A stretch of 41,480 nt of DNA from a virus. The position numbers were made by a program, and so were the translations under genes. Positions 1-41,480 of this stretch are shown here, piece after piece; position 1 is the first letter of the stretch, and each line of letters opens with the position of its first letter. The DNA lies in the IMG/VR virus record IMGVR_UViG_3300025645_000022, positions 1 through 41,480 of that record; one strand, given 5' to 3'. Below the pieces are notes generated by a model. It worked only from the letters and a program-made list of their open reading frames with translations. It was not told where the DNA came from and did not search any database.

Positions 1-2
1 CT

Positions 3-746
3 ATTTTTACCGATATCACCACAGAGCAAGCGCTTCAACAAATAGAAGCCGACTCTAAAAAGTATAATTCAGATATTGTCGCCGATATGCATAACGATGA
101 TGATCGCCGCATCATTAAAAAAGAAGCCTCTGAAATTGCTGATATGCGAAAAGCAGTTGAACGAGCAAGGATTGATAAAAAGAAGGTTTACGGCAAACAG
201 GTTGATAATGAAGCGGCGATCATTGACGGGCGATTAGCTAAGGCTAACGAGCCATTTGATGTATTGATTGGCAATTACAACGCAGAACGCAAGTTGATAC
301 TTGACCGCGAAAACGCCAGAAAGAAAGCAATCGAAGATCAAGCCGCTATCGATTCAGATTATGAAATAGCTGAGTTGTTAATGGCTAAGTATTTTGATGA
401 TAAAGCCAAAGCTGAGCAGCAACGCATTGCATACGAAGAAACACTAAAACGCCAAGCGGCAGAAGATGCCGAGAAAACCGCAAAGCTTAAAGAAGCTCAG
501 GCTCTAATAAAGGCGGAAGCAGATAAAAAGGCAGCAGTTCAGGCTGAAATCGATCGCCAGCAGAAAGTTATCGATGACGACTTAGCAGAAAAAGCTAGAT
601 TAGCAGCTAACCAGGAACACGTCTCAGCAGTTCATCGAAACATGAAAGCGGTTTATATCGCTGCTGGTTTCCCTGATGAATTAGCGGAGGTAGCTGTAAA
701 GCTGCTAGTAAAGAACAAAGTCCCTAACACAACATTCAACTACTAA
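3..746 (+). CDS. Coiled-coil protein of the recombination operon (5' part lies across the join)
   Basis: Open from base 3 with no start inside the first 86 bases. The true start is ATG 41341, because bases 1-127 repeat 41354-41480; the joined gene encodes 252 aa. The protein is almost wholly charged and helical: Lys/Glu/Ala-rich coiled coil from about residue 40 to 210, then a short globular C-terminus. It sits between SSB and RdgC in a recombination operon, like the DUF1351-type coil proteins found beside phage ssDNA-annealing genes. A role with the ERF/SSB machinery is inferred from position; no catalytic motif is visible. The 87-746 ATG start would drop the conserved N-terminus and has no good ribosome site. 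Confidence 0.8.
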   Translation: MFTDITTEQALQQIEADSKKYNSDIVADMHNDDDRRIIKKEASEIADMRKAVERARIDKKKVYGKQVDNEAAIIDGRLAKANEPFDVLIGNYNAERKLILDRENARKKAIEDQAAIDSDYEIAELLMAKYFDDKAKAEQQRIAYEETLKRQAAEDAEKTAKLKEAQALIKAEADKKAAVQAEIDRQQKVIDDDLAEKARLAANQEHVSAVHRNMKAVYIAAGFPDELAEVAVKLLVKNKVPNTTFNY

Positions 747-754
747 TTAACATT

Positions 755-769
755 GCGGTGTAATACCGC
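755..769 (+). other. Intergenic hairpin before rdgC
   Basis: GCGGT (755-759) and ACCGC (765-769) pair around a 5-nt loop in the gap between the coiled-coil gene and rdgC. There is no T tract, so it is not a terminator. It may be a processing or mRNA-stability element just before the rdgC ribosome site (AAAGGAAA). Confidence 0.4.
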
Positions 770-783
770 CAAAGGAAATCAAA

Positions 784-1692
784 ATGATTAAGAATATTAT
801 CGCGTACACATTCAATAAGCCGTTCAGCACTTCACAAGCTGATTTAGAATTAGCGCTTAGTGACTTAGAGTTTTCACCATGCGGAAGCCAAGATATTAGC
901 AAGTTTGGATTTACTAGCGCACTAGGCAATAAAGGCGGATCGCTGGTTCATGAGTATAACGGTCGCCTTATGGTGTGCGCTACCAAGGAAAGTAAGATAT
1001 TACCAAGCCAGGTTATTAAGTCTGCACTTGATGGAGTAGTAAGTGGTATTGAATTGGCTGAATGTCGCAAGCTTCCGAAAAAGGAAAAAGATTCACTCAA
1101 GGACGAAATCATAACAACGCTACTACCTCGCGCATTCACTAAGCAGTCACAGACACGCGCCTTAATCTTGCCTGAGCTTAATATGGTATTGGTTGATAGC
1201 TCTAGTGCATCTAAAGCCGAAGAGTTGTTATCGTTGCTTAGAAAGGCTTTAGGATCATTGCCTATCGCATGCTTAGAGTTTAATAATCCAGTTTCAGAAG
1301 TATTAACAAAGTGGGTTAGCGCATCAGAAGCCGGTAATTGCTTTGAAATGCTTAATGAGGCTGAGTTGGTCGGAAATGATAAAGACGTTGCAAGGTTCAA
1401 GAATCAGGACCTTACCGAACAAGAGGTAATCGACCACGTATTGCAAGGTAAAGTAGTTTATAAGCTAGCGTTAAAGTTCGCTGACTCAATTGAATTTGTT
1501 ATGCAGTCCGATAACTCAATTAAGCGGATTAAGTTCAGTGAAGAATTTATGTCGGTTAATGATGAAATCGGAAACGATGACGAACTAGCTAGGCTTGATG
1601 CTGACTTTATACTGGTTACCAATTGGGTTGTTGAGCTAATGAGAGCGCTATCTAACTCATTCCGTGGCGTAGTAGAAAACCAATCAATCTAA
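784..1692 (+). CDS. rdgC: RdgC-like recombination-associated protein
   Basis: 302 aa, essentially the length of E. coli RdgC (303 aa), with the family's organisation: N-terminal 'KNIIAYTF' strand, 'LVHEYNGRLMV' and 'ESKILPSQVIK' blocks, and the conserved 'LARLDADFILVTNWVVELM' close to the C-terminus. RdgC is a ring-shaped DNA-binding protein that limits RecA loading and strand exchange. In a phage beside ERF and SSB it probably steers recombination away from host RecA or protects replicating DNA ends (inference). AAAGGAAATCAAA precedes the ATG as ribosome site. Identity is secure; the phage-specific role is not. Confidence 0.93.
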   Translation: MIKNIIAYTFNKPFSTSQADLELALSDLEFSPCGSQDISKFGFTSALGNKGGSLVHEYNGRLMVCATKESKILPSQVIKSALDGVVSGIELAECRKLPKKEKDSLKDEIITTLLPRAFTKQSQTRALILPELNMVLVDSSSASKAEELLSLLRKALGSLPIACLEFNNPVSEVLTKWVSASEAGNCFEMLNEAELVGNDKDVARFKNQDLTEQEVIDHVLQGKVVYKLALKFADSIEFVMQSDNSIKRIKFSEEFMSVNDEIGNDDELARLDADFILVTNWVVELMRALSNSFRGVVENQSI

Positions 1693-1704
1693 ATTATCAA
1701 TAAA

Positions 1705-1740
1705 CAGCAATATATTTATTGCACAATATTTATATTGCTG
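1705..1740 (+). promoter_or_regulatory. 10-bp inverted repeat overlapping promoter P1 (candidate operator)
   Basis: CAGCAATATA (1705-1714) and TATATTGCTG (1731-1740) are perfect inverted copies 16 bp apart. They flank the -35 box; the right arm fills most of the -35/-10 spacer. A repressor bound here would block the promoter. It could alternatively act as an RNA hairpin after rdgC. Confidence 0.5.
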
Positions 1741-1746
1741 TATTAT
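1719..1746 (+). promoter_or_regulatory. Promoter P1 (TTGCAC-16-TATTAT)
   Basis: -35 TTGCAC 1719-1724, 16-bp spacer, -10 TATTAT 1741-1746, followed by the leader 'ACATTAACAAAAAGGACGGC' directly before ATG 1773. The same promoter and leader recur at 7209-7236 and, on the other strand, at 21061-21033, which raises confidence that it is functional. Confidence 0.65.
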
Positions 1747-1772
1747 GAAGTGACATTAACAAAAAGGACGGC

Positions 1773-2006
1773 ATGAAAACAACAATCGACGCCGTTAATC
1801 ACTTCGTAAAATGGCCTACTGCAGCACACAATCACAACTGGATAGTATTTAGGCAAGTTGGTGATTTCGGTCATTGGTCATGGTGGGGTGATGACGAACT
1901 AAACGAAACCTGGCAGCGCGTATGCACTCGTGAACAATTTGAACAGTGCGTAGCATATAAACAACGCAAGCCTTATGAATTTAATGAACATGTAAGTGGA
2001 GAATAA
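1773..2006 (+). CDS. Small Trp-rich hypothetical protein
   Basis: 77 aa, not recognised. Rich in Trp, His and aromatics in the middle (residues 12-45, including 'WSWWGDDELNETWQRV'), acidic overall, no membrane segment. First gene after promoter P1, with AAGGACGGC upstream of the ATG. Its C-terminus 'NEHVSGE' resembles a 'DAHVSGE' stretch in the next protein, so the two may share a short module. Function unknown; likely accessory. Confidence 0.7.
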   Translation: MKTTIDAVNHFVKWPTAAHNHNWIVFRQVGDFGHWSWWGDDELNETWQRVCTREQFEQCVAYKQRKPYEFNEHVSGE

Positions 2007-2007
2007 A

Positions 2008-2604
2008 ATGACAACAGTTAAAGAGTTTAAAGACCTTGGCGTAGAGATGCATTGCAGCGATAAAGTTCAGTGGAGGCATGGTAATCAGGTTGGTGTAATA
2101 TCATTCGCATGGCGACCACTTAACACGCTGCCAGATAATCCAAAGTTTAAGTATGAGGTAAATACTACTCCGCACCAATGGCGGCCACTACTAGACCAAT
2201 CAAAGCAATCTGCATACGATGTTGATGCACATGTAAGCGGTGAGCGTATTGGTGTTATGAGTAACGGAGATGAAGTTGAATTAGTTGCAGCTAACGACGA
2301 TAAACCAGTATTCACACAAGCAATGGCTGATATTGAATATGAGCTAAGCTTGCATAAGGCTAACTCTGAGTTACTAGCATCGTTGACTGATTTCATGGTT
2401 AAGAATGGCATTGGTAAAATTGGCGAAAGTTGTATTGATGTTGCAATTCGAGAACTATCAGAAAAGCATAACATCGACACCAGAACACCAAAGCAAAAGG
2501 CAGTTGATGCGGCATTAGAAGCTATTGGAATAAAGAGTGTTGAAGGTGGTAACGCAAGGCGGTGGCTTGATATGCTTTATGATGCTGGCAAACTTAAGTG
2601 CTAG
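2008..2604 (+). CDS. Hypothetical phage protein
   Basis: 198 aa from ATG 2008, which has GGAG 7 nt upstream; a GTG at 1996 would overlap the previous gene without a ribosome site. The N-terminal half is Trp-containing and may be a small beta domain; 'DAHVSGERIG' lies in the middle. The C-terminal 35 residues ('TPKQKAVDAALE...ARRWLDMLYDAGKLK') form a helical tail of a type that recurs in unrelated small phage early proteins. No enzyme motif. Function unknown. Confidence 0.75.
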   Translation: MTTVKEFKDLGVEMHCSDKVQWRHGNQVGVISFAWRPLNTLPDNPKFKYEVNTTPHQWRPLLDQSKQSAYDVDAHVSGERIGVMSNGDEVELVAANDDKPVFTQAMADIEYELSLHKANSELLASLTDFMVKNGIGKIGESCIDVAIRELSEKHNIDTRTPKQKAVDAALEAIGIKSVEGGNARRWLDMLYDAGKLKC

Positions 2605-2654
2605 ACCTGCCACCATCTCACTGCGAAATTAAACAATCCGCAGCAGTTGAGATA

Positions 2655-2807
2655 ATGACAGCGGTTAACATCGCTGATTTGAGTAAAATCAAGTCGGCGA
2701 ATACAGATAAGAAAATACTTAGACTAGCGCTATCAAATTACGTTAATGAGCAATTGAGCGTTAGTGAGTTTTCAATAATGATTTACAGGAGTTGTGAAGA
2801 TGAGTGA
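2655..2807 (+). CDS. Small hypothetical protein
   Basis: 50 aa from ATG 2655; the frame is open further upstream to a GTG at 2598 that overlaps the previous gene by 7 bases, so the start is uncertain. Predicted mostly helical, no motif recognised. The stop overlaps the next start, consistent with translational coupling within the accessory run after P1. Confidence 0.5.
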   Translation: MTAVNIADLSKIKSANTDKKILRLALSNYVNEQLSVSEFSIMIYRSCEDE

Positions 2808-3123
2808 TATTAAGATGAGTGATGCGTTTTCGGGTGAGCTAAAGTTGAGAACAATAGATTCTGATGATTTTAGTGACGCGTCGTGCAACGAATCATTCTT
2901 TGTTATTGAAGATGATAGCTATTGGTGTTGTAGTAGTGAAAACCATATTAACCACGCTATTCACGCAATAAACTCACACGACAAACTAACAGAGCAAAAC
3001 AAGATGATGCGAGAGGCTTTGGTTAAAGTTGTTTCTGCTGATTCATTTCATTACCAAGATGATGCTGAGTTTGCAGAAGCTATCAATCACGCCAAAGATA
3101 TTTTGGAGCAAACAAAATGCTAA
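2800..3123 (+). CDS. Hypothetical protein with Ea22-like C-terminal helix
   Basis: 107 aa from ATG 2800, chosen because AGGAG lies 8 nt upstream (2787-2791). The N-terminal half is acidic with a 'YWCCSSENHINHAIHAINSHD' stretch. The C-terminal half ('LTEQNKMMREALVKV...AINHAKDILEQ') is a helical segment like the tails of lambda Ea22-type and other variable early proteins. Overlaps the previous gene by 8 nt and the next by 7. Function unknown. Confidence 0.7.
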   Translation: MSDIKMSDAFSGELKLRTIDSDDFSDASCNESFFVIEDDSYWCCSSENHINHAIHAINSHDKLTEQNKMMREALVKVVSADSFHYQDDAEFAEAINHAKDILEQTKC

Positions 3124-3254
3124 CTAAATCAAGATGCAGCAGTAAAACTGGCTGGTGGCTTAATATCGATGGCAGACCAATGGCTAAGTTTGTGCGCGAA
3201 AGTGATATTGACTACATAATTGAATTACAAGATAAGGCGAATAAAAATGGATGA
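3117..3254 (+). CDS. Very small basic protein
   Basis: 45 aa, ATG 3117 overlapping the upstream stop (ATGCTAA), ending 8 nt inside the next gene. N-terminus 'MLTKSRCSSKTGWW' is basic; the rest is a short helix. GGAGC lies upstream at 3105. Tight packing on both sides is the main support. No homologue recognised. Confidence 0.55.
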   Translation: MLTKSRCSSKTGWWLNIDGRPMAKFVRESDIDYIIELQDKANKNG

Positions 3255-3672
3255 ATTAAAACGCGCAGTAGATTGGCATAAGCAAGCAGTACCAATCCCG
3301 ACTGATAAAAACAAGTGTATTGCTTTGGGTGTTCACTTTGAAGAAATATCAGAAATGTTTGAGGCGTTAGGACTTCCGCAGCATGAAAGGCAGATGCACT
3401 TATTGGCTAATGCCTTTAAGTCGTGTGATGTGGTGGCTATGGAGGTATCACTAAGCGCGAATAAGATTAAGCTGCTAGATGCGATACTAGACCAAAACGT
3501 TACATTATGCGGCATATCAAACGCATTCGGATTTAGTCATATTGATGGATTAGCTGAAGTTAACGATTCAAACTACAGTAAGTTTGAAGATAATAAGCCG
3601 GTATTTAATAATCAAGGCAAGATAAGCAAAGGTAAACACTACAAACCGCCACAGTTAGATAAGTTTATTTAA
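3247..3672 (+). CDS. MazG/HisE-like nucleoside triphosphate pyrophosphohydrolase
   Basis: 141 aa. An all-alpha NTP-PPase pattern: 'HFEEISEMFEALG' supplies the metal-binding E32, E33 and E36, and a second helix 'LLDAILDQNVTLCG' supplies D78 and D82 (ExxE...DxxD). The C-terminal 'LAEVNDSNYSKFEDNKPVFNNQGKISKGKHYKPP' is the typical closing segment of phage phosphoribosyl-ATP pyrophosphohydrolase-like proteins. The family hydrolyses (d)NTPs to NMP plus pyrophosphate; here it probably adjusts nucleotide pools or removes alarmone/modified nucleotides (inference). Start ATG 3247 overlaps the upstream gene. Confidence 0.82.
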   Translation: MDELKRAVDWHKQAVPIPTDKNKCIALGVHFEEISEMFEALGLPQHERQMHLLANAFKSCDVVAMEVSLSANKIKLLDAILDQNVTLCGISNAFGFSHIDGLAEVNDSNYSKFEDNKPVFNNQGKISKGKHYKPPQLDKFI

Positions 3673-3681
3673 GGGGGATTT

Positions 3682-3801
3682 ATGCAAAGGCAGTGGCGAG
3701 AAATAGGTGAGACTGACTGGCTAGATTGCGATGAGGATTGGTTTGAGCATTGCAGGTTAAGTCCTGAGCATGACACAAGAACGATTCCAGCTAATAAGTA
3801 A
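3682..3801 (+). CDS. Very small acidic protein, last of the rightward early run
   Basis: 39 aa beginning MQRQWREIGETDWLD. Strong ribosome site AAGGGGG 7 nt before ATG 3682, 9 bases after the MazG-like gene, and a terminator directly after its stop. Acidic and Trp-rich, no known family. The ribosome site and position between gene and terminator make it likely real. Confidence 0.6.
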   Translation: MQRQWREIGETDWLDCDEDWFEHCRLSPEHDTRTIPANK

Positions 3802-3805
3802 CAAC

Positions 3806-3832
3806 AAAGCCTCTTAATTGAGGCTTTTGTCT
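3806..3832 (+). terminator. Terminator closing the recombination/accessory operon
   Basis: 8-bp stem AAAGCCTC (3806-3813) / GAGGCTTT (3820-3827), 6-nt loop TTAATT, then TTTGTCTTT. The -35 of the late promoter starts inside its T tract. Confidence 0.8.
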
Positions 3833-3855
3833 TTATGTCACTTCACTGATACAAT
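3827..3855 (+). promoter_or_regulatory. Late promoter before terminase (TTGTCT-17-TACAAT)
   Basis: -35 TTGTCT 3827-3832, 17-bp spacer, -10 TACAAT 3850-3855, directly after the early terminator and before terS. The predicted transcript would start around 3862 and carry the hairpin at 3865-3879 almost at its 5' end. Confidence 0.55.
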
Positions 3856-3864
3856 TAACCAAAG

Positions 3865-3879
3865 CCGCACGGGGTGCGG
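3865..3879 (+). other. 5'-leader hairpin upstream of terS
   Basis: Perfect 6-bp stem CCGCAC / GTGCGG with a GGG loop. It would lie within a few bases of the predicted late mRNA 5' end, where such stems protect against 5'-dependent decay. A DNA-packaging (cos/pac) role is the alternative, since packaging sites often lie next to terS. Confidence 0.45.
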
Positions 3880-3901
3880 TGATAAACGTCGGAGGCGTGC
3901 T

Positions 3902-4381
3902 TTGGCAAAACTAACAGACAAGCAAGATGCGTTTTGTCGAGAATACATTGTTGATTTAAACGCTACACAAGCAGCCATTAGGGCTGGATATAGTGAAAAG
4001 ACTGCTACAAAAATAGCAAGCGAAAACTTGACGAAACCAGATATTCAGGCAGTTATCAGTCAATTAGTTGACGCTAGGAATAAAAGAGTTGATATAAACG
4101 CTGATTGGGTGCTGATAAGTGCTAAGCGTGTATTCGATAGATGCATGCAAGATGAAGCTGTAACAGATAGGAATGGCGATCCTGTTATGTGCAAAACAGA
4201 AGCCGGTGATTTAGCTGCTGCATATCAATTTAATGCTAATGGAGCTAACAAGGCTTTAGAGACAATTGGTAAACATGTTCGCATTAATGCATTCGGCACA
4301 TTGCCAGATATTGAAAAGCCATCGGATAGAAAATCATTCAACGTTGTATTAAGGGTTGAAGATGCATCTAGTCCTGAATAA
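3902..4381 (+). CDS. terS: Terminase small subunit
   Basis: 159 aa from TTG 3902, selected because GGAGG lies 6 nt upstream (3891-3895); no in-frame ATG gives the conserved N-terminus. 'LTDKQDAFCREYIVDLNATQAAIRAGYSEKTA' is the Terminase_2 signature helix-turn-helix that recognises the packaging site. The C-terminal tail is less conserved and likely contacts the large subunit. Overlaps terL by 20 nt. Confidence 0.92.
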   Translation: MAKLTDKQDAFCREYIVDLNATQAAIRAGYSEKTATKIASENLTKPDIQAVISQLVDARNKRVDINADWVLISAKRVFDRCMQDEAVTDRNGDPVMCKTEAGDLAAAYQFNANGANKALETIGKHVRINAFGTLPDIEKPSDRKSFNVVLRVEDASSPE

Positions 4382-5648
4382 GCCTCAAGGCAGATTCTTA
4401 TCAGCTAATAGAAAGTTCAATGCATTCGTTGGCGGGTATCGCTCAGGTAAAACATTCGTTGGATGCGTTAGGTTGTGGATGCTTGCAGCTCAGTATCCAA
4501 GTATCAAGCTAGGATACTTTGCCCCTACCTATCCAATGATTCAGGATATTTTCTATTCAACGATAACCGAAGTCGGTGAGATGCTAAGCCTTGAATGGGG
4601 CGTATCGTTAACAGTAGATATCAACGTAAGCCGTAAAGAGGTAAGACTGTTTGTTGATGGTGTAGAGTATTCAATGGTTAAGTGTCGAGCTATGGAGCAT
4701 GCTCACAGGATTGTAGGTTTTGACATTAGTCATGCTCAGATAGATGAAATCGACACAATGAAACGTGATAAGGCAGATGCAGCATGGAAGAAAATCATTG
4801 CTCGCATGTCATCAAAGCGACCTGATTACCCGGTTAACACGGTAGACTTTACGACAACGCCAGAAGGGTTTAACTTCGTACATGATTTGTTTGTCGTTCA
4901 GGCTCAAGACAATCCAGCATTAGCGCGTCACTACTCATTAACGCAAGCAAGTACGCGGGAGAACGCAAAGAATTTACCAGATGACTACATTCAGTCATTA
5001 TATGACACATACCCTAGCCAGCTTGTAGATGCTTATGTTGACGGTGAATTTGTCAACCTTACAAGCGGTACCGTTTACCACAATTACAACCGTGAGCGAT
5101 GCAGAAGCCGCGAGACAATCATTGATGGAGAGCCGTTACTGATAGGTCAGGATTTTAACGTTGGCAAAATGGCATCAACTGTTTATGTGAAGCGTTCAAA
5201 TGGTTGGCATGCGGTGGCTGAGTTGTGCGACCTATTCGACACGCCTGATGTGATTCGAGTCATTGAAGATAGATGGAAAAACCAAGGCCACAGGATAATA
5301 ATGTATCCAGATGCAAGTGGTAAGAACCGCAAATCAAACAACGCCAGCACATCAGATATCGCGCTAATGGAGCAAGCAGGCTTTGACGTTAGGGTTAACG
5401 CAAGCAATCCAGCAGTTAAGGACCGTGTTTTATCAATGAATAAAGCGCTAGAATGCGGTAAGATTTGGATCAATGACTCAGCATGCCCTAACACAGCAAG
5501 AGGTTTAGAGCAGCAGGCTTATGATAAGAATGGTGAGCCAGATAAAAGCGGCGGTACTGACCATCAGAATGACGCAACAACTTACCCAGTCGTTTATGAG
5601 ATGCCAGTAATTAAACCAATCGCACATATTAACGTTAAAATGTGGTAA
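4362..5648 (+). CDS. terL: Terminase large subunit (packaging ATPase/nuclease)
   Basis: 428 aa. ATPase domain: Walker A GGYRSGKT (24-31) and Walker B 'AQIDEID' with D128/E129. RNase H-like nuclease domain: acidic residues D264 ('IGQDFN'), D317 ('YPDASG') and D404 ('DHQNDA'). It docks on the portal to translocate DNA into the prohead and cuts the concatemer. ATG 4362 has AAGGG 7 nt upstream. All catalytic positions are present. Whether it cuts at cos or by headful cannot be told from the sequence alone. Confidence 0.95.
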   Translation: MHLVLNKPQGRFLSANRKFNAFVGGYRSGKTFVGCVRLWMLAAQYPSIKLGYFAPTYPMIQDIFYSTITEVGEMLSLEWGVSLTVDINVSRKEVRLFVDGVEYSMVKCRAMEHAHRIVGFDISHAQIDEIDTMKRDKADAAWKKIIARMSSKRPDYPVNTVDFTTTPEGFNFVHDLFVVQAQDNPALARHYSLTQASTRENAKNLPDDYIQSLYDTYPSQLVDAYVDGEFVNLTSGTVYHNYNRERCRSRETIIDGEPLLIGQDFNVGKMASTVYVKRSNGWHAVAELCDLFDTPDVIRVIEDRWKNQGHRIIMYPDASGKNRKSNNASTSDIALMEQAGFDVRVNASNPAVKDRVLSMNKALECGKIWINDSACPNTARGLEQQAYDKNGEPDKSGGTDHQNDATTYPVVYEMPVIKPIAHINVKMW

Positions 5649-5667
5649 CACTAACAGGACAAATTAA

Positions 5668-7137
5668 ATGACAACAAGTAACTTAGGTGTAAGAACTCCA
5701 CACCGTGATTATGCGCGAATGGCTCCGAAGTGGAAGAAGATCCGCGATGTACTTTCAGCAGAGGTAAAAAAGTATCTTCGTGATGTTGGATCGAGCGAGT
5801 CAGACGCAAAATATGCAGCAAAACGACAACTTGACTATCAAGATGGTGCGGTATTCTACAATTTCGTTGACCGTACATTAAAAGGTATGGTCGGGGCTGT
5901 AGATAGAAAGCCTCCAGAAATATTTCTAGATCCAAAACTTGAGTATTTAGTTAAGAATACCAATGGTGCTGGTATTGGGTTAATTCAGCAAAGTAAAGAC
6001 GCACTTAAAGAGGTCGATTCACTTGGTCGAGCTGGATTGTTGACTGACTCACCAGAAACCGCAGCAGCTAATCGCGCTCAGCAGAATGCAGGACTATTAA
6101 ATCCACGAATCCTACTCTATACAGCAGAGAATATTATTAACCATCGTAAGACTCGCATAGGCAGTACTGAGGTGCTAACTCAAGTTGTATTGCGTGAATC
6201 ATACGAATACCAGAACGCGCTGAATGAGTTCGAATATCTTGTTGGTGAACAGTATCGAGTATTGGAAATCGTTGACGGTAAATATCAGCAGCGATTATTT
6301 AAGTTTGACGATAGCAGTTCTCAGGTTGGTGAAACTGAATTTATTAAGCCTGAGATTGGCGGTAAGTCGATCGGCTATATTCCGTTTTCGTTCATTGGTG
6401 CAGACAATAACGATGACTCAATTGATGAGCCACCATTATTCACGCTAACCGAGATCAACTTAGGACACTTCCGCAACAGTGCCGATGTAGAAGAAAGCGC
6501 GTTTATTTGCTCACAGCCTACGCTGATGTTGTATCCTGGCGAAAACATGAATAGCAACCAGTTTTCCGAAGCTAACAAAGACGGCATTCGATTGGGTTCG
6601 CGCAAAGGTCATAACCTAGGTGCTGGTGGCGGGTCTGAATTATTGCAGGCATCACCTAGTAATCTGTCTAAAGAATTAATGGCAATGAAAGAGGATCAAG
6701 CTGTTAAGGCTGGCGCTCAAATGTTAATGCCATCGGTACAAATGACAGCAGAAGCTGCGCGACTACAAAGAGGCGCAGACACCTCGATAATGGCTACGAT
6801 TGCGATTAACGTATCGATGGCGTATAAGCAGAATATTATCTGGTGTGGTGAGATGTTAGGCATTAAAGCTGAAAATACTGTATTCGAGTTGAATATGGAA
6901 TTCTTCATGGCTCAGATGACAGCGCAAGACCGCACAGCGTGGATGGTAGATATCAATGCTGGATTGCTACCTGCTCGCTCATACTACGCAGCACTGAGGG
7001 CGGCAGGCGTGACCAATTGGACTGATGAACAAATTGAGACTGAGATAATCAAGCAGCCACCAGCACCTGCGCCTAAACTTGACGCAACGGTAACGGGTGA
7101 GATACCGGATGCGCCAGTGGATAATCCAGATGCATAA
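5668..7137 (+). CDS. Portal protein (DUF4055 type)
   Basis: 489 aa. N-terminal half has the DUF4055 portal pattern: 'AAKRQLDYQDGAVFYNFVDRTLKGMVGAVDRKPPEI' followed by 'GIGLIQQSKDALKEVDSLGRAGLLTDSP'. The dodecameric portal forms the DNA channel at the capsid vertex, binding terminase and then the connector. C-terminal 30 residues are Pro/Ala/Asp-rich and probably flexible. Ribosome site AGGACA. Follows terL directly and ends at a terminator. Confidence 0.9.
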   Translation: MTTSNLGVRTPHRDYARMAPKWKKIRDVLSAEVKKYLRDVGSSESDAKYAAKRQLDYQDGAVFYNFVDRTLKGMVGAVDRKPPEIFLDPKLEYLVKNTNGAGIGLIQQSKDALKEVDSLGRAGLLTDSPETAAANRAQQNAGLLNPRILLYTAENIINHRKTRIGSTEVLTQVVLRESYEYQNALNEFEYLVGEQYRVLEIVDGKYQQRLFKFDDSSSQVGETEFIKPEIGGKSIGYIPFSFIGADNNDDSIDEPPLFTLTEINLGHFRNSADVEESAFICSQPTLMLYPGENMNSNQFSEANKDGIRLGSRKGHNLGAGGGSELLQASPSNLSKELMAMKEDQAVKAGAQMLMPSVQMTAEAARLQRGADTSIMATIAINVSMAYKQNIIWCGEMLGIKAENTVFELNMEFFMAQMTAQDRTAWMVDINAGLLPARSYYAALRAAGVTNWTDEQIETEIIKQPPAPAPKLDATVTGEIPDAPVDNPDA

Positions 7138-7165
7138 AGGCGAATTTACCGGACCATAACTTAAA

Positions 7166-7190
7166 GCCCTCCATGTGAGGGTTTTTTATT
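7166..7190 (+). terminator. Terminator after the portal gene
   Basis: CCCTC (7167-7171) / GAGGG (7177-7181), 5-nt loop, then six T. It separates the terminase/portal unit from the accessory cassette, which has its own promoter. Confidence 0.8.
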
Positions 7191-7208
7191 GCCTACTGTA
7201 AATAAATA

Positions 7209-7236
7209 TTGCACAAACTTAATATTGTGTTATTGT
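7209..7236 (+). promoter_or_regulatory. Promoter P2 of the late accessory cassette (TTGCAC-16-TATTGT)
   Basis: -35 TTGCAC 7209-7214, 16-bp spacer, -10 TATTGT 7231-7236, followed by 'AACATTAATAAATAGGACGG' before ATG 7266. Promoter and leader closely match P1 at 1719-1746. Confidence 0.6.
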
Positions 7237-7265
7237 TGGTTAACATTAATAAATAGGACGGACAG

Positions 7266-7742
7266 ATGAGTAAATTCAAAGTTGGTGATAAGGTTAAGCG
7301 GGTTATTGATGTGAATTTCTTTGTACACGCCACAGGTGGAGAGTACGGTGTTGTAGCAGGAGAGCGTGGTAGCTTTATTCTTTTGGTTGGAGACGCATTT
7401 AGAGAGTGGAGTCCTGATTTGTTTGAGCTGGTTGATGATTGGACTATCTACAACAATACAAAGCCACTAAGCGAGCTATCAGATGAGCAGCGAGGTTTAT
7501 TGTTTAATTACTGGTGTAATAATGGAAACATATTGGTAGCAACTAATAAAACAAATTCATTTTATGTTGTTAATTACATTGAAAATAGCAGGTTTATTTA
7601 CAGAGCTAAACAAAAGCGGGAACTGTTTATTGATGCTGCATTTAAATCATGCCCAATATTTACGGATACAAAACACGACCACTTGCAGCTATTAAATGCA
7701 ATGTTCGATGCTGGATTTAAAGCGCCTAAGGTTGGTGGGTGA
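7266..7742 (+). CDS. Hypothetical protein, first gene of the late accessory cassette
   Basis: 158 aa. Residues 1-55 ('FKVGDKVKRV...EYGVVAGERGSFILL...EWSPDLFELVD') look like a small SH3/KOW-type beta barrel. The remainder ('LSELSDEQRGLLFNYWCNNGNILVAT') is unassigned. Ribosome site AGGACGG. Its stop overlaps the start of the methyltransferase. Function unknown; carried as cargo between portal and head genes. Confidence 0.7.
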   Translation: MSKFKVGDKVKRVIDVNFFVHATGGEYGVVAGERGSFILLVGDAFREWSPDLFELVDDWTIYNNTKPLSELSDEQRGLLFNYWCNNGNILVATNKTNSFYVVNYIENSRFIYRAKQKRELFIDAAFKSCPIFTDTKHDHLQLLNAMFDAGFKAPKVGG

Positions 7743-8263
7743 TGAGTAACGACCTATGGAGAACGCCACCAGAAGTAATCGATTACATACAATCGCGCTT
7801 TGGTGAGATAGAAATTGATTTATGTGCTAGTGATGGCGGTCATGTGTGTGATGAATACTTAGACGAAGATTGCGACTTTCTTGATGATATTAACATAAGC
7901 ATATGCAATGCCGGTGTTAGTTCACTTTGCTTTTTGAATCCGCCATACTCAAACCCACTACCATTCGTTAAGCAGGCTATTAAATGGAGTGAAGCAGGAT
8001 ATGCGGTAGCTGGCATTCTAAACAACGATCCATCAACTAAGTGGTATGTTGAACCAGAAGCTAATGCAGCTATCATTATGCCTATCATTGGCGGCCGTAT
8101 CGCATTCCTAGACGATAAAGGCGACCCAATAGGTAGCAACAATAAGCCACAGTTAATGTTTTATCTAGCGCCATTTGGTAGCAAGACTAAATCAGTAGAG
8201 CATGTGCATATTGATGAGATTTATCCTAACGGTAAACCTAAAAAGAATAAGGTAGCAAAATAA
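7742..8263 (+). CDS. DNA N6-adenine methyltransferase (phage Dam-like)
   Basis: 173 aa. 'WRTPPEVIDYIQSRFGEIEIDLCASD' is the hallmark N-terminus of the phage N-6-adenine methyltransferase family (PF05869). Motif IV NPPYSNP (66-72) is the catalytic loop that receives the flipped adenine; 'STKWYVE' follows as in the family. It transfers methyl from S-adenosylmethionine to adenine N6, most likely to hide phage DNA from restriction (inferred purpose). ATG 7742 is used in preference to the adjacent upstream GTG. Second methyltransferase of the genome; the other is at 33502-34485. Confidence 0.9.
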   Translation: MSNDLWRTPPEVIDYIQSRFGEIEIDLCASDGGHVCDEYLDEDCDFLDDINISICNAGVSSLCFLNPPYSNPLPFVKQAIKWSEAGYAVAGILNNDPSTKWYVEPEANAAIIMPIIGGRIAFLDDKGDPIGSNNKPQLMFYLAPFGSKTKSVEHVHIDEIYPNGKPKKNKVAK

Positions 8264-8481
8264 TGAAAAACGCAAACAGACCTATACACCCAATAGAGTG
8301 CGAAATAATCGATGACTCAGGAAATTACGAAGGGCTAACCAAGCGCGAACACTTTGCAGCTATGGCTCCTGAATGTCCAGATTGGTATGATTCAAATGAA
8401 AGCGACTTTATTAAGCGGTACTTTAATTGGAGATGCTTCTACGCTGATTCAATCCTGTTAAGTTTGGAGAGCACAAAATGA
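8263..8481 (+). CDS. Small hypothetical protein
   Basis: 72 aa. Start overlaps the methyltransferase stop (TAATG) and its stop overlaps the next start, so the cassette is translated as a coupled unit. 'PECPDWYDSNESDF' and 'YFNWRCFYADSILL' are notable aromatic stretches. No membrane segment or known domain. Confidence 0.65.
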   Translation: MKNANRPIHPIECEIIDDSGNYEGLTKREHFAAMAPECPDWYDSNESDFIKRYFNWRCFYADSILLSLESTK

Positions 8482-8738
8482 CACGCAGAATCAGAAAAGA
8501 CGCCCCAGAAGGCGCGACACACTTTGCGACCATCAGTGGTAAGCTAAAGTATGTTAAAATTGACGAGTCAGGTAAGCAGTTTATCTATGCTAGCGGGTGG
8601 ATACCATCAGTGTTTTTAGATGAGCGATTTAATCTGAATGCGCTAAAGCTTGAGATTAATCAGGTATTCTATGCCGTGCTGTCAATGGTGGCGATTACTT
8701 GTTTCGTGGTATGGTTTATGTTTTGGGGTGCAAAATGA
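8478..8738 (+). CDS. Small membrane-anchored protein, 'P-x-x-ATHF' type
   Basis: 86 aa. N-terminal 'APEGATHFATISG' followed by a small soluble domain, then one membrane helix at about 61-83 ('VFYAVLSMVAITCFVVWFMFWG'). Same plan as the next gene: ATHF motif near the N-terminus, soluble domain, C-terminal membrane helix. GGAG upstream. Probably an inner-membrane protein with the soluble part in the cytoplasm. Function unknown. Confidence 0.7.
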   Translation: MTRRIRKDAPEGATHFATISGKLKYVKIDESGKQFIYASGWIPSVFLDERFNLNALKLEINQVFYAVLSMVAITCFVVWFMFWGAK

Positions 8739-9013
8739 TTAGTAAAATAATGGAAATGTCGCCAAATAAAGCAACTCATTTTATTGCTCTAGGAGACTTT
8801 AGCGGTATAAGCATTGAATTTTATGTAGTTAACGATAAAGAGCTAAAGGTGTGGCTTGGTGACGAGTGGGTTGACATTAAAGGCTTTAAAAAAGAGCCGG
8901 AAAACCTCATAAGTCTTAATAAATACCGTTGGAATATCAAGGATTATTATGTAAGAGCTGTATTGTCTATAATAGCACTTACAATACCTTGCTGGATTAA
9001 ATTATGGCTCTAA
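8735..9013 (+). CDS. Small membrane-anchored protein, paralogue-like to the previous gene
   Basis: 92 aa from ATG 8735, which overlaps the upstream stop (ATGA) and follows GGGGTG. 'SPNKATHFIALGDFSG' matches the 'APEGATHFATISG' start of its neighbour, and a single membrane helix (about 72-91, 'AVLSIIALTIPCWIKLWL') closes it. Its stop overlaps the Mu F-like gene by 10 nt, so cargo translation runs straight into the head gene. Confidence 0.68.
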   Translation: MISKIMEMSPNKATHFIALGDFSGISIEFYVVNDKELKVWLGDEWVDIKGFKKEPENLISLNKYRWNIKDYYVRAVLSIIALTIPCWIKLWL

Positions 9014-10059
9014 ATGACGAGTTACTAGCTCACCACATTAACACGCTAAAGCTGGCTGCTAATGCAGCTAAAACTGTTAATCCATATCTTGACGAGATGA
9101 AGCAAATCATACGCAAGTCAGTTGCTGGATTTGATAGCGATAAACGCACTGCTAAGCGATTAACTACGCTAATCAATACACTTGCTAGTCAGTTAAATAA
9201 ACCTTCTGGTAAGTGGCGTAAAGAGCTTGAGGCGCAATTAAAAGACTTTGCCAAATACGAGGCCAACTATCAGGCCTCGACTATTGGCGGTTGGATTGAT
9301 GCGGAATTAACCCAGCCTACCGTTAACCAGGTATGGGCTGCTGCACAATTTCAACCTGTGAGTATTGGCGCAACCAAAGCTGTCGAGCTGACTACCTTAC
9401 TCGATACGTGGGGAGTGAATGAAGTTAACAGGTTAGTGATGGGTGTTAAGCTTGGGTTTACTCAAGGCTTATCGACTAATCAAATTATCCGTAACGTAGT
9501 TGGTGCCGGTGGATTATCTGACATATCGAAGCGTGAAGCCAAAGGCGTAGCCCATGATGCAATTATGCACATGGCAAACGCCGCTAGATTTGAAACGTAT
9601 GCAGAGAATGACGATATTATCATTGGTTATGAATTAGTGGTTACTCTTGATGGTAAAACGTCTGACATATGCGCTGCATGGCCTACAGGTAAGATTTACA
9701 AGCCTACTGATAATTATCAGCCTATGCCGCCATTTCATCGATTCTGTCGCACTACTACTGCACCAGCACTATCACCTGAGTTCGATATATTCGACCAAGG
9801 CGCTACGCGATCAAGTAAAGGTGCCGATGGTGGTAAGGTGGTGTCAGCAGATACAACATATTACGGATGGCTAGCGGATCAACCGTTTGAGTTTCAAGAT
9901 ATGCGACTTGGCAGGACTAAGGGGTTAATATTCCGTAACGCTGGATTAACCACGGAAGAGTTCAGAAAGCTATCAGTAGATGATTTGGGTCGCGGCTTAA
10001 CTATTGATGAAATGGCTAACGAAGATAATAAAGTTAAAATATATCTAGGCAAGCGTTGA
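9004..10059 (+). CDS. Minor head protein, Mu F / SPP1 gp7-like
   Basis: 351 aa. N-terminal helical region, then the Mu F-type domain: 'LGFTQGLSTNQIIRNV', 'AHDAIMHMANAARFETYAE', and the C-terminal pattern 'TSDICAAWPTGKIYK...MPPFHRFCRTTTAP' with conserved Cys and His. This family sits inside the head near the portal and helps head morphogenesis or DNA exit. The stop TGA lies inside the -35 box of the downstream promoter. There is no extra toxin-like domain at the C-terminus. Confidence 0.88.
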   Translation: MALNDELLAHHINTLKLAANAAKTVNPYLDEMKQIIRKSVAGFDSDKRTAKRLTTLINTLASQLNKPSGKWRKELEAQLKDFAKYEANYQASTIGGWIDAELTQPTVNQVWAAAQFQPVSIGATKAVELTTLLDTWGVNEVNRLVMGVKLGFTQGLSTNQIIRNVVGAGGLSDISKREAKGVAHDAIMHMANAARFETYAENDDIIIGYELVVTLDGKTSDICAAWPTGKIYKPTDNYQPMPPFHRFCRTTTAPALSPEFDIFDQGATRSSKGADGGKVVSADTTYYGWLADQPFEFQDMRLGRTKGLIFRNAGLTTEEFRKLSVDDLGRGLTIDEMANEDNKVKIYLGKR

Positions 10060-10084
10060 CATTAAATTAATATTGATACATTAT
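10056..10084 (+). promoter_or_regulatory. Promoter of the structured RNA / tRNA locus (TTGACA-17-CATTAT)
   Basis: Perfect -35 TTGACA 10056-10061, 17-bp AT-rich spacer, -10 CATTAT 10079-10084 (an overlapping TATAAT lies at 10082-10087). It lies over the stop of the upstream gene and faces the non-coding region, with a predicted transcript start near 10091. Confidence 0.7.
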
Positions 10085-10090
10085 AATCAA

Positions 10091-10490
10091 ACGATGCCAA
10101 CTGCGAAGTGTTGACGCTCTCGAATAACTCTGTTGTATATGGGTTGTTTAAAATCTTGACGATGGGAAAGACCATGCTTGCGAGTTACCGCCCGTGCGGT
10201 TTATTATATTGTAAAGGTGTTTGTGTGGAGCGTGCAGGTTGTTAGTGGTCGGCCGGCAGCTAACGTAACATTCGTGTAGTCGATGTCTGTGGGTATCCCA
10301 TACAGACACCTTTACAATGTGATAATCAAATGCGTTGAAGATTGGTTAGCAGATAGCGCACTGCAATCACATTAAGTTGTTATTTCATTCGATAATAAGG
10401 ATGGTGATAATATCTGCCAGCTACGAGGCTATGACTAGCGCGCAAAGTAAACGCTGTGAATATCCTGAAGCGTATACGATGCAACAAATT
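10091..10490 (+). ncRNA. Candidate large structured non-coding RNA next to the tRNA genes
   Basis: About 400 nt without a credible reading frame but full of helices. Pairings seen: TAACTC 10125-10130 / GAGTTA 10182-10187; ACCGC 10187-10191 / GCGGT 10196-10200; a 21-bp helix 10208-10228 / 10298-10318 including two G-U pairs; GTTAG 10241-10245 / CTAAC 10260-10264; GTGAT 10319-10323 / ATCAC 10366-10370, stacking on the 21-bp helix; TGCG 10331-10334 / CGCA 10357-10360; AGGAT 10398-10402 / ATCCT 10462-10466; AGCG 10437-10440 / CGCT 10452-10455. It has its own strong promoter and is followed by two tRNAs. Large phage RNAs such as GOLLD and ROOL occupy similar positions next to tRNAs, but I recognise no signature of either. 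It may be one RNA, or a short one ending near 10210 plus a second. Confidence 0.6.
10208..10318 (+). repeat. 21-bp inverted repeat enclosing a 69-nt loop (RNA helix)
   Basis: Left arm 10208-10228, right arm 10298-10318. The 13 outer pairs are perfect Watson-Crick; the next eight include two G-U pairs, which favours an RNA helix over a DNA-binding site. The loop has its own hairpin (10241-10264). Confidence 0.8.
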
Positions 10491-10492
10491 CG

Positions 10493-10579
10493 GGAAGTAT
10501 CGCATAATGGTATTGCAGCGGGTTGCTAACCCGTAGTCGAGAAATCGGCTTATGGGTTCGAGTCCTATTATTTCCGCCA
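10493..10579 (+). tRNA. tRNA-Ser (anticodon GCT)
   Basis: 87 nt with encoded CCA. Acceptor stem GGAAGTA / TATTTCC, discriminator G, D arm GCA...TGC, anticodon stem GCGGG / CCCGT around loop TTGCTAA (GCT, reads AGC/AGT), long class-II variable arm (AGTCGA...TCGGCT) as expected for Ser, T arm ATGGG-TTCGAGT-CCTAT. Complete cloverleaf. Confidence 0.95.
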
Positions 10580-10583
10580 ATTT

Positions 10584-10660
10584 GCTCCACTGGCGCAACC
10601 GGATAGCGCAAGGTGTTTCTACCGCCTAGGTTACAGGTTCGAATCCTGTGTGGAGTACCA
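10584..10660 (+). tRNA. tRNA-Arg (anticodon TCT)
   Basis: 77 nt with encoded CCA. Acceptor GCTCCAC / GTGGAGT (first pair G-U), D arm GCGC...GCGC, anticodon stem AGGTG / CGCCT around TTTCTAC (TCT, reads AGA), T arm ACAGG-TTCGAAT-CCTGT. Only 4 nt after tRNA-Ser, so the two are co-transcribed. AGA is a rare Arg codon in many gammaproteobacteria and is used in this phage. Confidence 0.95.
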
Positions 10661-10686
10661 ATAAGACACAATAAGCATGGTGCAAT

Positions 10687-10836
10687 ATGAGCGATAAGCA
10701 GCAAGATAACACTGTAGTAAACGTTTACTCTCAAAGGCCAGCAATTGTAATTACTGAAAGCGTTGGCCATGCAGAGGTTGTCATTGAATTTGCCACCAAA
10801 GAAGATTACGGTTATTACAAATCGCTTGAAGATTAA
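10687..10836 (+). CDS. Small hypothetical protein after the tRNAs
   Basis: 49 aa beginning MSDKQQDNTVVNVYSQRP, ending 'YGYYKSLED'. It lies 26 nt after tRNA-Arg and is followed by a strong terminator, so it would share the RNA/tRNA transcript. Ribosome site weak (ATGGTG). Beta-strand-rich middle ('AIVITESVGHAEVVIEFAT'). No known family; its reality rests on codon pattern and position. Confidence 0.5.
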   Translation: MSDKQQDNTVVNVYSQRPAIVITESVGHAEVVIEFATKEDYGYYKSLED

Positions 10837-10854
10837 CTATATCTACCGCCAACT

Positions 10855-10880
10855 AAAACCAGCTTAATTGCTGGTTTTTT
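10855..10880 (+). terminator. Terminator closing the RNA/tRNA unit
   Basis: 8-bp stem AAACCAGC (10856-10863) / GCTGGTTT (10870-10877), loop TTAATT, T tract to 10880. Confidence 0.85.
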
Positions 10881-10888
10881 GCTAATAC

Positions 10889-10917
10889 TTGCTTGACAAC
10901 TGAACACAGCATATAAT
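10889..10917 (+). promoter_or_regulatory. Promoter before scaffold and capsid (TTGCTT-17-TATAAT)
   Basis: -35 TTGCTT 10889-10894, 17-bp spacer, perfect -10 TATAAT 10912-10917, directly after the terminator. It gives the scaffold/capsid pair its own strong start. The TTGACA at 10893-10898 is only 13 bp from the -10 and is less likely the -35. Confidence 0.65.
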
Positions 10918-10953
10918 CAACTAGAACTTAACATATAACGGACGGGGTCCATA

Positions 10954-11628
10954 ATGTCAGATGAAACAAATGTCGACGGGGTCGATGATACAACCGATAA
11001 GCCAAAGATGTACACGCAAGCAGAGTTAGACGCTATTCTTGAAAAAGAGACTTCTGGATTGAAGAAAAGCAACACTATCTTGATGGATGAGCGTAAAGCT
11101 GCTGGACGTAAGGCGAAGGAAGAAGAGGCTGCACGGCTAGAAGCCGAAAAAGAAGCTGCTAGAAGTTCAGCTGATATGGAAGGTTTCGAGAAATCGTTAC
11201 GTGGTGAGTTCGATAAAGAGCGCGGCGGGTTAACATCGAGACTTGAATTACTAACCGGTAGAGTTGTTGGTGAAAGTAAAAAGGCCGCATTAAATTCATT
11301 CTCTGCTGATTTTATTGCACCTGAATCGGTAGACTTAATCAGTCAACTAGTTAAAACAGAGTTTGATGGCGAAAACGTCAAGACTCAATACACAGATTTC
11401 AACGGTAACGTTATTACAACTGACGCTGCCGAGTTTAAGAAATGGATGGGGAATCATCCTGCACTATCGCATCTCATGAAGGCAGATGCAGCTAGCGGTG
11501 GCGGGGCTACTGGTGGTAGATCTACGGGCGGAGCGCGTAAGTCATTAAAAGATATGTCGGAAGGTGAGCGCATCAAATTAAAGCGTGATGATCCTGAAGC
11601 ATTTAAACAACTACTCAATAAAAGGTAA
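10954..11628 (+). CDS. Head scaffolding protein
   Basis: 224 aa, acidic N-terminus, long Lys/Glu/Ala coiled coil at about 20-85 ('YTQAELDAILEKE...RKAKEEEAARLEAEKEA'), and a basic C-terminus ('MSEGERIKLKRDDPEAFKQLLNKR') that in this family contacts the capsid protein. A Gly/Ser linker ('ASGGGATGGRSTGGARKS') precedes it. It lies directly before the major capsid gene, the standard position. Expected to line the prohead interior and leave before packaging. Confidence 0.88.
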   Translation: MSDETNVDGVDDTTDKPKMYTQAELDAILEKETSGLKKSNTILMDERKAAGRKAKEEEAARLEAEKEAARSSADMEGFEKSLRGEFDKERGGLTSRLELLTGRVVGESKKAALNSFSADFIAPESVDLISQLVKTEFDGENVKTQYTDFNGNVITTDAAEFKKWMGNHPALSHLMKADAASGGGATGGRSTGGARKSLKDMSEGERIKLKRDDPEAFKQLLNKR

Positions 11629-11634
11629 TCAAAA

Positions 11635-12648
11635 ATGGCTACAGTTCGCTTATCAGATGTGCAGTATGATGCAGATGTTTATTCTTCATACGTACAAGAA
11701 GATCACCCAGATACTAACGCATTCGTTGCGTCAGGTGTCGCGGTAACCAATGCTTTACTTGCTGCTCGTGCTGCTGGTGAAGGTGACATTACAACAATTC
11801 CTTACTGGAAAGACCTAGATTATTCTAGCGAAAACATTAGTGGCGATGATCCATCAGTATTTGCCACTCCGAATAAAATCGGAACTGGTAAAATGGTTGC
11901 CCGTAACGTGCATATTAACAATGCATGGCAGACTGCTAACCTTGTTGCTGAGGTTATGGGTACTGAAAACCCTATGCAACAAATCGCATCTCGTACTTCG
12001 ATGTACTGGGAAAACCGCTTTGAAGCTCGTATTCAAGCAATCACCAAAGGTTTGTTTTTAGAAAACGAAGCTGGTACTGGTGACATGATCCACGATGTAT
12101 CACTTGAGACAACTGTCGGCGTTACTGCTGCTAACTTGTTTAACTTTGATGCATTCGTTGACGCTCGTGCAACTATGGGTGAATCGGCTTCAATGCTTGC
12201 TCTTATGGCTGTTCATCCAGACGTAATGAAGACAATGGTTAAGTTACAGCAGATTGATTATATTCAAGACTCTGTTACTGGTGTGTTAATCCCTACTTAC
12301 AACGGTTTGCGCGTTATTGAAGATAAGAAGTTACCGGTTATTGCTGGTACTACTTCAGGCTTCCGTTACGTTACAGCATTGTATAAAACTGGAGTATTCG
12401 GTTATGGTGACGCTCCAGCTCAACGCCCTGTTGCGACTGAGTTTGACGAGTTAGCTGCTAACGGTGCCGGTATTGAAACGTTGATCGAACGTAAGCAGTG
12501 GCTAATCCATCCAGAAGGTTACGCATGGACCGAAACGACTGTAGTTGATGAGTCACCTACAGTTGCGGAAGTCGCTTTGCCTGCTAACTGGAACCGCGTA
12601 TTTGAACGTGAGAACGTTGGTATCGCATTCTTAATCACTAACGGTTAA
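11635..12648 (+). CDS. Major capsid protein
   Basis: 337 aa, directly after the scaffold with ribosome site AAAAGG. 'GDITTIPYWKDLDYSSENIS', 'WQTANLVAEVMGTENPMQQIASRTSMYWENRFEARIQ', 'LMAVHPDVMKTMVKLQQIDYI' and the C-terminal 'IETLIERKQWLIHPEGYAW' match the Gp13-like, HK97-fold coat proteins found with DUF4055-type portals. No N-terminal protease-cleaved delta domain, consistent with a separate scaffold. Codon use is the most biased in the window, as expected for the most abundant virion protein. Confidence 0.92.
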   Translation: MATVRLSDVQYDADVYSSYVQEDHPDTNAFVASGVAVTNALLAARAAGEGDITTIPYWKDLDYSSENISGDDPSVFATPNKIGTGKMVARNVHINNAWQTANLVAEVMGTENPMQQIASRTSMYWENRFEARIQAITKGLFLENEAGTGDMIHDVSLETTVGVTAANLFNFDAFVDARATMGESASMLALMAVHPDVMKTMVKLQQIDYIQDSVTGVLIPTYNGLRVIEDKKLPVIAGTTSGFRYVTALYKTGVFGYGDAPAQRPVATEFDELAANGAGIETLIERKQWLIHPEGYAWTETTVVDESPTVAEVALPANWNRVFERENVGIAFLITNG

Positions 12649-12656
12649 TTGTTAAC

Positions 12657-12681
12657 GGGCTACTATCGTAGCCCATATTTA
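12657..12681 (+). terminator. Hairpin directly after the capsid gene (attenuator)
   Basis: Perfect 7-bp stem GGGCTAC (12657-12663) / GTAGCCC (12668-12674), TATC loop, followed by the weak T run ATATTT. Likely a partial terminator or mRNA 3'-end stabiliser that raises capsid mRNA relative to downstream genes. Confidence 0.6.
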
Positions 12682-12694
12682 CGGAGCATTTAAA

Positions 12695-12829
12695 ATGTCA
12701 AAAGATAATTTAGTCGAAAAGTTAAATCAAGATGGTTTAGTTCCAGGCTCATTGGTCACACCAAAGCAACTTGCCGATGTTAAGCGCCAGAGACAACAGG
12801 CAGAGCGTAAAAAACTTACCTCAAAATAA
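12695..12829 (+). CDS. Small basic protein between capsid and terminator
   Basis: 44 aa beginning MSKDNLVEKLNQDG, ending 'QQAERKKLTSK'. ACGGAGC precedes the ATG as ribosome site. Short helical peptide with a basic tail, flanked by a hairpin on one side and a strong terminator on the other. Could be a head accessory peptide, but no family is recognised. Confidence 0.6.
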   Translation: MSKDNLVEKLNQDGLVPGSLVTPKQLADVKRQRQQAERKKLTSK

Positions 12830-12837
12830 ATTAGATA

Positions 12838-12858
12838 GGGGGTTCGCCCCCTTTTTTT
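12838..12858 (+). terminator. Strong terminator with UUCG tetraloop
   Basis: GGGGG (12838-12842) / CCCCC (12847-12851) around TTCG, then seven T. Closes the scaffold-capsid unit. No obvious promoter follows, so downstream head/tail genes depend on read-through or an unrecognised promoter. Confidence 0.88.
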
Positions 12859-12869
12859 AAGGTTTGAAC

Positions 12870-13037
12870 ATGGCTATTAAGCTCAGAACATTATCAAGCA
12901 AAATAAGAAAGCCAAGCTCACCAAGATTATTAGCTGCGAGCGATTTCTTTCGTCGCCAGCAAAAAAACAATTCAGAAGTATCTGGCGATAATATTGCCGG
13001 TCAATTCGTATGGCGTTCACAATTCGCTTGGGGTTAA
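12870..13037 (+). CDS. Small basic hypothetical protein
   Basis: 55 aa, very basic N-terminus ('MAIKLRTLSSKIRKPSSPRL'), ending 'AGQFVWRSQFAWG'. AAGG 6-9 nt before the ATG; ends 3 nt before the SGNH structural gene. The basic part could bind nucleic acid or the capsid surface (inference). Absent from longer-ORF calls because of its size. Confidence 0.55.
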   Translation: MAIKLRTLSSKIRKPSSPRLLAASDFFRRQQKNNSEVSGDNIAGQFVWRSQFAWG

Positions 13038-13040
13038 AAA

Positions 13041-14762
13041 ATGAGTAACGTAGTCAAATTTAAAATAAATGGATTATCTAGCGCACTAAGCAATGTTTAT
13101 ACTCGCGTAACTGACTTGTCACGAGTTGAATTATTCGAAGGTGAAACGCTAGTAAGTGATGCGGCTGGAAATGTCGAGTTGAATATTGGGGTTGCGGGGT
13201 CGGTTGGTCAGGGGGTAATCGTATACGGTGATAATTATTCCGCAGGTAACGAATCGACATTTAAGTCATTTAGCGGGTATGGGTTGATTGAAGCAGGCCC
13301 AGAGCTAGCAGCTTATTACTTTGATAGCCAAGGTGTAGCTCCAAACCATAGGCTAAACACGACCGAGGTTACATCGGGTTCAGTGCAGCAATATCATGTA
13401 TCACAGATAACGATTGAAAAGCCTAGGTGGTCAGCAAATAACGTTAGGTTTGCGTTGCAAAATGGCTGGACTGATAGCACTGGGGCAGCAGTTCCAGAAG
13501 GCACTCCACCGACAAACATTATCACTCAAGCCGCTTTATTTGATGGTAATGTTAAATTGGCGGATTTGAAGTTCTCAGCAGCAACAGAAGTTACACTAGC
13601 ACCAAAGCAAGTAATATGGTCTGACCCTATTGATGCATCATTATTGATTGGCGCTACAAATCCAACTATGCGGTGCTTCTCTGAATTACCGTTAACAGGT
13701 AAAAGGCCCGGTAGACGCACCAATGACAACGTTGTGACTAGGGTTTACGCCACAGCCACCAAATCTGTAGCGACTGCGGTAATGGTAGATGGTTCAGCAA
13801 TGCCTAATGGTAACTCAGGTTATCCAAACAGTTATGCATTCAACGTAGTAGCTATGGCGTGCGATAATCGCACAGGAATTAAAACGACACTTATCATTGG
13901 TGACTCAATTGCAGCAGGCAATGACAACACTCTTGGTAAGTCTTGGATCACGGATGCATTTGACCACGCTACTGGCGGCTATATTAGTTACTGCAACTTC
14001 GCGATACATGGCACAAAACCTAGCAATCAGTCTACAGCTTTGGAGTATGGCACAAGATTAGATATTGTTTCGCAGCTAAAAACTATTAACGGGGGCGTAT
14101 TACCGTTCGATAGCATTATTAGTCAGATGGGTGTAAATGATGCAAGCGGGACTAACGGTCCTTCATTGCAAGCTAAAATGCAAACATGGCTAGACTTTGT
14201 TAACGGTGAGTGGTCAGGGGTTCCATTGGTGCAGACTACATATACACCAAGAACAACTAACAATTCTACCTATGTTCAAACAGATGAATCGATAATGCTA
14301 GCTAGCACGTTGACACCATCCGATGCAGATCGTTGGTTTGTAGGTGATTGGATTAAAACCACTCCAACACCATTAAGCGGATTCATTGACGTTCGAGAGG
14401 CGTGGACAGGCGCTGTAGATGGTACTATCTGGCGTGTAATCCCATATTCTTCAACACTAAACGCTAATGCGTCTATTGGTCAGAATTATGTTGATGTGTT
14501 ATCACCTCCGTTAGTTGGATACGTCCCTGTTTTTGACGCTGGCAATGCATCACTAGTGGAAACAACTCAGATACCAATCACGGCAGTTGCCGATCAAGGC
14601 GGCGGAGTGTGGCGAGTCAGCTTAGGCAAAAACCTAACCAAGGCTCATGCAGCAGGTTCAACTATAAAAGCAACCATGTCAGTTGATGCGTTACATCCAG
14701 AAGAAGGATCGGCAAGTGATTATGCTCGCGATGTAGTGATAGCTAACAAGTCCATATTGTAA
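13041..14762 (+). CDS. SGNH-hydrolase structural protein
   Basis: 573 aa. Residues 1 to about 270 are beta-rich and probably a virion-binding/carbohydrate-binding part. From about 280 a complete SGNH/GDSL esterase signature is present: block I 'IIGDSIAAG' (S289), block III 'MGVND' (N366) and block V 'DALHP' (D549, H552). A long insert (about 400-530) precedes block V. Such enzymes deacetylate or de-esterify polysaccharides. Location right after the capsid gene, not in the tail-fibre cluster, suggests a head decoration or neck-attached enzyme. Function as an esterase is strongly supported; substrate and virion position are inference. Confidence 0.85.
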   Translation: MSNVVKFKINGLSSALSNVYTRVTDLSRVELFEGETLVSDAAGNVELNIGVAGSVGQGVIVYGDNYSAGNESTFKSFSGYGLIEAGPELAAYYFDSQGVAPNHRLNTTEVTSGSVQQYHVSQITIEKPRWSANNVRFALQNGWTDSTGAAVPEGTPPTNIITQAALFDGNVKLADLKFSAATEVTLAPKQVIWSDPIDASLLIGATNPTMRCFSELPLTGKRPGRRTNDNVVTRVYATATKSVATAVMVDGSAMPNGNSGYPNSYAFNVVAMACDNRTGIKTTLIIGDSIAAGNDNTLGKSWITDAFDHATGGYISYCNFAIHGTKPSNQSTALEYGTRLDIVSQLKTINGGVLPFDSIISQMGVNDASGTNGPSLQAKMQTWLDFVNGEWSGVPLVQTTYTPRTTNNSTYVQTDESIMLASTLTPSDADRWFVGDWIKTTPTPLSGFIDVREAWTGAVDGTIWRVIPYSSTLNANASIGQNYVDVLSPPLVGYVPVFDAGNASLVETTQIPITAVADQGGGVWRVSLGKNLTKAHAAGSTIKATMSVDALHPEEGSASDYARDVVIANKSIL

Positions 14763-14770
14763 TATTAAAC

Positions 14771-14787
14771 GCCGCCTAACCAGCGGC
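14771..14787 (+). other. Intergenic hairpin
   Basis: GCCGC (14771-14775) / GCGGC (14783-14787) in the gap before the connector gene. No T tract, so more likely an RNA processing or stability element than a terminator. Confidence 0.4.
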
Positions 14788-14804
14788 TAAACTAAGGAAT
14801 AATC

Positions 14805-15320
14805 ATGGCTCTAATCGTGGAAGATGGCACAGGTTTAGCTAATGCTGATGCATATATCTCATTAACTGACGCTCGAATTTATGCCGCTGCTTATGGTTAC
14901 ACTTTGCCAGTTGACGATACGCTGGCAGAGGTAGCTATTCGACAAGGTACGCAATACATCGACATGCAAGAATCATGTTTCGGCGGCACTCGCTTAGTTC
15001 AAACTCAATCATTGGCATGGCCGCGCTTAGGCGCTGTTAACGCTTACGGATTCAAGATTGCAAGTGATAGTATTCCATTACAGCTTGGATACGCTTCTGT
15101 AGCTGCTGCTGCTGAATTTGGTGCTGGAACAGATGTTCGCGCTACTGATGACGGTAAATCAATTGCAAGCGAAGAAGTGAAAGGGGCTGTAGCGGTATCC
15201 TACTTTAACAATGGAAAAACAGGCGGCACAGTAACAATCACTAAAGCGCTTGACGCATTGAAGTCGCTACTTGTTACATGTGCTAATAATGGTTTTGAGT
15301 TTAGAGTGGGGCGTGGATAA
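14805..15320 (+). CDS. Head-tail connector (DnaT-like phage domain)
   Basis: 171 aa. 'LIVEDGTGLANADAYISLTDARIYAAAYG', 'EVAIRQGTQYIDMQESCFGGTRLVQTQSLAWPRLGA' and 'EVKGAVAVSYFNNGKTGG' are the hallmark of the phage 'DnaT-like' connector family, which is the head-completion adaptor below the portal despite the name. AAGGAATAATC precedes the ATG. The stop overlaps the next start. Confidence 0.85.
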   Translation: MALIVEDGTGLANADAYISLTDARIYAAAYGYTLPVDDTLAEVAIRQGTQYIDMQESCFGGTRLVQTQSLAWPRLGAVNAYGFKIASDSIPLQLGYASVAAAAEFGAGTDVRATDDGKSIASEEVKGAVAVSYFNNGKTGGTVTITKALDALKSLLVTCANNGFEFRVGRG

Positions 15321-16003
15321 TGGCATTAACTAAAGCTGGCATATTTGCGCTAATTGCTGGAAACATTCCAGATAATAGCGCTGGCGAGGTATCACCTTCT
15401 GATGTTCGTGAGGTTGCAACTCAAAACGCAGACTCAGCATTAAATGTGCTTGAGACTGCTACGCAAACGGTTGCAGGAAATACTAATTTTACAGGTGGCC
15501 TAAAATCACTTGGTGAGGAAGTTTTAACCGATGTTAGCGAGATTGACTTAATCAGAGGTTACTCGCTTGCTGCTACACAATTACCAACTGGCTTGGGCGT
15601 TCCTTTGCAAGTTGAGTTTGGCGTAGCTCAGGCTGATGAGCACATTTCACTAGCCTCTAATGGTGCGGTAACTTGCTTAATTACCAAGACATATGCAGTT
15701 AGAGTTAAGCTTCAAATTGGTCGCTCTGGAGCAAGTGGCACTAGTATTGTGTTCGCTAGAATACTAGTTAACGGTGCACAAGTTGGAGTTAGTCAGCTTT
15801 CAAAGTTATCTAGTGCCGACAATGTTACCGCGCTCGATAGTCGTGTATTACTCCCGCTAACTGCCGGTGATGTGCTAACCGTTCAGATAATTAGAGATTC
15901 ATCTGGAACTAACTTTGGTGGATTATACGCAGCAACATCAAGTCATGGTTGGGTTTTAGCCCCGACCGCCCTTTTAGTTATTTCAGACATAGAGCCAGTA
16001 TAA
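15320..16003 (+). CDS. Virion structural protein with C-terminal jelly-roll-like domain
   Basis: 227 aa. N-terminal 60 residues ('IFALIAGNIPDNSAGEVSPSDVREVATQNADSALN') are a docking module often seen at the start of phage fibre and head proteins. The remaining ~160 are Thr/Val/Gly-rich beta strands ('YAVRVKLQIGRSG', 'RVLLPLTAGDVLTVQI', 'GWVLAPTALLVISDI') resembling a TNF/C1q-type jelly roll. Located among connectors, so a head decoration or collar protein is plausible. Starts in the upstream stop (TAATG) and ends the same way. Confidence 0.7.
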   Translation: MALTKAGIFALIAGNIPDNSAGEVSPSDVREVATQNADSALNVLETATQTVAGNTNFTGGLKSLGEEVLTDVSEIDLIRGYSLAATQLPTGLGVPLQVEFGVAQADEHISLASNGAVTCLITKTYAVRVKLQIGRSGASGTSIVFARILVNGAQVGVSQLSKLSSADNVTALDSRVLLPLTAGDVLTVQIIRDSSGTNFGGLYAATSSHGWVLAPTALLVISDIEPV

Positions 16004-16365
16004 TGGGATTTGCTAAGCGAATGCAGGACACGGCGACTAGATTGCTGAACAAGTTTGACGAATCGGAAGGCCGCATTAAGTTGGTGCGCAAAGGTTCATC
16101 ATATTTTGATACCACATTAGGTGAGGATGTATTTTCTGATGATGTATTAGTGCCGCTTGTTGGTGTGACTGTTGATTATTCGGCATCACAGATTAACGGT
16201 ACTACAATCCAATCTGGTGACGTACTTGCAATGGTTACCTCTGTTGAAGCGCCTAAGCCTGATGACAAGGTGCAAATCGATGGAGTTCATTGGTCAATTG
16301 TTGGCGAGCCAAAAGTAGATTATACTGGTACGGTGATTTTATATAAAATACATTGTAGGAAATAG
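16003..16365 (+). CDS. Head closure (neck) protein
   Basis: 120 aa from ATG 16003, overlapping the upstream stop (TAATG); an upstream in-frame TTG would run through the previous gene. Beta-rich: 'GRIKLVRKGSSYFDTTLGEDVFSDDVLVPLVGVTVDYS...DDKVQIDGVHWSIVGEPKVDYTG' fits the small neck proteins that plug the portal after packaging. Order (connector, closure, tail completion, terminator, tube) is the standard siphovirus neck order. Confidence 0.72.
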   Translation: MGFAKRMQDTATRLLNKFDESEGRIKLVRKGSSYFDTTLGEDVFSDDVLVPLVGVTVDYSASQINGTTIQSGDVLAMVTSVEAPKPDDKVQIDGVHWSIVGEPKVDYTGTVILYKIHCRK

Positions 16366-16366
16366 T

Positions 16367-16537
16367 ATGGTTGAATTTTTAAAGGAAGTTGTTTCCGGTG
16401 ATGTGGTTGTCGCATTCTACAAAGATGATAAATCAGGAGTTGAAACTGCGTCTATTACTCAGGGTGGTGACTCGATAGAAATCACCAAAGAGCAGTTTGA
16501 TAAACTTGCTATGGTTATGACTAATGAACTTCGATAA
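16367..16537 (+). CDS. Small hypothetical protein in the neck cluster
   Basis: 56 aa beginning MVEFLKEVVSGDVVVAFYKD. It starts one base after the previous stop, with TAGGAAA as ribosome site, and its 3' end overlaps the next gene by 14 nt. Beta strand, turn, then helix ('SIEITKEQFDKLAMVMTNEL'). Tightly coupled to structural genes but unassigned. Confidence 0.6.
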   Translation: MVEFLKEVVSGDVVVAFYKDDKSGVETASITQGGDSIEITKEQFDKLAMVMTNELR

Positions 16538-16958
16538 GCAAGTCGCAGCATTCGCAAAAAAGGCTAACACTAGCATTGATAAAACGATGCGCGGCGTGTC
16601 TATTAAGTTGTTCAGTGCGATTATTAAATCAAGTCCTGTTGATAGTGGCAGGTTTCGAGCTAACTGGATGGCGTCAGGCTCAAGTCCAGCAACTGGCACG
16701 AATACCAATACCGATAAAAGCGGATCGTCATCAACCGCTGCTGCAACTAATTATGTTGCTGGCGCTAGAATGTCGAGCGTGTTTACTTTATCGAATAATC
16801 TACCGTACGCGCACAATTTAGAGTTTGGCGGATATAAACCAGGTAACGGGACTAATACAGTTGGCGGCTTCTCAAAGCAGTCTCCAACTGGAGTTGTCAG
16901 GATAAATGCAGATAGATTCCAGCGAATACTAGACGAGCAGGCGAGGCTTTATAAATGA
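16524..16958 (+). CDS. Tail completion protein, HK97 gp10-like
   Basis: 144 aa. 'SIKLFSAIIKSSPVDSGRFRANWMASGSSP' and 'LSNNLPYAHNLEFGGYKPG...GGFSKQSPTGVVRINADRFQ' are the two conserved blocks of the HK97 gp10 family. The Ser/Thr-rich stretch between them (56-72) is a loop. The protein joins the tail to the filled head. Confidence 0.87.
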   Translation: MNFDKQVAAFAKKANTSIDKTMRGVSIKLFSAIIKSSPVDSGRFRANWMASGSSPATGTNTNTDKSGSSSTAAATNYVAGARMSSVFTLSNNLPYAHNLEFGGYKPGNGTNTVGGFSKQSPTGVVRINADRFQRILDEQARLYK

Positions 16959-17092
16959 CAAAATACAACCAATATAAGTTGATCTTAATTCTTGTGTCAC
17001 TTGTTGTTATCCCGCTTACTATTTGGCTTAGGTATATTTTTGGTGAGCCGCAAGCGGTTTGGCTTGTTAACCTAATATTTGGATTACAATAA
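16955..17092 (+). CDS. Very small membrane protein
   Basis: 45 aa with one clear membrane helix at about 8-29 ('KLILILVSLVVIPLTIWLRYIF'). ATG overlaps the upstream stop (ATGA) and its stop overlaps the next start (TAATG), so it is translationally embedded between two tail genes. A membrane protein here is unusual; it may act on the host envelope rather than in the virion. Confidence 0.65.
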   Translation: MTKYNQYKLILILVSLVVIPLTIWLRYIFGEPQAVWLVNLIFGLQ

Positions 17093-17511
17093 TGGCAGAA
17101 GGTTACACAGAGTCGATTCAAAAGGCGCTTGATATCGCTGTTAAGGCATTCGGCACAGCTAATAGCATAGTTGTAGCGCTTGAGAATGTTGGAGCTCCTA
17201 CTGATACAGCAACGCCTTATTTGGCAGGTTACTTCTTACCTGCACCAACTGAAGATGCTGATTTGTATTTTACTGATAAGCGATCGGGAATTTATCAGAT
17301 TGATATCAACTACGCATCGCATCTAGGAACTGCACCAATCAACCGAATGGAAGATAAACTTAACGCATATTTCGCACCGGGTAACACTTTAACCCGTGGT
17401 GACGTATGCGTTCAAATCACTAACTTTAGCGCGACTCGTGTTACAGTTGAAAACGGATGGGCTATTAAACCTGTCACAATTACATGGCAAACACATACTG
17501 AGAGGTTATAA
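17092..17511 (+). CDS. Tail terminator protein
   Basis: 139 aa, DUF4128-like. 'SIQKALDIAVKAFG', then 'PYLAGYFLPAPTEDADLYFTDKRSGIYQIDINY', a Gly/Pro turn and 'GWAIKPVTITWQTHTE' give the alpha-beta fold of tail terminators, hexameric caps that stop tube growth and bind the neck. Directly precedes the tail tube gene, as in other siphoviruses. Confidence 0.8.
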   Translation: MAEGYTESIQKALDIAVKAFGTANSIVVALENVGAPTDTATPYLAGYFLPAPTEDADLYFTDKRSGIYQIDINYASHLGTAPINRMEDKLNAYFAPGNTLTRGDVCVQITNFSATRVTVENGWAIKPVTITWQTHTERL

Positions 17512-17513
17512 CT

Positions 17514-18683
17514 ATGGCTGTTCAACCGTTTCGCGGTGCTACTACCGCACAATTTTACGTACCAGAAGTGACGCAAGGTGTAACGCCTACGTCACCAAGC
17601 TGGCGACCACTTCGCTCAAATAGCGGTATTCCATCAGTCACTCGTGATGCTTTGGTATCTGCTGAGTTGGATGGTGGCCGTGAAGTGTCAAGCATTCGCA
17701 CAGGTAACGAACAGGTTGCAGGTGAATATTCAATTGAGCTTAGTCAGTCATCACAAGATGATTTACTAGCTGCCGCAATGACAAGCGATTGGGTTGCTGG
17801 TGAAACAGCTTCGGCATTATCGGTTACTGTTGATTCTGCTGCTAAAACATTTACTCGAGCAACTGGTAGTTTTGTCACTGACGGTGTAGAAGTTGGGGCG
17901 CTAATCTATTTTGAAGGCTTAACAGGTAATAATGCTAAACCGTTTTTCGTCACTAACGTTACCGCTTTAGTTGTTACTGGCTCAGGTATTCAGTTAGCGC
18001 TAGAAGATGAGGAAGGTGTTACTACTGATTTTATGACAGGCGATAAACTAGAAACTGGTAATTTATGTAAATCAGTATCTATCTTAACTTGGTTTAAAGG
18101 TAAGTGTGGAAATCCTGATGCTTACGTTATTACTCGTGGTGTTGAGTTTACTGGATTTACTATTGAGCAAGCGGTTAACGCTATGGTCACCGGTTCATTA
18201 CCGTTTATCGGATTGAGTCAGGAAGTCCTAGCGGCATTACCAGCAGGTTCAACATTTACAGTGAGCTACACAGCCGATCCATTTGCGTCAGTAGATGTTT
18301 CACTATTTGATGGTGTAACACCTTTAAAGCTGGTTGACTCGTTTACTATCACTAACGATAACGAAGCGAGCGCACAGTTTGAATTAGGCAATCGCTCAGT
18401 TGCATTTGTTGAGCGTGGTCGAGCTATGAATACGTTCAGTATGGCGGCTAAGTTATACGACTTATCAATGCTTAATAAATTCCTAGACGAAACTGATGTG
18501 GAAGTATCGAGCATATTAAGTGGTGTATCTGGTGCTATGTCGTTTAGCTTGCATGCTGCTAGGATTACTGCTGCACCTCCGGAAGTATCTGGGGCGGAAT
18601 CTATCACTCTTGCAATTTCAGGGCAAGCAACAGGGTCACCTTCGTCCTCATCAATAACAATACAAAGACTGACTTACCCGTAA
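17514..18683 (+). CDS. Major tail tube protein
   Basis: 389 aa. N-terminus 'FRGATTAQFYVPEVTQGVTPTSPSWRPLRSNSGIPSVTRD' and 'GNEQVAGEYSIELSQSSQDDLLAAAM' match the Phage_tube_2 family. It is longer than the minimal tube protein; an insert at about 90-190 ('LSVTVDSAAKTFTRATGSFVTDGVEVGALIYF') and a Ser-rich C-terminus suggest an extra surface domain on the tube. Ends just before a bidirectional terminator where the leftward island begins. Confidence 0.9.
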   Translation: MAVQPFRGATTAQFYVPEVTQGVTPTSPSWRPLRSNSGIPSVTRDALVSAELDGGREVSSIRTGNEQVAGEYSIELSQSSQDDLLAAAMTSDWVAGETASALSVTVDSAAKTFTRATGSFVTDGVEVGALIYFEGLTGNNAKPFFVTNVTALVVTGSGIQLALEDEEGVTTDFMTGDKLETGNLCKSVSILTWFKGKCGNPDAYVITRGVEFTGFTIEQAVNAMVTGSLPFIGLSQEVLAALPAGSTFTVSYTADPFASVDVSLFDGVTPLKLVDSFTITNDNEASAQFELGNRSVAFVERGRAMNTFSMAAKLYDLSMLNKFLDETDVEVSSILSGVSGAMSFSLHAARITAAPPEVSGAESITLAISGQATGSPSSSSITIQRLTYP

Positions 18684-18686
18684 AAC

Positions 18687-18713
18687 AGAAGGGCCTATCA
18701 AGGCCCTTTTTTA
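18687..18713 (+). terminator. Bidirectional terminator between tail tube gene and leftward island
   Basis: 7-bp stem AAGGGCC (18689-18695) / GGCCCTT (18702-18708), loop TATCAA, T run on the + strand and TTCTGTTTTA on the - strand. It sits where the rightward late genes meet the convergent HNH gene; the HNH stop codon (18698-18700) lies inside it. Confidence 0.85.
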
Positions 18714-19219
18714 TTGCCGTGATTCTTATGAAATCCAGCTTTAACTTCTGCAGATTTTCTTGAACAGCAAGCTTCAAAAAATGAATCAGACCTGCCTACT
18801 GTTATGTTTTTATAGTTTATGCATATTTGAGACTCCCAAAGTAAATCTCTTTTATGCCAGTAAACGCCTGTTATTCCATTTTTATTCCTGCGAGATATTG
18901 AGCGATTCTTGCTGTTATCAATTTGACCTACAAGCCTCAAGTTTTCTGGTCTATTGTTTAATTTGTTTTGATCTATATGGTCCACCTGAAATCTATCAGT
19001 AATTGGCATATCAAGTATTATTGCCACAAGCCTATGCGCGTAATATTGACTACCATCAATAGTTACCCTGACATACCCATCTTTAATACTTCCAGCAATA
19101 GCGCCACTAACAGGTACGCCAGTCCTTCTTTTAATCCACCTTAAATTTCCATCATCTACACTATAAGTAAGGAGGCTTAATATCTTCTCCTTTGATGGGT
19201 AATCCTTTACCGCTTTCAT
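18698..19219 (-). CDS. HNH endonuclease with AP2-like DNA-binding tail
   Basis: 173 aa from ATG 19219; the frame extends upstream to 19279 but that part overlaps the zinc-ribbon gene. HNH core: 'YYAHRLVAIILD' (H62), 'FQVDHIDQNKLNNRPENLRLV' (D80, H81, N89). From about 105 to 150 'SKNRSISRRNKNGITGVYWHKRDLLWESQICINYK' is the AP2-like DNA-recognition region common in free-standing phage homing endonucleases. Leftward between tail tube and tail chaperone, opposite to all neighbours in the late operon: typical of a mobile endonuclease insertion. Confidence 0.88.
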   Translation of the reverse strand: MKAVKDYPSKEKILSLLTYSVDDGNLRWIKRRTGVPVSGAIAGSIKDGYVRVTIDGSQYYAHRLVAIILDMPITDRFQVDHIDQNKLNNRPENLRLVGQIDNSKNRSISRRNKNGITGVYWHKRDLLWESQICINYKNITVGRSDSFFEACCSRKSAEVKAGFHKNHGNKKGP

Positions 19220-19334
19220 CGCTTTGTTTTTTTCTTTGCATTGCTTTCCTGCATGACCATCTATCACATGTTTTTGCATCGCTTCTCATCCTCTGGACCT
19301 TTCCGCAAAAAGGGCATTCCAATTCTATCGGCAT
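19161..19334 (-). CDS. Small zinc-ribbon protein overlapping the HNH gene
   Basis: 57 aa beginning MPIELECPFCGKVQRMRSD. Four Cys in CxxC...CxxxxC spacing ('CPFCG' and 'TCDRWSC') followed by 'RKAMQRKK', the classic zinc ribbon with basic tail. AGGAG lies 5 nt before the ATG, the best ribosome site in this island. Its last 59 bases overlap the HNH start in another frame, suggesting translational coupling. It could help target the HNH enzyme to DNA (inference). Confidence 0.7.
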   Translation of the reverse strand: MPIELECPFCGKVQRMRSDAKTCDRWSCRKAMQRKKQSDESGKGLPIKGEDIKPPYL

Positions 19335-19421
19335 AAATACTCCTAACTAGTCCTAATTATGTAGGACATTTAATATTAAGTCTATCACCATTCAGCGCTT
19401 AACTTATCCATAAATAAATAC

Positions 19422-19445
19422 GCCCCACGGATGGGGCTTTTATTA
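19422..19445 (+). terminator. Hairpin terminator inside the leftward island
   Basis: GCCCC (19422-19426) / GGGGC (19433-19437) with TTTTATTATT on the + strand and GTATTTATTTA on the - strand. It directly follows the stop of the 70-aa leftward gene, so it probably ends that unit and separates it from the zinc-ribbon/HNH pair. Confidence 0.65.
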
Positions 19446-19655
19446 TTCAAAGCAATCTTTGCAAGTTATAATCTCACCTTCGTCATCACCTCGCGGATCT
19501 TTGCTACACAAATACATATCACTTTTCTCATATCCTTCAAAGGATATAAACCAGTTATTTATTTTATTTTCTTTCAGCATTTTTATAGCGCGATAAAATA
19601 AATCCCAACTCCCATACCAAACTATAATATAATTTATCATCGCTTCCCTATCCAT
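19443..19655 (-). CDS. Hypothetical protein, leftward island
   Basis: 70 aa. Hydrophobic/aromatic N-terminus ('MINYIIVWYGSWDLFYRAIKML') and a C-terminus with three Cys ('MYLCSKDPRGDDEGEIITCKDCFE'), which may bind a metal. An internal ATG at 19640 with AGGGAAG upstream is an alternative start. Last gene of the island's leftward run before the terminator. Function unknown. Confidence 0.6.
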   Translation of the reverse strand: MDREAMINYIIVWYGSWDLFYRAIKMLKENKINNWFISFEGYEKSDMYLCSKDPRGDDEGEIITCKDCFE

Positions 19656-19658
19656 ATC

Positions 19659-19859
19659 CTACCACTTAAACTCTAGTGCCACATCGACACTTTTGCTAAA
19701 TTCCTGCATAACGATAGCCAGATGCTTATCGTAATTCTCTTTGCTGATTGATTCGTCTTTAAGTAATCGATCAAGCGTTTGCACTTGTACCGTCTTGCGT
19801 GCTGTGGTTACACTTATCGCCATATCTTTGGCAAAACCCTTAGCGTCAAAGTTAAGCAT
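19659..19859 (-). CDS. Small helical hypothetical protein
   Basis: 66 aa. 'FAKDMAISVTTARKTVQVQTLDRLLKDESISKENYDKHLAIVMQEFSKSVDVALEFKW' is amphipathic helix throughout. AAGGGG 6 nt before the ATG; 3-nt gaps on both sides, so part of a compact operon. No known family. Confidence 0.65.
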   Translation of the reverse strand: MLNFDAKGFAKDMAISVTTARKTVQVQTLDRLLKDESISKENYDKHLAIVMQEFSKSVDVALEFKW

Positions 19860-19862
19860 AAA

Positions 19863-20078
19863 CTACCCCTTACCATTCATAATTCCGTTAATCTTATTTT
19901 CAATCAGCTTGAAACCTATTCTTTCAATTGATGCTATCTGACAATTCATCTCGGCATCATCAATCTCCCCTCGAGCATTAGATAGCTTGTACATTGTGAA
20001 TCTGGTATCAATCATGTTGATAATTATTTCAATATCTGAAACTTTTATAAGCCCAAAAAACTTAAGTATTTTATCCAT
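19863..20078 (-). CDS. Small hypothetical protein
   Basis: 71 aa from ATG 20078, overlapping the upstream stop (TGATG). 'MDKILKFFGLIKVSDIEIIINMIDTRFTMYKL' could be weakly membrane-associated; the rest is helical. No motif recognised. Confidence 0.6.
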   Translation of the reverse strand: MDKILKFFGLIKVSDIEIIINMIDTRFTMYKLSNARGEIDDAEMNCQIASIERIGFKLIENKINGIMNGKG

Positions 20079-20557
20079 CACTCACCGCCATTTGGATCGA
20101 TGTTTAACATTGCCTTAGCGTGTGCTATTGCCGCTTCTTTGGTTGAGTGACAGATACCCTTGCAAAATAAAGTTTTATGGCTATTGTTTTCAAACCAAGT
20201 TTCTTGAGAGAAAAGCATTGGCGCTAATATGTGTGGAGTGTAATAAATCTGATGCATATCAGGCTTAACACGCATAGGCTCAGGCACTTCAAACCCATTA
20301 ACTAGCATCATCTTAGGCTTAATGCTAAACGCTATCCCATGAATAAAAGTACCCGTTGCAGGATACCCGCCTTCTAATACATCCTCGCCATTTGCTAGTG
20401 CTTGAACGAATGGTAATAACTCTGCTGCCTTATCTTGTGGTGTTTTCATTGCTGGTAATTCCTTAGTTGTTTCTGTGGTAGGAGTTGCATAGTTAAGGCA
20501 AATAGGATTATCTACAGGGTGAACCCAAGGTCTATCTCTTTTATATAAAAATGACAT
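20078..20557 (-). CDS. Hypothetical phage protein
   Basis: 159 aa from ATG 20557, which has GGGGA 7 nt upstream and overlaps the previous stop (TAATG). The segment from residue 38 ('MKTPQDKAAELLPFVQALANGEDVLEG') resembles the start of a common phage hypothetical family, so ATG 20449 is an alternative start. C-terminal 'FCKGICHSTKEAAIAHAKAML' ends in a helix. Function unknown. Confidence 0.65.
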   Translation of the reverse strand: MSFLYKRDRPWVHPVDNPICLNYATPTTETTKELPAMKTPQDKAAELLPFVQALANGEDVLEGGYPATGTFIHGIAFSIKPKMMLVNGFEVPEPMRVKPDMHQIYYTPHILAPMLFSQETWFENNSHKTLFCKGICHSTKEAAIAHAKAMLNIDPNGGE

Positions 20558-20733
20558 TAACATATCCCCGCTATCATATCTCGCATTGTTAAAAGTTCGA
20601 ATGCCATTACTACGCCTGCAATACCAAGCACGAATGCGATAAACTTAAATGCTTTCAAGTCCTCGCGCAAAACTTCAATATCGTGTTGCGCTTGCTGCTC
20701 AAGTGTTAATCGTGTTAATGGTGGCTTATTCAT
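20557..20733 (-). CDS. Small membrane protein of the leftward island
   Basis: 58 aa beginning MNKPPLTRLTLEQQAQHD. A charged N-terminal helix is followed by one membrane helix at about 31-47 ('FIAFVLGIAGVVMAFEL'). Leader GGGACAGCAATAATG belongs to the recurring GGACAGC start context. Stop overlaps the next start. Likely inner-membrane; role unknown. Confidence 0.65.
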   Translation of the reverse strand: MNKPPLTRLTLEQQAQHDIEVLREDLKAFKFIAFVLGIAGVVMAFELLTMRDMIAGIC

Positions 20734-20744
20734 TATTGCTGTCC

Positions 20745-21002
20745 CTACTTGTTATATACGTCTAAAATACCAGACTTAATCGACTTGTCGTGAAACCGCC
20801 ATGATTGACCATCCCAATCAGCAAGACCATCACCTCTTATAGTTCTAACCCTGTATGTACCTATCTCTCTACCAGCAGAAACTTTTAATGATTTATTTCT
20901 CTCTGAGTCTGCACCATTTTTGAATGACGACAAATCTATCTCGTCTTTGTTTTTTAATATTTCAACAATCAACTTAAACTTGCGCTTTAGTGTTAATTTC
21001 AT
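20745..21002 (-). CDS. Hypothetical protein, first gene of the leftward island
   Basis: 85 aa from ATG 21002 with leader ACGGACAGCAATA; the frame stays open upstream but lacks a ribosome site. Basic N-terminus ('MKLTLKRKFKLIVEIL'). The C-terminal 'YRVRTIRGDGLADWDGQSWRFHDKSIKSG' looks like a small beta domain. First gene after the island promoter. Function unknown. Confidence 0.65.
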   Translation of the reverse strand: MKLTLKRKFKLIVEILKNKDEIDLSSFKNGADSERNKSLKVSAGREIGTYRVRTIRGDGLADWDGQSWRFHDKSIKSGILDVYNK

Positions 21003-21032
21003 TATTGCTGTCCGTTTGTTTTCGATAACCAA

Positions 21033-21061
21033 ACAATACACCCAACATAAATATTGTGCAA
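21033..21061 (-). promoter_or_regulatory. Promoter P3 of the leftward island (TTGCAC-17-TATTGT)
   Basis: On the minus strand: -35 TTGCAC 21061-21056, 17-bp spacer starting AATATTTATGTTG, -10 TATTGT 21038-21033. The spacer start matches P1 (AATATTTATATTG) almost exactly. Confidence 0.65.
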
Positions 21062-21136
21062 GTTTTATTTTAACTATTATGTAAATCAGCAAAACGCTAC
21101 AATGACAAGAACAATTTATCAACAGGACAGTACCCA

Positions 21137-21580
21137 ATGAAACTATCAGACCTTTACGCTAAAACAGTTGTAGAAGATGCGCGCAAATTCGAAGTATTAC
21201 GCAGCGATGGCACGCCATCAGGAAACTTTATCACGCTTAAAGATGGCACTAGTAAAGATGTGGTATCAGCACAATTCAAGTATCAGCGTGTAGTTACCGC
21301 TATGCTTAAAAAGTTTGAAGAAAGCAACAAGGCTTTATATGACGAATGTGAAGCTGCTAAAAACTTTAGTGAGTACAACTACCTCTTAGACATTGAGATG
21401 CTGGCCATCAACAAGGCTTTAGCGTTCGACATTATAGAGGCGTGGGATTTTAAAGATAAGTTCACGCCAAAGAATGTTAGCGCATCATTGGAAGCGTTTT
21501 CAGCACCGGTATACTTTGCATTGGCTAACCAGGTTGTTAATGCATTAAAGGATCAATCAGCAGCACACGCAAAAAAGTAG
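21137..21580 (+). CDS. Tail assembly chaperone, short form
   Basis: 147 aa, start with AGGACAG upstream. Equivalent of lambda gpG by position (between tube and tape measure) and by its 3'-end frameshift site. Helical protein; the zero-frame product ends 'HAKK' directly at the slippery sequence. A fraction of ribosomes shifts -1 to make a 267-aa fusion with the downstream frame. The chaperone coats the tape measure during tail assembly and is not in the virion. A separate promoter is needed because the leftward island and its terminators lie upstream; a possible -10 TACAAT is at 21098. Confidence 0.85.
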   Translation: MKLSDLYAKTVVEDARKFEVLRSDGTPSGNFITLKDGTSKDVVSAQFKYQRVVTAMLKKFEESNKALYDECEAAKNFSEYNYLLDIEMLAINKALAFDIIEAWDFKDKFTPKNVSASLEAFSAPVYFALANQVVNALKDQSAAHAKK

Positions 21581-21658
21581 ACGCCCTGCTCGAGTATTGT
21601 CGGTGGGAGTTTGGTGAAAAACAAAAGCTGACAAAGTTTGATGCCATTTCAGCAGGGC
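21571..21658 (+). promoter_or_regulatory. Programmed -1 frameshift element
   Basis: Slippery heptamer A AAA AAG at 21571-21577, in the exact X XXY YYZ phase, with the zero-frame stop TAG immediately after (21578-21580). Five nt downstream of the heptamer GCCCTGCT (21583-21590) pairs perfectly with AGCAGGGC (21651-21658), an 8-bp stem closing a 60-nt loop that can act as the stimulatory structure. Confidence 0.9.
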
Positions 21659-21939
21659 ATAATGAAGCATTGGTAGCTATGGGTGTTATTGATGCGCCAG
21701 AACAAGCTGAGCGCGATGCACCGACGATGCATGATGATATGTGGCCGATATACTCACACTTTAAAAGATTGCGATTTGGGCGTGCTGTAGGCGATGACGC
21801 AATAACATTAATACCGCGACAGCCTTTGCAATACGCGGAGGTTGAAAGCTACACAAGGCTAGTCGATTGGCAGCCAACACAAATCGAGGTCGATATCATT
21901 ATGTCTATTGATGCAATATTTGAAATGAGAGAGGTTTAA
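21577..21939 (+). CDS. Tail assembly chaperone, frameshifted C-terminal extension (gpT-like)
   Basis: No ribosome site of its own at its natural beginning; reached by the -1 shift at 21571-21577. Adds 120 residues beginning 'VDALLEYCRWEFGEKQKLTKFDAIS', giving a 267-aa fusion. Continuous protein-like sequence starts precisely at the slip site, well before the first internal ATG, which is strong evidence for frameshifting. Ends one base before the tape measure start. In lambda the T part recruits the tail tube protein to the gpG-coated tape measure. Confidence 0.88.
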   Translation, partial: VDALLEYCRWEFGEKQKLTKFDAISAGHNEALVAMGVIDAPEQAERDAPTMHDDMWPIYSHFKRLRFGRAVGDDAITLIPRQPLQYAEVESYTRLVDWQPTQIEVDIIMSIDAIFEMREV

Positions 21940-24093
21940 ATGTCTGACACCGCTTCATTGATAGTCAGGGTTAGTGAAACTGGCTTAGCTAAAACATCAA
22001 AAGGTTTGAGTGGACTAACTAGCTCTGCTGTAAAGGCTACTGGTGCGATCACCGGATTGGCATCAGCAGGTGCCGCACTTAGCAAACTTGTAAGCGTAAC
22101 CCGCCAAACGGACATATTAAACGCAAGCCTATTGACCATGACTGGTAGTTCTGCAAATGCAGCGCTAGCATTCAGAGAGCTTGAAAAGTTTGCTAACAAT
22201 ACACCTTACGCGCTAGAGCAGTCTGTAACGGCTTTCACTAAGCTAGTATCGTTAGGCCTAAACCCGTCACAAAAAGCATTGATGGCTTACGGTAATACTG
22301 CGGCGGCAATGGGTAAAGATCTTAATCAGATGATTGAGGCTGTAGCTGATGCGACCACAGGAGAGTTTGAGCGACTTAAAGAGTTTGGTATCAAGGCTAG
22401 CCAGCAAGGCGATAAGGTATCGTTTACATTCCAAGGCGTAACTACAACAGTTAAAAAGAATGCCGCTGAAATTGAAGGATATTTGCAGGGCATTGGCGAA
22501 AATAACTTTGCTGGTGCGATGGAAAACAGAATGGCAACGCTTGACGGTGCTATATCTAACCTTGCTGATTCTTGGGATGGATTGTTTCGCGCTATATCTT
22601 CGCAAGGTGCTGGAGGGGTAATTGAGGACCAAGTAAGGAATGCAACTTCAGCACTAAATGAACTTAACATCGTTATATCATCAGGGCAAGGGCTTGGTTA
22701 TATAAATGCGTGGGGAGTTCAGTGGCATAGTACAACAGATGATATAAAAGTAGCCATTGATAGTGTTGATGCGTTTTTAAAAGAAAAACTTATTGATTGG
22801 GGACTTAGCGCTCAAGAATCTTCAACAATTATGTCAGATGCATTCTGGCAATTCCCTGCAAATATTAGAGCGGCAATACAGATATCTACAGTTGAAGTTG
22901 CAGGATTCTTTGACAAGGTAGCAATATGGGGTGAAAAGCTAAATGCTGACAACATATTTTTACCTGGTGATGAGTTTATTAAAAAGTATTCAGACCAATT
23001 TGCAGCCATTGATAAAACGGTTTTAGATACCAATACACTATTCTTAAACGAACGCGATAAGCGCATCAGCAAGGTTAAGTCTGAGCTTGAAGCTGCAGAC
23101 CAATTGCGCGTTGCATATGAGCGCCAACAATCTGGCGCAGGAGCAGATTTAAGCCAGTTTAGCATTGCACCAGACGCAGGTTCAAGCAATAAACCAAGCG
23201 AAGCAGAAACAAATAAACTCCAGAAACAAAAAGACGATGCAGCCGCATATCTTGAAACATTGCGACAAGCTAACTTAAGCGAACAGCAGTTAATTGAGAC
23301 TCAGCAAAGGGATAAAGCTCAAGTTTTAGCTGATTTCTATCTAGCCGGATTACTTAGCGAGCAAGAATATCAAGACGGCTTGACAGAAATTCAAACTAAC
23401 GCTGTGTTATCTAGAGCTGAAATTGCCAACAAGATACTAGATGATGAATCAAAAAAACAAGATGAAGCTAGAAAGGAATCAATAGCTACTGAGATAGCGG
23501 TTGCCAACGCTAAAGCAAAGGTTATCGATGATGGTATCGAAGGTCAACGCAATATGACAGCAGACTTAAAAAATACTCTTGGTGAGCAAAATGATTTGTA
23601 TAAAGCGTCTGCAATTGTCACGGCTACCATTAATACTTATCAAGCTGCAACAGGTGCATTTGCTGCGATGGCATCAATACCTATTATCGGGCCAGCATTG
23701 GGAGCTGTTGCAGCAGGATTAGCCATTACAACTGGGCTTGCAAACGTTGCGGCTATTAGTGGAGCTCGTGAGCAAGGTGGTTACATGACTGCGGGCGGCG
23801 CTTATCAAATGGCCGAGCGCGGCAAGGCTGAGGTAATTGTACCTGCTGGTAACTCAATGGCTAAAACAGCAGCTCAAATGAAGGATATAATGGGTCAAAG
23901 TGGTGGCGGTGGCGTAACGGGTGTTACAATCGTTAATAACACCACAGGGCGTGTAGATAACGCTACAACTGAAATGGATAATGAAGGTATGTTACACGTT
24001 ATTATTGATGAATACGTATCAGCAGCATTGTTGACGCAAGATTCATCAATAGCCAAGGCTCGCAAAGCCTCATCAAATCAACCAGGATTCTAA
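21940..24093 (+). CDS. Tape measure protein
   Basis: 717 aa, directly after the chaperone fusion. N-terminal tape-measure domain ('FRELEKFANNTPYALEQSVTAFTKLVSLGLNPSQKALMAYGNTAAAMGKDLNQMIEAVADATTGEFERLKEFGIKA'), long coiled-coil middle (about 380-560), hydrophobic stretch around 555-605 ('AFAAMASIPIIGPALGAVAAGLAITTGLANVAAIS'), then 'MAERGKAEVIVPAGN' near the end. It sets tail length; at about 0.15 nm per residue the tail would be roughly 105-110 nm (inference). Confidence 0.92.
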   Translation: MSDTASLIVRVSETGLAKTSKGLSGLTSSAVKATGAITGLASAGAALSKLVSVTRQTDILNASLLTMTGSSANAALAFRELEKFANNTPYALEQSVTAFTKLVSLGLNPSQKALMAYGNTAAAMGKDLNQMIEAVADATTGEFERLKEFGIKASQQGDKVSFTFQGVTTTVKKNAAEIEGYLQGIGENNFAGAMENRMATLDGAISNLADSWDGLFRAISSQGAGGVIEDQVRNATSALNELNIVISSGQGLGYINAWGVQWHSTTDDIKVAIDSVDAFLKEKLIDWGLSAQESSTIMSDAFWQFPANIRAAIQISTVEVAGFFDKVAIWGEKLNADNIFLPGDEFIKKYSDQFAAIDKTVLDTNTLFLNERDKRISKVKSELEAADQLRVAYERQQSGAGADLSQFSIAPDAGSSNKPSEAETNKLQKQKDDAAAYLETLRQANLSEQQLIETQQRDKAQVLADFYLAGLLSEQEYQDGLTEIQTNAVLSRAEIANKILDDESKKQDEARKESIATEIAVANAKAKVIDDGIEGQRNMTADLKNTLGEQNDLYKASAIVTATINTYQAATGAFAAMASIPIIGPALGAVAAGLAITTGLANVAAISGAREQGGYMTAGGAYQMAERGKAEVIVPAGNSMAKTAAQMKDIMGQSGGGGVTGVTIVNNTTGRVDNATTEMDNEGMLHVIIDEYVSAALLTQDSSIAKARKASSNQPGF

Positions 24094-24096
24094 ACT

Positions 24097-24600
24097 ATGT
24101 CAGATTTGGTTTTTCCTTCAACGCTGCGCCCGATCGTTAGTAAAGGCTACGGGCAGAAGCGAGGCGGTAACATTTGGAGCTCTCAGGTTCAGGGTGGCAG
24201 ATCCAGACAAGGTCGAGACACCTACTATGATGCCGTTCCGATTAACGTTGCGCTAGTCGCATCAAAACTTGGCCGCTTAGCGTTCTGGACGTTTTACCAT
24301 AAAATTAGCGGCGGTGCTGACTCGTTTATTATGAGCCATGACACTGGCGCAGGTATTGAGCCTCACAACGTTCAGATAGACAAAGGCTCGGTTAATGAGA
24401 CTACTCAAAACGGCGTTTACTGGAATATAACCTTTACCGCCGTAGCAGAGCGCACAAGCGTTCAAGATGATTCAGTATTTAACGACACAATACTGGAATT
24501 GTTTAGCTTGTATGGTGACGGCTTACCAGCGTTTATTGACTACTATACTTTGTATTGCACATCACCATTGTTCATCAATGATCTGCCGGAGCCAAGCTAA
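24097..24600 (+). CDS. Minor tail protein (distal tail / lambda gpM position)
   Basis: 167 aa. 'FPSTLRPIVSKGYGQKRGGNIWSSQVQGGRSRQGRDTYYDAVPINVALVASKLGRLAFWTFYHK' begins a compact beta protein in the place of lambda gpM, after the tape measure and before the gpL-like gene. Followed by TAATG overlap. Likely forms the first ring of the tail tip. Confidence 0.72.
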   Translation: MSDLVFPSTLRPIVSKGYGQKRGGNIWSSQVQGGRSRQGRDTYYDAVPINVALVASKLGRLAFWTFYHKISGGADSFIMSHDTGAGIEPHNVQIDKGSVNETTQNGVYWNITFTAVAERTSVQDDSVFNDTILELFSLYGDGLPAFIDYYTLYCTSPLFINDLPEPS

Positions 24601-25112
24601 TGACGTCTGCAACGGTTAAGGCTGCATACCGAGAAAAGCTTGCTTCAAATCCTGATGGAGAGATAGCGGTAGGAACGTGGGAAATCTATCACCCGTTAAT
24701 GAGTAAGCGCTACTATTTCGTAAGCGATCAAGTATCACTTACTGCATTGATTGAAACCGGTGCAGAGGTAACTTTTGAGCCTGCAAACATTAACACTAAA
24801 GGCGCAGCAAACAATGCTGACATGAATCAATCAGCATCTATGACAATTGCAGATCCATTTAATGAGCTGGATAATGAGCTTGATAGAATACCTCTTGATA
24901 ATGAGATATTACCACTACTTACATTCAGGACTTATTTACTTTCTGACTTATCGTATCCTGCGTGGGGTCCTGTTGAATATGAGGCTCAAGACATTAATCA
25001 GGGCAAGGGAAGTTTTACAGCAACAGTATCGGCACCACGAATAAATAACCGCGGCACAGGATTGATAGTAACTCCAACACTGTGCCCATTAATACGTGGC
25101 CTATTAATATGA
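24600..25112 (+). CDS. Tail tip protein, DUF1833 (lambda gpL-like)
   Basis: 170 aa. 'REKLASNPDGEIAVGTWEIYHPLMSKRYYFVSD', 'LIETGAEVTFEPANINTKGA' and 'INQGKGSFTATVSAPRINNRGTGLIVTPTLCPLIRGLLI' match DUF1833. Two Cys-poor beta halves, no metal ligands of the lambda gpL Fe-S type beyond a single C-terminal Cys. It sits between the gpM-like ring and the gpK-like peptidase, in the usual tail-tip order. Confidence 0.82.
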   Translation: MTSATVKAAYREKLASNPDGEIAVGTWEIYHPLMSKRYYFVSDQVSLTALIETGAEVTFEPANINTKGAANNADMNQSASMTIADPFNELDNELDRIPLDNEILPLLTFRTYLLSDLSYPAWGPVEYEAQDINQGKGSFTATVSAPRINNRGTGLIVTPTLCPLIRGLLI

Positions 25113-25477
25113 ATCCGCTTACTGAGTACACAGGCAAGGCGTATAACTTCCTTACATACAATTGCTGGGATCACGTTAAAGCTGTTCGCGCTAAAGTCGG
25201 AATGCCTACGCCACAATTTGATTGCACATCGCCGAGCTTTATTAATGATACATTTATCAATGCTCACGATAACAGTAAAGGGCTTAAGCAATCTGAAGCG
25301 CCTAGCGACTACTGCGCCGTGCTAATAGCATCAAAGCGTGGAAGACGTGTATTGTGGCATTCTGGCGTATATCTTGACGGCATTGTATCTCACTGTGATA
25401 GATTCTCGCGACAAGTACGCACAGACACGTTAAAATCAATAATAGAAAAGTCTGAGAGGGTAGAATTTTGGCAATAA
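25109..25477 (+). CDS. Tail-tip NlpC/P60-like peptidase (lambda gpK C-terminal type)
   Basis: 122 aa from ATG 25109 (ATGA overlap with the previous stop; GTG 25082 is an alternative). NlpC/P60 signature: 'YNCWDHVKAVRAKVG' with catalytic C19, and 'WHSGVYLDGIVSHCD' with H84 and a further H95. This would cleave peptidoglycan peptides during DNA entry. Lacks the JAB-type N-terminal domain of lambda gpK, so it is the peptidase domain alone. Confidence 0.8.
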   Translation: MNPLTEYTGKAYNFLTYNCWDHVKAVRAKVGMPTPQFDCTSPSFINDTFINAHDNSKGLKQSEAPSDYCAVLIASKRGRRVLWHSGVYLDGIVSHCDRFSRQVRTDTLKSIIEKSERVEFWQ

Positions 25478-28005
25478 TCAATCATTACACTCGCGCTGAA
25501 AATGGCGAGTTTAAGCATGTTGTAGTAAACAAATATTCTAGCCCTATGGAATTTGTTGTTAGCGAAGTTAGTGACGGTGTTCCATTTTGCTGTATGTTAA
25601 ATGGTATTGAGATAAGCAAAGATTTTGATGCTATGGCATGTGATGGTGAATTTACAATAATTGAATCACCTGGCGGGGCATTGCTTGATCCATTCTCATC
25701 ATTTAATGATCCACTTGGATTAAATCGCAAGATTAGAGATGCAATCCTGCCAACTATTGATGGTCCGGCAAATGCCCAAGCTGTAAGCGCTAACAACTCG
25801 CTAACCAATCGCACAAACAAGCCTAGACCATATGCTAGGGCATTTGATATTTGTGGCACAGTGCAAAGTATACCAAGCGACTTAATGCAGCCATACAGCA
25901 TCTATGATTCAAGTAATAAGCAGTTTGATTATGGCTATTACTATGTTGCTCGTGGTTTTATTGATACTCCAATAAGCGGAGTTCTTGACGGTGATACAAA
26001 CTTATCTACTGTTTCAGGTTCAAGCGCTAACTTCTATGCCCCATATACCAGCCCAAACAATGCATCACCTACAATTATTATTGGTGACCTAATTGATGAG
26101 CCATTATTTATTGGCATACGCTCGAATAGTATTGATGGCATAGAGCTAAAAGCTCCAAATGAATATGAGCTTAAGTTTATTGATGTTGTTGTTAACTGCC
26201 AACTGTCCGGTACTGTGGGAAGTTTAGTTGATGTAACTGGTGGATCTTCATTTGATGACCTATTCAACGTCGATCAATCAGTAACTTTAACAAACATAAA
26301 ATCAGGGACTGCCGTTCTTGATGGTACATATAATGTACTGGCAGTATCGAGTACATCTATAAGTCTTGATGTATCGGATAATTTAATTCAATGGAACAAG
26401 ATTTTAGCTGGTGATGCTGCTATGGACCCAAGCGGAGAGGCTAAAGTATCACCAACGAATATTAACGAGGCAGGATTTACAGATTGGGTGACGATTAGCA
26501 CTATCAAGCCTAAGCGGTTAGTAGCAAACGTTGTAGCTAGACAAGGAATGTATAAAAGCTCTGGAGGCGGAACAACAAACAGTAATTCAGCAACAGTTGA
26601 GCAGCAATGGCAGTTAATTGACGCAGATGGAAACCCATACGGGCCAATAAACTCAGTATCAAAAACTCTTTCCGATAAAACACGGGAAGAGGTAGGGATG
26701 AGCTTAATTGTATCAATGCCAATTCAGTCATCAGTTCGCACTAGACTTAGAAGATCAAGTAATCTTGATTTGGATTTTGAAGGGCAGGTTGTTGATGCAC
26801 TAACATACAATGATTTATTTGGTCAGATTGAGGATTTAACTCCACAATACGGCGACTTAACAACAGTCCATACAAAGCGCAAGGCCACAGCACAAGCCAC
26901 ATCAATTAAGGCTCCACAACTAAAAGTATTATCAACTGAAATGGTTTACAAGTATCTTGGCGCAGGGGTATTTGATACTGTTATGACTCCAAATACTCAA
27001 GCAGTACAAACCATTATTAGGTTAATGAGAGATCCACTTGTGGGTAATCTAGATATGAGCGCTTACAGCATGGATAGGCTGTTGGAAATTCAGGAGGATA
27101 TTGAGACTTACTTCGGCGATGCTAAAGCAGGCCAGTTTAGTTATACGTTTGACGACGCAAAAACTACCGCACAGGAAATATGCCAAACTATTGCAGGCGC
27201 TATATTCTGTACGGTTGACCGTGACAATGAAGGAGTCCGCTTATTCTTCGATAAACCTGCAACTGGTCCATCAATGGTGTTCACTCATCGCTCGAAGGTT
27301 GGTGCTGAAAAGTGGACTCGAACATTTGGAAGTGACGCAAAGGATTCAGTGGAGTTTAGTTATATTGATCCTGATACTAATATACGAGAAACAATTTACA
27401 TTCCTGAAGATGGCGGCATTAATCCAAATAAAATCGAATCAAAAGGTGTACGCAACTATAAGCAAGCTTACTGGTTGGCACATAGAGCTAGGCAGCGCGA
27501 TTTACTTAATCGTGTAGCTGTTGAGTTTACAGCGACTGAAGAAGGTATCTACGTCGTATCTGGAGAGGCGATAAGCGTCGTTAAAGGTTCGCGAATTGCA
27601 ACTTATGACGGATATATCGTAGCGCAAAACGGTTTAACGCTAACGCTATCTCAAGAAGTTGAATTTACCGCCGGTGATGATCATTACATTCAGCTTAAAA
27701 AGCGAAATGGAAAGGTTGAAGTCGTGCAGGTTATCGCTGGAATAAATGCAAGAACCGTTATGATGCTATCGACACCTGTTGAGGCGATTTATATCGGTAA
27801 TAGCGCGCTAAAAACAGAGTTTAGTTTCGGCAATGAGGCAAGACATTTGGCGCAAATGATAGTACCGAGTACAATAGATCCACAACAGGATAAAACGGTC
27901 AAGATTACCGGCCGCAATTATCATCCAGACGTATACTTGTTCGATGGTGCGGATACGACTTCAAGCGCGTTCAGTGATGGATTTAGTAATGGTTTTCAAA
28001 TTTAA
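25468..28005 (+). CDS. Central tail hub / host-contact protein (gpJ-like)
   Basis: 845 aa from TTG 25468, supported by GAGAGGG 8 nt upstream and a 10-nt overlap with the peptidase gene. Middle region contains beta-sandwich and hub-like parts; 'LIRLMRDPLVGNLDMSAYSMDRLLEIQEDIETYFGDAKAGQFSYTFDDAKTTAQEICQTIAGAIFCTVDRDNEGVRL' is typical of gpJ-type hubs. The end ('YLFDGADTTSSAFSDGFSNGFQI') is a short variable tail. It forms the trimeric tip that carries the tailspike and triggers ejection. Confidence 0.82.
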   Translation: MAIINHYTRAENGEFKHVVVNKYSSPMEFVVSEVSDGVPFCCMLNGIEISKDFDAMACDGEFTIIESPGGALLDPFSSFNDPLGLNRKIRDAILPTIDGPANAQAVSANNSLTNRTNKPRPYARAFDICGTVQSIPSDLMQPYSIYDSSNKQFDYGYYYVARGFIDTPISGVLDGDTNLSTVSGSSANFYAPYTSPNNASPTIIIGDLIDEPLFIGIRSNSIDGIELKAPNEYELKFIDVVVNCQLSGTVGSLVDVTGGSSFDDLFNVDQSVTLTNIKSGTAVLDGTYNVLAVSSTSISLDVSDNLIQWNKILAGDAAMDPSGEAKVSPTNINEAGFTDWVTISTIKPKRLVANVVARQGMYKSSGGGTTNSNSATVEQQWQLIDADGNPYGPINSVSKTLSDKTREEVGMSLIVSMPIQSSVRTRLRRSSNLDLDFEGQVVDALTYNDLFGQIEDLTPQYGDLTTVHTKRKATAQATSIKAPQLKVLSTEMVYKYLGAGVFDTVMTPNTQAVQTIIRLMRDPLVGNLDMSAYSMDRLLEIQEDIETYFGDAKAGQFSYTFDDAKTTAQEICQTIAGAIFCTVDRDNEGVRLFFDKPATGPSMVFTHRSKVGAEKWTRTFGSDAKDSVEFSYIDPDTNIRETIYIPEDGGINPNKIESKGVRNYKQAYWLAHRARQRDLLNRVAVEFTATEEGIYVVSGEAISVVKGSRIATYDGYIVAQNGLTLTLSQEVEFTAGDDHYIQLKKRNGKVEVVQVIAGINARTVMMLSTPVEAIYIGNSALKTEFSFGNEARHLAQMIVPSTIDPQQDKTVKITGRNYHPDVYLFDGADTTSSAFSDGFSNGFQI

Positions 28006-28020
28006 TTAAGAGGCTACAAC

Positions 28021-29901
28021 ATGTCAGAGTTATTGAGCGTTGCTGATTTAGAAGCGGCAAAGAAACAAGATACATTTCACAGCGAAGTCATAACTGGTAA
28101 AGCTGGCGGCGTTGCTGGTGGTGCTGATATTGACTTTTCAACAAACCAAGTAACAGGGCAGGTTCAGCTTACTCTCCCAAACCTATTAAATAGACTTGGA
28201 GTTGTTTATGCTGGGGATTTTTTAGATGGATTCACATTATACTACCCAAATCAAGCTGGTTATGACGGTGTCGATCTGTGGTCTTATAATGGAGTTATAC
28301 CTAGCAGCGGCCTTGTTGTTGATCCTGGCACACTTCCATCAACGCCTAACTGGAAAAAAATAACATTTGAAAGCGCATACAATGTTAACTGGCAGGGAGG
28401 GAACACAGTTGGTTATTCTCTAGATGATAATGAGGGGTTTAAACAAGCATTGCTTGCTGACTCAGGTATTATTGACGACGGCTTTCCAGATACCTTAGCT
28501 GACTCTCAGCGATTAGATGCTATGAAGATATTAGCCGGCAAATATGCGCATACACAGCCAGAGCGTAATGTAGGATTTACACATATAGCGTCAGCAATAA
28601 GCTATATATCAAGTGCAGTAGGTTCAGTAATAGCTTCCTTACAACAGAAGTTCGGCTGGGGAGCTATATCTGTATTTGACTTTATGACAGATGCCCAACG
28701 TGCTAGCGTTATGGCTGGAGACTTAATTGAAGATGTTACCGTTCCTATGCAGAAAGCTAGAGACTTCCTAGCTACTTCAGCACTTAAAAATAAACTAGAG
28801 TTTCCAGCAGGCGCTTATAAATATACAGTGTCGCCTAATTGGGCTATCCAAGATGCTGAGATTGTAGCGTTAGGCGATGTTGTGCTGCGCTGTACTGGCA
28901 CAGGTAACTGCGTAATTTTAGATGCAGGCTCCGGTGCTCAAGTTTGCTATAACGTTACAATGAGCGGATTCACCGTTGAAGGTGCTTCTACTACTATGAA
29001 TGGTGTATATATACGTTCAATACATCATTCAAATCTTAACTTTAGAGTGCTAACTTGCGGTGCAACTTATGTTGGAATACTAGTTGAATTTGCGGTGTTA
29101 ACAGTATTTGATAGACCTGCGGTAACTGGGAATATATTACCTAGATTTACAGGGACATTACCAGCTAAAGGCATGCGTTTAACTAGAAGAAACGCAAACG
29201 AACAAGTAAGCTATTGCACAATAATATGTCCTATTATGGAAGTCCTTCCAATAGGTCTTGAAACAGATTGGACACTAGGTAATTTAATATTGGGCGGCGC
29301 TCTTGAAGCCTGTTCTAATAGGGGTCTAAATACAACAACAAATTCACTTCGTGATGCCTACCATAAAATCGATTTCGAATCTAATACTACTGATATAGTT
29401 TGTTCAGGTAGACAAACAACTATAGTAGATTGCGACACTACACAAAGAGTTGTTATTGATGGATCATTTAATACTTTAAGAGGCGGAGCGCACGAAACTG
29501 TTGAGGTATCAGCAAGCGCTGGAAATGGTAATCATACTTTGGAATCATTTATTTATCGCAGAAACGATACAGGTTCTTTGATTGACAACGGTATAGCAAC
29601 TTGTATGAGAGATCTTATAAAAGTTGATTCTGGAGGATTAACATTCACTCGCCATAACTCGATACCAAGAAGACTTGCAATAACAGTGACGGCATCACCT
29701 TTTATATATAAAAATATCACAGGTAATGATATGACAATAGCCGTTTCATCAGGTACAGTTTCGCAAATTTTACTAAGGCGCGACAATATAGCCACTGCTA
29801 TTTTAGACGGTACAACGAACGGAAGTTATTTATTGTCACCAAAAGATCAAATTGAAATAACATATACTGTTGCACCTAATGTTGTTGCAGCTACAAGATA
29901 G
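28021..29901 (+). CDS. Tailspike with right-handed beta-helix
   Basis: 626 aa. Residues 1 to about 130 form a tail-docking part ('VADLEAAKKQDTFHSEVITGKAGG...DGVDLWSYNG'). From about 215 'GWGAISVFDFMTDAQRASVMAGDLIEDVTVPMQKARDFL...LEFPAGAYKYT' is the pectate-lyase-like entry strand. The following 300 residues ('VTMSGFTVEGASTTMNGVYIRSIHHSNLNFRVLTCGATYVGIL') show the Asn/Gly-rich coil repeats of a beta-helix. Likely binds and possibly cleaves surface polysaccharide. Base composition falls towards the 3' end, as in exchangeable receptor-binding domains. Confidence 0.85.
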   Translation: MSELLSVADLEAAKKQDTFHSEVITGKAGGVAGGADIDFSTNQVTGQVQLTLPNLLNRLGVVYAGDFLDGFTLYYPNQAGYDGVDLWSYNGVIPSSGLVVDPGTLPSTPNWKKITFESAYNVNWQGGNTVGYSLDDNEGFKQALLADSGIIDDGFPDTLADSQRLDAMKILAGKYAHTQPERNVGFTHIASAISYISSAVGSVIASLQQKFGWGAISVFDFMTDAQRASVMAGDLIEDVTVPMQKARDFLATSALKNKLEFPAGAYKYTVSPNWAIQDAEIVALGDVVLRCTGTGNCVILDAGSGAQVCYNVTMSGFTVEGASTTMNGVYIRSIHHSNLNFRVLTCGATYVGILVEFAVLTVFDRPAVTGNILPRFTGTLPAKGMRLTRRNANEQVSYCTIICPIMEVLPIGLETDWTLGNLILGGALEACSNRGLNTTTNSLRDAYHKIDFESNTTDIVCSGRQTTIVDCDTTQRVVIDGSFNTLRGGAHETVEVSASAGNGNHTLESFIYRRNDTGSLIDNGIATCMRDLIKVDSGGLTFTRHNSIPRRLAITVTASPFIYKNITGNDMTIAVSSGTVSQILLRRDNIATAILDGTTNGSYLLSPKDQIEITYTVAPNVVAATR

Positions 29902-29932
29902 CAAAGAAATAAATACTTAATGGAATTTAATC

Positions 29933-30298
29933 ATGAAATACGCACTAGGCAACAGAAGTAAATCAAACCTTATCGGTGTAAATGCTGATTTGGTTCGCGT
30001 GGTTAATCGAGCTATTGAGATAACAGAAGTTGATTTTACTGTTATCGAAGGGTTGCGCACAAAGGAAAGGCAGGCGCAATTATTCGCAACAGGTAAAACG
30101 CGCACAATGAATAGCAGGCACATTATCGGACAAGCCGTTGACGTTGTACCTTATCCAGTTGATTGGAATGATACAGCTAGATTCAGGCTGGTTGCCAAAG
30201 CAATGAAGCAAGCAGCAAAAGAACTTGATGTTAAATTAACTTGGGGTGGCGATTGGAAGTCATTTATTGATATGCCACACTATCAAATCGAGGTGTAA
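29933..30298 (+). CDS. Endolysin, M15-type L-alanyl-D-glutamate / D-Ala-D-Ala peptidase
   Basis: 121 aa. Zinc peptidase M15 motifs: 'SRHIIGQAVDVVPY' (H63, D70) and 'DMPHYQIEV' (H116), with 'EGLRTKERQAQLFATGKTRTMNSRH' before them, as in T5-like endolysins. It cuts the peptide part of peptidoglycan for lysis. No signal peptide, so it depends on the holin encoded next. Confidence 0.93.
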   Translation: MKYALGNRSKSNLIGVNADLVRVVNRAIEITEVDFTVIEGLRTKERQAQLFATGKTRTMNSRHIIGQAVDVVPYPVDWNDTARFRLVAKAMKQAAKELDVKLTWGGDWKSFIDMPHYQIEV

Positions 30299-30300
30299 TT

Positions 30301-30681
30301 ATGTGGGATAAATTAGCGGCAATATTTGGGTTTAGCGGTGTAGCCGATTCAGCGTTAAAAATATTGGATAAACTTGCAGGGACAGATTGGACGGCAAAAG
30401 AAAAGGCGCAGTATGTGCTAGACTACCAAAATTCAACTAAGCATCAGAGCCCAGCTAGGCGATTTATTGCTATATGCATAATGGTAGTTTGGGTGATACT
30501 GATTCTATCTTGGCTAGCTGGATCAATGATTGGCAGATTCTATCTTGACGGGACGCTAAACGCTGGCACTGTGTTTGCTGCAGATGTATCCGCATTCGTT
30601 GCGCTTAACATTACGGACCCGTTTAATATTATTCTGGCGTTTTACTTTACCACTCAAATACTGAATGGACTTAAAAAATAG
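30301..30681 (+). CDS. Holin (3TM GTA-type family)
   Basis: 126 aa. Amphipathic N-terminus with 'WTAKEKAQYVLDYQNSTKHQSPARRFIAICIMVVWVILILSWL', characteristic of the GTA_holin_3TM family. Membrane helices at about 55-77 and 98-122. GAGGTG ribosome site, 2 nt after the endolysin stop. Expected to open the inner membrane at lysis time. Confidence 0.82.
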   Translation: MWDKLAAIFGFSGVADSALKILDKLAGTDWTAKEKAQYVLDYQNSTKHQSPARRFIAICIMVVWVILILSWLAGSMIGRFYLDGTLNAGTVFAADVSAFVALNITDPFNIILAFYFTTQILNGLKK

Positions 30682-30714
30682 TGTTACACTAAACTAGCCA
30701 ATAAGGGCGTTGTT

Positions 30715-31284
30715 ATGGAGTATTTATATTTATGGGAAGCGCTGATCAAAAACCTCGCACGAAGCAGCGAAGTACTACTAAGCCAAAACGTAAGTAACTT
30801 TGGTTTTATGGCCGCCTACTTAGTGGCTATTAGATTTGCAAACACAAGACAGTTAAGGCTGTCTTTTTTGTGCCTGATAGCCTGCCTGATAGTTTCTAGG
30901 TCACTAATTTACGATGCGATAAACGGCTGGCAATTACACCTTATTTATTCAATTATTTATCTGTTTGCTGTACCATTAGCAGATAAACTTAAAACAATGT
31001 TAGCGTTGTTTTTAATGGCTTTGTTTAATGGATTAATGATATGGGACGCTTACAACTATGCAACGACTGAAACATGGCTGTATGACAATTACGAATGTAT
31101 TACCGCATGTATCCATGTTGCTATTATTTGCACAGGTGTTAACTGGCGAAACGTTATCGCAAAGCTTGACGATCCCGTTAGCTATATACGCTATTTCATT
31201 ACTAATACAAGCTGTTTTTTGCATAGTGGAGTGTTACTACGCTACAATAAAGAAACAGAAAATTGCGAGAAACGTTCACAATGA
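30715..31284 (+). CDS. Multi-pass membrane protein of the lysis cluster
   Basis: 189 aa with about five membrane helices (around 28-43, 48-65, 74-87, 92-112, 128-142) and a basic C-terminus. AAGGG 7 nt before the ATG. Placed between holin and the coiled-coil membrane protein, so an antiholin, second holin or envelope factor is possible (inference). A different-frame hydrophobic ORF (31058-31297) overlaps its 3' end. Confidence 0.7.
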   Translation: MEYLYLWEALIKNLARSSEVLLSQNVSNFGFMAAYLVAIRFANTRQLRLSFLCLIACLIVSRSLIYDAINGWQLHLIYSIIYLFAVPLADKLKTMLALFLMALFNGLMIWDAYNYATTETWLYDNYECITACIHVAIICTGVNWRNVIAKLDDPVSYIRYFITNTSCFLHSGVLLRYNKETENCEKRSQ

Positions 31285-31652
31285 CAGAAGAAAGTGATGT
31301 TAGAGTATTAGCTCAAAGGGTTCAATACTTACAAAATGAGTTTATAGCTGTGCGTGACGACTTTAAAACTAGTCACGAAAAGCTCAACGTAACCATGGAT
31401 AAGCTTGCTGTTAATATCAATCGTTTGGTCGAGTGCGATATTAAGCGAGATGAGCGCGACCGCTCAAGAGAGCAGCGTGAGAGTGACTACGGAGCTAGAT
31501 TGGTATCTCTTGAAGCTGACACTCTAAAGCTTAAATTGTATGTAGCTGCTGATGAACCAATACGACAGGGCAGAGAGTGGATGATTAGAAGTGTTATTGG
31601 GATTATTGTTGCCGGTTTATTTTATGCTGCATTCACCGTTAACAAGGGATAA
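31281..31652 (+). CDS. Coiled-coil protein with C-terminal membrane anchor (XhlA-like)
   Basis: 123 aa from ATG 31281. Residues 5 to about 90 are coiled coil ('LAQRVQYLQNEFIAVRDDFKTSHEKLNVTMDKLAVNIN...REQRESDYGARLVSLEADTLKLK'). One membrane helix at about 103-119 ('MIRSVIGIIVAGLFYAAFTV') ends the protein. Architecture of hemolysin-XhlA/holin-associated proteins. It is not an i-spanin, whose membrane helix is N-terminal. Last gene of the late operon. Confidence 0.7.
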   Translation: MTEESDVRVLAQRVQYLQNEFIAVRDDFKTSHEKLNVTMDKLAVNINRLVECDIKRDERDRSREQRESDYGARLVSLEADTLKLKLYVAADEPIRQGREWMIRSVIGIIVAGLFYAAFTVNKG

Positions 31653-31675
31653 AAAAAGCCCCACATAGTGAGGCT
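31650..31675 (-). terminator. Terminator of the leftward early operon
   Basis: Read on the minus strand: AGCC-a/c-CAC stem with GTG/GGCT arms (31657-31664 / 31668-31675) followed by seven T. Placed at the meeting point of the late (+) and early (-) operons. Confidence 0.75.
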
Positions 31676-31752
31676 GAAAGAGCAATGGAACGGTGCTTGC
31701 GGACAGCATGCAAAGCAATTGTTACATAGTTAGTTTTATTCTGCAATATTAT

Positions 31753-32289
31753 TTATAATCTGCATGGCATAACAACCACTTCTGCAGTATAACCTTCAAT
31801 TGATGTGATAACAGCTTTTGCCGCTCCATTTTCACCAGAAAGAATAAGCTTAACCGCCTCAAACTTTGGATTAAATATTTTTGCAGCTTTAGCTATATCA
31901 ACAATATAACTAGCGTTAAACCCGATGCTATCACACGGCTTTTGCTCAAGATTTATGACTCTATCAATATCTGGAAATTTACCATCAATAACCTTTGCCA
32001 TGCCAACACCGATGCAGTTAGATTTAGAATCAATATATCTAACTATGCCTTCAACAGTGTCAATCTCAGCGTGAGAATATGTTTTTGTAGGTGACTTGCC
32101 AATATCGATAATTATGTCGTCAGCGATTTTATTATCATGTGACTTTGCTACAAATGCAGTATGACCATTTGTAGAAACTACACGCCCATCAGATTTAAAT
32201 AATATTCTGTTTAGGTAATATCTAACATCGTTTTTAGCCCTAAAGATTAAAGCTGCTTCGAGTATTTGTTTAGCTATTTTAAGTTTCAT
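31753..32289 (-). CDS. Short DNA polymerase III beta-clamp-like protein
   Basis: 178 aa. DnaN-type features: 'RYYLNRILFKSDGRVVSTNGHTAFVAK', 'VIDGKFPDIDRVIN', 'IGFNASYIVDIAKAAKIF' and the terminal 'VVVMPCRL', which mirrors the 'VVMPMRL' end of bacterial beta clamps. Length is half of DnaN (about 366 aa), so only part of the three-domain subunit is present. No phage polymerase is encoded, so it may ring DNA as a higher-order oligomer, or compete with the host clamp (inference). Leader GGACAGCATAAA. Last gene of the early operon. Confidence 0.82.
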   Translation of the reverse strand: MKLKIAKQILEAALIFRAKNDVRYYLNRILFKSDGRVVSTNGHTAFVAKSHDNKIADDIIIDIGKSPTKTYSHAEIDTVEGIVRYIDSKSNCIGVGMAKVIDGKFPDIDRVINLEQKPCDSIGFNASYIVDIAKAAKIFNPKFEAVKLILSGENGAAKAVITSIEGYTAEVVVMPCRL

Positions 32290-32307
32290 TTTATGCTGTC
32301 CTTTTTA

Positions 32308-32463
32308 TTATCTACGTTTTGGTATTTCGATTAAATGCTTCTTTTCAACATATTGCACTTCGTCATTGTTATTGCGTAAAGCTACGTTGAAGCTATTTTC
32401 TGACAATGCCTTGTAAGGTTTGCCAACTGTAAAATTACGCATTGGCCAGTTTATTTCCCACAT
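32308..32463 (-). CDS. Small hypothetical protein
   Basis: 51 aa beginning MWEINWPMRNFTVGKPYKAL, ending 'KKHLIEIPKRR'. Small beta domain ('FTVGKPYKALSENSFNVALRNNNDEVQYVEKKHL') resembling a little SH3-like fold. Start lies 13 nt inside the previous gene; GTGAG upstream. Tight overlap supports it. Confidence 0.6.
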   Translation of the reverse strand: MWEINWPMRNFTVGKPYKALSENSFNVALRNNNDEVQYVEKKHLIEIPKRR

Positions 32464-32762
32464 GACTCACCCCTTGCCTTGGTTAGCAGATCAATTATTG
32501 GTCCAGTTTTTATAATACCTTCAAGACAAAGAAAGCTTTTTAGCATCTCATACATTTCTGGTGCTGCTGCGATTAGGTGTGCGTTAGCCTCTGCTTTTGG
32601 GTTGTTTGTGCAATCACGGTTGTCCGTGTCTGTGTCTGTGGATACTCCTATGCACAGGTACTCATCATGCCTTATGTTAGTAAACCTGTCACCGATATAC
32701 ACTTCGATTGATCCAGCTGAATTTTCACATACTTTCCACGGCCCCTTAGTGAACTGTTCCAT
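32451..32762 (-). CDS. Phage protein with 'AEANAHLIAAAPEMYE' motif
   Basis: 103 aa. N-terminus 'FTKGPWKVCENSAGSIEVYIGD' and the middle 'NNPKAEANAHLIAAAPEMYEMLKSFL' define a very common but uncharacterised phage early family. 'VSTDTDTDNRDC' in between is a short acidic repeat, encoded by a CTGTGT tandem. Begins one base after the upstream HTH-like gene. Function unknown. Confidence 0.75.
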   Translation of the reverse strand: MEQFTKGPWKVCENSAGSIEVYIGDRFTNIRHDEYLCIGVSTDTDTDNRDCTNNPKAEANAHLIAAAPEMYEMLKSFLCLEGIIKTGPIIDLLTKARGESCGK

Positions 32763-32763
32763 A

Positions 32764-32988
32764 TTAAAAAGCCTCTTTGATTGCGTCTAGCGCTTTGTTA
32801 ATTGCATGACATTCATCTTCACTGATGTTTGCTTCGAATCGGTACGACTTCTTGCCTTGACTAGCGATTGAACCTAAGCGGAAGCTATTCACTCCAGTTT
32901 CACGCACTAGGTGAGTCATCTTAACGCCTGCTGCACATGCATTACGCACACGCTCGGTTGTATCTTTGTATAACTGTGAATCTTTCAT
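32764..32988 (-). CDS. Small helix-turn-helix-like DNA-binding protein
   Basis: 74 aa. 'LYKDTTERVRNACAAGVKMTHLVRETGVNSFRLGSIASQGK' reads as two helices plus a turn-helix typical of small phage regulators, followed by 'ISEDECHAINKALDAIKEA'. AGGG upstream of the ATG, own promoter at 33019-33047. Probably regulates the last genes of the early operon (inference). Confidence 0.65.
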   Translation of the reverse strand: MKDSQLYKDTTERVRNACAAGVKMTHLVRETGVNSFRLGSIASQGKKSYRFEANISEDECHAINKALDAIKEAF

Positions 32989-33018
32989 GGTTTACCCTAA
33001 ATTATTATCGACACAGAA

Positions 33019-33047
33019 ATCATATATAAAAAATAAGTTGATAGCAA
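33019..33047 (-). promoter_or_regulatory. Internal early promoter (TTGCTA-17-TATGAT)
   Basis: Minus strand: -35 TTGCTA 33047-33042, 17-bp spacer, -10 TATGAT 33024-33019. It lies in the only clear gap of this part of the operon, before the HTH-like gene. Confidence 0.5.
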
Positions 33048-33058
33048 TATAAATATAG

Positions 33059-33505
33059 TTAAAAGAACGAATATAATTTATCTAAAATAACCTGGTCTGT
33101 CGTGTTATTGAATACGTTTTTAATTGCCGCGTTAATCAATGCCGAATATACAGCCTCAAATTCATCTTGATTCATATTGCCATAAGCCAACGAGTGAGCT
33201 TCTACTCGCAAACCGCCATCGATTGATATGGTTGTATCAAAATAACCAGCAAGTACCGTCAAATGCTTTCTGAACGTGTTTAGCTGTGCGTATTCGTCCA
33301 TGTTTTCAAGTCCTGCTTGATTAGCTGACCAATATTGAAAGCAGAAGTTAAAAAAACTAAAAACTAATCGATGGAATTGCGGGTTTCGAGTTAGCTTAAT
33401 TTCAACAGTGTACTGCTCGCCATTCTTGAATCGCTTAATCCTGCCCGATTCAAGGTCGGATGCTGGCGCATAACCGCCAGCATGTTTTATCATTTCGATC
33501 TTCAC
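33059..33505 (-). CDS. DUF1367 family protein
   Basis: 148 aa from GTG 33505 (GTGA overlap with the methyltransferase stop). 'GGYAPASDLESGRIKRFKNGEQYTVEIKLTRNPQFHRLVFSFFNFCFQYW' is the conserved DUF1367 block of lambdoid ninB-region proteins; the C-terminal helical part follows. In lambdoid phages such genes accompany recombination and replication functions; biochemical role unknown. ATG 33493 would remove the conserved first residues. Confidence 0.82.
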   Translation of the reverse strand: MKIEMIKHAGGYAPASDLESGRIKRFKNGEQYTVEIKLTRNPQFHRLVFSFFNFCFQYWSANQAGLENMDEYAQLNTFRKHLTVLAGYFDTTISIDGGLRVEAHSLAYGNMNQDEFEAVYSALINAAIKNVFNNTTDQVILDKLYSFF

Positions 33506-34485
33506 GCTTCGTTAATCCGCTTAGTTGCTATTTCAAAGTATTTGGCTAACTTCTCAATGCCTATAAATTTACGACCAGTGTTAACGCAAGCAACACCAGT
33601 TGAACCACTGCCCATCGTCATGTCAACAACCAAGTTTCCTTCGTTGCTGTAAGTCTTGATTAAATCCTCAAGTAGCAATACAGGCTTTTGTGTTGGGTGG
33701 TGTCCGTCATAATCCTTTTTGTATTTTAAAATATTGCTTTTGTATTTTTTACCTTCCCATAAATTAAAGGTGCTTGGATATTTTTCGTTTAATTCTTGCT
33801 TTAATTTTTTCCTGTGGTTTAAGTAAGTTTTTTTTAATTCAGCGTAACTCTTTAAAAACTCAATACCATTATCAGATAAAAAAGTAAATAGTTTTTCATC
33901 CATTAAGTCAAATCTTGTATTATTATTTCCAAACTTAATTGCTAAATGTGCTTTTACACTCCTATCGTCTTTATATCTCCCCTCTTTTTTAATTAATTCA
34001 AATATTTTATTTTCTCCGTACTTGTTTAGTATGTTGTAAAAATACTCTCTTAATTCGCTTTTATCATCCGTATCCCATTTATCATTCCTTTTACTAAAAA
34101 CTAAAACATCTTCATAATAATTTAACGGAGCTTTCTTTGCTGTTAGTGCATTAGCAAAATGATCTTTCTCCCATATCATCGAATAATTAAAAGGCAAGTT
34201 AGGAATAGCCTTGTGGATTAGCTTATAAGTAAATGGATGCTGAGCAAATAAAACCATTTTACCATTCTTGCGTAAAATCCTGTTTGATTCTTGCATGATT
34301 AAATCGGTATCAATAACACTATCCCATTCAGTTTTGCCTTTCATTCCATGCTTTATTGAATCGCTTTCAGCAATCCCCTTAACTGTACCATACGGCAAAT
34401 CACAAACAATAAGATCCACACTACCGTTTTCAATCTCTTTCATTCTCTCAAGGCAATCTCCATGTAACAAAGTAATATTTTCCAT
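33502..34485 (-). CDS. DNA methyltransferase, beta class (N6-adenine or N4-cytosine)
   Basis: 327 aa from ATG 34485 with GGAG 7 nt upstream. Catalytic motif IV DLPYG (29-33) precedes the SAM-binding motif I 'DMTMGSGSTG' (288-297), the order of beta-class enzymes (PF01555). 'HHPTQKP' precedes motif I as in the family. Residues about 140-255 are a Lys/Asn-rich target-recognition insert whose DNA is clearly more AT-rich than its surroundings, suggesting exchange of the specificity region. Together with the Dam-like enzyme it likely protects phage DNA from restriction. Confidence 0.9.
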   Translation of the reverse strand: MENITLLHGDCLERMKEIENGSVDLIVCDLPYGTVKGIAESDSIKHGMKGKTEWDSVIDTDLIMQESNRILRKNGKMVLFAQHPFTYKLIHKAIPNLPFNYSMIWEKDHFANALTAKKAPLNYYEDVLVFSKRNDKWDTDDKSELREYFYNILNKYGENKIFELIKKEGRYKDDRSVKAHLAIKFGNNNTRFDLMDEKLFTFLSDNGIEFLKSYAELKKTYLNHRKKLKQELNEKYPSTFNLWEGKKYKSNILKYKKDYDGHHPTQKPVLLLEDLIKTYSNEGNLVVDMTMGSGSTGVACVNTGRKFIGIEKLAKYFEIATKRINEA

Positions 34486-34486
34486 T

Positions 34487-34723
34487 CTAAACTCCAATTT
34501 TATTAATTTTAAAAGCACGACTAGCCATCGCAAACACATCGCTTACTTCTTCCGACTTGCTTCTAGCCTCTACTGAATTACCGTTACATAATGCACAGCA
34601 TCTAGTTTCAGTGAATTTAAGTGTTGAGCCACACTTGCAAGCTTTACCATGATATGTCTTGTCACCTTTTAGCTTCGCTAGCTTAATCAGTGACATTCCC
34701 TTTTTGCTTCCATGACCGGTCAT
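34487..34723 (-). CDS. Small zinc-binding protein (second of a tandem pair)
   Basis: 78 aa. 'CKCGSTLKFTETRCCALCN' gives CxCG...CCxxC metal-ligand spacing. It resembles 'CNTCGSKLRMACDRYHCVQCH' in the upstream neighbour, so the two are probably diverged duplicates. ATG overlaps the previous stop (ATGA) with AGGAA upstream. Treble-clef or zinc-ribbon DNA binding is likely; function unknown. Confidence 0.7.
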   Translation of the reverse strand: MTGHGSKKGMSLIKLAKLKGDKTYHGKACKCGSTLKFTETRCCALCNGNSVEARSKSEEVSDVFAMASRAFKINKIGV

Positions 34724-34965
34724 CGCTTAGATTCCTTTAAGTGTTTTAAGTATTCAGCATTTTTAGCAACCCAATGACGAGTTTTGTTATCGCGATCAAT
34801 GCTATTAATTCTGCCATATTCTCTAGATCGCTTTCTATGGCACTGAACGCAATGATACCGATCACATGCCATTCTTAACTTGCTTCCACACGTATTGCAT
34901 GGAGTACCTAAAAACGTACTATGTCCGCACTGAATAGCTAAATCTCGTAACATTGCATTACTCAT
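34720..34965 (-). CDS. Small zinc-binding protein (first of a tandem pair)
   Basis: 81 aa. Two CxxC pairs ('PCNTCGSKLRMACDRYHCVQCHRKRSREYG') followed by basic helices, like the zinc-binding half of recombination endonuclease VII or HNH proteins, but without a catalytic part. Leader AAAGGGCAGCAGC belongs to the recurring GGACAGC-type start context. Confidence 0.72.
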   Translation of the reverse strand: MSNAMLRDLAIQCGHSTFLGTPCNTCGSKLRMACDRYHCVQCHRKRSREYGRINSIDRDNKTRHWVAKNAEYLKHLKESKR

Positions 34966-34976
34966 GCTGCTGCCCT

Positions 34977-35144
34977 TTATTCCGGTTTAAGTACGGTCTT
35001 TGATTTAATCCAAACCTGACCAGTTTCATCTACTATCGCGCCTGCATCTACTAGCCTGTGAAGCTGAAACGCTTTCACCTCGTGATGCTTTGCTGCGGCA
35101 TAGGTTGATTTGTGTTTTGATAAATACTGTTTAATTGGTTTCAT
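34977..35144 (-). CDS. Small Cro-like HTH candidate
   Basis: 55 aa beginning MKPIKQYLSKHKSTYAAAKH. 'TYAAAKHHEVKAFQLHRLVDAGAIVDETGQVWIKSKTVLK' has the pattern of tiny phage helix-turn-helix proteins: helix, turn, recognition helix 'AFQLHRLVDAG', then a beta hairpin. AAGGATCGCA before the ATG. Too short for ordinary gene callers, but codon pattern and spacing fit the operon. Confidence 0.6.
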   Translation of the reverse strand: MKPIKQYLSKHKSTYAAAKHHEVKAFQLHRLVDAGAIVDETGQVWIKSKTVLKPE

Positions 35145-35157
35145 TGCGATCCTTATT

Positions 35158-35175
35158 GCGCCCGGTTAAGGGCGC
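35158..35175 (-). other. Strong intergenic hairpin in the early operon
   Basis: Perfect GCGCCC (35158-35163) / GGGCGC (35170-35175) with a 6-nt loop, between the 87-aa and 55-aa genes. No T run on either strand, so it is probably a partial attenuator or RNA-cleavage site. Confidence 0.5.
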
Positions 35176-35182
35176 GTTACTA

Positions 35183-35446
35183 TTAACCTTTGATTTGCGA
35201 AAGCATGTACTGGTCAAATGCACTCTTTTTCTCTTGATTGGTTAAAAGCGTCATGCAGAATGAAGAAAACTTTTTAACCTCTGCTGCGACATAAGCCTTA
35301 ATAGTGTTAACTCTATCTTGCTCACTCATTTCAACAACGTGATCTGTCATTCCATCTTTAATGATTGAGTCGGTAACCATTCTAAGCAGGCTATTAACAT
35401 CGTTTTCTGTAACATTCATTGATTTAGCTAGTGTTGATACGTTCAT
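35183..35446 (-). CDS. Hypothetical helical protein
   Basis: 87 aa, all-helical: 'LAKSMNVTENDVNSLLRMVTDSIIKDG' and 'EMSEQDRVNTIKAYVAAEVKKFSSFCMTLL'. Begins after its own promoter at 35489-35516 with ribosome site AAAGG. It looks like a small oligomerising or DNA-associated protein; no family recognised. Confidence 0.68.
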   Translation of the reverse strand: MNVSTLAKSMNVTENDVNSLLRMVTDSIIKDGMTDHVVEMSEQDRVNTIKAYVAAEVKKFSSFCMTLLTNQEKKSAFDQYMLSQIKG

Positions 35447-35488
35447 GGTATTGGCCTTTTTAGTTGGTGCGTTTTGTTTCGATAACTA

Positions 35489-35516
35489 ATCATATCAAAT
35501 ACGTTACTATAGTCAA
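35489..35516 (-). promoter_or_regulatory. Internal early promoter after the helicase gene (TTGACT-16-TATGAT)
   Basis: Minus strand: -35 TTGACT 35516-35511, 16-bp spacer, -10 TATGAT 35494-35489. Both boxes are identical to those of the main leftward early promoter at 39972-40001. Confidence 0.7.
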
Positions 35517-35558
35517 CACTTATTTGTGATTAATTACCAACCATCACCAGTTATTAAG

Positions 35559-36962
35559 TTAATCGCGTCCGTACTTCTTCCCGGCAAATCTACTTTTTGC
35601 CTGCTCAGCTTCCGAGTCGTTAACATCGCTTGCTTCTTTGAATTGCGCTGCAGAGTCTCTAAAATGTCCACCACTAAACTCTAAGCAAGCTGACCCGGTA
35701 GCGCCCTGCCTTACCTTGGCAAAGATAACCTTTGATAACTGGAAGTTTGGCTGTGACTGATTATCTTTATTAGGGCAATGTAGAAATATTATTTTATCTG
35801 CATCTTTTTCAATCTGTCCGCTTTCAGCAAGGTCTGACGGTCTTGGCTCCCGGTCGTGCTTTTCGCATTCCCGGTTAAGTTGCGCTAATGATGTTATTGG
35901 CAGCTTAAAATCCTTTGCCATTTCTTTGAGGCCGCGAGATACGTTTGAAACTTCTTCTACTCGTGACTTTGCTGCAGGATCTTTTATTAACTGCAGGTAA
36001 TCAATCATCACCATATCAATTTTACCGGTCTTGCGTTCAGTGTCTTTGATAACCTGTCGCATCTTGCTTAGCGTGATACCTGGTTCATCGTGTAGCGATA
36101 TTCTAGCAGGGTGTAACTTAGAAAGCGCTGATGCAACCATTGACCAACCACCAGAACCATAACGGCTATTGGTTAAAGCATCTGCACTATCAAGCAGTGA
36201 CACTGGCAGGTTTGCATCTAATGCCACAAGGCGATCCATAATTTCATTGTTCTGCATTTCAAGAGAGAATATTAAAATGTTTTTATTCTGATGCACTGCA
36301 GCATTAAAAGCCCAAGCACATGCAAACTCTGTCTTACCTTGGCCAGGTCTTGCAGAAACAATAACCAAGTTACCTGGTAAAACCCGACCAATTAGTCGAT
36401 CGCAATCTTCAAATCCGGTGCGAATGCCTAGCTCACCGTCACGCGCCTCAAGATTGTCAGCAAAGCATTCTACTAGCTCGGATACTTGTTGCGTCTGGTA
36501 TGTAGCTCCAGAGTCGCGCAGCTTAGATATAATTTCCTCTACACTGTTAACGATCTCATCAACATCGGTACCACTTTCGATTGCATTGCCTATTGAGTAC
36601 ATAGATTGCTGAGTTAATCGCAGCTTGTATGACTTAATAAGCTTCTTAACGTGCGCAGCAATAGAGAATCCTTTCATGCTGCTATGCCATAGCTCAAGGA
36701 TGCGGTTCAATTGCATATCGTGAGGGATTACGTTGCGCTTAATCAGCATTCTTTCAACGCAGTCATTAACGTGCATCACATCAATATCTTCTGCTTTGTC
36801 AGTAATAGATCTGCAGGCAATAAACACATCACGCAATAACGGTACCGTAAACGCTTCGTTTGGTATCGTGTTCATAGCTTCAACATTTGTTATCGTTGCA
36901 CCGTCTTTCATAAATGAGCCAAGAATAAATTCCTGCGAGGCCACCGCATCTAAATCAATCAT
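35559..36962 (-). CDS. Replicative DNA helicase, DnaB-like
   Basis: 467 aa. N-terminal DnaB domain (1-105: 'ASQEFILGSFMKDG', 'HVKKLIKSYKLR'), linker, then RecA-type ATPase: Walker A ARPGQGKT (204-211), 'FSLEMQNNEIMDRL', Walker B 'MVMIDYLQLI' (D321), 'LAQLNRECE' and 'SDLAESGQIEKDADKIIFL'. Hexameric 5'-3' helicase unwinding the fork. Follows the O-like initiator by one base; the initiator presumably loads this phage helicase directly. Confidence 0.95.
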   Translation of the reverse strand: MIDLDAVASQEFILGSFMKDGATITNVEAMNTIPNEAFTVPLLRDVFIACRSITDKAEDIDVMHVNDCVERMLIKRNVIPHDMQLNRILELWHSSMKGFSIAAHVKKLIKSYKLRLTQQSMYSIGNAIESGTDVDEIVNSVEEIISKLRDSGATYQTQQVSELVECFADNLEARDGELGIRTGFEDCDRLIGRVLPGNLVIVSARPGQGKTEFACAWAFNAAVHQNKNILIFSLEMQNNEIMDRLVALDANLPVSLLDSADALTNSRYGSGGWSMVASALSKLHPARISLHDEPGITLSKMRQVIKDTERKTGKIDMVMIDYLQLIKDPAAKSRVEEVSNVSRGLKEMAKDFKLPITSLAQLNRECEKHDREPRPSDLAESGQIEKDADKIIFLHCPNKDNQSQPNFQLSKVIFAKVRQGATGSACLEFSGGHFRDSAAQFKEASDVNDSEAEQAKSRFAGKKYGRD

Positions 36963-36963
36963 C

Positions 36964-37587
36964 TTACTTACTCCATTTCTCTGCGTTATTCATCCCGGTT
37001 CGCCATGCTGCAGTCCAATCTTTGTATCTATTGCCTTTAGCTTTCATAGCATCAACCCACTGGTCTGTTGCCTTTTCAATATTAATACTTTTAAAGCCTT
37101 GGTCAAAAAACCAATCTATCATCTTTTCTGTGATCTCAAAGTCATTAGGGAACCCTGTAACCCCTCTTGTTTTCTTAAGGTCTTTTTTAGTCGCGGGTAT
37201 ACTTTCAGGAGAAGTGTTAGGAACACTGTTAGGATCGTGTGACAACTTGTCACTTACATGGTGACAACTTGTCACCTCAGCATGACAGCCTGTCACCTCA
37301 GAGTGTCGTAAGTGACAGATTGTCACCCCCATTTCATCACCAACTAAAGTGTAAAGTGAAGGACGGTTAGCCCTTCTTTCTACCTTTAAAATATTCATAG
37401 ACTCAAGATTTTGTATTTTACGCATAAAATTACGCTCGCTCATATCGCAAGCTGCAGCCATTTTTGATATTGAGTAATAGCTAAACCCATTGTCATCAGC
37501 ATTATTTGCAAGCTGAAGCAATGCTAGTTTTGTTGACGCATCATTAACAGGCGTATCCCATGCAAGGAATGTATATTTTGCCGACAT
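36964..37587 (-). CDS. Replication initiator with winged helix (lambda O/DnaT-like), carrying the origin
   Basis: 207 aa from ATG 37587 (TAATG overlap; GGAG 8 nt upstream). N-terminal winged helix-turn-helix ('WDTPVNDASTKLALLQLANNADDNGFSYYSISKMAAACDMSERNFMRKIQNLESMNILKV', helix_turn_helix_18/36 type). Flexible middle encoded by four DNA iterons, giving repeated 'VTxCH' peptides. C-terminal helicase-loader-like part ('DFEITEKMIDWFFDQGF...YKDWTAAWRTGMNNAEKW'), as in DnaT/lambda-O-type loaders. Recognises the iterons and brings in the DnaB-like helicase encoded next. Confidence 0.88.
   Translation of the reverse strand: MSAKYTFLAWDTPVNDASTKLALLQLANNADDNGFSYYSISKMAAACDMSERNFMRKIQNLESMNILKVERRANRPSLYTLVGDEMGVTICHLRHSEVTGCHAEVTSCHHVSDKLSHDPNSVPNTSPESIPATKKDLKKTRGVTGFPNDFEITEKMIDWFFDQGFKSINIEKATDQWVDAMKAKGNRYKDWTAAWRTGMNNAEKWSK
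37239..37326. repeat. Four palindromic iterons: probable replication origin
   Basis: Copies of (G/A)TGACA-NNN-TGTCAC at 37239-37253, 37261-37275, 37282-37296 and 37312-37326. Each is a 15-bp palindrome with a 3-bp centre (ACT, ACT, GCC, GAT). Starts are 22, 21 and 30 bp apart, about two, two and three helical turns. On the downstream side in the gene's direction lie a TGTTAGGA direct pair and an A-rich run (about 37150-37200), the layout of lambda ori inside gene O. Confidence 0.85.
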
Positions 37588-37781
37588 TAAATGCACTCCA
37601 TATTTTTTATTGCATCCTTTGCAATACTTAACGCGCTTATCAACCCATCAATTAAGTCTGCTGATATGACTGTAGTGTTTAACTCTAAGCTTTGCAGCTC
37701 TTTGTCATATGGACATCCAGATACAATAACAACATCGCCGTCATCATTAATGAATACATTTAAATAATTTTGTTTATACAT
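37587..37781 (-). CDS. Small hypothetical protein before the initiator
   Basis: 64 aa. Two beta strands ('YLNVFINDDGDVVIVSGCPYD') then a helix ('ISADLIDGLISALSIAKDAIKNM'). AGAGGT ribosome site; stop overlaps the initiator start (TAATG), implying coupled translation. No known family. Confidence 0.65.
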   Translation of the reverse strand: MYKQNYLNVFINDDGDVVIVSGCPYDKELQSLELNTTVISADLIDGLISALSIAKDAIKNMECI

Positions 37782-37809
37782 TATAATTACCTCTGTTGGA
37801 TTTAAATCG

Positions 37810-37832
37810 CCTCGTTAGTGCGGGGATTTTTT
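37810..37832 (+). terminator. Plus-strand terminator-like hairpin inside the leftward operon
   Basis: CCTCG (37810-37814) / CGGGG (37821-37825, one G-U pair) followed by ATTTTTTATTT on the + strand. The G-U pair becomes a mismatch on the minus strand, so the element favours + strand termination, although no + strand gene lies here. It could end an antisense transcript, or be chance. Confidence 0.35.
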
Positions 37833-38031
37833 ATTTCACTTCACATTCAATTTCATATGCAGACTTCAAATACTCATCAGGAGCAACGTAAGCGCCATTT
37901 GACGACATAATACCTAAACCCAATGCCATAGCATCGCGAGCAACCTTTGAGGCTGTCACATTGAACTTAGACGATGCAAAAGCAAGGTCATCAACTATCG
38001 ACTTAGGGAACCTAACATTTAACTTTTCCAT
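37831..38031 (-). CDS. Ribbon-helix-helix regulator
   Basis: 66 aa from ATG 38031 (GGAG 6 nt upstream); upstream ATGs lack a ribosome site and lie in the operator. 'EKLNVRFPKSIVDDLAFASSKFNVTASKVARDAMALGLGIM' is a textbook RHH: N-terminal strand 'KLNVRFP', helix A, turn, helix B. C-terminal 20 residues are extra. Its promoter contains a perfect inverted repeat (38062-38082), so it very probably represses itself. Confidence 0.82.
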   Translation of the reverse strand: MEKLNVRFPKSIVDDLAFASSKFNVTASKVARDAMALGLGIMSSNGAYVAPDEYLKSAYEIECEVK

Positions 38032-38059
38032 TGGTAACTCCATTTGATTGTGTGGGTAC

Positions 38060-38088
38060 ATTGTCCACCTTATCTGTGGACACGTCAA
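38060..38088 (-). promoter_or_regulatory. RHH gene promoter with embedded operator
   Basis: Minus strand: -35 TTGACG 38088-38083, 17-bp spacer, -10 GACAAT 38065-38060. The spacer and -10 contain the inverted repeat TGTCCAC (38062-38068) / GTGGACA (38076-38082), a typical RHH-dimer-pair operator that would occlude RNA polymerase. Confidence 0.75.
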
Positions 38089-38120
38089 TAAGTAATTTAA
38101 ATTTATCACTAAATAACAGG

Positions 38121-38146
38121 CAAAAAAACGCCCTCACGTAGAGGGC
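38121..38146 (-). terminator. Terminator inside the leftward early operon
   Basis: Minus strand: GCCCTC (38146-38141) / GAGGGC (38135-38130), loop TACGT, then GTTTTTTTG. It splits the early operon into a first part (39941-38168) and a second, RHH-controlled part. Confidence 0.82.
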
Positions 38147-38167
38147 TATTGATTAGATGAATTTAGG

Positions 38168-38434
38168 TTATCGAATATCACCCTCAAGCTCGCTAACTAT
38201 TAACTGGCTATAACCTGCAATATCGATAAAATTATCCGCGTATGTCGGATCACCGTTTAACACTCTGCCTATTTTATGCTGAATCATTTCTAGCGCTTCC
38301 TTTTGGCTATCGGTTAAGCGCTCCCATCCATCGGTGGAGCGCATAACTGATTTAAGTTGTTGCATTATATTAGCGCCATCTTTAAACGCGCCATATCGAT
38401 TACCACGTTCAGTTAATACTTTATCAATGCTCAT
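38168..38434 (-). CDS. DUF6378 family protein
   Basis: 88 aa from ATG 38434 (ATGA overlap with the preceding stop). 'VLTERGNRYGAFKDGANIMQQLKSVMRSTDGWERLTDSQKEALEMIQHKIGRVLNGDPTYADNFIDIAGYSQLI' matches the full DUF6378 pattern, a compact helical domain common in phages. Function unknown; possibly related in fold to small all-alpha NTPase-like domains. An upstream ATG at 38464 lies inside the neighbouring gene. Confidence 0.85.
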   Translation of the reverse strand: MSIDKVLTERGNRYGAFKDGANIMQQLKSVMRSTDGWERLTDSQKEALEMIQHKIGRVLNGDPTYADNFIDIAGYSQLIVSELEGDIR

Positions 38435-38610
38435 ACCATCACCACCGTAATTGTTTTTAAACATCTAACCTTGTAATTGCCTAGCGCACCTTGAAAGGTA
38501 TGTTGCTCAACATGTGGAAATAGCTGTTCATGCTTCATGCCGAATAGTTGCGCTTCTTGAGCTTGTTTAGCGCTCATGTTATCGCGTATTACTTTAATTG
38601 GTTTTTTCAT
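38431..38610 (-). CDS. Small hypothetical protein
   Basis: 59 aa beginning MKKPIKVIRDNMSAKQAQEA. Start overlaps the rusA stop (ATGA) and its own stop overlaps the DUF6378 start (ATGA). Basic, helical N-terminus; short beta C-terminus. Continuous coupling through the operon supports it. No family recognised. Confidence 0.6.
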   Translation of the reverse strand: MKKPIKVIRDNMSAKQAQEAQLFGMKHEQLFPHVEQHTFQGALGNYKVRCLKTITVVMV

Positions 38611-38978
38611 TCCATCACCTCGACTTTAACAATGACGTTGCCGCCTTTAATTTTCTCACCTTTGATAATTGTTAGCCTGTTAATCTGCGAATCATCAGCA
38701 TAAAAGTTAGCGTTTGATAGTGCGTCTAAAACACCCTTAGAGCGATTATCAACATCATAACGAGCCAATGTAGGCGGGTTGAGTATTAACGTTACAGATA
38801 GCTTTACGTTTTCGCTAATCATCTCATTGCGCAGCCCGATCGACTCTAAATGTAATTCCATATCCTTAGCGTACTGGCGAGCTTTAGCGCCTTTGATAAT
38901 TCTAACTGATTTACCGATCCTTACAGGCTGGTGATAGTGGTTTAAAGTAGGAGGCCACGGCATAGTAAAGTTATACAT
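38607..38978 (-). CDS. rusA: RusA-type Holliday junction resolvase
   Basis: 123 aa, full family length (E. coli RusA 120 aa). N-terminal 'FTMPWPPTLNHYH' and the active-site block 'RYDVDNRSKGVLDALSNANFYADDSQI' with D75, D77, K81 and D95/D96. Cuts four-way junctions symmetrically, here resolving recombination or packaging intermediates made by the ERF/RdgC system. Start overlaps the upstream stop (TAATG). Confidence 0.94.
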   Translation of the reverse strand: MYNFTMPWPPTLNHYHQPVRIGKSVRIIKGAKARQYAKDMELHLESIGLRNEMISENVKLSVTLILNPPTLARYDVDNRSKGVLDALSNANFYADDSQINRLTIIKGEKIKGGNVIVKVEVME

Positions 38979-39265
38979 TATTTCACCTCAATTAAACCGC
39001 TATCAATCCAAACCTGCTGAGTCTCACCTAGTGCGCGAATTATATCCGCAGCGTAGAAGCCTTTAACCTTTGTGTCTATTTCGCTGTGACAGCTTGAGCA
39101 TCCAAACACAGCCATGTTATCGCCTGACTTAGTACCGAATCCTGAGTTAGCACCAACATGGCATAGTACGGTTGTTTCAGGATTGAAGTTGCAAATACCG
39201 GTTAGGCGCAATGTGCAATCCTGACCTCTAGCTGAGTCGCGTAGTTTTTTACTTTTGATTTTCAT
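38978..39265 (-). CDS. DUF1364 nuclease-domain protein
   Basis: 95 aa. 'SARGQDCTLRLTGICNFNPETTVLCHVGANSGFGTKSGDNMAVFGCSSCHSEID' carries the conserved Cys/His ligands of DUF1364, an HNH-like zinc domain (C17, C25, H36, CxxCH at 56-60). In lambdoid phages it lies beside RusA/NinG-type resolvase genes, as here. Probably an accessory DNA-structure nuclease. AGGACTTAGAAGATT precedes the ATG. Confidence 0.88.
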   Translation of the reverse strand: MKIKSKKLRDSARGQDCTLRLTGICNFNPETTVLCHVGANSGFGTKSGDNMAVFGCSSCHSEIDTKVKGFYAADIIRALGETQQVWIDSGLIEVK

Positions 39266-39386
39266 AATCTTCTAAGTCCTTTTCGAGTTCATTTGTCGGT
39301 TCGTTGATTGAAACTATTTTAAGCACCAGAGCAAAGCAGATAAACCATATCGCTAAGCCTATTCCGAAGTATTGGTATGCGTTCAT
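39249..39386 (-). CDS. Very small membrane protein
   Basis: 45 aa: N-terminal membrane helix at about 7-25 ('FGIGLAIWFICFALVLKIV') and an acidic cytoplasmic tail ('NELEKDLEDYENQK'). Perfect ribosome site GGAGG 5 nt before the ATG; 17-nt overlap with DUF1364. Function unknown. Confidence 0.68.
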   Translation of the reverse strand: MNAYQYFGIGLAIWFICFALVLKIVSINEPTNELEKDLEDYENQK

Positions 39387-39740
39387 TTAAACCTCCTGCA
39401 TCATTAAAAATACGATAGCCGCTGCTCGTAGTGGGTTTTTGTCTACGCAAACAAACTTCTTATATTCTCCAGGCTGGCACTGGTTATCAATAATAGCTCT
39501 CCACTTATCGCCAGAAAACCAGCAAATTTCAATTCTATTCTCAAAAATAATAGGCCACATATCAGCAGGGTTGTTACAGTAGTCTTTATATTCCCCACTT
39601 ACACCGACTTTATAAATAACTTGAACCGCATTTTCGTTATCTGTAGGCCACATGTCATCCATGCTAATAACCTCGCCATCTGTATCGATTTTCGCAACCA
39701 AATAATTAATTTCAAAATCACTCATTGATTCGTAGTTCAT
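39387..39740 (-). CDS. ninX: NinX-like protein (DUF2591)
   Basis: 117 aa. 'MNYESMSDFEINYLVAKI', 'DYCNNPADMWPIIFENRIEICWF', 'WRAI' and 'NPLRAAAIVFLMMQE' reproduce the DUF2591 pattern of P22 NinX. Nin-region proteins are early accessory factors of uncertain function. GGAG 6 nt before the ATG. Confidence 0.88.
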   Translation of the reverse strand: MNYESMSDFEINYLVAKIDTDGEVISMDDMWPTDNENAVQVIYKVGVSGEYKDYCNNPADMWPIIFENRIEICWFSGDKWRAIIDNQCQPGEYKKFVCVDKNPLRAAAIVFLMMQEV

Positions 39741-39941
39741 TTAAAACTCCATATTAGCTATTAGAGCAAGATAGTCGTGCTCGATTGAATTGTATATATC
39801 AGGACATTTTAAAAGGTCTGACATATCTATTGTTTCATCACCTATAAATACATAAAGCAATTCTAGTGCGCCATCTTCGTCAATGGATACTTCACCAGGT
39901 TTGGTGACTCCGTGAATTTCTATGTCTAGTTGATAAATCAT
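39741..39941 (-). CDS. Small acidic protein, first gene of the leftward early operon
   Basis: 66 aa, strongly acidic, beta-rich ('YQLDIEIHGVTKPGEVSIDEDGALELLYVFIGDETIDMSDLL'). GAGAAAATAAA before the ATG. Directly behind the main early promoter, so made first after infection. Small acidic first-expressed proteins are often host-takeover or DNA-mimic factors; that is only a guess here. Confidence 0.68.
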   Translation of the reverse strand: MIYQLDIEIHGVTKPGEVSIDEDGALELLYVFIGDETIDMSDLLKCPDIYNSIEHDYLALIANMEF

Positions 39942-39960
39942 TTTATTTTCTCATTAAGTG

Positions 39961-39989
39961 TTGACGGAGTAATCATAGTGCATTAATAT
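39961..39989 (+). promoter_or_regulatory. Main rightward early promoter (TTGACG-17-TAATAT)
   Basis: -35 TTGACG 39961-39966, 17-bp spacer, -10 TAATAT 39984-39989. Faces the RHH/ERF/SSB operon. Overlaps the leftward promoter, so both cannot be occupied at once. Confidence 0.72.
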
Positions 39990-40001
39990 TAGCACAGTCA
40001 A
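39972..40001 (-). promoter_or_regulatory. Main leftward early promoter (TTGACT-18-TATGAT)
   Basis: Minus strand: -35 TTGACT 40001-39996, 18-bp spacer, -10 TATGAT 39977-39972. Faces the leftward operon. GTGC (39978-39981) and GCAC (39992-39995) form a split inverted repeat inside the overlap that could be the operator of the adjacent RHH protein. Confidence 0.72.
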
Positions 40002-40034
40002 GAACAAAATGAAATGCAAACGGAGATACACCAA

Positions 40035-40199
40035 ATGGCAATAATAAGATTAAATGAAGTGGAAGATAACGTAAGTGACCTGTTAAAGGATGCGGCTGAT
40101 AGAGTTGGCATGAAGAAACATGCGTTTATCTACCAGCTACTTGAAAAGGCCGCAAGCAAGGAGTATGCGTTGCAGCAGATTGCATCGTCTAAGGGGTAG
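40035..40199 (+). CDS. Arc-like ribbon-helix-helix regulator
   Basis: 54 aa from ATG 40035 (GGAG 9 nt upstream); ATG 40014 is nearer the promoter but has no ribosome site. 'MAIIRLNEVEDNVSDLLKDAADRVGMKKHAFIYQLLEKAASKEY' fits strand-helix-helix of Arc/MetJ type. First gene of the rightward operon and adjacent to the divergent promoters, the position of a switch regulator (inference). Confidence 0.7.
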   Translation: MAIIRLNEVEDNVSDLLKDAADRVGMKKHAFIYQLLEKAASKEYALQQIASSKG

Positions 40200-40202
40200 A
40201 GT

Positions 40203-40760
40203 ATGAATAAGTCAGAAACTATAGGTGAATTAGCCAAGGCTTTGCACGCTGCTCAAGGTGAGATGTCTGGCGCTAAGAAGGGCGCTAATAACCCTTTCTT
40301 TAAAAGTAAGTACGCTGACATGAATGCGGTTGTTGATGCTGTTAGGATACCATTCTGCAATCATGGGTTGAGTTATTCTCAATTCCCTGTTTATCAAGAT
40401 GGTTTGGCAGGCGTAACAACTATATTGATGCACGTTTCTGGTGAGTGGATTGAATCAGAGTGCTTACTTCCTGTAACAAAGAAAGATCCACAGGCAACAG
40501 GTAGCGCAATTACATACGCAAGGCGTTATTCGTTGCAATCAATAGCTGGAATACCTAGTGAGGATGATGACGGTAATGCGGCAAGTCAGCCTGCCAAAAG
40601 CAAAGTTAAGCAAATGACAATATCGGATCTACAAGCTCACATTGATGCAACAGGATTTACATCGCAGCAGATTTGCGAGTCGTACAAGGTTCAATCACTA
40701 AACAACTTGACGGATATTCAAGCTGTTATCAATCAAATCAACGAATGGGTTAAGGGTTAA
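40203..40760 (+). CDS. erf: ERF-family ssDNA annealing protein
   Basis: 185 aa. ERF domain 1 to about 125: '[57 protein letters not shown]', '[48 protein letters not shown]'. The [10 protein letters not shown] block is diagnostic. C-terminal 45 residues form a helical tail that may contact SSB. Anneals complementary single strands during recombination and genome circularisation. 3 nt after the RHH gene. Confidence 0.95.
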
Positions 40761-40764
40761 TATC

Positions 40765-41277
40765 ATGGCATCAAGAGGCGTAAATAAAGTTATCCTAGTA
40801 GGTAATTTAGGAAAAGATCCAGAAGTGCGTTACATGCCTAACGGTAATGCTGTAGCTAACTTCACAATTGCAACCAGTGAATCATGGAAAGACCAGCAAG
40901 GCCAGCTTCAAGAAAAAACAGAATGGCATAATATTGTGATGTATAAGCGTTTGGCTGAAATTGCGGGCGAGTACCTAAAAAAGGGATCAAAGATTTATAT
41001 TGAAGGTAAGCTTCAAACTAGTAAATGGCAGGATCAAACAACTGGTCAAGACCGATATAAGACCGAAATCAATGCCATGGAAATGCAGATGTTAGATAGC
41101 AAGCCTGATGGCAATAACGCCAGCAGACCAGCACAGCAGCAAGCGCCGCAGCAGCGACCACAACAGGCTCCACAGCAAAACAGACAAGCACCACAACAGG
41201 CACAGCGACCACAGCAAAACCAAGGTCAGCAGCAATACAACCAGCAACCAAACTTACCAGATGATGATTGGGTATAG
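40765..41277 (+). CDS. ssb: Single-stranded DNA-binding protein
   Basis: 170 aa. OB-fold 1 to about 110: '[98 protein letters not shown]'. Then a Gln/Pro-rich disordered linker (about 118-160). The C-terminal tip is LPDDDWV instead of the usual DDDIPF, so binding to host SSB partners may be changed. Partners ERF in the same operon. Confidence 0.96.
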
Positions 41278-41284
41278 TAATTAA

Positions 41285-41320
41285 CTAAACAATCGCCATG
41301 GCTTGCATAGCATGGCATTG
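41285..41320 (+). other. Inverted repeat between ssb and the coiled-coil gene
   Basis: GCCATG (41297-41302) and CATGGC (41311-41316) form a hairpin in the 63-nt gap; no T tract. It is followed by TTGACA and the GGACAGCATA leader of the next gene, but no -10 lies at the right distance, so a promoter is not claimed. Confidence 0.35.
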
Positions 41321-41340
41321 ACAAAATAAAGGACAGCATA

Positions 41341-41480
41341 ATGAACGAAGTAACTATTTTTACCGATATCACCACAGAGCAAGCGCTTCAACAAATAGAA
41401 GCCGACTCTAAAAAGTATAATTCAGATATTGTCGCCGATATGCATAACGATGATGATCGCCGCATCATTAAAAAAGAAGC
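41341..41480 (+). CDS. Coiled-coil protein, 5' part (continues at base 1)
   Basis: ATG 41341 with leader AAAGGACAGCATA. From 41354 onward the sequence is identical to 1-127, so this is the beginning of the gene annotated at 3-746. N-terminus 'MNEVTIFTDITTEQALQQIEAD'. Confidence 0.85.
   Translation, partial: MNEVTIFTDITTEQALQQIEADSKKYNSDIVADMHNDDDRRIIKKE
41354..41480. repeat. Terminal direct repeat (127 bases, identical to 1-127)
   Basis: Exact copy of the first 127 bases, in the middle of a gene whose frame continues across the join. 127 is a common assembler k-mer size, so this most likely marks a circular contig rather than physical terminal repeats. Confidence 0.9.

Follow-up and report, generated by a model that had tools for sequence, protein, structure and literature searches.

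Comparative computational analysis of positions 10092–10490 revealed a predicted non-coding RNA with covarying helices, signals of a separate transcription unit, and a conserved complement of the 3′ tail of 16S rRNA. The window, i.e., the whole stretch of 41,480 nt that was analyzed, comes from an IMG/VR phage record that is kin to Shewanella phage 3/49. We see an even chance that the locus represents a new modular family of structured ncRNAs of Shewanella phages, which would dock on the 30S subunit via the 16S 3′ tail. The original prediction had suggested a new structured RNA family, and this was supported by the absence from Rfam, the many phage homologues, the covariation, and the lack of a conserved frame; what it had missed was that the RNA is modular, that it has a 3′ core bearing an anti-SD (Shine-Dalgarno) complement and a pseudoknot, and that the unit has a terminator.

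The Locus and Its Predicted Transcript

The locus occupies the gap (10060–10492) between a Mu gpF-like gene (9004–10059, Pfam Phage_Mu_F) and the genes for tRNA-Ser (gct, 10493–10579) and tRNA-Arg (tct, 10584–10660), both found by tRNA prediction and by Rfam; the promoter, the RNA modules, the tRNAs, and the terminator described here are all on the plus strand. As noticed before, the region runs into these two tRNAs and has a consensus promoter at its 5′ end, a sigma-70-type TTGACA-17-CATTAT at 10056–10084 with equivalents upstream of most homologues. A TTGACA/TTGACG-type promoter was present in 20 of 26 loci, lying 145–597 nt 5′ to the reference point, compared with a background of 4–8% per 620 nt; the −10 pattern was partly fitted to the loci, and the strict TTGACA background was 4.4% per 620 nt. 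The promoter-to-core distance varied among homologues, many of which had a downstream terminator. The intrinsic terminator of the window (CCAGCTTAATTGCTGG-TTTTTT, 10859–10880) sits after the tRNAs, and the ncRNA of 3/49 and of L031 (L numbers designate loci) runs directly into it. The end of the gpF-like gene, the promoter, and the terminator are common to the window and to 3/49. Between the tRNAs and the terminator lies a 49-aa plus-strand ORF (10687–10836), the start region of which recurs 3′ of the tRNAs in L006 and L007.

From these promoter and terminator signals, 10092–10490 is the 5′ part of a predicted independent transcription unit. This unit most likely extends from the promoter to the terminator through both tRNAs and the small ORF, with a predicted length of ~790 nt. 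The RNA had been proposed to measure about 400 nt: its structured non-coding nature stood, but its end at 10490 did not.

The minimum free energy of the fold was −128.4 kcal/mol, compared with −110.7 ± 5.2 kcal/mol for shuffled sequences (z = −3.4; none of 100 shuffles was as stable). The ORFs of at least 60 aa are all antisense, overlap the tRNAs, and match no Pfam family, in line with the earlier reading that the region holds no credible ORF; no frame was conserved among the homologues. The predicted RNA of the locus is non-coding. The tRNA and tmRNA models matched the two downstream tRNAs only, and not 10090–10490.

Homologues in Shewanella Phages

Distant blastn searches recovered homologues in Shewanella phages 3/49, 1/4, 1/40, and 1/41, and later matches were obtained in phages ZP9 and 1.076.O, the recorded host of the latter being Shewanella; all six named phages come from Shewanella or sea-ice Shewanella isolates. 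About 20 further homologues were found in environmental phage contigs by pattern scans of viral contigs. The homologues occupy at least nine gene contexts in phages of 35 kb to 139 kb. Two subtypes were distinguished, and the models built for them (R1 for subtype 1, R2 for subtype 2) each found members of the other: R2 matched 1.076.O (L102, E = 6e-8) and L012 (E = 4e-5), and R1 matched L093 (E = 4e-4), L096 (E = 0.007), and 1.076.O (E = 0.007). In R2, the S1 helix is displaced by one column, with a slight effect on this mainly sequence-driven model.

The plasmids searched gave no match, and R1 found none in 369 gammaproteobacterial genomes, a set in which Shewanella chromosomes are not distinguishable; Shewanella prophages may still carry the RNA. 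Two R2 matches in the same genomes (L103 and L104, E ~1e-3) were judged to be due to chance; L103 is coding sequence that lacks the core. Most of the homologues stem from a single host genus, and the effective diversity is lower than their number because several share recent ancestry. This predicted RNA family is carried by many unrelated Shewanella phages.

The adjacency to tRNA genes was seen in the window and frequently in the homologues, the RNA preceding tRNAs in the window, L006, L007, L009, L017, 1/4, ZP9, and 1.076.O. The original prediction had missed that this adjacency is not constant: tRNAs are absent in close relatives, and 3/49, L031, L059, L076, L093, and L096 have no tRNA at the RNA, which is followed by its own end or by an ORF.

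A Modular 5′ Part with Variable Loops

The RNA is built of modules: hairpins at the 5′ end, a long helix that covaries and surrounds a variable loop, and at the 3′ end a conserved core (10380–10482). Eight inverted-repeat pairs were found, in agreement with the at least eight complementary segments reported earlier, and the homologue comparison called for then showed strong covariation in the helices. Four 5′ modules, A, B, C, and C′, are present or missing depending on the homologue. Module A (10094–10176) comprises a hairpin GCCAAC...GTTG, a helix AATAAC/GTTGTT, a conserved TTTAAAATCTTGAC, and a small hairpin around GGGAAAGACC; it is common to the window, 3/49, 1/41, L006, L009, L017, and L076, and the compensatory variants GCTAAC/GTTAG and GGC-AAAGA-GCC were noticed by eye. 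Module B is a hairpin, ACCGC-CCGT-GCGGT (10187–10200), with seven distinct arm pairs in the homologues, all fully paired, a result equaled by 1 of 5000 arm reassignments. In module C (10208–10318), the helix described before (21 bp, two of them G-U; 10208–10228/10298–10318, within inverted repeat I1) closes a variable apical region. Its 19 distinct arm pairs had 98% of positions paired, compared with 71% when the 3′ arms were reassigned (0 of 5000 as good), and helix C is the best supported of the predicted 5′ modules. Helix C′ (10316–10373), an inverted repeat seen in most homologues, pairs AATGTGAT (10316–10323) with ATCACATT (10366–10373) and encloses a second variable loop.

Almost no conservation was seen in the loops that C and C′ close, and in several relatives these loops hold tRNA pieces; six copies of a T-arm motif were counted in 5754 nt of ncRNA, compared with none in 159804 nt of background. 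Elements resembling tRNAs, ~90–120 nt long and framed by long helices, were also observed in L003 (4186–4307) and downstream of the core in L098 and L063. These elements are possibly tRNA mimics; one is an annotated pseudo-tRNA in phage 1/4, and ARAGORN makes no call in L098 and L063.

The unit is interrupted by other sequences in some relatives. An HNH homing-endonuclease-like ORF (L097:1904–2446) and an Rfam int-alpA RNA (L097:1862–1931) lie just upstream of the core in ZP9, and part of the sequence upstream of this int-alpA recurs in the L098 ncRNA. The unit of L034 (600–1300, minus strand) appears interrupted because a short ORF upstream of helix C adjoins its 5′ arm; the helix arms still pair. 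A MITE-like element of 167 bp with imperfect inverted ends of ~17 bp interrupts the unit of L017 (6395–6561), just 3′ of the core, is also seen in L009 and L015, and had no match among phage records. A conserved string, ATTCCGCAGCACYTT..., follows the core or the tRNA in L059, L034, L097, and L098 and is possibly another module.

The 3′ Core and Its 16S rRNA Complement

The 3′ core (~10380–10482) consists of an SD hairpin (P2), a mini-pseudoknot, and a GNRA-type hairpin (P3). P2 (10380–10412), with the SD stretch in its 3′ arm and loop, is a recurring shape whose energy support is weak (mean z of −0.9). The mini H-type pseudoknot (10416–10439) is formed by S1 (10416–10418/10427–10429) and S2 (10420–10423/10436–10439), and P3 (10442–10482) by GCA/TGC, a 2×2 internal loop, GTA/TAC, and ACGCT/AGCGT; both are supported by covariation. 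When 13 sequences were aligned by MAFFT and left unedited, 94% of the cells of the pseudoknot and P3 were paired, and the covariation score was 0.333 versus 0.126 for shuffled data (0 of 500), with all register shifts at or below 0.06. Across 23 sequences aligned by hand, with stems assigned by hand, six S1 variants and eight S2 variants were found, and every one pairs. A blind pseudoknot scan compared with shuffled sequence gave modest single-sequence significance, its range missing L009, L031, and 1.076.O. The P3 loop is of the GNRA type in most homologues and measures 13 nt in the window. About 20 nt separate the SD from the pseudoknot in ZP9, and L094 is a minimal copy reduced to the core (~75 nt).

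The extended SD stretch TAAGGATGGTGAT (10396–10408) is complementary to the 16S rRNA 3′ tail GAUCACCUCCUUA, which is standard for gammaproteobacteria. Each subtype has a stretch in P2 capable of this pairing. Its hybridization energy in the window, −15.7 kcal/mol, ranked second among 82916 22-mers of the phage, the top gene RBS reaching −11.5 kcal/mol. Energies ranged from −9.7 to −22.2 kcal/mol across 23 homologues, and in 15 of the 16 homologues tested the site outranked every other site in the surrounding RNA; that of L006 is weak (−9.7 kcal/mol) and is beaten by another site in its own RNA. L098 and L094 match the 16S tail over 12–13 nt. The complementarity is kept in changed sequences (AAGGATGGTGAT, AAGGGGTGGTC, GGAGGTGGTCC, GGGGGTGATCC, and AAGGAGGTGATC); since differing letters keep the pairing with the 16S tail, often through G-U, this argues for selection on RNA pairing.

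No start codon, frame, or peptide following the SD was conserved in the homologues, early stops were scattered, and the lengths of the spacer between the SD and the pseudoknot differed by non-multiples of three. The SD stretch is thus not an ordinary RBS. An ATG stands at a usable spacing in L007, L076, and L091, and some copies could therefore be translated as tiny ORFs. Co-folding with the 16S tail gained 6–17 kcal/mol and left P3 intact. Nested folding gave the SD average or below-average accessibility, and docking would thus need P2 to open. We rejected the idea that the SD folds back onto helix C by pairing with its CACCTTT strand, because L076 and L095 keep the SD and have no CACC there.

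Comparison with Known RNA Classes

The predicted RNA fits the broad class of large structured phage ncRNAs, being non-coding and multi-helical with covariation and having its own promoter. The Rfam search proposed with the original prediction, run on the window and the homologues at gathering and relaxed thresholds, matched only tRNAs, plus int-alpA in ZP9; neither the GOLLD nor the ROOL model gave a match at either threshold. Like GOLLD, the present RNA is phage-borne, lies by or contains tRNAs (though not in every homologue), is large and rich in helices, and combines a variable 5′ part with a conserved 3′ part; it differs in size and core. GOLLD, the nearest parallel in the literature, was reported to bind ribosomes in pull-downs and to hold tRNA fragments in its linkers (PMC12286853). 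An SD-type 16S complement is a hallmark of the present RNA, whereas the term “Shine” is not mentioned in that GOLLD paper. ROOL is likewise a large phage ncRNA with pseudoknots, found near tRNA islands, from which the present RNA is set apart by its modular body with variable inserts and its SD core.

The abundant ~800-nt ncRNA of Vibrio phage ICP1 (PMC7567579) is also a large ncRNA of a gammaproteobacterial phage, but ICP1, unlike the present locus, has no tRNAs. Kinship was rejected, as R1 and R2 had no match in the ICP1 region (L089). This highly expressed RNA (L089:98–1108) ends in GAATATCTAGGGAGACGTCCCGA, which faintly resembles the L006 core GAATATCTCGGAGGGGAACCGA. By the tests made, the predicted RNA is not GOLLD, ROOL, or the ICP1 RNA.

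The rpsO-type regulators, which act by 30S entrapment, also combine an SD with an adjacent small pseudoknot, and this arrangement could plausibly keep a 30S subunit bound without initiation. However, they regulate an ORF in cis, whereas the SD of the present RNA serves no downstream ORF, tRNAs or a terminator coming next in the window, 3/49, and L031. The rpsO and alpha-operon leader pseudoknot models gave no match in relaxed scans of the window, the ZP9 core, and the L094 core.

Possible Function

A more far-reaching reading, which we consider somewhat less likely than not, is that of a dedicated ribosome-docking phage RNA, in which an extended SD without a start codon, followed by the pseudoknot, would capture 30S subunits. 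It may act as a translation-control or counter-defence device with swappable tRNA-bearing modules, shared by phages that are unrelated to each other but infect the same host genus. In our main reading, given an even chance above, the RNA would be expressed and accumulate during infection, and it would dock on the 30S subunit by 9–13 bp with the anti-SD tail as P2 opens. The pseudoknot and P3 are predicted to fold just downstream of the docked SD, and since no start codon is in register, docking would occur without ordinary initiation. The most likely outcome would be that 30S subunits are held or tuned, with SD-led host initiation lowered or the rRNA tail protected, and the tRNAs, like the loops that vary in the 5′ part, would be exchangeable cargo.

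Alternatively, the RNA may serve mainly as a scaffold or cage made of RNA only, as in the GOLLD/ROOL type, with tRNAs or other molecules as its cargo; the SD-like stretch would then be an accessory or a contact between subunits. The setting is the same (phages with tRNA arrays), the RNA is large and ornate with a predicted unit of ~790 nt, and tRNA fragments lie in the variable loops as in the GOLLD linkers (PMC12286853). We nevertheless consider this unlikely, since Rfam gives no GOLLD or ROOL match, the most conserved part follows the 16S tail, and the ~75-nt minimal copy L094 is too small for a cage subunit. It seems quite doubtful that short leader peptides are initiated at the SD and, through their translation or through stalling, control the downstream tRNA region or genes: the strength of the SD is real, and ATG or TTG stands at a workable spacing in L007, L076, L091, and ZP9, but start codon, frame, and peptide are unconserved, spacers are non-multiples of three, early stops differ, and only a terminator follows the RNA in 3/49 and L031.

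The absence of tRNAs from 3/49, L031, L059, L076, L093, and L096, where the RNA's own end or an ORF comes next, makes it improbable that the RNA is a leader guiding maturation by RNase P/RNase E or protecting the tRNA transcript, even though tRNAs lie immediately next to it in the window, L006, L007, 1/4, ZP9, and 1.076.O. Finally, inserted ORFs, tRNA pieces, and a MITE-like element mark the region as recombinogenic, and its structure could be fortuitous, in tRNA-flanking junk spread by recombination without any functional RNA. This is hardly credible, being contradicted by the covariation in four helices, the conserved promoter/terminator pairs, and the conserved anti-SD complementarity.

The locus adds an RNA family that is absent from Rfam, and because this family is small and modular, occurs in named cultivable Shewanella phages, and has an explicit predicted target in the 16S rRNA 3′ tail, it would make the role of large tRNA-adjacent phage RNAs directly testable.
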